In this document: positions 1-47,370 of the stretch, piece by piece
Layout of the letters: each line of letters opens with the position of its first letter
Numbering within the stretch: position 1 is the stretch's first letter
The notes under the pieces: model-generated
Database searches by the model: none
The model's input: only the letters and a program-made list of their open reading frames with translations
Told to the model about the DNA's origin: nothing
Position numbers and translations under genes: made by a program
Source: Thermotogaceae bacterium
Lineage (GTDB): Bacteria > Thermotogota > Thermotogae > MWEM01
Reading direction: 5' to 3'
Length of the DNA: 47,370 bases
NCBI GenBank assembly: GCA_030445775.1
Contig: JASUTC010000007.1
Span: forward strand, 1 to 47,370

Positions 1-50
1 CACTTACTGACGTTGACAATTTCGCAAAGATTGTCGGTCTTATTCATCAT
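1..50 (-). CDS. oppF: Oligopeptide ABC transporter ATP-binding protein, OppF type (5' end only)
   Basis: Only the first 16 or so codons are inside the window; the gene runs off the left edge. The ATG at 48-50 overlaps the oppD stop at 47-49 as ATGA, and the reading [16 protein letters not shown] is the usual beginning of a peptide-transporter ATPase just before its first beta strand. Position directly after oppD on the same strand is the normal place for oppF, the second nucleotide-binding subunit. The product name rests on that context, since no Walker motif is visible. Confidence 0.6.
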   Translation of the reverse strand, partial: MMNKTDNLCEIVNVSK

Positions 51-1042
51 CGATGATCACCTGCTTCCTCTAACCAACATCGAGCAAAATGTTCTGAATT
101 TCCCATTATTGACAACAATTGGGGATTAGACTCAACACAGCGTTCAAAGGCATAAGGGCATCTGGGATGGAAGCGACATCCTTTGGGGAAATTTGCCGGA
201 TGGGGAACAAATCCTTTGATGGTGGTCAACCTCTTCTGCCGGCTTTTGTTGATCTCAACATTTGGGATAGAAGACAACAACCCTTGTGTATAAGGATGTC
301 TGGGGTTGTCAAACAATTCAAAAACCTCTGCGGATTCAACAATATTTCCCGCATACATGACCAATACCCTGTCACACATCTCTGCAATGACTCCCAAATC
401 ATGGGTAATCATAATGATGGAAGCATCCATGTCCCGTTTCAACCCGTTAATCAGCTCAAGAATCTGAGCTTGCGTCGTCACGTCCAAAGCTGTTGTGGGT
501 TCATCTGCGATAAGTAGTTTGGGCGAACAGGCCAACGCCATGGCGATCATCACCCTCTGGCGCATCCCTCCTGAAAGTTGATGCGGGTATTCTTTCAACC
601 TTTTTTCAGGCTCCGGTATTCTGACTTTTTCCAGTAAAGCGATAGATTCTCTTTTAACCGATTCTTCACTCATCTCCCGATGCAGTGTAAAGGCTTCGGA
701 TAACTGCCATCCAACTGTATATATGGGATTCAAAGAAGTCATTGGTTCTTGAAAGATCATGGATATACGATCACCTCTGATTTTTGCCAAATCGTTTTTA
801 TTATAATTCAGGATGTTTTCACCTTCAAAGGTGATTTGAGTATTCTCACCTAATACGGAATTATTTGGCAACAACCGGATAATCGAATAAGCGGTAATAC
901 TTTTTCCACATCCGGATTCTCCCACTATTCCTAAAATCTCATTGCTTTTGACATCAAATGAAACCCCGTTGACGGGATTCACCACCCCAAATTCGGTTTT
1001 AAAACTAATCGATAAATCTTTGACGGTTAATAATTTTTCCAT
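47..1042 (-). CDS. oppD: Oligopeptide ABC transporter ATP-binding protein OppD
   Basis: Cytoplasmic ATPase subunit that powers peptide import together with OppF. Visible motifs are Walker A (GESGCGKS), the signature LSGGMRQR, Walker B ([12 protein letters not shown]), the H-loop (MITHDLG), and the peptide-transporter C-terminal extension with the cysteine cluster [14 protein letters not shown], which in this family can hold an iron-sulfur cluster. The length of 331 residues is normal for OppD/DppD. A GTG 15 bases upstream, at 1057, is in frame and overlaps the oppC stop, but the ATG at 1042 gives the family-like start [10 protein letters not shown] and is preferred. Fifth gene of the opp operon. 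Confidence 0.93.
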
Positions 1043-1046
1043 ACTA

Positions 1047-1976
1047 TCACGACTCACTCACGAATTTAGGGTCTAAAGCATCTCTCAGACCGTCCCCAAG
1101 GAAGTTTACATTTAACACGGTAATAAAGATCAAAAATCCCGGGAAGAATGTCAACCACCATGGGTTATGTCCTGTACTTGTACCCAAAATGTACGACATG
1201 GAACCTTGCAACATATTACCCCATGAAGGCATTGGCGGCTGAATACCAAGCCCCAGGTAACTCAGTGAAGATTCAGAGAGTATGGCATAGGATAAATTTA
1301 ACGTTGTAGTTACAATGACGATAGGGATGACATTGGGCAATATATGTTTTAAGATAATCATTACTTGATTTTGCCCCATGGTTTTGGAAGCCATCACATA
1401 TTCGCTCTCTCTTAAAGACAAGGTCATACCCCGAACCAATCGGGTCACACGCATCCATCCAAACACGGTAAGCACCATAATAATACTGAAAACACCGGAA
1501 CCGAAGACCAAACTGAGTATGAGTAGAACGGGAAATAAAGGAATGGAGAGCATAACATCCACAAATCTCATGAGCAGTTCATCCCAAATCCCCCCCAAAA
1601 ATCCGGAGATCAAACCGATAATCAAACCGATTATGGTGGAAACAACGGACGATACGATACCCACTAGTAATGAAATACGACCACCATACATGATTCTCAC
1701 AAATACATCGTGACCGATTTCATCGGTACCAAGAAAATGATTTTCAGATAGTGGTGGTGCGAAAATGGCTGAAAAATCCATATCATCGTATGCTGTTTCA
1801 ACAAAAAGTGGTCCAAAAAATGTAAATATGATCAGTGTTATTAGTACAACAGCACCTAAGCACGCTAATTTGTGCTTGAGAAATTTCTTAAAAACCAGCT
1901 GACTATAAGAACCCACAGGGAGCCCAGAAATTTCCTGTTCCAAATCATCGTATTTCCTCTTTAATGAAAAAGCCAT
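1047..1976 (-). CDS. oppC: Oligopeptide ABC transporter permease OppC
   Basis: Inner-membrane permease of the peptide importer. The N-terminus has the OppC_N pattern: a cytoplasmic basic stretch followed by one membrane helix (LGAVVLITLIIFTFFGPLF). The DPP-type permease core follows, with the EAA loop SEYVMASKTMGQNQVMIILK that contacts the ATPases. It ends with the conserved WGNMLQ and DGLRDALDPK segments. Length 309 residues is typical. The ATG at 1976 lies six bases after a GGGGGTG Shine-Dalgarno inside the end of oppB. A GTG at 1985 is a poorer alternative because no Shine-Dalgarno precedes it. Confidence 0.94.
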   Translation of the reverse strand: MAFSLKRKYDDLEQEISGLPVGSYSQLVFKKFLKHKLACLGAVVLITLIIFTFFGPLFVETAYDDMDFSAIFAPPLSENHFLGTDEIGHDVFVRIMYGGRISLLVGIVSSVVSTIIGLIIGLISGFLGGIWDELLMRFVDVMLSIPLFPVLLILSLVFGSGVFSIIMVLTVFGWMRVTRLVRGMTLSLRESEYVMASKTMGQNQVMIILKHILPNVIPIVIVTTTLNLSYAILSESSLSYLGLGIQPPMPSWGNMLQGSMSYILGTSTGHNPWWLTFFPGFLIFITVLNVNFLGDGLRDALDPKFVSES

Positions 1977-1981
1977 TTTCC

Positions 1982-2971
1982 TCACCCCCGCTTCCTTTCA
2001 TCCAGCTTGATTCTGGGATCAACCACAACATACAGCACATCGGCGAGAAGATTTGACAACAGTGTTATGATGGCGAGAAACATGAGGCAGTTAATAGCCA
2101 AATTGTAGTCACTGGCCAATACGGCGTTGTACATCAGCCTTCCCATGCCGGGCCAAGCAAAAACGGTTTCAACAATCAAGGCTCCCCCAAAGAAATAAGG
2201 AATATCCAATGCGATGATCGTGATGATGGGGATCATGGCATTTCTCAAGGCGTGACGTATAATAACCCTTCTTTCATTAGCCCCTTTAGCATACGCCGTT
2301 CGAATATAGTCCTGATCCAAAACCTCCAACAATGCTGCACGGATATATCTGACCCAAAAGGCTACCTGGATAAATCCCAGCACGATAGCAGGCATGATCA
2401 GATGCCTGAACCGGTCCAGGAAAACATTCCAGAATCCCGTCACGCCATATGTCTCAAGTCCTGATATGGGCAACCATTGTAAGATGACACCAAACAGGAT
2501 AATAGCCATCAAGGCAAACCAGAAGGACGGTAATGAAATCCCAACAAAGGCAAAAACCGTTGTTGAATAATCAAAGACGGAATATTTCTTGACAGCCGCG
2601 TATATTCCAATCGGAAGCGCCAGTACAATCCCGATGATCCATGCAGTAACGGTTAACAACAACGTATTTGGCAGTCTGGAAAAGATCAGTTCAGAGACTG
2701 GAATCTTGTACTGACTGGAAAAACCCAAATCACCAATGAGAATGTTTTTTAACCAGTCAAAATATTTTACTATCAGAGGATCATCCAAGTGATAATATTC
2801 ACGCAATTCCGCCAATCTTTCAGGATCCTGGGCAAATGCCCTGGGATTATCCATCCTCATTTGTAAAAGTGGATCTCCCGGCATGGCATTCAACAACATG
2901 AAGATGATAATAGAAATTACAAAAAAGATTGGGACCAACTCAAGGGTACGCTTAAAAAAATAACTCTTCAT
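1982..2971 (-). CDS. oppB: Oligopeptide ABC transporter permease OppB
   Basis: Partner permease of OppC. The 329-residue protein begins with the usual helix (LVPIFFVISIIIFMLL) and the NAMPGDP motif found at this point in OppB/DppB. It has about six membrane helices and the EAA loop (IRTAYAKGANERRVIIRHA). The C-terminus DPRIKLDERKRG matches the family ending. The Shine-Dalgarno AAGGGGT sits seven bases before the ATG. It follows the M14 peptidase gene by 20 bases and is cotranscribed with oppC, oppD and oppF. Confidence 0.94.
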   Translation of the reverse strand: MKSYFFKRTLELVPIFFVISIIIFMLLNAMPGDPLLQMRMDNPRAFAQDPERLAELREYYHLDDPLIVKYFDWLKNILIGDLGFSSQYKIPVSELIFSRLPNTLLLTVTAWIIGIVLALPIGIYAAVKKYSVFDYSTTVFAFVGISLPSFWFALMAIILFGVILQWLPISGLETYGVTGFWNVFLDRFRHLIMPAIVLGFIQVAFWVRYIRAALLEVLDQDYIRTAYAKGANERRVIIRHALRNAMIPIITIIALDIPYFFGGALIVETVFAWPGMGRLMYNAVLASDYNLAINCLMFLAIITLLSNLLADVLYVVVDPRIKLDERKRG

Positions 2972-2991
2972 ATTTTTTACCCCTTCAATTT

Positions 2992-4365
2992 TTAATTTTT
3001 CTCTTTCCTCTGTACGTAATCAGCTGTGTTCAATCCGGCTAAAAGTTGAACAGTTACCAAATCTTTGATGGGAACGGGCTTGTAATTCAGCTGCTTTTCC
3101 AGTGATTCAAAGTGTTCATCAAATATGCGGTCAATCTCTTTCTGTTTGGCCTTTATGATATCAGAACCGTTTACACTGTTTTCATGCAGCAATCGTCTAA
3201 ACATCCCCAACATCAATCCCTGATAAAATTGGGAGACGATCTTGTTATCAAACACTTCGGATACCTTTGCCGTTCTTTCCATCTCTTTGTTATTCATGAT
3301 TTCCTTTTCTTCTGCTTTTAAATACGGCAACATGGTTTTCAAACTGTGAGAAACCGCCCGGTAAAAGGGAGAGGATTCCTTGATGGTCAAATCTCCTTCA
3401 ACCTCATCAAGAATCTTTTGCAGAAGCTGGTTGTTCTCCAAAGATTTTCTCACGTTGTAAAGTCGAGCCTCTCTTCTCGTTATATCAGATTCCGATAAAT
3501 CTTCAATCCTGGAATCGTAATAATAAGGCATTTCACAAACGAGTGTAAATGTACCGGCCACTTTTGCCGCATATTCATCAGAACAGGTTCCGGCAGTGAT
3601 GATTTGAGCTGGATCCATATCGCTGTTTTTCTCAATATAATCGTATTCCTGTGTAATGGAAGACAAATTATAGACAGCTGGCGCGTAGGATTCCAAATAA
3701 GGAGCCTCCGGTTCCCCAAGGGACAAGGGAAGGTTGACCAATTTGGGAAGATCCTTGAAAACGGGATAAAGTTCAGGGGCGTCTTCCGTAATATAGTAAT
3801 AGACCCCTCCGAAACCTGAATTATGAAGTGAGAACATGAATTGAGGCTTTTTTTCCTCCATCAAATTCATCAATACTTTTGTTTCCGGTAAAGGCTTGTC
3901 AAAATGCAGGGTTTTATAATCGATAGGGAAAGTCCATTCTATCTGTTCATGTCCGGGTGGTCTGTAAAAATCCTGGGCATATTTTTTTATTGAAGAACTG
4001 TCGTTAAACCATCCTTCGTTCAATTTTGTTCCGTCAATGTCTATTACCTTAATCAAATGCCAGGTGTAATCCAGCTTTTTTCTCAATTCTTCATCTGTAG
4101 CCAGTCGCTCTGAGAGAAAATCCAGCATCATGGCACCAATGGGTTCATTGGGGTGTGGGCATCCAAACAACAAGGCATCCTTCGAACCATTGCCTATTTC
4201 CAGGACGTTAATATCGTGTCCATTTCTTGATTCACCCGCTTTATAGCATTTAACGGTATCCGGATACTTTTCAGCCAAGGCTTTGGAACGTTGGTCCATT
4301 TCATCTACAGTGAAAAAGCGCTTATAATCCGGAATATCTTTTATAAGATACTGAAAATCCATCAT
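2992..4365 (-). CDS. M14-family zinc carboxypeptidase
   Basis: Predicted zinc metallo-carboxypeptidase of family M14, 457 residues, with no signal peptide, so it probably acts in the cytoplasm. The zinc triad and general base are visible: HxxE at H71/E74 (CPHPNEP), the third ligand H181 (FSLHNSGFGG), and the catalytic glutamate E278 (LVCEMPYY). The last 170 residues are helical and charged and match nothing I recognise. The start is the ATG at 4365, three to six bases after AAAGGGTG; a GTG at 4371 is less likely. The gene sits between oppA and oppB, so it probably trims peptides delivered by that transporter. Substrate specificity cannot be read from the sequence. Confidence 0.85.
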   Translation of the reverse strand: MMDFQYLIKDIPDYKRFFTVDEMDQRSKALAEKYPDTVKCYKAGESRNGHDINVLEIGNGSKDALLFGCPHPNEPIGAMMLDFLSERLATDEELRKKLDYTWHLIKVIDIDGTKLNEGWFNDSSSIKKYAQDFYRPPGHEQIEWTFPIDYKTLHFDKPLPETKVLMNLMEEKKPQFMFSLHNSGFGGVYYYITEDAPELYPVFKDLPKLVNLPLSLGEPEAPYLESYAPAVYNLSSITQEYDYIEKNSDMDPAQIITAGTCSDEYAAKVAGTFTLVCEMPYYYDSRIEDLSESDITRREARLYNVRKSLENNQLLQKILDEVEGDLTIKESSPFYRAVSHSLKTMLPYLKAEEKEIMNNKEMERTAKVSEVFDNKIVSQFYQGLMLGMFRRLLHENSVNGSDIIKAKQKEIDRIFDEHFESLEKQLNYKPVPIKDLVTVQLLAGLNTADYVQRKEKN

Positions 4366-4391
4366 TATCACCCTTTTAAAATTTTATATGA

Positions 4392-4417
4392 AATGGCGGC
4401 CGGTAACGGCCGCCTTT
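4392..4417 (-). other. Intercistronic GC-rich hairpin between oppA and the M14 peptidase gene
   Basis: A perfect 8-bp stem (GGCGGCCG / CGGCCGCC, 4395-4402 and 4407-4414) with a 4-nt loop lies in the 60-base gap after oppA. It can extend by two A-T pairs past one mismatch. On the transcribed strand it is followed by an AT-rich stretch but no continuous U run. It therefore looks more like an mRNA 3'-end stabiliser or partial terminator than a full stop. Such a hairpin would let the binding protein be made in excess over the permeases. Confidence 0.6.
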
Positions 4418-4425
4418 AAAGAAAG

Positions 4426-6516
4426 TTATTTTTCGATATACCAGTTTTGAATAACCCAACCCAATCCACCATCGTAAGTGGAACTGAAGCTTCTGATATA
4501 TTTCTTGGCAAAATGGGGGGTAGGATCTGCCATTAATGGAATAACCGGCAATTCCTCCGTCCAAATTTTAAAGTGTTCGGTGTACAGTTCCAGCTTTTTT
4601 TCAGCTGCCATTGTTCGTGTTAATTCATCTAATATTTCATCATTTCTTGCATTTGACCATCCGGTATAATTGGTTCCACCAAATCCGTTGGCTTCACTTG
4701 GAATATTGTTGGATCCCCAGTAATTGGATGCTTCATCGTTGATACCGTAACCCCATCCTGTCAGCAACGCATCGAAATTTCCGTAAGGCATTACTTCAGT
4801 CCAGAGAACGAGAGATGGTTTCAGGTCGATATTGACTTTCATACCTATAGCCTTCAACATGCCCTGTATCAACTGAGAAAGAATTTCTGTTTCAGTACTG
4901 CCAGCAGCACCAATGAGTTTAAACTCGAAGATTTCGCCATCTTTTTCATAGTATCCGTTCTTGTTCATCTTCCAACCGGCTTCTTCCATTAACTGTTTTG
5001 CCTTTGTTGGATTATATTCATAATGTTTGATGACAGGGGCTTTGAGCGCTTCTCTCATCATGTGAAGTTCTGTAATCCAAGTGTCAACAATCTCCGCTTC
5101 ACCCTGGAAGACGATGTTGTTAATCTGTTCTCTGTTCAAACCATAAAGGAATGCCTGTCTGGTTCGAATATCACCAAACAAGGGATTGGGTTTTGTGAGG
5201 TCTTCAGGATCTCTGAAATTCAAATCAATACAGCGATAAGCCACATTTGGTGTCAGGAAAACGTTGAACATGTCTGATTTCTGATTTCTCAGTTGCAAAC
5301 TCTGTTTGAGATCCAATGTGTATCTTCCTACATCGATTTCTCCATTCAACGTTGAAGCAAAGATAGAATCGGAATCCGGAATGATTCTAAAGATAACCGT
5401 ATCAACATTGGGTCTTCCCATGTAATATTCATCAAAGGCCTCAAGAACCACATGCTGACCTTCTTTGTACTCCTTTAACTTGTATGGTCCTGATAATACT
5501 GGGTTTCTGGTGATGTCATTAGCAAAGGCATCCCATTTTCCTGAGGCTTTTGCCTCTTCAAAAGGTTCTCTATAAACGTGTTCTGGGAGTTGGAACCAGC
5601 CGAAATAATAACCGTATACGGAAGAACCGAATTTCCCGTCAGCCATGGGCTGATCAAAATAGATCGTGAAACTGTAATCATCGTTCACTTCAACCTTTTG
5701 GACCATTCGTTCAAAATAATTAGACGCAACCGGTGCGTCTGACACCATAACTTCCCACTGGAATGCAGCATCATGAGCTGTGATTTCAACACCATCATGC
5801 CATTTCATTCCTTTTCTTATGTTGTAAGTAATCGCCATTCCACCGTTATCCAACATCTGAATTAATCCGTTTTCCACGGTTGGAATTTCTTTGATCATTC
5901 TTGGGATGTAAAAACCATCTTCATTGGTACCCATATAACCGTCACCAAGAATATTACACAGCGTCCAGGTTAATCCAGATGATGTGAAGAGTGTGTTAAA
6001 TCCGGGTGGATCCGCTGTGACTGCCGTGACAACCTGTCCGCCTTGTTCCGGTGGGAAGATTGCCGAGTAAAAAGAACGTGCTGCTTCTATTTTTGTGATG
6101 GCTTTAAAAGGGGCAGCCAGTTGACCGTAACGATAATCCAGTAACTGTCTGTTACTCTGATAGGCTAATGTGAATTGAGGTAAATAAGCATCAGGGATAA
6201 TCCTTTCATCATTTGCCCAAGTGTAAGCATCTTCAAACTTCAACGCTTCATCTTCCAAATCCAATATTTTCAACACATTAGCAATGAAATCTTTACGAAG
6301 CACTTGTTCCGGACCGGCTTCAAAAGGGATCTCTGCTTCCGGGAAAGCCACTTCAACTGCCGTGTAGAACTCTTCGTAGGTTAAAGGATCTGCTGTACAG
6401 TCACTCAATATCTCTTTACTCTCGATATAAGGGACGGCAATATCCTGAGCGACCTGTCCAAAAAACACCGAAAAAAACAGGGAGAAACACGCAACAAACA
6501 AAATACATCTTTTCAT
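4426..6516 (-). CDS. oppA: Peptide ABC transporter substrate-binding protein with N-terminal SLH-like region
   Basis: Extracytoplasmic family 5 solute-binding protein (DppA/OppA type), 696 residues. Residues 1-20 form a signal peptide (KRCILFVACFSLFFSVFFG). I see no clear lipobox, so simple secretion rather than lipidation is likely. Residues about 44-153 precede the binding domain and resemble one and a half S-layer homology motifs: VLRKDFIANVLKIL, then FEDAYTWANDERIIPDAYL, ending in AITKIEAARSFYSAI. The binding fold runs from about residue 160 with typical segments (MKWHDGVEITAHDAAF, NPVLSGPYKLKEYKEGQHVVLE, EAGWKMNKNGYYEKDG). First gene of the opp operon; Shine-Dalgarno GGAGGTG. The SLH reading is by eye and needs a profile search. 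Confidence 0.9.
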   Translation of the reverse strand: MKRCILFVACFSLFFSVFFGQVAQDIAVPYIESKEILSDCTADPLTYEEFYTAVEVAFPEAEIPFEAGPEQVLRKDFIANVLKILDLEDEALKFEDAYTWANDERIIPDAYLPQFTLAYQSNRQLLDYRYGQLAAPFKAITKIEAARSFYSAIFPPEQGGQVVTAVTADPPGFNTLFTSSGLTWTLCNILGDGYMGTNEDGFYIPRMIKEIPTVENGLIQMLDNGGMAITYNIRKGMKWHDGVEITAHDAAFQWEVMVSDAPVASNYFERMVQKVEVNDDYSFTIYFDQPMADGKFGSSVYGYYFGWFQLPEHVYREPFEEAKASGKWDAFANDITRNPVLSGPYKLKEYKEGQHVVLEAFDEYYMGRPNVDTVIFRIIPDSDSIFASTLNGEIDVGRYTLDLKQSLQLRNQKSDMFNVFLTPNVAYRCIDLNFRDPEDLTKPNPLFGDIRTRQAFLYGLNREQINNIVFQGEAEIVDTWITELHMMREALKAPVIKHYEYNPTKAKQLMEEAGWKMNKNGYYEKDGEIFEFKLIGAAGSTETEILSQLIQGMLKAIGMKVNIDLKPSLVLWTEVMPYGNFDALLTGWGYGINDEASNYWGSNNIPSEANGFGGTNYTGWSNARNDEILDELTRTMAAEKKLELYTEHFKIWTEELPVIPLMADPTPHFAKKYIRSFSSTYDGGLGWVIQNWYIEK

Positions 6517-6573
6517 TGTCTACACCTCCGTTTTAGTAATGGTACTGATATTGTTTAAAATTTTTTATGTTGA

Positions 6574-6585
6574 AAGATTATAACA
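6574..6585 (-). promoter_or_regulatory. Putative extended -10 promoter of the opp operon
   Basis: On the minus strand, TATAAT (6577-6582) is preceded by TGT, giving an extended -10 element about 60 bases upstream of the oppA ATG. No good -35 hexamer lies at 17-18 bases. The surrounding gap 6517-6748 is strongly AT-rich and holds no ORF that I would call a gene. Confidence 0.5.
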
Positions 6586-6748
6586 TACTGATATTACATC
6601 TAAGTAGCTTATATTGCTGAAAATTCTGTTACCAATGTAAATTCTTCTCGCTTATTAATTGTTGCATATAACACTATATTTACTTTATATTTCTTTTATT
6701 GCATTTAAATATAACCTAATTCGAGGATATTTTTAGATGTTCCCAAAA

Positions 6749-6779
6749 GCAAAAAGGTACTCTATGAGTACCTTTTTGC
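6749..6779 (-). terminator. Hairpin terminator after serA
   Basis: A perfect 14-bp inverted repeat (6749-6762 and 6766-6779) with a 3-nt loop. The stem has an A-tract on one side and a T-tract on the other, so it can work in both directions. On the minus strand it follows the serA stop by about 35 bases and is continued by TTTT. No plus-strand gene reads into it. Confidence 0.85.
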
Positions 6780-6813
6780 CTGGATAATTTTATTGGTGAA
6801 AGATTTCTATTTT

Positions 6814-7734
6814 TTAAAGTTGTTCTAACGCCTTGATCAAATTTTCAACGATCTGTTCTCCCACTCTTTCTTGTGCCTCGTAAGTGGATGCACCGATATG
6901 TGGTGTACAAACTACATTATCAAAAGCAATAAGTTTTTTTCTCAATTCATCGGTTGGTGGTTCTACATCAAACACATCTAAAGCGGCTCCTGCAACTTTT
7001 CCGTTTTCGATATTGTCAAAAAGGGCCTGTTCGTCAAGAATACCACCGCGCGCAGCATCGATGATGAAGACGCCTTTTTTCATTTGTTCAAAAGCCTTTC
7101 CATTGATAAGACCTTTTGTTGCATCCAATAATGGTGTGTGAATGGTGATGATATCGGATTTTTGGTAGAGTTCTTCCAATCCGACAAATTCAACATCCAA
7201 TCCACCGGCATCCTTTACAACATCATAGGCCAAAATCTCACAGCCGAAGGCCAATAATCTTTCTGCAACCTGTTTGCCAATGGTCCCAAAGCCTACAATC
7301 CCTACTGTCTTTTTGAACAGCTCACTTCCTTTAAGCTTTTTCTTTTCCCAAAGTCCTTCTTTCAAGCCGTTGGTACCTCTGGGGATGTGTCTGAACAATC
7401 CCAGCATAAGGCCGATGGTTAATTCTGCAACACTGACAGAATTTGCTCCAGGGGTATTGACAACAGTTATTCCCGCTTTTTTTGCAGCGTTGAGGTCTAC
7501 GTTGTCCAGTCCCGTCCCGGCTCTGGCGATGACTTTCAGATCCGTGCCGGCTTCTATAACCTCTTTGGTAACTTTAGTTGCGCTTCTCACAACGATGGCA
7601 TCGTATCCGGCTATTTTTTGTACCAAAACATCCTGATCATAATGCTCTGATGTGACTTCTGCCTTTTCATAGGATTCCAGGTTTTTCATGGCATTGGGGT
7701 CTAACGGATCGTTCACGTGGATTTTGAAAGCCAC
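6814..7734 (-). CDS. serA: D-3-phosphoglycerate dehydrogenase-type 2-hydroxyacid dehydrogenase
   Basis: NAD-dependent oxidation of 3-phosphoglycerate to phosphohydroxypyruvate is the likely reaction, the first step of serine synthesis. The 306-residue protein has the Rossmann motif GFGTIG (148-153). The catalytic arginine is R229 (DAARGG), the glutamate E258 (DVFDVEPP) and the histidine H279 (CTPHIGAST). It lacks the C-terminal ACT regulatory domain, so it is the short form without serine feedback. GTG at 7734 is chosen because GAGGG lies eight bases upstream; a GTG at 7743 has the Shine-Dalgarno directly against it. It starts one base after the aminotransferase stop. The same enzyme pair side by side is known to me from Thermotoga. 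Hydroxypyruvate or glyoxylate reductase activity is an alternative. Confidence 0.85.
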   Translation of the reverse strand: MAFKIHVNDPLDPNAMKNLESYEKAEVTSEHYDQDVLVQKIAGYDAIVVRSATKVTKEVIEAGTDLKVIARAGTGLDNVDLNAAKKAGITVVNTPGANSVSVAELTIGLMLGLFRHIPRGTNGLKEGLWEKKKLKGSELFKKTVGIVGFGTIGKQVAERLLAFGCEILAYDVVKDAGGLDVEFVGLEELYQKSDIITIHTPLLDATKGLINGKAFEQMKKGVFIIDAARGGILDEQALFDNIENGKVAGAALDVFDVEPPTDELRKKLIAFDNVVCTPHIGASTYEAQERVGEQIVENLIKALEQL

Positions 7735-7735
7735 A

Positions 7736-8872
7736 TCAAACACCCTCTTTCAAAAAGACCTCTTCGGCAGCTTTAACGCCTGAACCCAATTCTACCTTGT
7801 GACCCATCTCGTTAAATGCCATCTCAAGGGCTGCTAATCCAATAATCGTGTCAAATTTACCCATGTAACCCAAGTGTGCCATTCTGAATATCTTTCCTTT
7901 GTAATCATCCTGTCCGCCGGCCATGGTTACACCGTATTTGTCTCTCATGAGTTTGGTGAGTTTTCCTGTATCAACCGGTGCAAGAACTGCAGTGGTTACA
8001 TTTCCTGGCTTTTTAGACAGCAATTCCAGACCCATTGCTTTTACTCCGGCTCTTGTGGCATCTGCAAGGATTCGGTGTCTTTCCCAAACGTTTTCAATAC
8101 CTTCTTCTTCAATCATCTTTAAAGCGGCACTGAGTTGATAAATCTGGTTAACGCCGGCTGTGTATGGTGAATCCGGGTATTTTTTGCTGTATTTCTTCAA
8201 GTCAAAGTAATACTTGTTTTTGTTGGGGCATTCGTTGACTCTGGCAAGAGCCTTTTCACTGAGTGTTATCAAAGCCAGTCCCGGAGGAAGCATAACGCCT
8301 TTTTGAAGGCCTGTTGCAACGATGTCCACATGCCATTCATCCATCTTGAGAGGTTCTGCCAATAAACCACTGACTGAGTCTACAACCATTAACGCCTTGT
8401 AATCCTTTACAACAGCCGCTATTTCTTCAATGGGGTTTACGGTTCCCGTTGACGTTTCACTGTGTGTGGCAAATACCGCGACAGTATCCGGGTTCTTTTC
8501 AAGGGCCGCCTTAATCTGCTCCGGTTTGACGTAATCTCCCCATTCCAATTTAATCAAGTCAATTTCCGCTTCAAATGCCTTACATAATTGTGCCCATCTT
8601 TCTCCAAATTTTCCGCCATCCACAACAATGACCTTGTCTCCTTTGGCCACTGTATTTGCCACAGCTGCTTCCATGGCTCCTGTTCCAGTTGAAACCAGAG
8701 CCAGAACATCATTTTTGGTTTGAAAAAGCATCTTTGCCTTTTCTAAGGTTTCCTTTTGCAGATTAACGAATTGAGGTGTTCTGTGATGAATCGTTTCCTG
8801 CGCACCTGCAAGCAATACCTCTGTTGGTACTGGTGTGGGTCCCGGTGCAAGAATGTAATTTTTTTTAATCAT
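7736..8872 (-). CDS. Class V aminotransferase (serine/alanine-pyruvate or glyoxylate type)
   Basis: PLP-dependent aminotransferase of the AGXT/PucG branch, 378 residues and close to the usual length. The N-terminus LAPGPTPVP is the family start. [10 protein letters not shown] is the cofactor-phosphate loop, VVDSVSGLL contains the ring-contacting aspartate, and K191 in [12 protein letters not shown] is the Schiff-base lysine. Coupled with the adjacent dehydrogenase it could run serine synthesis or serine/glyoxylate interconversion. True SerC belongs to a different class V branch, so substrate assignment stays open. Strong Shine-Dalgarno (GGAGGG) and its own promoter at 8931-8959. Confidence 0.85.
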
Positions 8873-8930
8873 TTACCATCCCTCCTAATATGTTAACGCC
8901 TGTTGTTTTTTTTTATCTTATTCATGGGAT

Positions 8931-8959
8931 ATAATAACAAAAAAAGGAGTCTTTGTCGA
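8931..8959 (-). promoter_or_regulatory. Promoter of the aminotransferase-serA operon
   Basis: Minus-strand -35 TCGACA (8954-8959), a 17-base spacer holding a run of seven T, and -10 TATTAT (8931-8936). It lies about 60 bases upstream of the ATG at 8872. Confidence 0.6.
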
Positions 8960-9031
8960 GTGTTAACAATTATTTCAATAGAAACAAATTTTGAAATTAT
9001 TTGCATATCAGCCTGATAAACAAGGTGGTTA

Positions 9032-9040
9032 TGATATAAT
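9032..9040 (+). promoter_or_regulatory. Putative extended -10 promoter of the histidine kinase operon
   Basis: TGATATAAT, an extended -10 element with TATAAT at 9035-9040 and no convincing -35. Transcription would begin near 9047 and pass through the hairpin and T-run at 9054-9092 before reaching the gene at 9131. Confidence 0.5.
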
Positions 9041-9053
9041 TCCATTAACCGAA

Positions 9054-9092
9054 ACAGTCAAAACAATGAATGTTTTCCGACTGTGTTTTTTT
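9054..9092 (+). terminator. Terminator-like hairpin in the leader of the histidine kinase gene
   Basis: ACAGTC-AAAACA pairs with TGTTTT-(CC)-GACTGT around a 5-nt loop, with a two-base bulge on the 3' side. G and then seven T follow (9086-9092). This is the shape of an intrinsic terminator, yet it lies between the putative promoter and the start codon. No plus-strand gene ends upstream of it. It could be an attenuator or the 3' end of a very short RNA. Confidence 0.55.
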
Positions 9093-9130
9093 ACCCTTAG
9101 ATTGGCCAATTTGCCACTGGGAGACTTTTT

Positions 9131-11935
9131 ATGAGTGATCAGTTATTTAATCAACTAAAATTATTTAAAACCCTGTTGAATCTTGATATCGTTAACTCCG
9201 ATGAAAGCGTGAATGAATTAGCTGAGGAATTATCCTATAACTTCTCATCAAACGAATGCGCTGTTTTCATCTTTGAAAACGAAAAACAGGCGTTTCGCTT
9301 GTTTGGCATTTCTACTCTCGATAAATCGTTGGTTAAGGTTTTAAAGATAAAGGTTACCGATATTCCAAATTACCAGCAACTTAAAAGGGGAAATATCGTT
9401 AAAATAGAAGATGAATCAGGCAGGGATGCTTTTGAGTTTCTCAATTCACCAAAATTATCGTTGTTTCCAGTCATTGACAATCATCAAGTTGTTGGAATGA
9501 TCGTCTTTGGTTACGAAGATGACGTTGAAAGCCTAAATTTGGTTAATCTGGCAGATCTCCTTCGCTCGATCGGTAAGATTGTCAAATTATCTATAGAAAA
9601 TAGGTTGTTCAAGGAAAACACGAGTAAACTCCTCTCTTTAACACGTTTACATGAAATAGTGAACAAGTCCAGAGATGAAGAAACCCTTTACAGGGAATCC
9701 ATGAATATGACCTGTACCATGTTAAATGTTGAAAACGCCTCTATTTGGCTTAAAAACGATAGCGATGAGCTTGAAATTAAATATTGGTACGGCATCCGTG
9801 AAGAACAAATACTAAGAAAAACCATCCCCGTTAATCACGGTATGGTGGGCTGGTGCTTCGACAACAGGGAACCAGTACTCTCAATTTCTGCCAAAAAAGA
9901 CCCTAGGGCAGCCTTAGATATGTTGGATGTGGATATTAAATCCGCAATTGCAGCTCCCTTGTATCATGATAACGATATCTACGGTGTCATCATTTTAATA
10001 AACCGTAAAGATCAACCACTTTACAGACCGTACAAACATTTTGATGAAATTGATTTAGCCTTGTTGGAGGATATTGCCTCCAGAATATCCTTGGGAGTCT
10101 CAAAATTAAAATACGTGACCGAATTATCTAAGGAAAACAAGAAATTTAGAGCACTGACCCTTGCCAATGAAAGGTTGTTGTCCCAACAGAAAGAACAGGT
10201 TCGGTGGTTGAAAAATATAACTTACATCAACCGAGCCATGAGAGAGAGTTACGATGTGAAAAATATTCAAAGTATTATGCTCCTGGGCATCACGTCGGAA
10301 AGAGGGTTAGGATTTGACCGAGCCTTGCTTTTGCAAAAAAATGATCGGAATCAGACGCTGGTAGCCAAATACTGGATGGGGATCATGAGTGAAGATGAGA
10401 TGGCAACCAAGATCGGCAGTTCAACAGGTCAACATTACGGATTGGGAAACTTCACCCAATATCTGAGGGAAAAGGCATTGACCATGGATCTCGATGATTA
10501 TGCCGATCACACCGTTAGAAACCGCGTTTTCCCCTATAAAAGTCATATCGTGTTTGAAAAGGTGGTTACCAGAAAAAAGATCGTTAAAGTCATCCCTGAG
10601 ATCGTTGAAGAATGGGGCAATGAATACCGTGAGCTGGCTGCATTATTGGGAACGGAAGAATTTGTGGTTGTTCCTTTGGTCGGCCGGTTTGAGACCGTGG
10701 GTGTCTTAATCCTTGACAATCGATTTTCAGGCAAAGAAATTTCTGTTAATTTAATCGACGTGCTAAAAATATTCTCGGATAATGCAGGTTTGGCAATTGA
10801 AAACGTTCAAAACTATGAAGAGTTGAAATCAAAAACATTGTCTTTAGAACGTCAAACATCACTTTTGAATTATCATAAGGAATTCACAACCAGCATACTT
10901 GAAAGCTTGGATGTGGCAATTATCGTTTTGGACAGAGAGGACAAAATCAGGGAATGGAACAGGCGTGCTGAATCGGTTTTTAAACACAGAAAAGAAGAAG
11001 TCTTGGGTTTAAGTTTTGACAATATCGAACACAGTTTTGAAGACCTTGAAAATGTTGCGGAGAAAGTTTATGAAACAAAAGACACCATTGTTTTAACCGA
11101 GTATGAGATGAAGGTCAAGGGAGAAACGACCTTCTTTGATATCAAATTCACCCCATTACGCCATACGGATTCAGACCAGATAGAGGGTATCATCATCATG
11201 TTCGATAACGTTACTCAAAAGAAACTCATGGAAAATGAGATCAGAAGACGTGAAAAATTGTCAACCTTGGGAGAGATGTCCGCCAGAGTAGCTCATGAAA
11301 TCAGAAATCCCCTTTCGGTTATCGGTGGATTTACACAAAGGATGTCCAAATCTTTGGAAGCGGGAGAAGAAAGAAGAACTTTTAAATATCTGAGTATCAT
11401 TGAAAGTGAGGTCAAGCGACTTGAAAAAATTGTTGAAGAAATTTTAGAATTCAGCCGTCCCATGAAACGGCTGGAATTTGAATTGGTTAACATCAACAAG
11501 GTCATTGATGATCTTGTAACACTATACGAAGATAAGATCGACTCAAAGGGTATAGAATTAAAGAAAGAAGTTCATTCTTTAGAAATCATGGTGGATGTGA
11601 GTCGCATAAAACAAGCCATGATCAACCTTATTCAAAATGCAATCGATGCCTGCAAAGGATACATCGAAATTGTAACGGAACAACAAGGTGAGTTTATGAA
11701 AATTAAATTTTTAAACGATGGAGAAGTTTTGGACAAAGAGACGCAAGATAAGATCTTCTCGCCCTTTTTCACAACAAAAACATCCGGAACGGGGTTGGGA
11801 CTCCCCATCACCAAAAAGATTATTGAAGAAGAGCATAATGGAAGTTTAACCATAGAAACGGAAGTTAGAAAAGACAGGGAATACACGGTATTTATCATTG
11901 AAATACCCATAAAGCTGTCAGAACAGGAGGAATAG
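9131..11935 (+). CDS. Soluble sensor histidine kinase, three GAF-type domains, PAS, HisKA, HATPase
   Basis: 934-residue cytoplasmic kinase with no membrane segment. By eye the order is: a degenerate GAF-like domain (about 15-155), a clear GAF (about 175-325, ending near APLYHDNDIYGVIIL), a third GAF-like domain (about 370-565, VVVPLVGRFETVGVLIL), a PAS domain (about 585-700), HisKA with phospho-acceptor H722 (ARVAHEIRNPLSVIGGF), and HATPase_c with the N-box (NLIQNAID, about 830) and GTGLGLP (about 887). In the G1 region the usual DxGxG is NDGEV, a variant seen in some NtrB/Kin-type kinases. Several GAF domains suggest small-molecule or redox sensing; the signal is unknown. The receiver gene follows three bases after the stop. 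Confidence 0.92.
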   Translation: MSDQLFNQLKLFKTLLNLDIVNSDESVNELAEELSYNFSSNECAVFIFENEKQAFRLFGISTLDKSLVKVLKIKVTDIPNYQQLKRGNIVKIEDESGRDAFEFLNSPKLSLFPVIDNHQVVGMIVFGYEDDVESLNLVNLADLLRSIGKIVKLSIENRLFKENTSKLLSLTRLHEIVNKSRDEETLYRESMNMTCTMLNVENASIWLKNDSDELEIKYWYGIREEQILRKTIPVNHGMVGWCFDNREPVLSISAKKDPRAALDMLDVDIKSAIAAPLYHDNDIYGVIILINRKDQPLYRPYKHFDEIDLALLEDIASRISLGVSKLKYVTELSKENKKFRALTLANERLLSQQKEQVRWLKNITYINRAMRESYDVKNIQSIMLLGITSERGLGFDRALLLQKNDRNQTLVAKYWMGIMSEDEMATKIGSSTGQHYGLGNFTQYLREKALTMDLDDYADHTVRNRVFPYKSHIVFEKVVTRKKIVKVIPEIVEEWGNEYRELAALLGTEEFVVVPLVGRFETVGVLILDNRFSGKEISVNLIDVLKIFSDNAGLAIENVQNYEELKSKTLSLERQTSLLNYHKEFTTSILESLDVAIIVLDREDKIREWNRRAESVFKHRKEEVLGLSFDNIEHSFEDLENVAEKVYETKDTIVLTEYEMKVKGETTFFDIKFTPLRHTDSDQIEGIIIMFDNVTQKKLMENEIRRREKLSTLGEMSARVAHEIRNPLSVIGGFTQRMSKSLEAGEERRTFKYLSIIESEVKRLEKIVEEILEFSRPMKRLEFELVNINKVIDDLVTLYEDKIDSKGIELKKEVHSLEIMVDVSRIKQAMINLIQNAIDACKGYIEIVTEQQGEFMKIKFLNDGEVLDKETQDKIFSPFFTTKTSGTGLGLPITKKIIEEEHNGSLTIETEVRKDREYTVFIIEIPIKLSEQEE

Positions 11936-11938
11936 ATC

Positions 11939-12292
11939 GTGGAAAAGCACAAAATACTAATTGTCGAAGACGAAGACAATATGCGTTTTTTGATCTCTGA
12001 AGAACTTGAGGATGAAGGATATGAGATAGATACTGCTGCAAACGCAAAAGAGTGTCTTGAAAAAATAGGTGAAAACAATTATGATTTAATCACAGTGGAT
12101 ATTGAAATGCCTGATATGAACGGGCTTGAACTCGCCGGTGAAATCAGAAAAAAGAGCACGCCGGTTAAAATTATCCTGTTGACTGCATACAGTCACTATA
12201 AGGCTGATTTATCTTCTTGGGCTGCGGATGCATATGTGGTAAAAAGTTCTGATTTCAATATTTTAAAACAGGAGATCCAAAGGTTACTGTAA
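11939..12292 (+). CDS. Single-domain response regulator (receiver only)
   Basis: 117 residues forming only a CheY-like receiver. The acidic pocket is E12/D13 (VEDEDN), the phospho-acceptor is D54 (ITVDIEMPDMNG), the switch threonine T82 (LLTAYS) and the conserved lysine K102 (VVKSSD). There is no output domain, so it must act through protein contacts, for example in a Spo0F-like relay or on an unlinked regulator. GTG start with GGAGG eight bases upstream, inside the end of the kinase gene, which makes the kinase its likely phosphodonor. Confidence 0.92.
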   Translation: MEKHKILIVEDEDNMRFLISEELEDEGYEIDTAANAKECLEKIGENNYDLITVDIEMPDMNGLELAGEIRKKSTPVKIILLTAYSHYKADLSSWAADAYVVKSSDFNILKQEIQRLL

Positions 12293-12351
12293 TTTATAAG
12301 CTCACAAAGTTTTATCTGCAAATTGAAACAACGCACACAAATAACAAGCCT

Positions 12352-12394
12352 GGAGGTGTTAAGGTGTATATCAAAGATGATATACACCCAATAG
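12352..12394 (+). promoter_or_regulatory. ileS translational leader: Shine-Dalgarno plus 10-bp hairpin
   Basis: GGAGGTG (12352-12358) is the only Shine-Dalgarno before ileS, 38 bases from its ATG. Between them is a perfect inverted repeat, GGTGTATATC (12363-12372) and GATATACACC (12379-12388), with loop AAAGAT. The 5' arm contains the GTG start of the small leader ORF. Unfolded, the Shine-Dalgarno is seven bases from that GTG. Folded, the hairpin hides the GTG and shortens the distance from Shine-Dalgarno to the ileS ATG to about 12 unpaired bases. No T-box motif is present. Confidence 0.65.
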
Positions 12395-12405
12395 ATGGAA
12401 TATAA
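12364..12405 (+). CDS. Putative isoleucine-rich leader peptide of ileS (13 aa)
   Basis: A GTG-initiated ORF reading MYIKDDIHPIDGI, with isoleucine at positions 3, 7, 10 and 13; three of the four codons are ATA. It has an ideal Shine-Dalgarno (GGAGG, seven-base spacing). The stop TAA (12403-12405) lies just inside ileS, so the two frames overlap by 11 bases. The ileS frame has an in-frame TAG immediately before its ATG and no Shine-Dalgarno of its own. Translation of ileS therefore probably depends on this leader. Too short for ordinary gene finders; translation is inferred, not shown. Confidence 0.6.
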   Translation: MYIKDDIHPIDGI

Positions 12406-15169
12406 GAAAACGTTAAATTTACCAAAAACGAAATTCCCCATGAGAGCCGGATTGGCAAAAAAAGAACCGGAATTTCTCAATCAATGGGAAAAGTTAGATT
12501 TGTACAATTATCTGTTAAACAACCGGAAAACAGCAGACGATTTTATTCTGCACGATGGCCCCCCGTATGCCAACGGTAAGATCCATATCGGAACCGCTTT
12601 AAATAAAATATTAAAGGATATTATCATCAAATACAAGACCATGCAAGGATTTAAAGCCCCGTATGTTCCCGGATGGGATACTCATGGACTACCTATTGAA
12701 CATCACGTTTCAAAAGAATTGGGCAGTAAAATCAACGATATGAGCAAACTGGAAATCAGGGGGAAATGTGCAGAATATGCCATGAAATACGTGGATATCC
12801 AAAGAGAGGATTTCAAACGTCTTGGCGTAGCGGGAGAGTGGGATAATCCCTATTTAACCTTAAACCCACAATACGAATCGAAAGTACTGGAAACCTTGAA
12901 GGCATTGGTGGAAACCGATAATGTTTATCGGAGTAAAAAAGTTGTGCATTGGTGTCCCAATTGTGAAACGGCTCTTGCAGAAGCTGAGATTGAATACGCT
13001 GACGAGACATCCGATTCCATATATGTGAAATTCGCCATGAAAGACGAACCAAATACCTATATCATCATTTGGACTACCACCCCGTGGACATTACCGGCTA
13101 ACCTGGCTATCGCCGTTCATCCCGATTTTGAGTACGTCCAGTTTGATGTTGACGGAGAAAAATGGATCATGGCGAAAGAATTAACCTCTGAATTGTTGAA
13201 AAAAATAGGTAAATCTGAAGATGTTCTCTTTGAGAAAACCTGGAAGGGAAAGGAATTGGAAGGAAAAAAGGCCCTTCATCCATTTCTGGACAGAGAATCC
13301 CTTGTTGTCTTAGCCGATTACGTCACGTTGGAAACAGGGACGGGATGTGTTCATACGGCTCCAGGACATGGGGCGGATGACTATCTCACGGGTATTAAAT
13401 ATGGCTTGGATGTCTATTCACCCGTTAACTCACAGGGAAGGTATACCGAAGAATTTCCTCAAATGAAAGGAGAATTCGTTTTTAAAGCAAACGCAAAAAT
13501 AAACGCCATGTTGGAAGATATGGGTAAAATGGTTTTGGCTGAAAAATACAAGCATTCCTACCCCCATTGCTGGCGTTGTAAAAAACCGATTATATTCAGA
13601 GCCACCGAGCAATGGTTTATCAGCATCGATAAAAACAACTTGCGGCAAAAGGTTTTAGATGAGATAAAAAAGACCAAATGGGTCCCCAGTTGGGGAGAAA
13701 ACAGAATTACAGCCATGATCAGTGATCGACCGGACTGGTGTATTTCCCGACAAAGAGCCTGGGGAATTCCTATCCCGGCTTACTATTGTGAAGACTGTGG
13801 GAAAACAATCATGAATGCTCAAACCATGGATCATGTGATCGGAATCGTTGAAAAAGAAGGCACAAACGCATGGTTCTCAAAAGACGTGAAAGAGTTGTTA
13901 CCGGCCGGTTATCAATGCCCTCATTGTGGAGGAACGCATTTCACCAAAGAAGAAGATATACTGGATGTCTGGATTGACTCGGGTTCATCCTTTGAAAGTG
14001 TGATTCGGCAACGAGATGTCCTGAGATATCCGGCAGACTGCTATATTGAAGGAAGCGACCAACACAGAGGTTGGTTCAATTCCTCCATCTTCCTGTCTGT
14101 TGCAAAATACGGTATTGCACCGTTTAAGAGCGTTGTCACACATGGGTTCATCCGAGACGGTAAAGGACATAAAATGAGTAAATCCTTAGGGAATGTTATT
14201 CTACCTCAAGAAGTCATCGAGCAATACGGTGCGGATATACTCCGTTTATGGGTAGGTTCTTCCGATTACAGAAACGATATCAACGTTTCCCTTGGCATTC
14301 TCAAACAATATACGGACTCCTATAAAAAGATCAGAAACACATTGAGATTCCTTTTGGGCAACTTGTCCGATTACGATCCCGCAACCGATGCCGTACAAAG
14401 AGAAGACTTACTGGAATTTGATCGCTGGGCTTTATCAAGATTAAACAATTTAATCAAAACCGTGCAAACGAACTACGATGATTTTGAGTTCTACAAAGGG
14501 GTTCAAGCCATCAACAGGTATATTGTTTCTGATTTGAGTAATGTTTATTTGGATGTTTTAAAGGACAGGCTTTACGTGGAAGGGACTAAATCCCTTGCCA
14601 GAAGATCGGGACAAACCGTTATGTATGAGATCATGACGGCACTGACACTTATGTTGGCTCCTGTGCTGGTGTTTACTGCTGAAGAGGTCTATAACTATTT
14701 CCCTGAAAGTGCCAGAAAATTTGAGACTGTTCATGCCTTGGATTGGCCGGAATATAATCCCGACGCCGTTGATCTTGAACTTGAGAAAAAATGGCGGAAA
14801 TTACTGGAAATCAAAGAAAAAGTCAATAATACATTGGAAAAAAGTCGAACAGCAGGTACTGTTGGTCATTCTCTTGATGCCCATTGTACTTTGAAAACAT
14901 CATCCGAAGAAATTTATCAGCTGCTTGAGAGTCAAAAGGCGATGTTGGAAAGATTCTTCATCGTTTCTCAAGTTCGACTTGAAAAGTGCGATAAGACAGA
15001 AGCTGAAGATGGACTGGATATATTGGTTGAACACGCAAAGGGCGAAAAATGTCAAAGATGCTGGAATTACGATGAGGGTACGGGCAGCAATGAAAAATAT
15101 CCCAACACTTGTCCCAGATGTGCTGACATTTTGGAAGAATTTTACCCTGATCTGGAAGCTTTAGAATAA
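12395..15169 (+). CDS. ileS: Isoleucyl-tRNA synthetase
   Basis: Charges tRNA-Ile. 924 residues, the bacterial-type length. The HIGH motif is at residues about 55-66 (GPPYANGKIHIG) and KMSKS at 593-597 (HKMSKSLGN). The CP1 editing domain contains WTTTPWTLPAN and the segment GTGCVHTAPGHGADDY. The C-terminal zinc finger has CQRCWNY near 886 and CPRC near 907, so this is the type with a C-terminal zinc domain. The start is fixed by a TAG directly upstream in frame. Initiation appears to be coupled to the leader ORF at 12364-12405. The gene follows the receiver gene by 102 bases, with no obvious promoter in between. Confidence 0.97.
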   Translation: MEYKKTLNLPKTKFPMRAGLAKKEPEFLNQWEKLDLYNYLLNNRKTADDFILHDGPPYANGKIHIGTALNKILKDIIIKYKTMQGFKAPYVPGWDTHGLPIEHHVSKELGSKINDMSKLEIRGKCAEYAMKYVDIQREDFKRLGVAGEWDNPYLTLNPQYESKVLETLKALVETDNVYRSKKVVHWCPNCETALAEAEIEYADETSDSIYVKFAMKDEPNTYIIIWTTTPWTLPANLAIAVHPDFEYVQFDVDGEKWIMAKELTSELLKKIGKSEDVLFEKTWKGKELEGKKALHPFLDRESLVVLADYVTLETGTGCVHTAPGHGADDYLTGIKYGLDVYSPVNSQGRYTEEFPQMKGEFVFKANAKINAMLEDMGKMVLAEKYKHSYPHCWRCKKPIIFRATEQWFISIDKNNLRQKVLDEIKKTKWVPSWGENRITAMISDRPDWCISRQRAWGIPIPAYYCEDCGKTIMNAQTMDHVIGIVEKEGTNAWFSKDVKELLPAGYQCPHCGGTHFTKEEDILDVWIDSGSSFESVIRQRDVLRYPADCYIEGSDQHRGWFNSSIFLSVAKYGIAPFKSVVTHGFIRDGKGHKMSKSLGNVILPQEVIEQYGADILRLWVGSSDYRNDINVSLGILKQYTDSYKKIRNTLRFLLGNLSDYDPATDAVQREDLLEFDRWALSRLNNLIKTVQTNYDDFEFYKGVQAINRYIVSDLSNVYLDVLKDRLYVEGTKSLARRSGQTVMYEIMTALTLMLAPVLVFTAEEVYNYFPESARKFETVHALDWPEYNPDAVDLELEKKWRKLLEIKEKVNNTLEKSRTAGTVGHSLDAHCTLKTSSEEIYQLLESQKAMLERFFIVSQVRLEKCDKTEAEDGLDILVEHAKGEKCQRCWNYDEGTGSNEKYPNTCPRCADILEEFYPDLEALE

Positions 15170-15223
15170 ACGACAAATAACTGAAAATAGTTTTAAGCTT
15201 TATAGGTACTGGAGGTTATTATT

Positions 15224-17541
<2,318 letters not shown>

Positions 17542-17571
17542 CCAAATGGAAAAAATGAAAGGAGAATGAAT

Positions 17572-19032
17572 ATGAAAGTTGCTATGATTTCCTATGAAGT
17601 GTTTCCCTTTGCAAAGGTTGGAGGCTTGGCAGATGTCATTGGTTCATTGCCAAAATATCTTGAAAGAAATAACATTGACGTGGACATATTCATGCCTTAT
17701 CACAAGATTGTAGACAAAAATTCATTAAAATACGATTATACGATTGAAAAAGTACACGATGCATTTGAGGTTCCCTTTATTCAAACCGATGAGAAGGCTT
17801 CTCTTTACAAAACACATCTACCCGGTTCTACTTGCGAAGTATATTTGGTTGCTAATGAAAACATCTTTTCAACGGAAGAAGTTTATGGGGATGAAGATGC
17901 CGCTACTCAAGCTGTGTTTTTTTCCGCTGCATCACTTGCGGCAATTAAATACATGGGTGAAAAATACGACGTGATTCATTCAAACGATTGGCAAACGGGC
18001 CTTATTCCCGTTTATTTAAAAACGCTGTATAAGGAAGATCATCTATTCCATTCTGTTTTAAGCGTTTACACCATCCACAATTTAGGATATCAGGGACGTG
18101 TTGCCAGTAAATACCTGAATTTCGCAGGATTACCGCATTTTCTTTTCAATGTTGATGCTCTGGAATTTTACGGTGACATCAATTTTATGAAAGGTGGTAT
18201 TTTATTCTCAGATATCATCACTACGGTGAGTCCGACTTATGCTCAGGAGATACAAACCTATCGATTTGGCGAGCATCTTGAAGGTGTCCTGAGTATCCGA
18301 AGCGAAGCGCTTTATGGTATTCTCAACGGGATTGATTATGAAGTCTTTGGTCCTCAAAATACAACGATCACCCAACATCCTTTCAGCAAAGATAACCTGA
18401 CCGGTAAATCCATCGCAAAGGCCGAGCTCCAAAAGAAATTGGGATTACCACAACGATCCGATATTCCAGTTATTGGAATTATCACCCGTTTGGTTTCCCA
18501 AAAGGGGTTGGACATTTTCTCCAAGATTTCAGATCTGGTGTTCATGCAGAATCTTCAAATGGTCATTTTGGGTACCGGACAACCTGAATACGAAGAATTG
18601 GCTCAAAGACTTGCCAAGAAATATCCGGACAAAATTTCAGCCAATATCGAATTTAATATAGACTTAGCCAACCAAATTTATGTGGGTTCGGACATGTTTT
18701 TGATGCCTTCAAAATACGAACCTTGCGGGTTGGGACAGTTGTACAGCCTCCGTATGGGTACTATTCCCATCGCACACCTTACAGGAGGATTGGCTGACAC
18801 TGTGAGGGAATTTAATCCCAAAACCTTAGAAGGAAACGGATTTGCCTTTTCAGAATACAAAGAATCTGAATTACTTTACGCCATATTAAGAGGATTATAT
18901 ACGTATCAGAACAAGGAATATTGGAATGAATTGATTAAAAATGCAATGGATGAGGATTTCTCTTGGGAGCGTTCTGCAAAAGAATATCTGTACGTCTATC
19001 AGGAAGGAATCAACCAAAAAGAGAACTTTTAG
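17572..19032 (+). CDS. glgA: Glycogen synthase (GT5, ADP-glucose type)
   Basis: Elongates alpha-1,4-glucan from nucleotide-glucose. 486 residues. The N-terminal KVGGLADVIGSLP (K15 onward) is the ADP-glucose-binding loop. HSNDWQTGLIPVY and YTIHNLGYQG are classical GT5 blocks, and E383 in SKYEPCGLGQLY is the catalytic-site glutamate, followed by GGLADTV. The ATG at 17572 is chosen over 17566 because AAAGGAG lies seven bases before it. No glgC, glgB or glgP is nearby; the neighbour is a galT-family nucleotidyltransferase 11 bases downstream, which may supply or recycle the sugar nucleotide. Confidence 0.95.
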   Translation: MKVAMISYEVFPFAKVGGLADVIGSLPKYLERNNIDVDIFMPYHKIVDKNSLKYDYTIEKVHDAFEVPFIQTDEKASLYKTHLPGSTCEVYLVANENIFSTEEVYGDEDAATQAVFFSAASLAAIKYMGEKYDVIHSNDWQTGLIPVYLKTLYKEDHLFHSVLSVYTIHNLGYQGRVASKYLNFAGLPHFLFNVDALEFYGDINFMKGGILFSDIITTVSPTYAQEIQTYRFGEHLEGVLSIRSEALYGILNGIDYEVFGPQNTTITQHPFSKDNLTGKSIAKAELQKKLGLPQRSDIPVIGIITRLVSQKGLDIFSKISDLVFMQNLQMVILGTGQPEYEELAQRLAKKYPDKISANIEFNIDLANQIYVGSDMFLMPSKYEPCGLGQLYSLRMGTIPIAHLTGGLADTVREFNPKTLEGNGFAFSEYKESELLYAILRGLYTYQNKEYWNELIKNAMDEDFSWERSAKEYLYVYQEGINQKENF

Positions 19033-19043
19033 GAGGTATTTTA

Positions 19044-20042
19044 ATGCCTGAATTAAGGAGAGACCCCGTTTCTAATAGATGGGTAATTATTGCAACGGAA
19101 AGGGCCAAACGGCCAATGGATTTCTCAACACGATCAGAGGAGCCAAAAAGTAATTTCTGTCCGTTTGACTACGGGAATGAATACACCACGCCACCTGAAA
19201 TCCTTTCGTTTCGGCCAAAAGATACACAACCTAACACACCGGGTTGGTGGATCAGAGTGGTGCCTAATAAATTTCCAGCCCTGGAAAACAACCTGAAACT
19301 TGAACGATACGGCCATGGTATGTACGATGCGGTTACGGGATTTGGTCATCATGAAATCGTCATCGAAACACCGGATCACAACGCAACGGTCGCCACATTG
19401 GAAGTGGAACAGGTTGAAGAAATTATTTGGGCCTATAAAGCACGATACAACGCTATTGCCAGCGATGAAAACATACGTTATGTGCTTATTTTCAAAAATC
19501 ATAAGAAAGACGCAGGTGCTTCACTGGCACATGCCCATTCACAAATCATCGGGACACCCATCGTACCGAAACGTGTTCAGGAAGAATTGGAGGGTTCCAG
19601 AATGCGCTATAAATTAAAAGAAAGGTGTATCTTCTGCGATATTATTTATCAGGAAAGGATGGAAAGTACCCGAATCGTTGAAGAAACGGAGGATTTTATC
19701 GCCATCAATCCTTACGCATCCCGTTTCCCCTTTGAGACTTGGGTATTGCCAAAGGTACATAATCACGACTTTGGACAGATCAAAGAAAAAGAAGTACAGG
19801 GATTTGCACAAATACTGAGAAACTCACTGGCACGTATATATAAAGCCCTTGATGATCCGCCGTACAATTTTATGCTCCATACTGCCCCCGCAACCGGCGA
19901 CGGTAAAAATTTCTATCATTGGCATTTGGAAATCGTTCCCCGTTTGACAAAAGTGGCCGGTTTTGAATGGGGCTCGGGTTTTTATATCAACCCAACCCCT
20001 CCTGAAGATGCCGCAAAATTCCTTAGGGGGGTCGAGCTTTGA
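19044..20042 (+). CDS. galT: GalT-family hexose-1-phosphate nucleotidyltransferase
   Basis: HIT-superfamily nucleotidyltransferase, 332 residues. The nucleophile motif is HAHSQ (H163, H165, Q167), inside GASLAHAHSQIIGTP. A second histidine pair lies near 291 (YHWHLEIVPR). The first metal site is CPFD (C39, D42) where classical enzymes have CxxC; a CIFC pair at 195-198 is intact. HxHSQ rather than HPHGQ, and close coupling to glgA without glgC, recall the plant-type ADP-glucose phosphorylase branch. ADP-glucose is therefore as plausible a substrate as UDP-galactose. ATG start after AGGAGG. Confidence 0.85.
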   Translation: MPELRRDPVSNRWVIIATERAKRPMDFSTRSEEPKSNFCPFDYGNEYTTPPEILSFRPKDTQPNTPGWWIRVVPNKFPALENNLKLERYGHGMYDAVTGFGHHEIVIETPDHNATVATLEVEQVEEIIWAYKARYNAIASDENIRYVLIFKNHKKDAGASLAHAHSQIIGTPIVPKRVQEELEGSRMRYKLKERCIFCDIIYQERMESTRIVEETEDFIAINPYASRFPFETWVLPKVHNHDFGQIKEKEVQGFAQILRNSLARIYKALDDPPYNFMLHTAPATGDGKNFYHWHLEIVPRLTKVAGFEWGSGFYINPTPPEDAAKFLRGVEL

Positions 20043-20287
20043 CCGGTGGTGAGCTGATCGACATTGGATCTCGTACCTATATCGTCAAAAGCAGAATACA
20101 GGGAATATTTTCTCCCAGTAATGCGATCATCAAAAAATTCAAATCTGTTGCAGATAAAGAACAAATGATTCTCAACTTAACATATGGCAGTGAAACTCAA
20201 TCCTTTATCATGATGGACAGCGGTCATGTAATCATGACCGTTCTTTCGGTGGAAGAATTTCTGCAAAAATACGTGCAGGCTATATAG
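20039..20287 (+). CDS. RemA/DUF370-like small protein lacking the arginine pair
   Basis: 82 residues whose pattern follows the DUF370 (RemA, YlzA) family: IDIG at the start, SRIQGIFSP in the first third, then TYG....FIMMDSGHVIMT. RemA is a DNA-binding activator of matrix and osmoprotection genes in Bacillus. The arginine at the RemA R18 position is kept (R19), but the RRTR stretch used for DNA binding is here SETQ (51-54), so DNA binding is doubtful. TTG start with AGGGGGG upstream and a 4-base overlap with the galT stop. The usual neighbours of remA (gmk, rpoZ) are absent, so this may be a divergent paralogue. Confidence 0.65.
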   Translation: MTGGELIDIGSRTYIVKSRIQGIFSPSNAIIKKFKSVADKEQMILNLTYGSETQSFIMMDSGHVIMTVLSVEEFLQKYVQAI

Positions 20288-20299
20288 CGGTGATTGATA

Positions 20300-21967
20300 A
20301 TGAGTTATGCCATTGTGTATTTGCCGCTTAAACCTAAAATTGCAAAGAGCCAGAATCTTCCACTTAAATTGCCCGTACTGGCAGAAGACTTACCGAGCAT
20401 TGAAGAGGAAAATACCATACCCTTATCCATTATACTAAGGGGCCTTCGAGCTCAATGGCGGGCAAAAAAAGACACGTATTATGCCTCTTATTTAAGGTAT
20501 TTTGTGTTTGAAGCATTTAAAGAAGCGTTGAAAAACAACCGAATGGCTGAAGCGGCTCAATTGCTTCAAGAATCCCTTGAGTATTCAAAAGAGGACTATT
20601 TATATCATTTCTATAACGGCTTGTTTTTTAAAAAGTCCGGGGATTACGGTCAAGCCGAAACAGAGCTGAGAAAAGCTTCCGCCATGAACCTGGCGAATCC
20701 CATGGTAACCTTCGAATTGGGTCAATTGCTTTTTGAACTGGATGATTTGGATAACGCATTGGAACAATTTACAAACACTTTGGAGAGAGACAAAAGATTT
20801 ACACCGGCATATGTGGCTTGTGGAGATATCTTTCACCGTGTGGCTGATTATAATGCAGCCGTGGGTTTTTATCAAAAGGCCATCGAGATTGCCCCTACGT
20901 TTGTTCCACCGTATATTCGTCTGGGAGTTATTTACAATAAAAAACAGAATTTTGAGAAAGCTAAAATCTTTTTTGAAAAGGGCTTAAAACAGGACACCGA
21001 AAATTTCCAGTTGCATTACAACATCTCCTTCACCTATATGCGATTAAAGCAACCCCTACTTTCCATAGAACATTTAAAAAAATGCCTTGAGATTGATTCT
21101 AAGGTTGTCAGTGTTTACAATGAACTGGGAATCATCTATAAAAATCTCGGTTTCTTTGATGATGCTTTAGTCATCCTGAAAGAAGGATTGGAAACAGAAG
21201 ATGATTTGACTCTCAAATGGCATTTGATGCAAGTTTATGCCATCCTTCAACAATTCCAAAAGGCCGAGGACTTCCTTCAAGAAATTGCCAGATCGGATCA
21301 TTCAGTGGATATGTCCGATTATCGAGTTGCCCTCAACAAAGAGATGAGTATCGACGCCAAGACCTTTTCATTATCAGCCTTTGCATCATGGGCGTTAGAT
21401 GTCTACAATGATATTGCCCACCCCTTGAAAAACAGACTTATTCAGCTGGCTGATGGACAGCAACCGCCTGTTGATTTTAGCGAAACTTTTAGCCTTGAGC
21501 CTTTGCCTTTGGCCATGGATATTATTCATGAATTCGAGGGATACAATTTCACGTTGTTTCGTGCGTTAACACTTTTTGCCTCTCAAATCTGCAATAGTTT
21601 GGATTGGATTGTCTTATCAAGGTTTTTGTTTGTCATTGTAAATAACAGGCTCTTTTCTCAAGATGACACGTTTGAGTTAAATCAAAAGATGGAAAGAATT
21701 GCCGATGAGATCATTGACCTGGATTGGTCGTTGGCTAATCAATTAGTCCAAATGGAAAGAGAACGCTTCAAAGATATTGAAGAATTGTTGGATCAAGCTC
21801 AAAATGATAACCATACAATCAATCTGGATTTATCCCAACTGATTATTCTGATTTTAAACATACTATGGGTAGAACCGACACAAGATGAATTAAAAAGGAT
21901 TTTAAGGGTGTATAATAATGCCGAAGAAATTGGCGAACTGTGTTCATTTCTTCTTAATCGGAAATAA
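20300..21967 (+). CDS. TPR-repeat protein of unknown function
   Basis: 555 residues without signal peptide or membrane segment. From about residue 65 to 330 there are roughly seven to eight tetratricopeptide repeats; examples are AETELRKASAMNLANPMVTFELGQLL, split around 120, and AVGFYQKAIEIAPTFVPPYI near 190. The C-terminal 200 residues (from about 350) are helical, rich in leucine and acidic residues, and unrecognised. TPR proteins are scaffolds, so a protein-protein role is all that can be said. ATG at 20300 follows GCGGTG by seven bases; a TTG at 20294 is possible. It lies 12 bases after the RemA-like gene and is part of the same transcript. Confidence 0.85.
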   Translation: MSYAIVYLPLKPKIAKSQNLPLKLPVLAEDLPSIEEENTIPLSIILRGLRAQWRAKKDTYYASYLRYFVFEAFKEALKNNRMAEAAQLLQESLEYSKEDYLYHFYNGLFFKKSGDYGQAETELRKASAMNLANPMVTFELGQLLFELDDLDNALEQFTNTLERDKRFTPAYVACGDIFHRVADYNAAVGFYQKAIEIAPTFVPPYIRLGVIYNKKQNFEKAKIFFEKGLKQDTENFQLHYNISFTYMRLKQPLLSIEHLKKCLEIDSKVVSVYNELGIIYKNLGFFDDALVILKEGLETEDDLTLKWHLMQVYAILQQFQKAEDFLQEIARSDHSVDMSDYRVALNKEMSIDAKTFSLSAFASWALDVYNDIAHPLKNRLIQLADGQQPPVDFSETFSLEPLPLAMDIIHEFEGYNFTLFRALTLFASQICNSLDWIVLSRFLFVIVNNRLFSQDDTFELNQKMERIADEIIDLDWSLANQLVQMERERFKDIEELLDQAQNDNHTINLDLSQLIILILNILWVEPTQDELKRILRVYNNAEEIGELCSFLLNRK

Positions 21968-21993
21968 ACATCATATGAGGGAGAATGATTCTT

Positions 21994-23310
21994 GTGCAAA
22001 AAAATAAGATGAGCTATCCGCAAATTTTTGTCTTGGGGTTTGGTTTTTTTGGTGTCAGTCTCATTTGGGCACTTTATAACGCCTTTGTACCCATTTTCTT
22101 GAAAAGTTTTGCCATTAGTTCCATGTTAATCGGTTTTATTATGACATTTGACAACATACTGGCTGTTGTACTTCAGCCGTATATCGGCTTTTTAAGTGAC
22201 AGTACTCGAACAAAGATCGGCAGGAGAAAGCCGTTTATCTTAATCGGAGCTCCCCTTGGTGCACTTTTTTTTATGATGATCCCTTTCGCCAAACTCACAA
22301 ATATTTTCTGGCTCATTCTGGTAGTCATCATTATGAATATTGCCATGGCTATTTTCAGATCCCCTGTTATCGCCCTTATGCCTGATATTGTTCCTTCTCG
22401 TGATCGTAGTAAAGCCAACGGTGTTATCAATTTTATGGGGGGGTTTGGTAGTCTCCTGGCCTTTTTTATCGGTGGCATCCTATTCGATATAGCGGATTCT
22501 CTCCCGTTCCTGGCAGGTGGCGTTGCTTTACTGGTGAGTTCATCGCTGGTTCTAACGTTGATCCATGAACCGGTGGTAAAACAACAGAATTTGAATGAGG
22601 AAAGGGTAAACTTTGCCGGTTCCTTTAAAACCCTGTTGACCAGTTTAAAGAACCTGTTCAAAGACGATGACAAGAGTCTGTTGTTGATCTTATTGGCCAT
22701 CTTTTTCTGGTTTTGCGGATTTGGGACTCTGGAAACCTTTTTTACCATTTACGGCACTCAGTATCTGGAAGTCACGGCCGGAAGTGCGGCTATTGCCTTG
22801 GGTCTATTCTCTCTTATGTTTATGATATTTGCCATTCCCGCAGGATTTATCGGTAGTAAAATCGGTAGAAAAAAAACGATTATTATCGGACTAATCATTC
22901 TCGTTGTTTGCCTGTTTTCAGTCAGTATGATTACCGTTAATCAAGCAAGCACGCCAATGAATGCTTTGGATGCCGTTTATAAAATTCCGAGAACCGCAGA
23001 ATTCCTGGTTATTCAGATTTTTCTGGTCATTGCCGGTATCGGTTGGGGTTGTATTAACATCAATTCACTGCCCATGGTTGTGGATATGGTTGCAGAAGAT
23101 AAAGTCGGTGGTCACACCGGGATGTATTATTTCTTTTCCATGATGGCTTCCATTGTCGCGCCACCACTTGTTGGAGCTGTGATTGATGTACTTTCCTACC
23201 CATCCATGATCAAATTTTCCGTGCTGGCATTTTTAACTGCCCTCTTATGTATGCTTTTCGTTAAAAAGGGAGAGGCGGAAGATGCCCCTCATCAAAGGAG
23301 CATTGCATAA
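21994..23310 (+). CDS. Major facilitator superfamily transporter, sugar-carrier-like
   Basis: 438-residue integral membrane protein with about 12 helices. The loop after helix 2 reads PYIGFLSDSTRTKIGRRKPF, the signature of the branch that includes SLC45 sucrose/maltose and GPH-type sugar carriers. A second half-repeat of it occurs as GSKIGRKKTI. The C-terminal part has GWGCININSLPMVVDM. With glgA and galT upstream a sugar or glucan-breakdown substrate is plausible but unproven. GTG at 21994 is preferred by spacing (ten bases after GAGGGAG); ATG at 21985 is too close. Three bases separate it from the exchanger gene. Confidence 0.87.
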   Translation: MQKNKMSYPQIFVLGFGFFGVSLIWALYNAFVPIFLKSFAISSMLIGFIMTFDNILAVVLQPYIGFLSDSTRTKIGRRKPFILIGAPLGALFFMMIPFAKLTNIFWLILVVIIMNIAMAIFRSPVIALMPDIVPSRDRSKANGVINFMGGFGSLLAFFIGGILFDIADSLPFLAGGVALLVSSSLVLTLIHEPVVKQQNLNEERVNFAGSFKTLLTSLKNLFKDDDKSLLLILLAIFFWFCGFGTLETFFTIYGTQYLEVTAGSAAIALGLFSLMFMIFAIPAGFIGSKIGRKKTIIIGLIILVVCLFSVSMITVNQASTPMNALDAVYKIPRTAEFLVIQIFLVIAGIGWGCININSLPMVVDMVAEDKVGGHTGMYYFFSMMASIVAPPLVGAVIDVLSYPSMIKFSVLAFLTALLCMLFVKKGEAEDAPHQRSIA

Positions 23311-23312
23311 AA

Positions 23313-24287
23313 ATGATCCTGCAATTTGTTTTGCTAATTCTTGGAATCGCTTTACTGGTAAAAGGTGCTGACTGGTTGGTTGATGGAGCATCAGGCCTGT
23401 CGTCGAGTTTCGGAGTATCGCCACTTTTTATTGGTTTGACAGTGGTGGCATTTGGTACAAGCGCTCCCGAATTGGCAGTCAGTATCTCTGCCGCTGTGAA
23501 AGGATCGGGTTCAATTGCCATCTCAAACGTAATTGGTTCAAATATTGCCAACATTGCCCTGGTAATAGGCTTTTCAGCCATCCTCACTCCCTTGGCAATT
23601 AGTAAGACAACCATTCGAAAGGAATTACCGTTTAACATATTGATCAGTTTTGCCTTGATGGCAATGCTCTTACGTGGGGCAAAATACGGATTGGACCGCT
23701 ATGACGGTGTTGTTTTGATCATTTTCCTGATCATCTTCATGGAATACACCTTGGTGATGGCCAAAAGTGACCGGGAAAGAAAAAGACTTGAAAGTACCGA
23801 TATTTTAAGCGAAGCAGATCAAGAAGAAATTAAAAAAATCCGTATTAAAAATGGCATTTTAACCCTCATCGGATTAGCTATGGTGGTCTTTGGTGCCGAC
23901 TTAACTGTAGATTCAGCAACCGAAATAGCATTGCAACTTGGAATCAGTGAAGCCTTGGTGGGATTAACCATGATTGCCATCGGTACTTCTCTTCCGGAAT
24001 TGGTTACAGCCGTTACAGCCATTTTGAAAAAACAAGACGATTTGGCCATTGGAAATATCGTGGGATCCAATATCTTCAACATTTGTCTGATACTGGGTGT
24101 TTCATCTATTATCAAACCGATCGGTGTCATTGTGGACCATTACTGGGCGGATATCTTATTCATGAGTATGCTGGCGGTTTTCCTGTTGTTAACCACCATG
24201 AAAAAAAGCAAGATCACAAGACTTGAGGGGTCATTTTTCTTCGCATCGTATATAGCCTATATCACGATAATCTCATTTAGGGGTTGA
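23313..24287 (+). CDS. Calcium/sodium antiporter (CaCA family, YrbG-like)
   Basis: 324-residue membrane exchanger made of two homologous halves. The alpha-1 repeat is VVAFGTSAPELAVSI with E53 in the ion site, followed by NVIGSNIANIALVIG. The alpha-2 repeat is MIAIGTSLPELVTAV (about 219-233), followed by GNIVGSNIFNICLILG. The cytoplasmic linker near 150-175 is short and charged. The length and both GTSxPE motifs fit the bacterial K+-independent Na+/Ca2+ exchangers. It probably exports Ca2+ at the expense of Na+. Its ATG lies two bases past the upstream stop. Confidence 0.93.
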   Translation: MILQFVLLILGIALLVKGADWLVDGASGLSSSFGVSPLFIGLTVVAFGTSAPELAVSISAAVKGSGSIAISNVIGSNIANIALVIGFSAILTPLAISKTTIRKELPFNILISFALMAMLLRGAKYGLDRYDGVVLIIFLIIFMEYTLVMAKSDRERKRLESTDILSEADQEEIKKIRIKNGILTLIGLAMVVFGADLTVDSATEIALQLGISEALVGLTMIAIGTSLPELVTAVTAILKKQDDLAIGNIVGSNIFNICLILGVSSIIKPIGVIVDHYWADILFMSMLAVFLLLTTMKKSKITRLEGSFFFASYIAYITIISFRG

Positions 24288-24304
24288 TTTAAACGTCAAA
24301 CGGG

Positions 24305-26062
24305 ATGCAAAAGAACACCAATAAATATCTATTTTCTTTGATATTCTCTTTGGGTTGTTTAATAATATTCTTTACCTTTCATATTGGACAAAACATTTTA
24401 TATGAGTTCAGTAGCTCATATAACGGTCTTTTGTTTTTTCTTTTTGCTATTCTTTTCACTTTTTCGATTGACAACATTCGTATCAATTACCGATCCTTTA
24501 ATCTGGTGTCAACAATTATTCCAGCTATCGTTATTATTTTAGGATACGGGCCTTACACTGCCGGTACTTTAATCGCATTTATCAGTTTGTTTAGAATCAA
24601 CATCAACCACTCAAAAAACAGGGGGATGTATGTTGTTAAAGCTCTTTCAAGGTCCGCTATTTATTTTCTTATGTATACGCTGCCGGCTGATTTAATGTAT
24701 TTGGATTTTCCCTTATACTTCAGACTTCTTTTATACCTTATCAGTGTATTGGTTATCAATCAAATCATTATGCTCTTATATTTTAAAGTGTTCTACAATA
24801 ACTCGTGGAGCGGGTTATTTAACAACATGAAAGTATTTTTGATTGAATTATTTCCGGGTATCTTGTTGCTTCCTTTGTCACAGGCTATATATGATTTACA
24901 ATTAGTCGGTTATGATAAGATATTTACCCTTTATTATCTTTTCCCGGTTGTTTCCATCATACTGCTTCTTTTTACAATTATCATGAAAAATGCAGATAGA
25001 GAAAAGGAAGAAAGTCTAAAGTTACGGCATTTTAAGCAAGCTCTTAAAGGTATTCTTTCCGGGTTGAATTTGGTAAGATCAACCGAGGACTTCAACATCA
25101 TTCTACAAAAATCGACAAAACTTCTCGCTGAAATGTTGGGTTATCGGGAAGCCTTGGTATCAGTCATCAACAGAAATGAACAAATTGTCAGCCGAATCGG
25201 TTATTACGGGATAAAAAAAGAAGAATTCGATGACTTAGCATCAAAAACAGTGACCGTTGATTCAGTTAATGCCTTATTCCGACCCGAATTCAAATTCTCA
25301 GGTACCTATTTTGTTCCTGCAGAAAGTAAAATGTATGAAAAGTTGAATTTGGGGGATGCTGTTTACAACGAAGGTGATAAGATTTTCAAAAACAAATGGC
25401 ATCCGGATGACTTGTTTCTCGTACCCTTTTTGGATTCAGAAAATGAACTCATTGGTTATATCGCACTTGACTGTCCCTTAAACGGTCAAAGACCTACTGA
25501 AGAAGATGCTGAAATCGCCAGAATCTTCGCTGAACAGATTGGAAGGATGGTTGAAACATCGTTCAAATATAAAAAGGTATTGGAAACAACCAAGATAGAT
25601 CAGATGACAAAGCTCAACAATCACACCACCTTTTACGAAAAGGCTGATGAACTGATTAAAAAAAGTTCCTTTGAACACCCTCTTTCCCTCATTATGATGG
25701 ATATTGATGATTTCAAAACCTTCAATGATCAATACGGCCATTTAATGGGAGATCAAGCCCTAAAAAATGTGGCAAAGGCGATCAAGGAAACGATCCCGGT
25801 GGACGCCATTGCCGCAAGATACGGAGGAGAGGAATTTGCCGTATTGCTTACCGGAACGGATAAATTGAAAGCGGTTGAAATTTCCAATAAAATTATTCAA
25901 AAAGTTGCTAAAACCGATGTGGAAGGCTTACACGTCACAATTAGTTGTGGTGTTGCCACTTGTCCGGAGGATGGAAGGCATTCATCAACTTTAGTCTCAT
26001 CGGCTGATAGTGCATTGTATATCTCCAAAAAGACTGGTAAGAACAAAGTAACCATGGTATAA
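24305..26062 (+). CDS. Membrane-bound diguanylate cyclase (GAF-GGDEF)
   Basis: 585 residues. Residues 1-230 carry six to eight membrane helices, with RSFNLVSTIIPAIVIILGYGP resembling the 5TM-LYT/MASE class of sensor. A GAF-like region spans about 250-415 (LFLVPFLDSENELIGYIALD). The GGDEF domain spans about 425-585, with metal-site DIDDFKTFNDQYGH and active site GGEEF (RYGGEEFAVLL). The RxxD inhibitory site upstream of GGEEF is absent, so product inhibition is not expected. It makes cyclic-di-GMP. The Shine-Dalgarno is weak (ACGGG, or AGGGG further upstream), suggesting low synthesis. Confidence 0.9.
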   Translation: MQKNTNKYLFSLIFSLGCLIIFFTFHIGQNILYEFSSSYNGLLFFLFAILFTFSIDNIRINYRSFNLVSTIIPAIVIILGYGPYTAGTLIAFISLFRININHSKNRGMYVVKALSRSAIYFLMYTLPADLMYLDFPLYFRLLLYLISVLVINQIIMLLYFKVFYNNSWSGLFNNMKVFLIELFPGILLLPLSQAIYDLQLVGYDKIFTLYYLFPVVSIILLLFTIIMKNADREKEESLKLRHFKQALKGILSGLNLVRSTEDFNIILQKSTKLLAEMLGYREALVSVINRNEQIVSRIGYYGIKKEEFDDLASKTVTVDSVNALFRPEFKFSGTYFVPAESKMYEKLNLGDAVYNEGDKIFKNKWHPDDLFLVPFLDSENELIGYIALDCPLNGQRPTEEDAEIARIFAEQIGRMVETSFKYKKVLETTKIDQMTKLNNHTTFYEKADELIKKSSFEHPLSLIMMDIDDFKTFNDQYGHLMGDQALKNVAKAIKETIPVDAIAARYGGEEFAVLLTGTDKLKAVEISNKIIQKVAKTDVEGLHVTISCGVATCPEDGRHSSTLVSSADSALYISKKTGKNKVTMV

Positions 26063-26138
26063 TCTGAAAAGCGAATGGTGTCAATCATATAGGGTTTCGT
26101 TCGTTCGTCAATAAACAAAGGTAGAAGGAGAGATTTTA

Positions 26139-26651
26139 ATGAATTTGGAAAACTATATACGGGACATTTTAGATTTTCCCAAACCGGGAATTGTTTTTAA
26201 AGATATTACACCGCTTTTAAAGGATCCAAAGGCATTCAGAGAGGCCTTGATTGTAATGGAAGACCATCTTAAAGATGATACTTTTGATTATTTTCTTGGT
26301 GTGGAAGCCAGAGGATTTATATTCGCAGCAGCTTTAGCGGCAAGAATGAACAAAGGTATGATACCGGTGAGAAAACCCGGTAAACTTCCCGCTGAGACAT
26401 ATCGAAAGGATTATACCTTGGAATATGGTACAGCGGGTTTGGAAATTCACAAAGATGCCATCGATAAAGGAGACAGAGTTCTCATAGTGGATGATCTTTT
26501 GGCAACTGGTGGCACCGTGGAAGCGGTTGCTTTGATGATAGAAGAAATGGGCGGAATCGTTGAAAAGATGCTATTCCTCATTGAGCTTGACTTCTTAAAC
26601 CCGAGAGAAAAACTGTCCGGTTACAAGATCGATTCGCTTATTCATTGTTAA
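26139..26651 (+). CDS. apt: Adenine phosphoribosyltransferase
   Basis: Makes AMP from adenine and PRPP in purine salvage. 170 residues, standard length. The N-terminal FPKPGIVFKDITPLL and VEARGFIFAAALA are Apt-specific, and VLIVDDLLATGGT is the PRPP-binding loop. KPGKLPAETYRKDYTLEYG is the flexible loop over the active site. Shine-Dalgarno AAGGAGA. The 76-base gap after the GGDEF gene contains no clear promoter. pgi follows 13 bases later. Confidence 0.97.
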   Translation: MNLENYIRDILDFPKPGIVFKDITPLLKDPKAFREALIVMEDHLKDDTFDYFLGVEARGFIFAAALAARMNKGMIPVRKPGKLPAETYRKDYTLEYGTAGLEIHKDAIDKGDRVLIVDDLLATGGTVEAVALMIEEMGGIVEKMLFLIELDFLNPREKLSGYKIDSLIHC

Positions 26652-26664
26652 GGAGGATTCATGC

Positions 26665-28014
26665 ATGCTTAAGTTTAATTTTAATAATTTTTCCGTTGAA
26701 AGGTGTTTGAACGGTAATTCTCATAATGAAATCAATTCGCATTTGGAAAAAGTCCGAAAATCATTTGAAGTGATAAAGACTAATCCGCCGGGATTTGTTC
26801 AACTGTTGGAAGACATATCATATGTGAACGAAATCCAGCAATGGGTGGAGGATTCAGTCATTGGAAAATATGATCATTTCGTTGTGCTTGGAATTGGTGG
26901 GTCCGCCCTTGGAAATATCGCCCTTCAGAAATCACTGAAACCCCTCAATTGGAATCGAATGCCTAAGACTCAAAGAGACGGATTGCCCACCATCGATGTC
27001 TGGGACAACGTTGATCCGGATTTTGTTCAATCGAACTTAGAGGTCATTGATCTTCCTAAAACACTCTTTAACGTGATCTCCAAGTCCGGAACTACCGCAG
27101 AGGCCATGTCTAATTATTTGATTGTAAGGCAGCTTCTCCTTGAAAAGGGGCTATCCCCTAAAGATCACTTTGTCTTTACAACGGATCCGGAAAAAGGCGT
27201 TTTAAACAAGATTATTGAACAAGATGGCATCAAAAAATTTATCATCCCGCCATCAGTGGGTGGAAGATTCAGTGTTTTAACACCTGTTGGACTCATCTCA
27301 GCTGCCGCAGCCGGAATCGATATTGAAAAGTTGGTTCAAGGTGCCGTTAATGCCAAAAAACGCTTGTTTGATTCTTCTGTCAAGGATAATCCCGCGGCCA
27401 TGATTGCCTTGCATCACCTGTTGTTTGGAGAAAAAGGGATGGTCATTAATGTGATGTTTTCATATTCTAATGCCCTGTTTTATTGGGCGGACTGGTTCCG
27501 TCAAATTTGGGCGGAAAGTCTTGGAAAGGCTACCGATAATGACGGTAATCAAATTAATTACGGTCTGACGCCGGTAAAGGCAATTGGAGCAACCGATCAA
27601 CATTCACAAGTACAACTTTACAACGATGGTCCCAATGACAAAGTGATTACATTCTTAAAGGTTGAAAACTTCCATCATCAAATGACGATCCCGTCATTGC
27701 ATACCGATATTGAAGCCTTAAGTTATTTAGGAGAAAAAAGCCTGAACCAACTGATTGACGCTGAACAACGTGCGACAGCCTACGCGGTTAAAAACCACGG
27801 ACGTCCCAATATGGCCGTAGAGTTCCCAAGGATTGACGAAGAACATATCGGAGAATTTATCTTTGTTTACGAAATGGCAACCACTTTGTTGGGATATATG
27901 AAGCATATCAACCCATTTGATCAACCCGGTGTTGAAGATGGGAAGATTTATACATATGCCCTTATGGGGAGAACAGGCTTTGAAGAAAAACGCAAAGAAA
28001 TTGAAGGTAACTAA
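26665..28014 (+). CDS. pgi: Glucose-6-phosphate isomerase
   Basis: Interconverts glucose-6-P and fructose-6-P. 449 residues, the short form of Thermotoga and Bacillus. Sugar-phosphate loops are visible as GIGGSALG and SKSGTTAE. GGRFSVLTPVG is the first PGI signature, and the ring-opening histidine lies in DQHSQVQLYNDGP. The C-terminal catalytic lysine is in AYAVKNHGRPNM. The ATG at 26661 opens an out-of-frame four-codon ORF, so the second ATG (26665, after AAGGAGGA) is used. It links glycogen turnover to glycolysis. Confidence 0.97.
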   Translation: MLKFNFNNFSVERCLNGNSHNEINSHLEKVRKSFEVIKTNPPGFVQLLEDISYVNEIQQWVEDSVIGKYDHFVVLGIGGSALGNIALQKSLKPLNWNRMPKTQRDGLPTIDVWDNVDPDFVQSNLEVIDLPKTLFNVISKSGTTAEAMSNYLIVRQLLLEKGLSPKDHFVFTTDPEKGVLNKIIEQDGIKKFIIPPSVGGRFSVLTPVGLISAAAAGIDIEKLVQGAVNAKKRLFDSSVKDNPAAMIALHHLLFGEKGMVINVMFSYSNALFYWADWFRQIWAESLGKATDNDGNQINYGLTPVKAIGATDQHSQVQLYNDGPNDKVITFLKVENFHHQMTIPSLHTDIEALSYLGEKSLNQLIDAEQRATAYAVKNHGRPNMAVEFPRIDEEHIGEFIFVYEMATTLLGYMKHINPFDQPGVEDGKIYTYALMGRTGFEEKRKEIEGN

Positions 28015-29358
<1,344 letters not shown>

Positions 29359-29372
29359 GGGGGAGAAATAAC

Positions 29373-29771
29373 ATGGTTGAATCGATGATCAGATTACGGA
29401 TGAGCATGCACGATGCCCATTATGCGGGAGAACTGGTAGACGGTGCAAAGATGTTGCAATTATTTGGAGATGTAGCCACTGAACTCTTGATTAAAAATGA
29501 CGGTGATGAAGGATTATTTGCAGCCTATGACAATGTGGAATTTCTGGCACCTGTATATGCGGGTGACTATATCGAAGCAAAAGGCTGGATCGAAAAGGTC
29601 GGTAACACCTCAAGGAAGATGAAATTCGAGGCGTACAAAGTCATAGAGAATGCCCGTCTTGAAGACCAAGACAGTGCCTGTAATGTCCTTGAAAACCCCG
29701 TATTGGTTTGCAGAGCCAGCGGCACGTGTGTGGTTCCCAAAGATAAGCAAAGAACAGAAAACGAGGGGTGA
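29373..29771 (+). CDS. kal: 3-aminobutyryl-CoA ammonia-lyase
   Basis: Removes ammonia from L-3-aminobutyryl-CoA to give crotonyl-CoA in the lysine fermentation pathway. 132 residues, hotdog fold. The stretches [50 protein letters not shown] and [11 protein letters not shown] match the Kal sequences I remember almost motif for motif. Strong Shine-Dalgarno (GGGGGAG). It is paired with kce four bases downstream. The remaining pathway genes (kamA, kamDE, kdd, CoA-transferase) are not in this window. Confidence 0.88.
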
Positions 29772-29775
29772 GAGC

Positions 29776-30603
29776 ATGTCTGATTTTAAAAAACTGATCA
29801 TAACAGCTGCCATTTGCGGTGCTGAAGTGATGAAAGAGCAAGATCCCTATTTACCCACAACGCCTGAGGAATTGTCAGATGAGGCAAAGAGATGTTTTGA
29901 CGCGGGAGCAAGGATTGTTCACCTTCACGTTCGGGATGAAAAGGGGAATCCCACACAGGATGCTGAAATCTTTAAAAAAACAGTTGCCATGATTCGAAAA
30001 AAAGCACCTGAACTCATCGTTCAAGTATCAACCGGAGGGGCAACCTGGATGAAACCGGAAGAAAGATTGCAAAGCCTTGAATCCAATCCGGACATGGCCA
30101 CATTGTCAACGGGAACCTCCAACTTCGGGTCGGATATTTTCATGAACACAAAAGACATGATTCTTAAATTTGCAGAAAAAATAACGGAAAAGAATATCAT
30201 GCCTGAATTTGAGTGTTTTGAAGCCGGTCATGTGAGTTTCGCCAACTGGTTGGTGAAAAAAGGCTACATTAACAGAAAGCATTATCATTACGACTTTGTC
30301 ATCGGTGTTCCCGGTGCAATGGAGGCCAGTCTGGAAACGATCTGCCATATGAAAAACATGATTCCCGATGAAGCAACCTGGTGCGTAGCAGGCATCGGCA
30401 GGCATGAGTTAAACATGGCAGCTATTGCCATCGCAGCCGGAGGCCATGTCAGAGTAGGAATGGAGGATAATATATACATTTCCAAAGGGGTATTGGCAAA
30501 AAGCAACGCGGAACTGGTTGAACGAGTTGTCGCCATTGCCAAAAACTTAAACAGAGAAATCGCTACAGCGGAGGAAATAAAGGAATTATTCGGACTATCA
30601 TAA
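29776..30603 (+). CDS. kce: 3-keto-5-aminohexanoate cleavage enzyme
   Basis: Zinc-dependent BKACE-family enzyme: 3-keto-5-aminohexanoate plus acetyl-CoA gives 3-aminobutyryl-CoA plus acetoacetate. 275 residues. It starts KKLIITAAICGAE, with zinc ligands in HLHVRD (H49, H51) and the glutamate in HVRVGMEDNIY near the C-terminus. The ATG at 29776 is eight bases after GAGGGG; the frame is open further upstream but the extra residues copy kal in another frame. Pairing with kal makes the lysine role likely. Without that context other beta-keto acids would be possible for this family. Confidence 0.88.
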   Translation: MSDFKKLIITAAICGAEVMKEQDPYLPTTPEELSDEAKRCFDAGARIVHLHVRDEKGNPTQDAEIFKKTVAMIRKKAPELIVQVSTGGATWMKPEERLQSLESNPDMATLSTGTSNFGSDIFMNTKDMILKFAEKITEKNIMPEFECFEAGHVSFANWLVKKGYINRKHYHYDFVIGVPGAMEASLETICHMKNMIPDEATWCVAGIGRHELNMAAIAIAAGGHVRVGMEDNIYISKGVLAKSNAELVERVVAIAKNLNREIATAEEIKELFGLS

Positions 30604-30630
30604 AAAAACATTAAAAGGTGTGGAGACAGG

Positions 30631-32163
30631 TTGGAAAAAATTATTATCGTTGATTACGGTTCTCAATATACAAGACTGATTGCAAGGCGTGTCAGGGAAA
30701 ATCACGTATTCTCCGAAGTGGTTTCCCCCCAATCAACACTTCCACCAGGAGAAATAAAAGGGATTATCCTTTCGGGGGGACCAGAAAGTGTATATGAAGA
30801 AAGCGCGGGAAAGATTCCCGTTTGGTTTGATCAGATTAAGGGGTCTATCCCCGTTCTCGGAGTGTGTTACGGATTCCAACTGATTATTCATCACTTAAAA
30901 GGGGTTGTGGAACATACCGGAAAATCCGAGTACGGTAGAACAAACATGCATCTCAACGGAAAAACAACCTTTTTTAACGGCTGTCCATCCTCTTTTATTA
31001 CTTGGATGAGTCATGGTGACTCCGTTACCAGACTTCCACATGGGTTTGAAAAAACCGCTCAAACAGATAGCGGTATAATTTCGGCAGCAGAGAATGAACA
31101 GTTATCATTGTATGGGATTCAATTTCACCCGGAAGTCAAACACACGGAATACGGTGAGACCATTATCAGTAACTTTTTATTTGAGCAATGCGGTTGTAAA
31201 GCCTCTTGGAGTCTTGAGGATTTTGCTGAGCAAAAGATCAAGGAAATCCGAGAATATGTAGGTAACAAACAGGTGATCAGCGGATTCTCCGGCGGTGTTG
31301 ATTCCTCCGTTGCATCGGTGTTGGTACACAAGGCCATTGGAGACAATTTGACAAATATCTTTGTGGACCATGGCCTTCTGAGAAAGGATGAAGAAATAGA
31401 AGTACCGGTTGTTTTTAAAAGAGCCTTGGGACTTAAATTTCGCCTCGTACATGCTAAAGATGAATTTTTCAACGAATTAGCCGGAGTGATTGATCCGGAA
31501 CAGAAGCGAAAGATCATTGGAGAAAAGTTTATCCGGGTATTTGAAAGAGAGGCATCAGAAATCGGGAATGCTGATTTTTTGGTACAGGGGACCATTTATT
31601 CAGATGTGATTGAAAGTGCAGGAACAAAAACAGGGAAAACAGCGAAGATCAAATCACATCATAACGTGGGCGGTTTGCCCGAAGATATGAAAATGAGCTT
31701 GATTGAACCCCTTCGTGATCTCTTCAAGGATGAGGTCAGAAAGATTGGTGAAATATTGGGCATCCCCGACCACATTGTTCACCGACAGCCTTTTCCCGGT
31801 CCGGGTTTGGCAGTCAGATGTCTTGGAGAAATCACTGATGAAAAGATTAACATATTAAAGGAAGCAGACTATATCTTCAGAGAAGTATTACGTGAAGCCC
31901 AATGGTTGGAAAAAGCCTGGCAATCATTTGCCGTTATCCTACCTGTGAGAAGCGTAGGCGTTGTTGGTGACAGGCGTTCATACGGCTACACCGTTGCACT
32001 GAGATCGGTAGACAGTGTGGAGGCCATGACGGCGGATTGGTCGAGAATTCCCCATGAACTGTTGGATGAGGCTTCCAGAAGAATTACTAATTCAGTGAAG
32101 GAAGTTGGCAGAGTGGTTTATGACATCACTTCAAAGCCACCTGGTACGATTGAATGGGAATAG
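30631..32163 (+). CDS. guaA: GMP synthase (glutamine-hydrolysing)
   Basis: Converts XMP to GMP. 510 residues. The N-terminal class I amidotransferase has nucleophile C79 (VLGVCYGFQLI) and the His/Glu pair in GIQFHPEVKHTEYG. The ATP pyrophosphatase has the P-loop SGGVDSS near 220. The C-terminal dimerisation domain ends KPPGTIEWE. TTG start with GGAGA upstream. The gene follows kce by 27 bases. No guanine riboswitch sequence fits in that gap, so it depends on upstream transcription. Confidence 0.97.
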   Translation: MEKIIIVDYGSQYTRLIARRVRENHVFSEVVSPQSTLPPGEIKGIILSGGPESVYEESAGKIPVWFDQIKGSIPVLGVCYGFQLIIHHLKGVVEHTGKSEYGRTNMHLNGKTTFFNGCPSSFITWMSHGDSVTRLPHGFEKTAQTDSGIISAAENEQLSLYGIQFHPEVKHTEYGETIISNFLFEQCGCKASWSLEDFAEQKIKEIREYVGNKQVISGFSGGVDSSVASVLVHKAIGDNLTNIFVDHGLLRKDEEIEVPVVFKRALGLKFRLVHAKDEFFNELAGVIDPEQKRKIIGEKFIRVFEREASEIGNADFLVQGTIYSDVIESAGTKTGKTAKIKSHHNVGGLPEDMKMSLIEPLRDLFKDEVRKIGEILGIPDHIVHRQPFPGPGLAVRCLGEITDEKINILKEADYIFREVLREAQWLEKAWQSFAVILPVRSVGVVGDRRSYGYTVALRSVDSVEAMTADWSRIPHELLDEASRRITNSVKEVGRVVYDITSKPPGTIEWE

Positions 32164-32185
32164 TTAAAGATGATGAGGTGTTGAT

Positions 32186-33172
32186 TTGTTGTTAAAGTTG
32201 ACGAAAATTAAAATTCCGGAAAACGTGGAAATCATTTATCTTCTGGGTCAACATGATTCACTTTTAAGAAAAGTACAAGATCTTTTCGAAGTAGAAATCA
32301 GCCTTGTGGAAAACGAACTTTGGATTAGATCAACGGAACCGGAAGACATCAGAAAAGCAGAGGATTTCTTCAAAGAAATGATAGCCGCTCTTCAAAACGG
32401 CCATTATCCGGATCAAATGGAAATAGAATACCTTTTAACAAGGAGCACAATGAACGAAAAAAAAGGCGAACAAGACAAAACATTATCGACAGTTATCAAA
32501 GAAAAAGGAACCGTTTTAAAGAAGGCGAATGTAAGGGCAAAGACTTCCGGACAGTCAAAATATCTTGAGGCAATGCGGGAGAACGATGTTGTTTTTGCCA
32601 TAGGTCCTGCAGGTACCGGAAAGACATATCTTGCGGTTGCCATGGCGGTGGAAGCTTTGAAAAACAATCAGGTGAATCGCATCATATTGACTCGTCCTGC
32701 CGTTGAAGCCGGTGAAAGTTTAGGATTTTTACCGGGTACTCTGGTGGATAAGGTGGACCCCTATCTCAGACCTTTATACGATGCCATGTATGACATGCTT
32801 TCTCCTGAAAAATTTCAATATCTGCGAGATCAAAACATCATTGAGATTGCCCCGTTGGCTTACATGCGAGGGAGAACTTTAAACAACTCGTTTATTATCT
32901 TGGACGAAGCTCAAAATACAACAATCCTACAAATGAAGATGTTCCTCACAAGAACCGGGTTTTATTCAAAGGTTGTTGTAACCGGTGACATTACACAAAT
33001 TGATTTAAAACAAGGGCAAAAATCAGGATTATTGCACAGCGAACAGATCCTCAAAAACATCAAGGGGATTCGTTTCACATATCTTGGTAAGCAGGACGTT
33101 GTCAGACATCCCTTGGTTAAGGAGATTATCAGTGCCTATGAGCGCTCAGAAAAAGCAGAAAGAGCAAAATAG
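32186..33172 (+). CDS. phoH: PhoH-family ATPase
   Basis: 328 residues. A short N-terminal region (1-100, KH-like in this family) precedes the PhoH ATPase core, with Walker A GPAGTGKT (about 139-146) and Walker [10 protein letters not shown] (about 236-244), then [11 protein letters not shown]. The bacterial PhoH-HD-YbeY gene order seen here is common and ties PhoH to RNA metabolism and ribosome maturation. TTG start five bases after GAGGTG. Its 3' end overlaps the next gene by 41 bases. Confidence 0.92.
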
Positions 33173-34610
33173 AATATCACTGAATACAGGCTTTCAACGC
33201 ATTAAAGAGACGTTTAGTATACTCTTTACTTCCCGTGCCGATCCATTTATTGTCGCCGCTTTACTGGCTCTATTATCTGTACTGTTGATCTGGCAATGGG
33301 ATGTATTCCGGTTTTTTTTCATCTTTGTTTTATTAGTGCTTTTAGAACTGATTGTCAGTGAAAGCGCTTTAAAAACTGTTCGTTTTTTTCAAATTCATCA
33401 ACAATACAGGCGAACCTTTTATTTTCTTTTCTTTATCACGGGATTTTTGAATATCCTGGTGGGAAAATATATTGGCTTTCAAGCCATGTCACCTTTTTTG
33501 GGTGTCTCCCTCATAACGGTTTTGCTTGGTAAGCGTGCCGGACAAATATCGGCTATCTTTTTATCCTCTTTTCTCATTTTACTTTTTCCATCACATTCGG
33601 CATTTTCCTTTTTTTTAATTATCAGCGGTTATCTGACGGCTCAACTGGTCTCAGGTGTAGACAGAAGAATTGAACTCACTTTTCACGCCTTTCTGATCAC
33701 CCTTTTTAATCTGGGGGGGTACTTTTTTCTTGTGCTTTCAAATTTCGAAATCTTCTCAATGCGCTCAGTGATACTAATCGGCGTAACACCCCTTGTCTCT
33801 ACGGTCCTTGTTATCGGTATGCTCCCTTATATCGAATGGATCAGCAGGATCTATTCAAACATCGGCATGCTTGAACTGGGGAATCTAAACCACTCGTTGC
33901 TGAAAGAACTGATGCAAAAGGCTCCCGGAACCTATTTTCACAGTTTTATGCTTTCAAATCTTTCGGAGTCAGCCGCTGAAAGAATAGGGGTTAATCCCAT
34001 TCTTGCCAGGGTGGGGGCTTATTTTCACGATATAGGAAAAACAAAAAAACCTGATTTTTTCACCGAAAACCAAGTAGAAGACAATCCTCACAATCGCTTA
34101 AACCCCAGTATGAGTTATTTGGTTTTAACCGAACATGTAAAATTCGGAGGTGAACTGGCAAGAAAATACAGATTGCCCATTCTCTTTGAAGACCTGATTT
34201 ATCAGCATCACGGAACCCGTGTTCAAAAGTTCTTTTACAACAAAGCCAAAAACAAAGATACGGAAACATCCGATGATCAATACAGATATTCCGGACCTAA
34301 ACCCCAATTTAAGGAAGCGGGCATACTGATGCTTGCGGATTCCTGCGAGGCAGCTGTGAAAAGCTTGGAAAATCCATCTCCCCAAAAAGTACAGGAGCTT
34401 GTGGGAGATATTATCAACGGAATCTATTTGGAAAGACAATTGGATGATTCAGGCCTGACATTGAAAGACCTGGAGGAAATTGCGCAGGAGTTCACACATG
34501 TTATTGTCAAGGCTTATCACAAACGCATCGAATACCCGAAAGAAGCCGGTGATGGCACGGAAGAAAGCAAACCCATCATAAAAACCGAAGAAAAGGCGAA
34601 AGAGGAATAA
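33132..34610 (+). CDS. 7TM-HD phosphohydrolase, PgpH-like but without extracellular domain
   Basis: 492 residues. An N-terminal basic stretch is followed by about seven membrane helices (roughly 35-235) and a cytoplasmic HD domain (about 250-440). The HD metal residues are visible: [10 protein letters not shown], then [22 protein letters not shown], and MLADSCEAA. Homologues such as Listeria PgpH hydrolyse cyclic-di-AMP and are about 700 residues because of a large extracellular 7TMR-HDED domain before the helices. That domain is missing here. GTG at 33132 lies seven bases after AGGAG; ATG at 33138 is the alternative. A c-di-AMP role is inference from family and gene order. Confidence 0.88.
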
Positions 34611-34613
34611 CAT

Positions 34614-35108
34614 ATGATCAACACACAAGTATCTGTCAACCTGGTGGATGAATATCAGGGTCCTTTACTGCTAACAGAAGAGACAATTAAAACGATCACA
34701 ACGCTTATTCTGTCAAAAGAGCTTGATGATGGTTTTTATTCCATCTCTATCATCAACTGTACAGATGAACGTATTCAGGTATTGAATAAAAGTTATAGAA
34801 ACGTGGACAAACCAACGGATGTTCTAACCTTTCCCATGGAATCCGAAGATTTGGACGAAGAACCTTTTGAACTGGGTGATATCTTTTTATCCATCGATAC
34901 CATTAAAAGACAATCTGCCAAATGGGAAAATACCCCTCAACAGGAATACCTCTTCATGCTGATTCACGGTCTCCTTCATATATGCGGCTGGGAACATGAA
35001 AGACCATACAACGAAAATGAGGAAATGTTCCAAAGACAACGGTATTATTTTGATCTGATTTTGGATACCATCAATTTGACTGGATCAGCTGATAACCCTT
35101 CGATGTGA
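34614..35108 (+). CDS. ybeY: Endoribonuclease / rRNA maturation factor YbeY
   Basis: Zinc-dependent RNase for 16S rRNA 3'-end maturation and ribosome quality control. 164 residues. Conserved NKSYRNVDKPTDVLTFP leads to the metal site HGLLHICGWEHER, where the usual Asp before the third His is Glu. GDIFLSIDTI is also typical. Shine-Dalgarno GAGGAA overlaps the upstream stop. It is the last gene of the 26-kb plus-strand run and its 3' end overlaps the convergent small gene by 38 bases. Confidence 0.94.
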   Translation: MINTQVSVNLVDEYQGPLLLTEETIKTITTLILSKELDDGFYSISIINCTDERIQVLNKSYRNVDKPTDVLTFPMESEDLDEEPFELGDIFLSIDTIKRQSAKWENTPQQEYLFMLIHGLLHICGWEHERPYNENEEMFQRQRYYFDLILDTINLTGSADNPSM

Positions 35109-35328
35109 TTTCCCAATACTCGATTTTTGAGTCCGTCTTGGCACAAAAACTCGAAATAGGGCAGGTATTACAAGATGAATCGCACACTTCCTTTTTTAAA
35201 TATCCCATTCTTAACAAATCCAAAAAGATTTGCTCTATAAGGTTTTCCTCTATATTCAGTTGTTTGGCCATTTCCTTTTTTGACAAATAAGGACTATTTG
35301 AAATGGCTTGGATGATTTCTTTGAACAT
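35071..35328 (-). CDS. Small winged-helix protein with cysteine cluster (FeoC-like)
   Basis: 85 residues. The N-terminal half is a winged helix-turn-helix (IIQAISNSPYLSKKEMAKQL...IFLDLLRMGYLKK). It is followed by C-x3-C-x2-C-x5-C (VCDSSCNTCPISSFCAK), the layout of FeoC-type Fe-S winged-helix proteins. The ATG at 35328 has GGAAG eight bases upstream; in-frame upstream codons lack a ribosome site. No feoA or feoB is near, so an iron-sensing regulator or accessory role is only a suggestion. It follows the amylase gene by 58 bases and may share its transcript. Its 3' end runs into ybeY head-on. Confidence 0.7.
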   Translation of the reverse strand: MFKEIIQAISNSPYLSKKEMAKQLNIEENLIEQIFLDLLRMGYLKKEVCDSSCNTCPISSFCAKTDSKIEYWEITSKGYQLIQSN

Positions 35329-35386
35329 TTTGTTTACTTCCTTTTTTTTCGAAACATGGGCAACCACAAGTGTTTCCCTTACACAC

Positions 35387-36769
35387 TTATAATCTTTTAT
35401 ACGGCGAATAACCGTCTTTGTTTATTTCCATTTCATAGATCTCAAATGAATGAGCTTCAATCTTTCCACAGATCATGGAATTGAAAATGGTTGCCTTTTT
35501 TCTTGACGAAACTTCAACCATCTTTGAGCCATTCATCAGGGAAGATTCTTTGGAAATCAACTGAAATTCCTGAGGTTCATCGGTGAGATTGACCACAATC
35601 AGAGTATAGTCATCGATTTTTTCTGTGTAACGTGAAAAGGCAAGGATATTGGGGTTTGAATAGTCGAGTTCTCCAAAGTTCCCCGAATTCAAGGCTTCTT
35701 TTGAATTGTAAAGATCAATCATCCGTTTATAGAAAATCAAATCTTCGTTGTTTGCATCCAAGTCTTTCCAAGGCATGGGCTGTCTGCAATGGGGATCACT
35801 TTCACTTTCCAGTCCCAACTCTTCACCGTAATAAATCAACGGGCTACCCGGTAGCGTAAATTGAAGGGCAACGGCCAATCGCCAATGCTTTGAAAAATCC
35901 CATTTGACCCTGGGGGTATCATGACTGGAAAGAACGTTCCAGCTTTTTAAAATGGCCTCAATCCCACAATCATCAATGGATTTCTTCACGATATTACTGA
36001 CAAGTCTTCCGGATATTTTTCCTTCAAGGTATGATTTAATCAATTCACGAAAATAATAATTCATCACACCATCCAGCACACCATTTTTAACCCATTTTCC
36101 AGGATATGACCAAATCTCACCGATGGTATTGTGGTCGCCCAAACCCTTCAGTACACCTGTTAATTCTTGGCAGTATTCGTATCCAACATCATACGCACAG
36201 TCCAGTCTCCAATCATCGGCGCCTATTGATGTCCATTTTTGAACCACGGAGTCTTTGTGATTCCACAGCAAATCACGTAAGACTTGATTTTCCAGATTGA
36301 GTTCCGGCAAACCGATGTGTCCTCCCCACCAGGTCACTTCACCATTTCTTTTATTCAAGAAATCACTAAACTTGGGATTGGTATACCAGGGATGCTTCAT
36401 CCCAATGTGATTAAAAACTCCGTCCAGTACGATTCTGATGCCTCGATTATGATAAGTGTTGATAAGCTCTTTTAAATCGTTTTCAGTACCCAAAATTGGA
36501 TCAATACTGAAAAAATCAACACAATCGTATCGGTGATTGGTCACGGCCTTAAAAATGGGCGTCATGTATAAAAAGCCAATTCCCAGGTTTTTTATATAAT
36601 CCGCTTTTCTTGTAATCCCCTTTAAATCACCACCATAAAAATCAAATTGATGGCCTCCGAACGGTTTTTTTTGGATGGGTATTTCCCAATCCAGCATTCC
36701 TTCTTTATAGGAAGAGGCATTGAACCTGTCGGGGAAAATCTCATAACCCACAATTCCTCTATTATTCAT
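35387..36769 (-). CDS. Intracellular GH13 alpha-amylase / maltodextrin glycosidase
   Basis: 460 residues, no signal peptide, so it acts on imported or stored glucans. The start GYEIFPDRF is typical of the neopullulanase/cyclomaltodextrinase branch, though the N-terminal CBM34 domain of those enzymes is missing. The four GH13 regions are DGVFNH (D116-H121), DDWRLDCAYD (nucleophile D190), GEIW (acid E218) and SSHDTPR (D284). The C-terminal beta domain covers about 375-460. Transglycosylation versus hydrolysis cannot be told. It lies 26 bases after fabK. The product fits the glgA/pgi carbohydrate genes of the opposite strand. Confidence 0.9.
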   Translation of the reverse strand: MNNRGIVGYEIFPDRFNASSYKEGMLDWEIPIQKKPFGGHQFDFYGGDLKGITRKADYIKNLGIGFLYMTPIFKAVTNHRYDCVDFFSIDPILGTENDLKELINTYHNRGIRIVLDGVFNHIGMKHPWYTNPKFSDFLNKRNGEVTWWGGHIGLPELNLENQVLRDLLWNHKDSVVQKWTSIGADDWRLDCAYDVGYEYCQELTGVLKGLGDHNTIGEIWSYPGKWVKNGVLDGVMNYYFRELIKSYLEGKISGRLVSNIVKKSIDDCGIEAILKSWNVLSSHDTPRVKWDFSKHWRLAVALQFTLPGSPLIYYGEELGLESESDPHCRQPMPWKDLDANNEDLIFYKRMIDLYNSKEALNSGNFGELDYSNPNILAFSRYTEKIDDYTLIVVNLTDEPQEFQLISKESSLMNGSKMVEVSSRKKATIFNSMICGKIEAHSFEIYEMEINKDGYSPYKRL

Positions 36770-36795
36770 ACCTCGTTTTCCCCTTTCTTTAAAAA

Positions 36796-37734
36796 TTAAT
36801 TGTTTAAAGACCTTATCGTTTGTTTATATTCTTGAATGATTGTTTCTAAAATTTTGTTAACCGAAAGAACTTCGTGAATATTTCCAGCTGACATCCCGGC
36901 CATAAAGGAACTGTTTTTGATATCCCCTTCCAACACTGCATTCTTCAGGGAACCCAAGATCATTTCTTCAGCTTTTTTCGGATTTTCTTCTTCCAGTCTT
37001 CTAACCTTTTTTGTAAAAGATGTTTTCAGAACCCGTACCGGATGACCCAGCTTTTCACCGGTTAAATGGGTCCCCCGTACATCTTTTTTGATAATCATAT
37101 TTTTATATGAATCACTGATTGTTGACTCTGTTGAGCACAGAAATCTCGTTCCCATCTGTACTCCATCAGCTCCAAGAGCCAAGGCAGCCGCCATGCTTCT
37201 ACCATCAAAAATACCTCCTGCTGCAATAAGTGGAATAGTGGTGCAATCTCTGATTGCAGGAATAAGAGCCATGGTACTCACATCTCCAACATGCCCACCG
37301 GATTCAAGTCCCTCTCCAATAACGCCATCAACCCCGGCACGTTCCAACAAAATGGCAAGGTTTGGCGATGAACATACCGAAAGAACCTTGACTCCGTTTT
37401 CTTTTAAATGTTGTATATGCCTTTCAGGATTTCCCGCCCCAAATATACAAATTGGAACTTCACTTTTAATGGCAATTTCAACCTGTTCATCAATTGAAGG
37501 AGAGAAGACAATAAAATTAACGGCAAATGGCTTATTTGTTTGTGTTTTGACTTTTTCAATGGCTTCTTTTAATTCCTTACAATTCATCGCTCCCGCACCT
37601 ATTGTTCCCAAAGCACCAGCTTCAGAGACGGCAATGCACAGTTCAGGACTCCCGGCCCAAGCCATGCCCCCTTCAATGACGGGATATTGAATATTCAACA
37701 AATCACAAATGGCATTATTATCAAAAAGACTCAT
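36796..37734 (-). CDS. fabK: Enoyl-ACP reductase II (FMN-dependent)
   Basis: Last step of fatty-acid chain elongation, NAD(P)H and FMN dependent. 312 residues, TIM barrel. The start YPVIEGGMAWAG, the FMN segments GAGNP and AAGGIFDGR, the key histidine H148 in EGLESGGHVG, and ADGVQMGTRF all follow Streptococcus FabK. Nitronate monooxygenase is the sister family; the GGHVG context and the C-terminal MAGMSAGNIHEV favour FabK. No other fab genes are adjacent, so it stands apart from the main cluster. Shine-Dalgarno GGAGG. Its promoter overlaps an inverted repeat. Confidence 0.88.
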   Translation of the reverse strand: MSLFDNNAICDLLNIQYPVIEGGMAWAGSPELCIAVSEAGALGTIGAGAMNCKELKEAIEKVKTQTNKPFAVNFIVFSPSIDEQVEIAIKSEVPICIFGAGNPERHIQHLKENGVKVLSVCSSPNLAILLERAGVDGVIGEGLESGGHVGDVSTMALIPAIRDCTTIPLIAAGGIFDGRSMAAALALGADGVQMGTRFLCSTESTISDSYKNMIIKKDVRGTHLTGEKLGHPVRVLKTSFTKKVRRLEEENPKKAEEMILGSLKNAVLEGDIKNSSFMAGMSAGNIHEVLSVNKILETIIQEYKQTIRSLNN

Positions 37735-37768
37735 AAAGGCCCCTCCAAACTATTAATCGATTAAAAAT

Positions 37769-37797
37769 ATCTTACCATAAATGACTTAAAAAGTCAT
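37769..37797 (-). promoter_or_regulatory. fabK promoter with overlapping inverted repeat
   Basis: Minus-strand -35 ATGACT (37792-37797), a 17-base spacer, and -10 TAAGAT (37769-37774). A perfect 7-bp inverted repeat, ATGACTT-AAA-AAGTCAT (37781-37797), covers the -35 and most of the spacer. This is the position of a repressor operator. It does not match the FapR or FabT sites as I remember them. Confidence 0.5.
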
Positions 37798-37813
37798 ATA
37801 GTTGGGAATATTA

Positions 37814-37830
37814 ACATGTTATAATCATGT
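37814..37830 (+). promoter_or_regulatory. Extended -10 promoter of the glycosyltransferase gene, flanked by an inverted repeat
   Basis: TGTTATAAT with TATAAT at 37820-37825 gives an extended -10 about 45 bases before the start codon. The -10 is framed by ACATG (37814-37818) and CATGT (37826-37830), a 5-bp inverted repeat that could be an operator. No good -35 is visible. Confidence 0.45.
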
Positions 37831-37870
37831 ATAAAATTTACAGAAACTGTTGATTAATGGAGTGAGACCT

Positions 37871-39073
37871 TTGAAAATTGTGCATATTGCATCCTTATCA
37901 GAAACCGTTCAAGCATTTTTGTTCCCCCTGATGGAAAAATTAATCCAAAAGGGACATGAAATAGATGTGATTACTTCAGATAGAGACTCTAAACTCAAAA
38001 ACAGTCCTTTTATCAAAGAAAACAATATCGCAGTATACGATGTCCACATCCCCCATAAATTTTCACCTTGGAAGCTCTTCACCACTTATTCAACCATGTT
38101 GGAATTATTCAAAGGGTTAAAACCCGATATCATTCATACCCATAGCCCATTTGCCTCTTTAATAGCACGTAGCGCCGCTACGAATGCAAAAGTACCTTTT
38201 ATCATTTCTACCAGCCACGGTTTTTATTTTACAGAACAAATGAATTGGTTTAAACGACAATTTTTCTCTTATCTTGAAAAGCGTGCGGCAAAGAAATGTA
38301 CGGATTATCTCTTCACAGTAAACAGTGAAGACCGGGATTTTGCCATCAAACATCATTTTATGGATGAGGACAAGATTATCAACTTGCACAGTGTAGGTGT
38401 AGACACTAAGGTAAAGTTTAACCCCATTCGTATTCATTCAAGCATCAAAGATGCCCTTCGCGAAGAATTGAAGATTAAAGAAGGCGAGAAAGTATTTAAC
38501 TATACAGGATTCTTAATTCCTGAAAAAGGTATTATCGAACTCTTACAGGGATTCACCATATTGCATCAAAAATATCCGTTTACGAAATTAATAATCGCAG
38601 GGGAACCAAGGGATAGAAAAGAGGACCAAAAATACACAGATAAAATAAGACATTTGATTAAATCAAATAATCTGGAACAAACGGTTAATTTCCTGGGATA
38701 TCGAACGGATATCCCCGAACTCCTCAGTATTACAGATGTCTTCGTACTCCCCTCACATAAAGAGGGAATGTCTATCTCTTCTCTTGAAGCTATGAGTATG
38801 GGTGTCCCGGTAGTAGGGACAAATATCCGCGGTGTTAGAGAAGAAATCATAGATGGTAAAACGGGATATCTGGTTCCTTATCAAAATGTTACTGAGTTAT
38901 TCAAAGCCATGGAAAAAGCCATGAATGAATTTAACGTCCCGGATGAAAGATGCCGAAAACAAGCCATTGAGAATTTTGATGAGGAAGATGTATTAAGAAA
39001 ACAACTTCATATTTATCAACTATTAGAAACAAAAATTAAAGAGATGGAAGAGGGAGGCCAATCAGATGAATAA
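37871..39073 (+). CDS. GT4-family glycosyltransferase
   Basis: 400 residues in two Rossmann-like halves (GT-B fold). The start KIVHIASLSETVQAFLFPLM resembles the capsule/exopolysaccharide GT4 enzymes that begin with a VQ.F..P pattern. The donor-binding half shows YTGFLIPEKGIIELL, NFLGYRTDIPELLSITDVFVLPSHKEGMSISSLEAM, split near residue 290, and GVPVVGTNIRG. TTG at 37871 lies eight bases after GGAG and removes seven spurious residues upstream. It probably transfers a sugar in envelope or surface polysaccharide synthesis; the acceptor is unknown. It overlaps the aldolase gene by eight bases. Confidence 0.87.
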   Translation: MKIVHIASLSETVQAFLFPLMEKLIQKGHEIDVITSDRDSKLKNSPFIKENNIAVYDVHIPHKFSPWKLFTTYSTMLELFKGLKPDIIHTHSPFASLIARSAATNAKVPFIISTSHGFYFTEQMNWFKRQFFSYLEKRAAKKCTDYLFTVNSEDRDFAIKHHFMDEDKIINLHSVGVDTKVKFNPIRIHSSIKDALREELKIKEGEKVFNYTGFLIPEKGIIELLQGFTILHQKYPFTKLIIAGEPRDRKEDQKYTDKIRHLIKSNNLEQTVNFLGYRTDIPELLSITDVFVLPSHKEGMSISSLEAMSMGVPVVGTNIRGVREEIIDGKTGYLVPYQNVTELFKAMEKAMNEFNVPDERCRKQAIENFDEEDVLRKQLHIYQLLETKIKEMEEGGQSDE

Positions 39074-40091
39074 AATCGATTTAAGGAGTGACACCGTTAC
39101 TCATCCTACTGAAGAAATGCTTAAAGCAGCCATATCTGCCCCATTGGGAGATGATGTTTATGGTGATGATCCAACGGTAAATAAATTGGAAGCATTAGCC
39201 GCTCAAATGTTGGGGAAAAAAGCCGCTTTGTTCGTTCCCTCCGGTACTTTTGGAAACCAATTAAGTCTTTTAACCCATACCCTAAGAGGGGATGAGGTTA
39301 TATTGGGGAAACACTGCCATATTGTGGCACACGAAGCCGGAGCATCTGCAGTCATCGCCGGAGTACAATTGGCTTATTTTGATGACAGTGGCGATTATCC
39401 TGATGCGGACGAAATCGAAAGGATGATTCGGGGAGAAGATCTGCATTACCCAAGAACCGGGTTAATATGCGTTGAAAACGCCCAATCAAACGGCAAAGTT
39501 GTCTCTTTAGATAAACTTCAGGCTGTTAAACAAATGGCCGAAAGAAGAAATATTCCCGTTCATATGGACGGGGCCAGGATTTTCAATGCGGCTGTTTCAC
39601 TAAAAACAGATGTAAAAGCAATCGCGGCTTGTGCAGACTCAATCATGTTTTGCCTGTCCAAAGGATTATGTGCTCCAGTTGGCTCAATGTTGGTGGGTTC
39701 GGAAGCGTTCATCAATCGTGCCAGAAAAAACCGAAAGATCATGGGCGGGGGCATGAGACAAGCGGGAATCATAGCGGCCCCCGGTATCGTTGCATTGGAA
39801 AAAATGACAAAACGGCTTGAAGAAGATCATCAAAAAGCCAAATACATGGCTCAAAAACTGGATGAAATCAAAGGTGTTCATGTATTAAAAGACCAACTGG
39901 ATATCAACATGGTTTATTGTAAAATTGAAACGCATGATCCGATGAAATTGGTTTCACATCTTCAGCACAACAACATATTGGTTAACCCAGAAGATGAAGG
40001 TCTGTGGCGTTTTGTCACCCATTACTGGGTGGGGCAAAAAGAAATTGATCTGTTTATTGGAAAAGTGAGAGAATACGTGGAAATGAATTAG
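39066..40091 (+). CDS. ltaE: Low-specificity L-threonine aldolase
   Basis: PLP enzyme cleaving L-threonine or allo-threonine to glycine and acetaldehyde. 341 residues. The start IDLRSDTVTHPTEEM and GDDVYGDDPTVNKLE are signature blocks. FVPSGTFGNQLSL holds the cofactor phosphate, HMDGARIFNAA contains the aspartate to the ring nitrogen, and the Schiff-base lysine lies in FCLSKGLCAPVGSM. The ATG overlaps the end of the glycosyltransferase gene. The functional link to that gene is not clear. Confidence 0.94.
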   Translation: MNKIDLRSDTVTHPTEEMLKAAISAPLGDDVYGDDPTVNKLEALAAQMLGKKAALFVPSGTFGNQLSLLTHTLRGDEVILGKHCHIVAHEAGASAVIAGVQLAYFDDSGDYPDADEIERMIRGEDLHYPRTGLICVENAQSNGKVVSLDKLQAVKQMAERRNIPVHMDGARIFNAAVSLKTDVKAIAACADSIMFCLSKGLCAPVGSMLVGSEAFINRARKNRKIMGGGMRQAGIIAAPGIVALEKMTKRLEEDHQKAKYMAQKLDEIKGVHVLKDQLDINMVYCKIETHDPMKLVSHLQHNNILVNPEDEGLWRFVTHYWVGQKEIDLFIGKVREYVEMN

Positions 40092-40109
40092 AAACAAGGT
40101 TTAAATTCA

Positions 40110-40152
40110 TTGACTTTTTTCCTTAACTGCTATAATAGACAGAATAGTCTAT
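40110..40152 (+). promoter_or_regulatory. murJ promoter with inverted repeat at the start site
   Basis: TTGACT (40110-40115), a 15-base spacer, and TATAAT (40131-40136) preceded by TGC (extended -10). Directly after it ATAGAC (40135-40140) and GTCTAT (40147-40152) form a 6-bp inverted repeat over the expected transcription start. This placement could be an operator or the first hairpin of the transcript. Confidence 0.65.
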
Positions 40153-40171
40153 ACATGAAGGGAAGGCCTGT

Positions 40172-41713
40172 TTGAAAAAAAATATCAACAAGATAAAAGG
40201 TATTCTGTCTAAACCTCAAAATGTTGCTACAGGGACCATCTCTATTTTAATTTTCACGATTATTTCAAAAGCATTGGGATTTATAAGAGAAATGGTCGTG
40301 GCAGCAAACTTTGGAACCAGCTGGCGTTTGGATGCGTTGATCGTAGCTATGGATCCTGCTACAACATTAGGAGGAATTGTGACCGGTGCCATAGCGTCGA
40401 TGATGGTCCCAATATACATTGGCGAGAAAAGAAAAAAAGATCCGGAAAAAATTACGGCTTATACCACTCAGATTTTGTTTATATCATCCTTGTTGCTGAT
40501 AGGGTTTGGCGTTCTTTTCTCGATCTTTCCCGAATTGTTTGTTAGGATTTTTGCGCCAAAATTCAGTGGCGAAGAATTTGAATACGCCGTGAGAAAGATG
40601 CGCATTATCGGATTTCTACCTTTTATTCAGGGGTTTCATTCGTTGGCAACTTCTCTCTTAAATGCAGAGAAAAAATACATGTTGGCTTCAATGATCCAGC
40701 TTGTTTTCAATATCGTCACCATTCCCTCTATCATCATATTCGCGCCATTTTTCAGTGAAGCCAGTTATCTGTTCGCCTTTATCATCGGCACGTTGGGTGT
40801 TGATTTAGCACTACTTTACGTTCTTAGAAAAAAGATTAATTTGAAACTAATAACAGAATCGTTTCGGAATCCTGCAATAAGGGAAACCATTATTTTAGCA
40901 TTGCCTTTACTATTATCAGGCAGTCTTGGAATCATTAATGGAATCGTCGATAAAGCCTTTGCTTCTTCTTTGGATTCCGGAAGTATTTCCGCTCTGCGTT
41001 ATGCTCAGACGATTCGTGCCATGATCTCCTCGTTAATTATCGGAAGCCTCATGACAACTGTTTTCACAGAACTTTCCGAAACCAGTGTGAACAAAAATAA
41101 AATCGCCTTGGAAAACAGGTTGAAAAAAACCAGTAATGACTTGCTTAATTTTATGGTACCCCTGACCTTTTGGATGATCCTCATGGCAAGAAATTTGATA
41201 CGCTTACTATACGAAAGAGGAGAGTTCACATCAGAATCCACAAATATGGTTACTTTGGCATTTATTGGATACAGTATGACCTTGATTATCTCACCGGTCT
41301 CAAATTTATTGATGAAGGTATTCACCTCCCACAGAAAAACAAAAATACCCCTTTTGATCACAACTATCAGTATTATTCTCAATTTTGTTTTTAATTCTCT
41401 TTTGATCAAAAGATTTGGTATTTTGGGTTTGACGCTCAGCACTTCCTTCGTTTCATTAGTCAATTTAATCGTGTTAAATATCATTCAAAAAAGGACATTC
41501 GACATCACTTTTCTTAAAAAAAGAGAAACGGTAATAATACTTTCAAGCTCTATCGCAGTATTTACAATCTTTTTTCTATTAAAAAGTCATTTAAACACCG
41601 TAATTTGGTTGATTTTGGCAAATTCCGGTTTTCTTGTGTTATTTATATATTTGAATAGAAAAATCTTGTTTAGAATCATGACAAAGATAAAAAGAAGACT
41701 GTCACACTCTTAA
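40172..41713 (+). CDS. murJ: Lipid II flippase MurJ
   Basis: MOP-superfamily membrane protein moving lipid II across the membrane for peptidoglycan synthesis. 513 residues and about 14 helices. The N-terminal SKALGFIREMVVAANFGTSWRLDAL is the MurJ/MviN hallmark with the conserved arginine in the first helix pair. LPFIQGFHSLATSLLNAEKKY and GILGLTLSTSFVSLVNL recur in the family. TTG start after GGGAAGG. It is a single-gene unit with its own promoter and terminator. Confidence 0.94.
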   Translation: MKKNINKIKGILSKPQNVATGTISILIFTIISKALGFIREMVVAANFGTSWRLDALIVAMDPATTLGGIVTGAIASMMVPIYIGEKRKKDPEKITAYTTQILFISSLLLIGFGVLFSIFPELFVRIFAPKFSGEEFEYAVRKMRIIGFLPFIQGFHSLATSLLNAEKKYMLASMIQLVFNIVTIPSIIIFAPFFSEASYLFAFIIGTLGVDLALLYVLRKKINLKLITESFRNPAIRETIILALPLLLSGSLGIINGIVDKAFASSLDSGSISALRYAQTIRAMISSLIIGSLMTTVFTELSETSVNKNKIALENRLKKTSNDLLNFMVPLTFWMILMARNLIRLLYERGEFTSESTNMVTLAFIGYSMTLIISPVSNLLMKVFTSHRKTKIPLLITTISIILNFVFNSLLIKRFGILGLTLSTSFVSLVNLIVLNIIQKRTFDITFLKKRETVIILSSSIAVFTIFFLLKSHLNTVIWLILANSGFLVLFIYLNRKILFRIMTKIKRRLSHS

Positions 41714-41717
41714 GAAG

Positions 41718-41752
41718 GAAGGGACACAAAAGTGCCCCTTCATCATTTTTTT
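41718..41752 (+). terminator. Intrinsic terminator after murJ
   Basis: A 10-bp stem with one A-C mismatch (41718-41727 and 41732-41741), an AAAA loop, then ATCA and seven T (41746-41752). It begins four bases after the murJ stop region. Confidence 0.8.
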
Positions 41753-41829
41753 CAGATTTATTCAGGCTGATTGCTGTAAAATTCCGGTTCTTTCCATTTC
41801 TGGTAGAACGAGCTCAACTATTAGGATCA

Positions 41830-41843
41830 AGGGGTGCACCCCT
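41830..41843. repeat. Perfect 14-bp palindrome between the convergent murJ and dehydrogenase genes
   Basis: AGGGGTGCACCCCT is its own reverse complement. As RNA it would be a 5-bp GC stem with a TGCA loop, lying about 40 bases past the dehydrogenase stop on the minus strand, but no T-run follows. It may end that operon weakly or be a protein site. The rest of 41753-41879 shows nothing recognisable. Confidence 0.5.
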
Positions 41844-41879
41844 ATACTTTTAAAATTATCACTTACCCTTGAAAAATCA

Positions 41880-43283
41880 CTAACAAATTTTCCCCGGGTT
41901 TAAAATATCATTTGGGTCAAAGGCCCTTTTAACCCGTTTAATCAGACTGATCTGAGACTGACTTAATGCCATGGGCAAATAGGGCATTCTTTTGATCCCG
42001 ATACCGTGTTCTCCGGAAAGGGTTCCTCCCAATTCCAGGACTCTTTTATAGAGTTGCTTTAAATTCGCTTCTACTTTATCATTCCAGATTTTGTCGGTCT
42101 TCTCTGCACTAAGGAATGTCACATGCATGTTCCCGTCTCCGGCATGACCAAAGTTGACGGTTTCAATGTGCTCTCTTTGAGAAAGTTCGTTGACAAATGA
42201 CATCAATTGTGGGATTTTGTTGATGGGAACTACCACATCTTCCATGCAAAAATCAGGGTAAAACGCTGAAATGGCTTCGGCTATGGATTTTCTGGCTTTC
42301 CAAATCTTTTCCCGAGTGTTTCTGTTGTCGGCAACAAACACCTCTTGTGCCCCGTATTTGAAACACATCTGGCCAATCTTTTCATACTCATCGGCCACCT
42401 GTTCCCTGCCGTTTCCCTCGATCCCGATAATGAGATGTGCCGCTGAGTCCGAATAAGGTAATTCGTTGTTTAAAAATCTTTCAGCAAGTCTCAAAGAAGC
42501 GTTATCCATGAATTCTAAAGATGCGGGGATTGTATGGGCTTCGATCATTATTTTTGGTACAAACGCTATGGCTTCTTCAACTGTCTTAAAAGGAACCAGA
42601 AGATCAACAGTAAATTCCGGAAGGGGAATGAGCTTCAGAATAATCTTGGTAATAATTCCAAGTGTTCCTTCAGAGCCCACCATTAAATTGATAAAATCGT
42701 ACCCGGTAACGTTTTTGACCAATTTTCCACCAAAAAAATCAACAGTACCATCAGGCAAAACGACTTCTATTCCCATCACATGATCCCCCGTGGGACCGTA
42801 TTTCACGACTTTGTTTCCCCCTGCATTCTCCGCAAGATTCCCACCAATAAACGAGGCATCTGAACTGCAGGGATCTCCTGCATAAAGCAATCCTGAAGCG
42901 GCTGCCATTTTTTGAATCTCATCAGTTATTACTCCGGGTTCGACTGTTATCGTCAATGTTTCTTCATCCAATTCCACAATACGGTTCATCCGTTCCAAAG
43001 AAAGGACAATCCCGCCTTTGATGGGAACAGCTCCTCCTGAAAGACCAGTTCCGGCTCCCCTTGGGGTAACGGGTATCAGATGTTGATTGGCAAATGCCAT
43101 GACCTTTGAAATCTGTTTGGTGCTTTCTGCAAAAACAACCGCTTCAGGCATATGTTTGTATTTTTCACCTTTGACTTCATCATGGGAGTATACCTCAAGC
43201 CTTTCTTCATCCGTGTTAATACAATGCGATCCCACTATGTCAGTCAATTCCTTCAATAATTGTGTTGTTAGTCTATTAAACAT
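41880..43283 (-). CDS. FAD-dependent D-2-hydroxyacid dehydrogenase, probable D-lactate dehydrogenase (GlcD family)
   Basis: 467 residues. The N-terminal FAD_binding_4 (PCMH) domain has PRGAGTGLSGGAVP (about 74-87), GDPCSSDASFIGGNLAENAGG and GYDFINLMVGSEGTLGIIT. The C-terminal FAD-oxidase domain has HAGDGNMHV and GTLSGEHGIGIKR. D-lactate and glycolate oxidases share all these features. Here the context (etfA, etfB, murQ) points to D-lactate oxidation to pyruvate with electrons passing to Etf. No glcE or glcF Fe-S partner is present. ATG at 43283 follows AAGAAGGTGA and overlaps the etfA stop by eight bases; the reading upstream of it only copies etfA. Confidence 0.88.
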   Translation of the reverse strand: MFNRLTTQLLKELTDIVGSHCINTDEERLEVYSHDEVKGEKYKHMPEAVVFAESTKQISKVMAFANQHLIPVTPRGAGTGLSGGAVPIKGGIVLSLERMNRIVELDEETLTITVEPGVITDEIQKMAAASGLLYAGDPCSSDASFIGGNLAENAGGNKVVKYGPTGDHVMGIEVVLPDGTVDFFGGKLVKNVTGYDFINLMVGSEGTLGIITKIILKLIPLPEFTVDLLVPFKTVEEAIAFVPKIMIEAHTIPASLEFMDNASLRLAERFLNNELPYSDSAAHLIIGIEGNGREQVADEYEKIGQMCFKYGAQEVFVADNRNTREKIWKARKSIAEAISAFYPDFCMEDVVVPINKIPQLMSFVNELSQREHIETVNFGHAGDGNMHVTFLSAEKTDKIWNDKVEANLKQLYKRVLELGGTLSGEHGIGIKRMPYLPMALSQSQISLIKRVKRAFDPNDILNPGKIC

Positions 43284-44301
43284 GGCTTTCACCTTCTTTG
43301 TCACTGACGGGTTTGGCAAGCTTTTCTTTTAATTGTTCAATCATCTTTGGTACAATATCGTACAAATCCCCACAAAAGGCATAATCGGATACTTGAAAGA
43401 TAGAGGCATCCGGATCTTTATTCACTGATACGATTATCTCTGAGGTTTCCATTCCGGCAATGTGTTGAACCGCTCCTGAAATCCCGATGGCAAAGTATAA
43501 TTTCGGTGAAACTACCTTACCGCTTAACCCCACCTGATGGGGATATTCCATCCACTTTGCCTCGATGGTAGGCCTGCTGGCCCCAATTCCTCCCTGGAGG
43601 ATATCCGCCAGCTGTTTGAGCAAATCAAACCCTTCTTTTCGTTTGAGACCTTTTCCGCCTGAAACGATGATATCTTTGTCTTGGATATTTTCTGCGCCGG
43701 CTTCCAGGGGCTGATAATCCAATATCTCAATGGTTGTCTGTTTCATGTCATCATTCAGGTAAAAAGGCTCAACTACCCCGGAAGCACTTCTTTTTTCAGG
43801 GATTTTAAACGTTTTAGGCCTGACGGTGGCCATTTGCGGTCTGTGATGGGGTGTTTTGATGGTCGCCATGATGTTTCCACCAATTGCCGGTCTGGTTTGA
43901 AGTAATAGGTCGCTTTCTTCCTCAATATCCAGTCCGGTGCAATCTGCCGTAAGACCAGTATGAATCGTTCCCGCAACCGCGGGAAGAACCGTTCTTCCCC
44001 CTGTTGTGGCGGGAGCTAATACGATTTGTGGCTGTTCCTGAAGAATCAGCGCACTCATTACATTGGTATGAATTTCTTGGTTGAAAAGACGAAAGCATTC
44101 GTCTTGAGATACAATAACTCGATCTGCGCCGAAAGAAAAAAGGTCCTCTACTTTTTCTTCCAGTTTATTAAACAACGTTACTACCACAACTTCACTGTTC
44201 AACTTATCCGCTAATTCCCTTGCTTTTCCAGTCAATTCATAACTGACGGGGTGGATGGACCCGTTTCTGATTTCTGTGTAAACCATAACTGATGGATTCA
44301 T
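43276..44301 (-). CDS. etfA: Electron transfer flavoprotein alpha subunit
   Basis: 341 residues. The N-terminal Etf domain (VMVYTEIRNGSIHPVSYEL) is followed by the C-terminal FAD-binding domain, with SGGKGLKRKEGF, HQVGLSGKVVSPKLYFAIGISGAVQHIAGM and NKDPDASIFQVSDYAFCGDL. It lacks the extra N-terminal ferredoxin domain found in the EtfA of some LDH-Etf complexes, so any bifurcating partner ferredoxin would have to be soluble. ATG at 44301 is eight bases after AGGAG; a GTG at 44310 is too close to it. It lies 11 bases after etfB. Confidence 0.93.
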   Translation of the reverse strand: MNPSVMVYTEIRNGSIHPVSYELTGKARELADKLNSEVVVVTLFNKLEEKVEDLFSFGADRVIVSQDECFRLFNQEIHTNVMSALILQEQPQIVLAPATTGGRTVLPAVAGTIHTGLTADCTGLDIEEESDLLLQTRPAIGGNIMATIKTPHHRPQMATVRPKTFKIPEKRSASGVVEPFYLNDDMKQTTIEILDYQPLEAGAENIQDKDIIVSGGKGLKRKEGFDLLKQLADILQGGIGASRPTIEAKWMEYPHQVGLSGKVVSPKLYFAIGISGAVQHIAGMETSEIIVSVNKDPDASIFQVSDYAFCGDLYDIVPKMIEQLKEKLAKPVSDKEGESHV

Positions 44302-44312
44302 ATCAACCACTC

Positions 44313-45110
44313 CTATTGATTTAAAACGGATGTCTTAATCTCTTCAACCAATTCACGGATACCCTCTTCTATTTGGCTTCCGCTATATCGTTTTGTCTTT
44401 CTGGTTTTCTGAGGTGTGGTCACTTTCACCACACGGGTTGGCGACCCTTTTAGCCCCAACTCTTCAGACTTTATATCTAAATCTTGGGAAGTCATCGTGA
44501 CAATGTTTGCCCTTCTTGAATTCATTTTTCCTCGAAGTGTCGGCATAGAGGGATTATTCAAAGCACTTAAAACGGTAATAAGACATGGAAATTGAATGCG
44601 TTGTTTTTCCGTACCATCCTCAACCGTTCGTGTAACCACCACATTATTCTCGTTGTGTTCAATCGCACTTACATAAGTAGCACAGGGCATGGACAGCATA
44701 GCTGCTACTTCCGGCCCAACTTGTCCTGTTTCACCGTCCGTTGCCTTTTCACCGGCAAGAACCAGATCATATTTCCCTGACTTCTTCAAAGCCTCTGCCA
44801 AGACTTTCGCCGTTGCCCAACTGTCTGCACCGGCAAACTTCCGATCTGTCAACAACACTGCTTCGTCGCCACCCAGTGCCAAAGCTTCTCTCAATGCAAA
44901 CTGTGCGTTTGGTGGCCCCATGGTTAAAACAGTTATTTCACAATCATCTTTACGATGTCTTTTTATCTGTACCGCTGCTTCAATGGCATTAAGGTCCAAG
45001 GGGTTGATAATCGTCCCAGAACCTTCACGAATCATGGTCCCTGTTTCTGGATCCAGTTTCACATCATCTGTATCCGGTACTTGTTTGATCAAAACGGCTA
45101 TCTTCATCAT
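44313..45110 (-). CDS. etfB: Electron transfer flavoprotein beta subunit
   Basis: 265 residues. The start KIAVLIKQVPDTDDVKLDPETG, then INPLDLNAIEAA, TMGPPNAQFALREALALGGDEA, and LTDRKFAGADSWAT (87-100) are as in clostridial EtfB subunits that work with butyryl-CoA or lactate dehydrogenases. That last block is, as I recall, typical of the bifurcating group. GLKGSPTRVVKV near the C-terminus is also standard. Its start overlaps the kinase stop as ATGA, behind GGGAGAG. EtfAB carries electrons between the adjacent FAD dehydrogenase and NAD and/or ferredoxin. Confidence 0.93.
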   Translation of the reverse strand: MMKIAVLIKQVPDTDDVKLDPETGTMIREGSGTIINPLDLNAIEAAVQIKRHRKDDCEITVLTMGPPNAQFALREALALGGDEAVLLTDRKFAGADSWATAKVLAEALKKSGKYDLVLAGEKATDGETGQVGPEVAAMLSMPCATYVSAIEHNENNVVVTRTVEDGTEKQRIQFPCLITVLSALNNPSMPTLRGKMNSRRANIVTMTSQDLDIKSEELGLKGSPTRVVKVTTPQKTRKTKRYSGSQIEEGIRELVEEIKTSVLNQ

Positions 45111-45997
45111 AAATCTCTCCCATCTTTTTCTTTTCCTATCTTGGCTAATTCTATCTCTATATCTTTTTTACTTTTTTTCAGGGGAATTTTTCCCTGTAAA
45201 TGGCGTTTGAATTCTTGAAGAAAAAACGGACTTTCAAACATTCCACCCATATAAATGATACTTTTAACTTCATCTCCTATTCGTGATTTCATGCTTTCCA
45301 AACTGCTAATAACGGTAATGATTCCCTGAGTAATGATTTGTTGCGCCAAAGGGTATTCTCTGTCTAAAAAAACAGAAGATAAGGCCGCTGTTCCACGCCT
45401 GTATTGAGCTTCATAAAAACGATATAAGGCGTCTCGAGGTTCACATTCAAATTTTTCTCGAAAGACATCAAAGGAGAGATCATCTTCTCTTACCCCATCG
45501 AAATAAGCTAAATATTCCTGGAAAAGCCTTTTCACAAGCCAAAAACCACTTGCTTCATCTCCGAGCAGATAACCCCAACCACCTGCGCGGTAAAATTGTT
45601 CGTCCTCATCTTTCCCCACAATAACAGAACCTGTTCCGCAAATAACAAGCACGGATGCTTGTTTGGGAGAATTGGCTAAAAGAGAACCGTACGCATCATG
45701 ATAAACCCGAACACATGCTGTTTCAAAAAAGACTTCTTTTACAATTTGTTTGGTTTTGATTAGTTGCTGACTTGCTCCTACACCTGCCAGGTTGATCATA
45801 ATAACTTTAATATCCTGGCAATAATTGATAATTTGTTGTCTAATCATTTCCAGAGTTTCTTTTAAGTAAGCAAATCCTGTAGAAGTGGGATTTGAGTTTC
45901 TATGTAATTTGAAATGAGCCATGATCTTTTTTTCTTCGTCAATCAAAGCAGCTCTTATCGTACTGCCGCCACCATCTATACCTAAATAATAATTCAT
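45107..45997 (-). CDS. BadF/BadG-type amino-sugar kinase, MurNAc/GlcNAc kinase (MurK-like)
   Basis: ASKHA-fold kinase of 296 residues. Phosphate-1 motif GIDGGGSTIRAA (6-17), phosphate-2 motif VICGTGSVIVG (about 115-125), then GGWGYLLGDEASGFWL, typical of N-acetylglucosamine kinases, and the adenosine motif IIYMGGMFESPFF. Clostridial MurK of this family phosphorylates both MurNAc and GlcNAc. One base after murQ, the natural role is making MurNAc-6-P for MurQ without a PTS. ATG at 45997 follows AAGGA inside the end of murQ. The frame is open upstream but reads through murQ there. Confidence 0.87.
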   Translation of the reverse strand: MNYYLGIDGGGSTIRAALIDEEKKIMAHFKLHRNSNPTSTGFAYLKETLEMIRQQIINYCQDIKVIMINLAGVGASQQLIKTKQIVKEVFFETACVRVYHDAYGSLLANSPKQASVLVICGTGSVIVGKDEDEQFYRAGGWGYLLGDEASGFWLVKRLFQEYLAYFDGVREDDLSFDVFREKFECEPRDALYRFYEAQYRRGTAALSSVFLDREYPLAQQIITQGIITVISSLESMKSRIGDEVKSIIYMGGMFESPFFLQEFKRHLQGKIPLKKSKKDIEIELAKIGKEKDGRDL

Positions 45998-45998
45998 G

Positions 45999-46904
45999 TT
46001 ATCCTTCGTTTTCAGATATCGCTTTCCGGATGAATCCCTCGTGCTTTTCCAGTAATTCTTCCGCCTTTTGAGTCTCCACATCCAAAAGTAAACTAACAAT
46101 AGCTACTTTCGCCTTCCATTCGCATTTTTCAAGTGTTTTTCGAGCCTTTTTGCTTTCGACTCCGGTTATTTCACAAACCATATTTGTGGCACGAACCTTC
46201 AATTTTTCATTTAATGTGAGAACATCCACCATGTAATTCCCGTATACCTTTCCCTGTTTGATCATTGTGGCGGTACTAATCATATTTAAAACCATCTTTT
46301 GGGATGTTCCCGCCTTCAGTCTCGTTGACCCTGTTATGACTTCAGGTCCGGTCACAATCTTGATTACATGATTGGCATAAGGGGCAAGTTCCGGATTTTC
46401 CACATTGGCTATCAAGACCGTTTCTGATCGCTTTTCTGAGGCATATTGAAGTGCGCCCTTTACAAACGGCGTTCGACCACTGGCTGTAATGCCGATTAAA
46501 ATATCATTGGAATTCACATTTAAGTGCTTTAATTCAATTTGTGCTTCCTCTTCGCTATCCTCAACTGCTTCAAGACTTCTATAGACCGCTTCTTTTCCGC
46601 CGGCCATGACATATGTAAATTTTTCTGGAGAAGCGTTGAAAGTGGGGACGGTTTCTACCGCATCGACAATGGCAAGCCTACCGCTTGTTCCTGCCCCAAG
46701 GTAAATGACCCTGCCACCTTTTTTATGGGCACTTATACATTTTTGAATAACACGTTCAATATCCGGAAGAGCCTCTCGAATACAAAGCGGAACCGTGGCA
46801 TCCTCTTCATTCATAATCCTTAAGATTTCATCAACAGACATGGAATCAATATTAACGGTCTTAGGATTTCTCCGTTCGGTATCCAGATTTCTCAATGTCC
46901 TCAC
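45999..46904 (-). CDS. murQ: N-acetylmuramic acid 6-phosphate etherase
   Basis: Splits MurNAc-6-P into GlcNAc-6-P and D-lactate during cell-wall recycling. 301 residues, normal length. The SIS-fold motifs are YLGAGTSGRLAIVDAVE, with catalytic E84 (the usual DASE is DAVE here), AGGKEA with the second glutamate E105, ITASGRTPFVKGAL, and the GCKR-like TGSTRLKAGTSQKMVLN. The C-terminal helical part is complete. The GTG at 46904 has its Shine-Dalgarno (AAGGA) almost touching; the TTG at 46895, ten bases after it, may be the real start. First gene of the five-gene operon. Confidence 0.94.
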   Translation of the reverse strand: MRTLRNLDTERRNPKTVNIDSMSVDEILRIMNEEDATVPLCIREALPDIERVIQKCISAHKKGGRVIYLGAGTSGRLAIVDAVETVPTFNASPEKFTYVMAGGKEAVYRSLEAVEDSEEEAQIELKHLNVNSNDILIGITASGRTPFVKGALQYASEKRSETVLIANVENPELAPYANHVIKIVTGPEVITGSTRLKAGTSQKMVLNMISTATMIKQGKVYGNYMVDVLTLNEKLKVRATNMVCEITGVESKKARKTLEKCEWKAKVAIVSLLLDVETQKAEELLEKHEGFIRKAISENEG

Positions 46905-46930
46905 TTCCTTATTTTTATAAATGTCATAAC

Positions 46931-46959
46931 ATTATACCAGTATTTCTTGGTTTTGGCAA
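46931..46959 (-). promoter_or_regulatory. Promoter of the murQ operon
   Basis: Minus-strand -35 TTGCCA (46954-46959), a 17-base spacer, and -10 TATAAT (46931-46936) preceded by TGG, an extended -10. This is the best promoter match in the window. It lies about 27 bases upstream of the possible start codons' leader. No catabolite or MurR-like operator is recognised. Confidence 0.75.
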
Positions 46960-47022
46960 ATCACAAACAATATTTTCTTACCTGTTCATTTGTAAAAATG
47001 ATTTTTCAACATTTTTCAAAAA

Positions 47023-47031
47023 TGATATAAT
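47023..47031 (+). promoter_or_regulatory. Putative extended -10 promoter of the PAS-domain gene
   Basis: TGATATAAT with TATAAT at 47026-47031, and TTTTCA at the -35 distance. The nonamer AAAAATGAT occurs twice just upstream (near 46995 and 47018) as a direct repeat overlapping the promoter. Confidence 0.5.
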
Positions 47032-47068
47032 AATTGAAAATCACAATAAATAACTGGAGAGGTCCTTT

Positions 47069-47370
47069 ATGAAAAAAAATAACGACGATTTTCGATTATA
47101 CGCAGATTCCGCACCTTTCGCCACATTAATATACAATGATTCACATAAATGGATTTATGCCAATAAAGAGGCTCAGGCACTCACCGGTTTTACTGAACAA
47201 GAGTTACTTACACAAAATTTCTGGGATCTTGTTGCACCAAAATATAAGTCTCTCATAAAAGAGAGAGGCTTAAAAAGGCTTAAAGGAGAATGGCCTCAAG
47301 ATAAATACGAACTTCAAGTTATTCAAAAAGACGGAGATCTTAAATGGGTAGAAATCCGCATGAATCGAAT
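47069..47370 (+). CDS. PAS-domain signalling protein (5' part only)
   Basis: About 100 codons before the right edge. The start MKKNNDDFRLYADSAPFATLIYND leads into a PAS fold (WIYANKEAQALTGFTEQELL, NFWDLVAPKYKSLIKERG), and the last visible part (QVIQKDGDLKWVEIR) is the end of the PAS/PAC unit. The output domain (kinase, GGDEF or other) is outside the window. ATG after GGAGAGG. It is divergent from murQ; regulation of that operon is not implied. Confidence 0.8.
   Translation, partial: MKKNNDDFRLYADSAPFATLIYNDSHKWIYANKEAQALTGFTEQELLTQNFWDLVAPKYKSLIKERGLKRLKGEWPQDKYELQVIQKDGDLKWVEIRMNR

What the first reader, a model, noticed from the sequence alone, without database searches (positions are those of the whole stretch)
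41880..46904. Peptidoglycan-recycling operon joined to Etf-linked D-lactate oxidation
Five genes on one strand, behind one good promoter, are joined by gaps of 1 and 11 bases and overlaps of 4 and 8 bases: murQ, a MurK-like kinase, etfB, etfA and a GlcD-family dehydrogenase. Seen directly: motifs and spacing. Known: MurQ releases D-lactate from MurNAc-6-P, BadF-type MurK makes MurNAc-6-P, and GlcD-family/Etf complexes oxidise lactate, in some anaerobes by electron confurcation. Inference: the operon salvages the lactyl ether of MurNAc, sending carbon to pyruvate and electrons to NAD through EtfAB. The ferredoxin/NAD enzyme NfnAB in the same window would fit such a redox network. I do not know of a description of murQ and an LDH-Etf module as one transcription unit.
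Basis: partly seen in the sequence, partly recalled or inferred. Interest (0 to 1): 0.86.

Follow-up and report, generated by a model that had tools for sequence, protein, structure and literature searches.

The report
Cell-wall recycling operon with lactate oxidation
In a member of the Thermotogae, the genes that recover a cell-wall sugar and thereby release D-lactate are joined with the genes for an anaerobic lactate-oxidising enzyme complex, and the same partnership recurs in four families of this class, so these fermenters probably recover the lactate part of their cell wall as pyruvate and reducing power.

Summary
In detail: murQ, a BadF-type sugar kinase, etfB, etfA and a GlcD-fold dehydrogenase lie on one strand with the stated gaps and overlaps. 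It is not a chance arrangement. Of 103 Thermotogae genomes, 46 have both murQ and this dehydrogenase. In 15 of them the two lie within 5 kb, spread over four families and four arrangements.

The dehydrogenase is closest to Acetobacterium LctD, not to glycolate oxidase. EtfB has the bifurcating-type flavin and NAD motifs. The genome also has NamZ, a GH3 (NagZ-like) enzyme, NagA, NagB and pyruvate:ferredoxin-type oxidoreductases, but no detected acyl-CoA dehydrogenase. A sister dehydrogenase clade was never found near murQ; it often lies beside lactate racemase and deoxysugar genes, another lactate source. Kosmotoga pacifica, whose only LctD-type gene is in such a cluster, is reported to grow on lactate.

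Electron confurcation is likely but open: EtfA lacks the ferredoxin domain that is essential in Acetobacterium. The module was known in Thermotogales; I found no description of its link to murQ.

The parts
46931..46959 (-). sigma-70-like promoter TTGCCA-17-TATAAT with extended -10
   Evidence: best of the region's matches (11/12), but promoter-like sites are not enriched overall
45999..46904 (-). murQ, N-acetylmuramic acid 6-phosphate etherase (releases D-lactate)
   Evidence: TIGR00274 350 bits, cut-off 302; PDB 4lzj, 268 bits
45107..45997 (-). murK-like kinase, BadF/BadG/BcrA/BcrD family; likely MurNAc and/or GlcNAc 6-kinase
   Evidence: PF01869; best solved relative 8zo3, MurNAc/GlcNAc kinase, only 60 bits
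44313..45110 (-). etfB; b-FAD motif DGETGQVGP (residues 125-133), NAD motif RKFAG (90-94), SPT (223-225)
43276..44310 (-). etfA (probable ATG at 44301); Arg equivalent to A. woodii R205 present, no N-terminal ferredoxin domain
41880..43283 (-). ldh, LctD-type FAD-dependent D-lactate dehydrogenase (ATG at 43283)
41718..41741 (-). terminator-like hairpin between ldh and convergent murJ

Best explanation
This is an operon for complete recovery of N-acetylmuramic acid (MurNAc). The BadF-type kinase makes MurNAc-6-phosphate. MurQ cleaves the lactyl ether to GlcNAc-6-phosphate, which goes to NagA and NagB elsewhere in the genome, plus D-lactate. The LctD-type dehydrogenase in complex with EtfAB then oxidises D-lactate to pyruvate. 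Lactate is too weak a reductant for NAD, so the most likely electron route is flavin-based confurcation: one electron from lactate via the EtfA flavin and one from reduced ferredoxin meet on the EtfB flavin to make NADH. Shown by sequence: gene identities, motifs, conserved linkage, and presence of the rest of the pathway in the genome. Inferred: co-transcription, substrate, direction and electron acceptor. My estimates are 0.85 that D-lactate from MurQ is the physiological substrate and 0.6 that ferredoxin/NAD confurcation is the route.
For: (1) Anatomy: gaps and overlaps of +1, -4, +11 and -8 bases on one strand. (2) Linkage: of 103 Thermotogae genomes, ldh occurs in 52, murQ in 56 and both in 46 (Fisher p 5e-13, not corrected for kinship). 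In 15 of the 46 they lie within 5 kb, against 0.2 expected if placed at random (not corrected for kinship). Linked arrangements occur in families f1, f2, f9 and f11. (3) The linked dehydrogenases lie in one clade; its sister clade (f3, f5, f7) was not found beside murQ, and 5 of its 10 mapped loci have lactate racemase LarA beside the genes, several with aldehyde dehydrogenase, class II aldolase or an FGGY kinase. That context should yield L-lactate, so a racemase is expected there. (4) The dehydrogenase is closest to A. woodii LctD: 387 bits against 261 for glycolate oxidase. His377, His384, Glu422, His423, Arg328 and Asp346 are conserved, though they are also conserved in the other family members tested. 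(5) EtfB has the three segments whose mutation cripples A. woodii Ldh-EtfAB, and EtfA has the Arg205 equivalent. (6) The genome holds NamZ, GH3, NagA, NagB and POR-family genes. (7) G014 has the length of the Kosmotoga pacifica chromosome (2,169,170 bp), a species reported to grow on lactate; its only LctD-type gene is in a NamZ-murQ-etfBA-ldh cluster.
Against: EtfA has no ferredoxin domain in any of the 30 class members examined, while that domain is essential for confurcation in A. woodii (PMC9232219). Active-site positions 332, 344, 345 and 386 differ from LctD. The kinase is only distantly similar to MurK. In Mesotoga-like and Kosmotoga olearia-like genomes the two gene sets are 12-30 kb apart or farther, and the sister-clade genomes keep them apart, so linkage is not obligatory. 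All linked dehydrogenases may descend from one linkage event. No expression or enzyme data.
Confidence: 0.75

Rival explanations
1. The operon oxidises D-lactate from MurNAc, but EtfAB passes the electrons on without confurcation: it acts as a plain carrier to another flavoprotein, hydrogenase or quinone-type acceptor, as the canonical Etf of Fusobacterium passes them to butyryl-CoA dehydrogenase.
For: EtfA lacks the ferredoxin domain that A. woodii needs. In the f2 genomes examined the Arg of the NAD motif RxFxG is replaced. A canonical Ldh-Etf is known in F. nucleatum (PMC12630350).
Against: EtfB keeps DGETGQVGP with the small Gly that marks b-FAD binding, the window keeps RKFAG, SPT and the N5 Arg, and no acyl-CoA dehydrogenase was found in the 86%-complete genome. 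Bcd-EtfAB shows that the ferredoxin domain is not universally needed.
Confidence: 0.3
2. The dehydrogenase mainly oxidises another 2-hydroxy acid (glycolate or a longer one), and its place beside murQ reflects general catabolic clustering.
For: GlcD-fold enzymes vary in substrate; TIGR00387 glcD matches at 425 bits; some substrate-site positions differ from LctD.
Against: The score is below the glcD cut-off (567.9), and glcE/glcF-type partners are not in the operon. The best solved relative is LctD by 126 bits. The contexts seen in the two clades (MurNAc; LarA with deoxysugar genes) have lactate in common.
Confidence: 0.1
3. The module runs in reverse or serves general lactate metabolism (exogenous lactate, redox balancing), with murQ-murK merely co-transcribed.
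For: Kosmotoga pacifica is reported to grow on lactate (PMC5217533). Ldh-EtfAB is reversible, with the bifurcating direction about ten times weaker (PMC9232219).
Against: No lactate permease was recognised in the linked clusters, whereas NamZ, NagZ, MurK, a sugar importer and GntR-UTRA regulators recur. A D-lactate-releasing gene would be redundant in such an operon.
Confidence: 0.12

Closest known systems
LctBCD, lactate dehydrogenase-EtfAB complex of Acetobacterium woodii (PDB 7QH2)
   Same: Gene order etfB-etfA-ldh; LctD-like dehydrogenase with conserved metal and catalytic residues; EtfB b-FAD, NAD and SPT motifs; EtfA Arg205. In the EtfA and EtfB trees, LctC and LctB group with this class against the CarDE, Bcd-Etf and T. 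maritima Etf subunits.
   Different: No N-terminal [4Fe-4S] domain on EtfA; several substrate-pocket positions differ; joined to murQ-murK rather than to a lactate permease and racemase.
murQ-murK pair of Clostridium acetobutylicum (MurK structure 8zo3)
   Same: MurQ etherase next to a BadF-type MurNAc/GlcNAc kinase (pairing and source organism of 8zo3 recalled from knowledge; structure match).
   Different: Here it continues into etfB-etfA-ldh. Kinase similarity is low (60 bits).
Thermotogales and other anaerobe GlcD-EtfAB operons (Weghoff et al. 2015 as cited in PMC5910564)
   Same: The etfBA-ldh module itself was already reported in Thermotogales, often with LldP or LarA.
   Different: The paper's description lists permease and racemase as partners; murQ, NamZ or NagZ linkage is not mentioned in the passages read.
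D-lactate oxidation after MurQ in aerobes (E. coli and engineered Corynebacterium, respiratory Dld)
   Same: D-lactate from MurNAc-6-phosphate can be oxidised to pyruvate (PMC3022706, PMC6165865).
   Different: The enzyme is quinone-dependent or membrane-associated and not known to be linked to murQ; here an anaerobic Etf-coupled enzyme is in the same operon.

Membership tests
Ldh-EtfAB (LctBCD) complex | LctD-type FAD dehydrogenase as best match, with His377, His384, Glu422, His423 and Arg328 | tested here: met
   these residues are also present in other family members, so the score gap is the discriminating part
Ldh-EtfAB (LctBCD) complex | EtfB b-FAD motif DGxTxQVGP, NAD motif RxFxG and SPT; EtfA Arg at flavin N5 | tested here: met
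   DGETGQVGP, RKFAG, SPT, RPAIGG
[quoted passage not shown] woodii | tested here: not met
   absent here and in all 30 class members examined; hence filed as a variant that may work alike, not as a full member
Ldh-EtfAB (LctBCD) complex | Ferredoxin-dependent lactate:NAD+ activity | not testable with these tools
   needs purified complex
MurQ etherase | Score above the equivalog cut-off | tested here: met
   TIGR00274 350.5 against 302; PDB MurQ 4lzj 268 bits over residues 2-297
MurK (BadF-type MurNAc/GlcNAc kinase) | PF01869 domain with the sugar-kinase catalytic Asp | tested here: met
   (85 bits against 31.5); alignment (window VYHDAYG aligned with the 8zo3 VNDAEIA stretch)
MurK (BadF-type MurNAc/GlcNAc kinase) | Preference for MurNAc | tested here: inconclusive
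   best match is a dual MurNAc/GlcNAc kinase at 60 bits; the T. forsythia specificity residues could not be mapped with confidence, and a His precedes the catalytic Asp
Glycolate oxidase GlcD | Equivalog cut-off 567.9 bits, and GlcE/GlcF partners | tested here: not met
   425 bits; no glcE or glcF in the operon
Canonical (non-bifurcating) Etf | Bulky residue in place of the b-FAD Gly in EtfB | tested here: not met
   the DG of the motif is kept

The most novel reading that the evidence does not exclude
Thermotogae carry a dedicated anaerobic route that salvages the lactyl group of peptidoglycan through an electron-confurcating Ldh-EtfAB without the built-in ferredoxin domain. Wall turnover would then feed both carbon (pyruvate) and NADH to a fermenter, with external ferredoxin docking directly on EtfAB.
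Probability: 0.5. Interest if true: 0.7.

Novelty: new variant of a known kind. Interest (0 to 1): 0.6.

Why it matters
What strict anaerobes do with D-lactate freed during wall recycling is little studied: oxidation by NAD is uphill and there is no respiratory dehydrogenase. A recurring operon that couples MurQ to an Ldh-EtfAB complex gives a concrete answer that can be tested in a cultured organism (Kosmotoga pacifica). It also shows one lactate-oxidising module placed in two lactate-releasing pathways, MurNAc and probably deoxyhexoses. And it offers a natural Ldh-EtfAB without the ferredoxin domain, a direct test of whether that domain is needed for confurcation.

Tried and rejected
The one genome-contig scan, with EtfB, returned Cloacimonadota and Chloroflexi loci without murQ nearby: no evidence of the linkage outside the class, but the scan is weak. 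Butyryl-CoA dehydrogenase as electron acceptor was tested and not supported: no acyl-CoA dehydrogenase in the 86%-complete genome. A class-wide loss of the NAD motif was considered; it is altered mainly in family f2, also in G005 and slightly in G018, but not in the window. Literature searches for murQ with Ldh-Etf in the held library found none; subscription journals are not held, so absence is weak evidence. The review of MurNAc etherases (PMC11131651) is not held. Structure prediction was not run: sequence matches already settled the folds, and a model would not decide substrate or acceptor.
Full report
OBSERVATION. The five genes and their spacing are as described: murQ 46904-45999, a gap of 1, murK 45997-45107, a 4-base ATGA overlap, etfB 45110-44313, a gap of 11 to the etfA ATG at 44301 (2 if the GTG at 44310 is used), etfA to 43276, and an 8-base overlap with the dehydrogenase ATG at 43283, ending at 41880. 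An extended -10 promoter match lies at 46959-46931. It is the best match in the region, but such matches are as frequent in shuffled sequence, so it is only suggestive. A hairpin at 41741-41718 lies between the dehydrogenase and the convergent gene murJ.

GENE IDENTITIES. MurQ passes the NCBIfam equivalog threshold. The kinase is BcrAD_BadFG (PF01869), and its best solved relative is the MurNAc/GlcNAc kinase 8zo3, but at only 60 bits. The dehydrogenase is closest to A. woodii LctD (387 bits), ahead of glycolate oxidase (261), mitochondrial-type LDHD (229) and 3pm9 (222). The LctD metal ligands, catalytic His and substrate Arg are kept, although other family members share them (residue roles from PMC9232219).

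TAXON. The genome belongs to a class of which 103 genomes are held. G014 of that class is a single contig of 2,169,170 bp, exactly the chromosome size published for Kosmotoga pacifica SLHLJ1T (PMC5217533), so the class is Thermotogae.

LINKAGE. Class-wide, the dehydrogenase is in 52 and murQ in 56 of 103 genomes, both in 46, only one in 16. In 15 of the 46 they are within 5 kb; about 0.2 would be expected at random. Neither figure is corrected for shared ancestry. Gene maps show four arrangements: murQ-murK-etfB-etfA-ldh in f1 (G000, G002) and in G061 of f9; murQ-GntR-murK-etfB-etfA-ldh in f11 (G100, and G095 apparently split by a contig end inside murK); ABC sugar importer-NamZ-murQ-etfB-etfA-ldh in f9 (G014, G033); and GntR-murQ-NagZ divergent from etfB-etfA-ldh in nine f2 genomes. 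In G051 an amidase_3 gene sits directly upstream of etfBA-ldh. NamZ, NagZ, Amidase_3, AnmK, LarA and other neighbours were checked against Pfam on representative loci. Flanking genes outside these sets differ between families, so the linkage is not simply preserved synteny of a large block.

CONTRAST CLADE. The Ldh tree splits the class into two clades. Clade A (f1, f2, f4, f9, f11) contains all 17 loci classed as linked (15 within 5 kb plus two cut by contig ends). Clade B (f3, f5, f7) contains none. Five of the ten clade-B loci mapped have LarA beside the genes, and several also have aldehyde dehydrogenase, class II aldolase or an FGGY kinase, a context expected for rhamnose- or fucose-type sugars that pass through lactaldehyde to L-lactate. 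A racemase is needed there and not after MurQ, which releases D-lactate (PMC3022706, PMC6165865). Some clade-A genomes (G005, G066, several f2) also have LarA downstream. The recurring common denominator is lactate.

ELECTRON ROUTE. A. woodii Ldh-EtfAB needs the EtfB segments DGDTAQVGP, RXFXG and SPT, Arg205 of EtfA, and an N-terminal [4Fe-4S] domain on EtfA (PMC9232219). The window has DGETGQVGP, RKFAG, SPT and the Arg, but not the ferredoxin domain, which is absent in all 30 class members examined. In the EtfB and EtfA trees LctB and LctC group with this class against CarDE, Bcd-Etf and T. maritima Etf (supports 96/90 and 96/87; few references, long branches). So the three-subunit module probably shares ancestry with LctBCD while differing in how ferredoxin could dock. 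Bcd-EtfAB works without that domain, so confurcation remains the most likely reading (about 0.6). The rival of a canonical Etf, as in Fusobacterium (PMC12630350), is less likely because the b-FAD glycine is kept and no acyl-CoA dehydrogenase was found in this genome. In the f2 genomes examined the NAD-motif Arg is replaced, so the route may differ there.

PATHWAY COMPLETENESS. The same genome (86% complete) holds NamZ, a GH3 enzyme, NagA and NagB above their curated cut-offs, and several POR-family proteins. Kosmotoga pacifica is reported to grow on lactate, with yeast extract, and its only LctD-type gene is the one in the NamZ-murQ cluster.

NOVELTY. Already known: MurQ releases D-lactate; Ldh-EtfAB confurcation; etfBA-ldh operons in Thermotogales (Weghoff et al. 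2015 as cited in PMC5910564). Not found in the held library: any paper joining murQ to Ldh-Etf, with the limit that most subscription journals are missing. I file it as a new variant of a known kind: a known redox module placed in peptidoglycan recycling, with an EtfA lacking the ferredoxin domain.

LIMITS. No expression or enzyme data; the linked dehydrogenases may go back to a single linkage event; other phyla were not searched adequately; the kinase substrate is uncertain.

Noticed in passing
L108:1463-9706 (G021), also L092, L106, L127, L128: In family f7/f3 genomes the etfBA-ldh genes lie with lactate racemase LarA and, variously, aldehyde dehydrogenase, class II aldolase and FGGY kinase genes, suggesting a deoxyhexose-to-lactate-to-pyruvate cluster.
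   Followed up: partly
L081, L082, L083, L084, L085, L086, L103, L104 (family f2): EtfB of the Ldh-linked pair has lost the Arg of the NAD motif RxFxG and the Pro of the b-FAD motif (P to V or I), hinting at a changed electron acceptor in that family.
   Followed up: partly
G010:C5:21183-22070 (L030) and G029:C50:6874-7761 (L029): murQ in two genomes of one genus (g9) each has one in-frame TGA; pseudogene, sequencing error or recoding not resolved.
   Followed up: no
window 29373-30603: Lysine-fermentation genes kal and kce are present, yet no acyl-CoA dehydrogenase was found in this 86%-complete genome to take up crotonyl-CoA.
   Followed up: partly
L068:4673-5461, L069:8001-8786, L070:543-1328: Cloacimonadota encode an EtfB-like protein (44-47% identical) beside an Lgt-like protein gene with no etfA next to it.
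   Followed up: no
L071-L074, about 6340-10030: Chloroflexi loci pair etfB and an approximately 400-aa EtfA (ferredoxin-type Cys motifs at the N-terminus in L073) with a 548-554-aa FAD dehydrogenase only about 25% identical to Ldh.
   Followed up: no
L122:2152-7909 (G000:C111): In the own genome NamZ precedes a sugar-binding-protein-like gene and is divergent from a peptide-type ABC transporter; similar transporter genes lie beside NagZ-murQ-GntR in f2 genomes, suggesting muropeptide uptake.
   Followed up: partly
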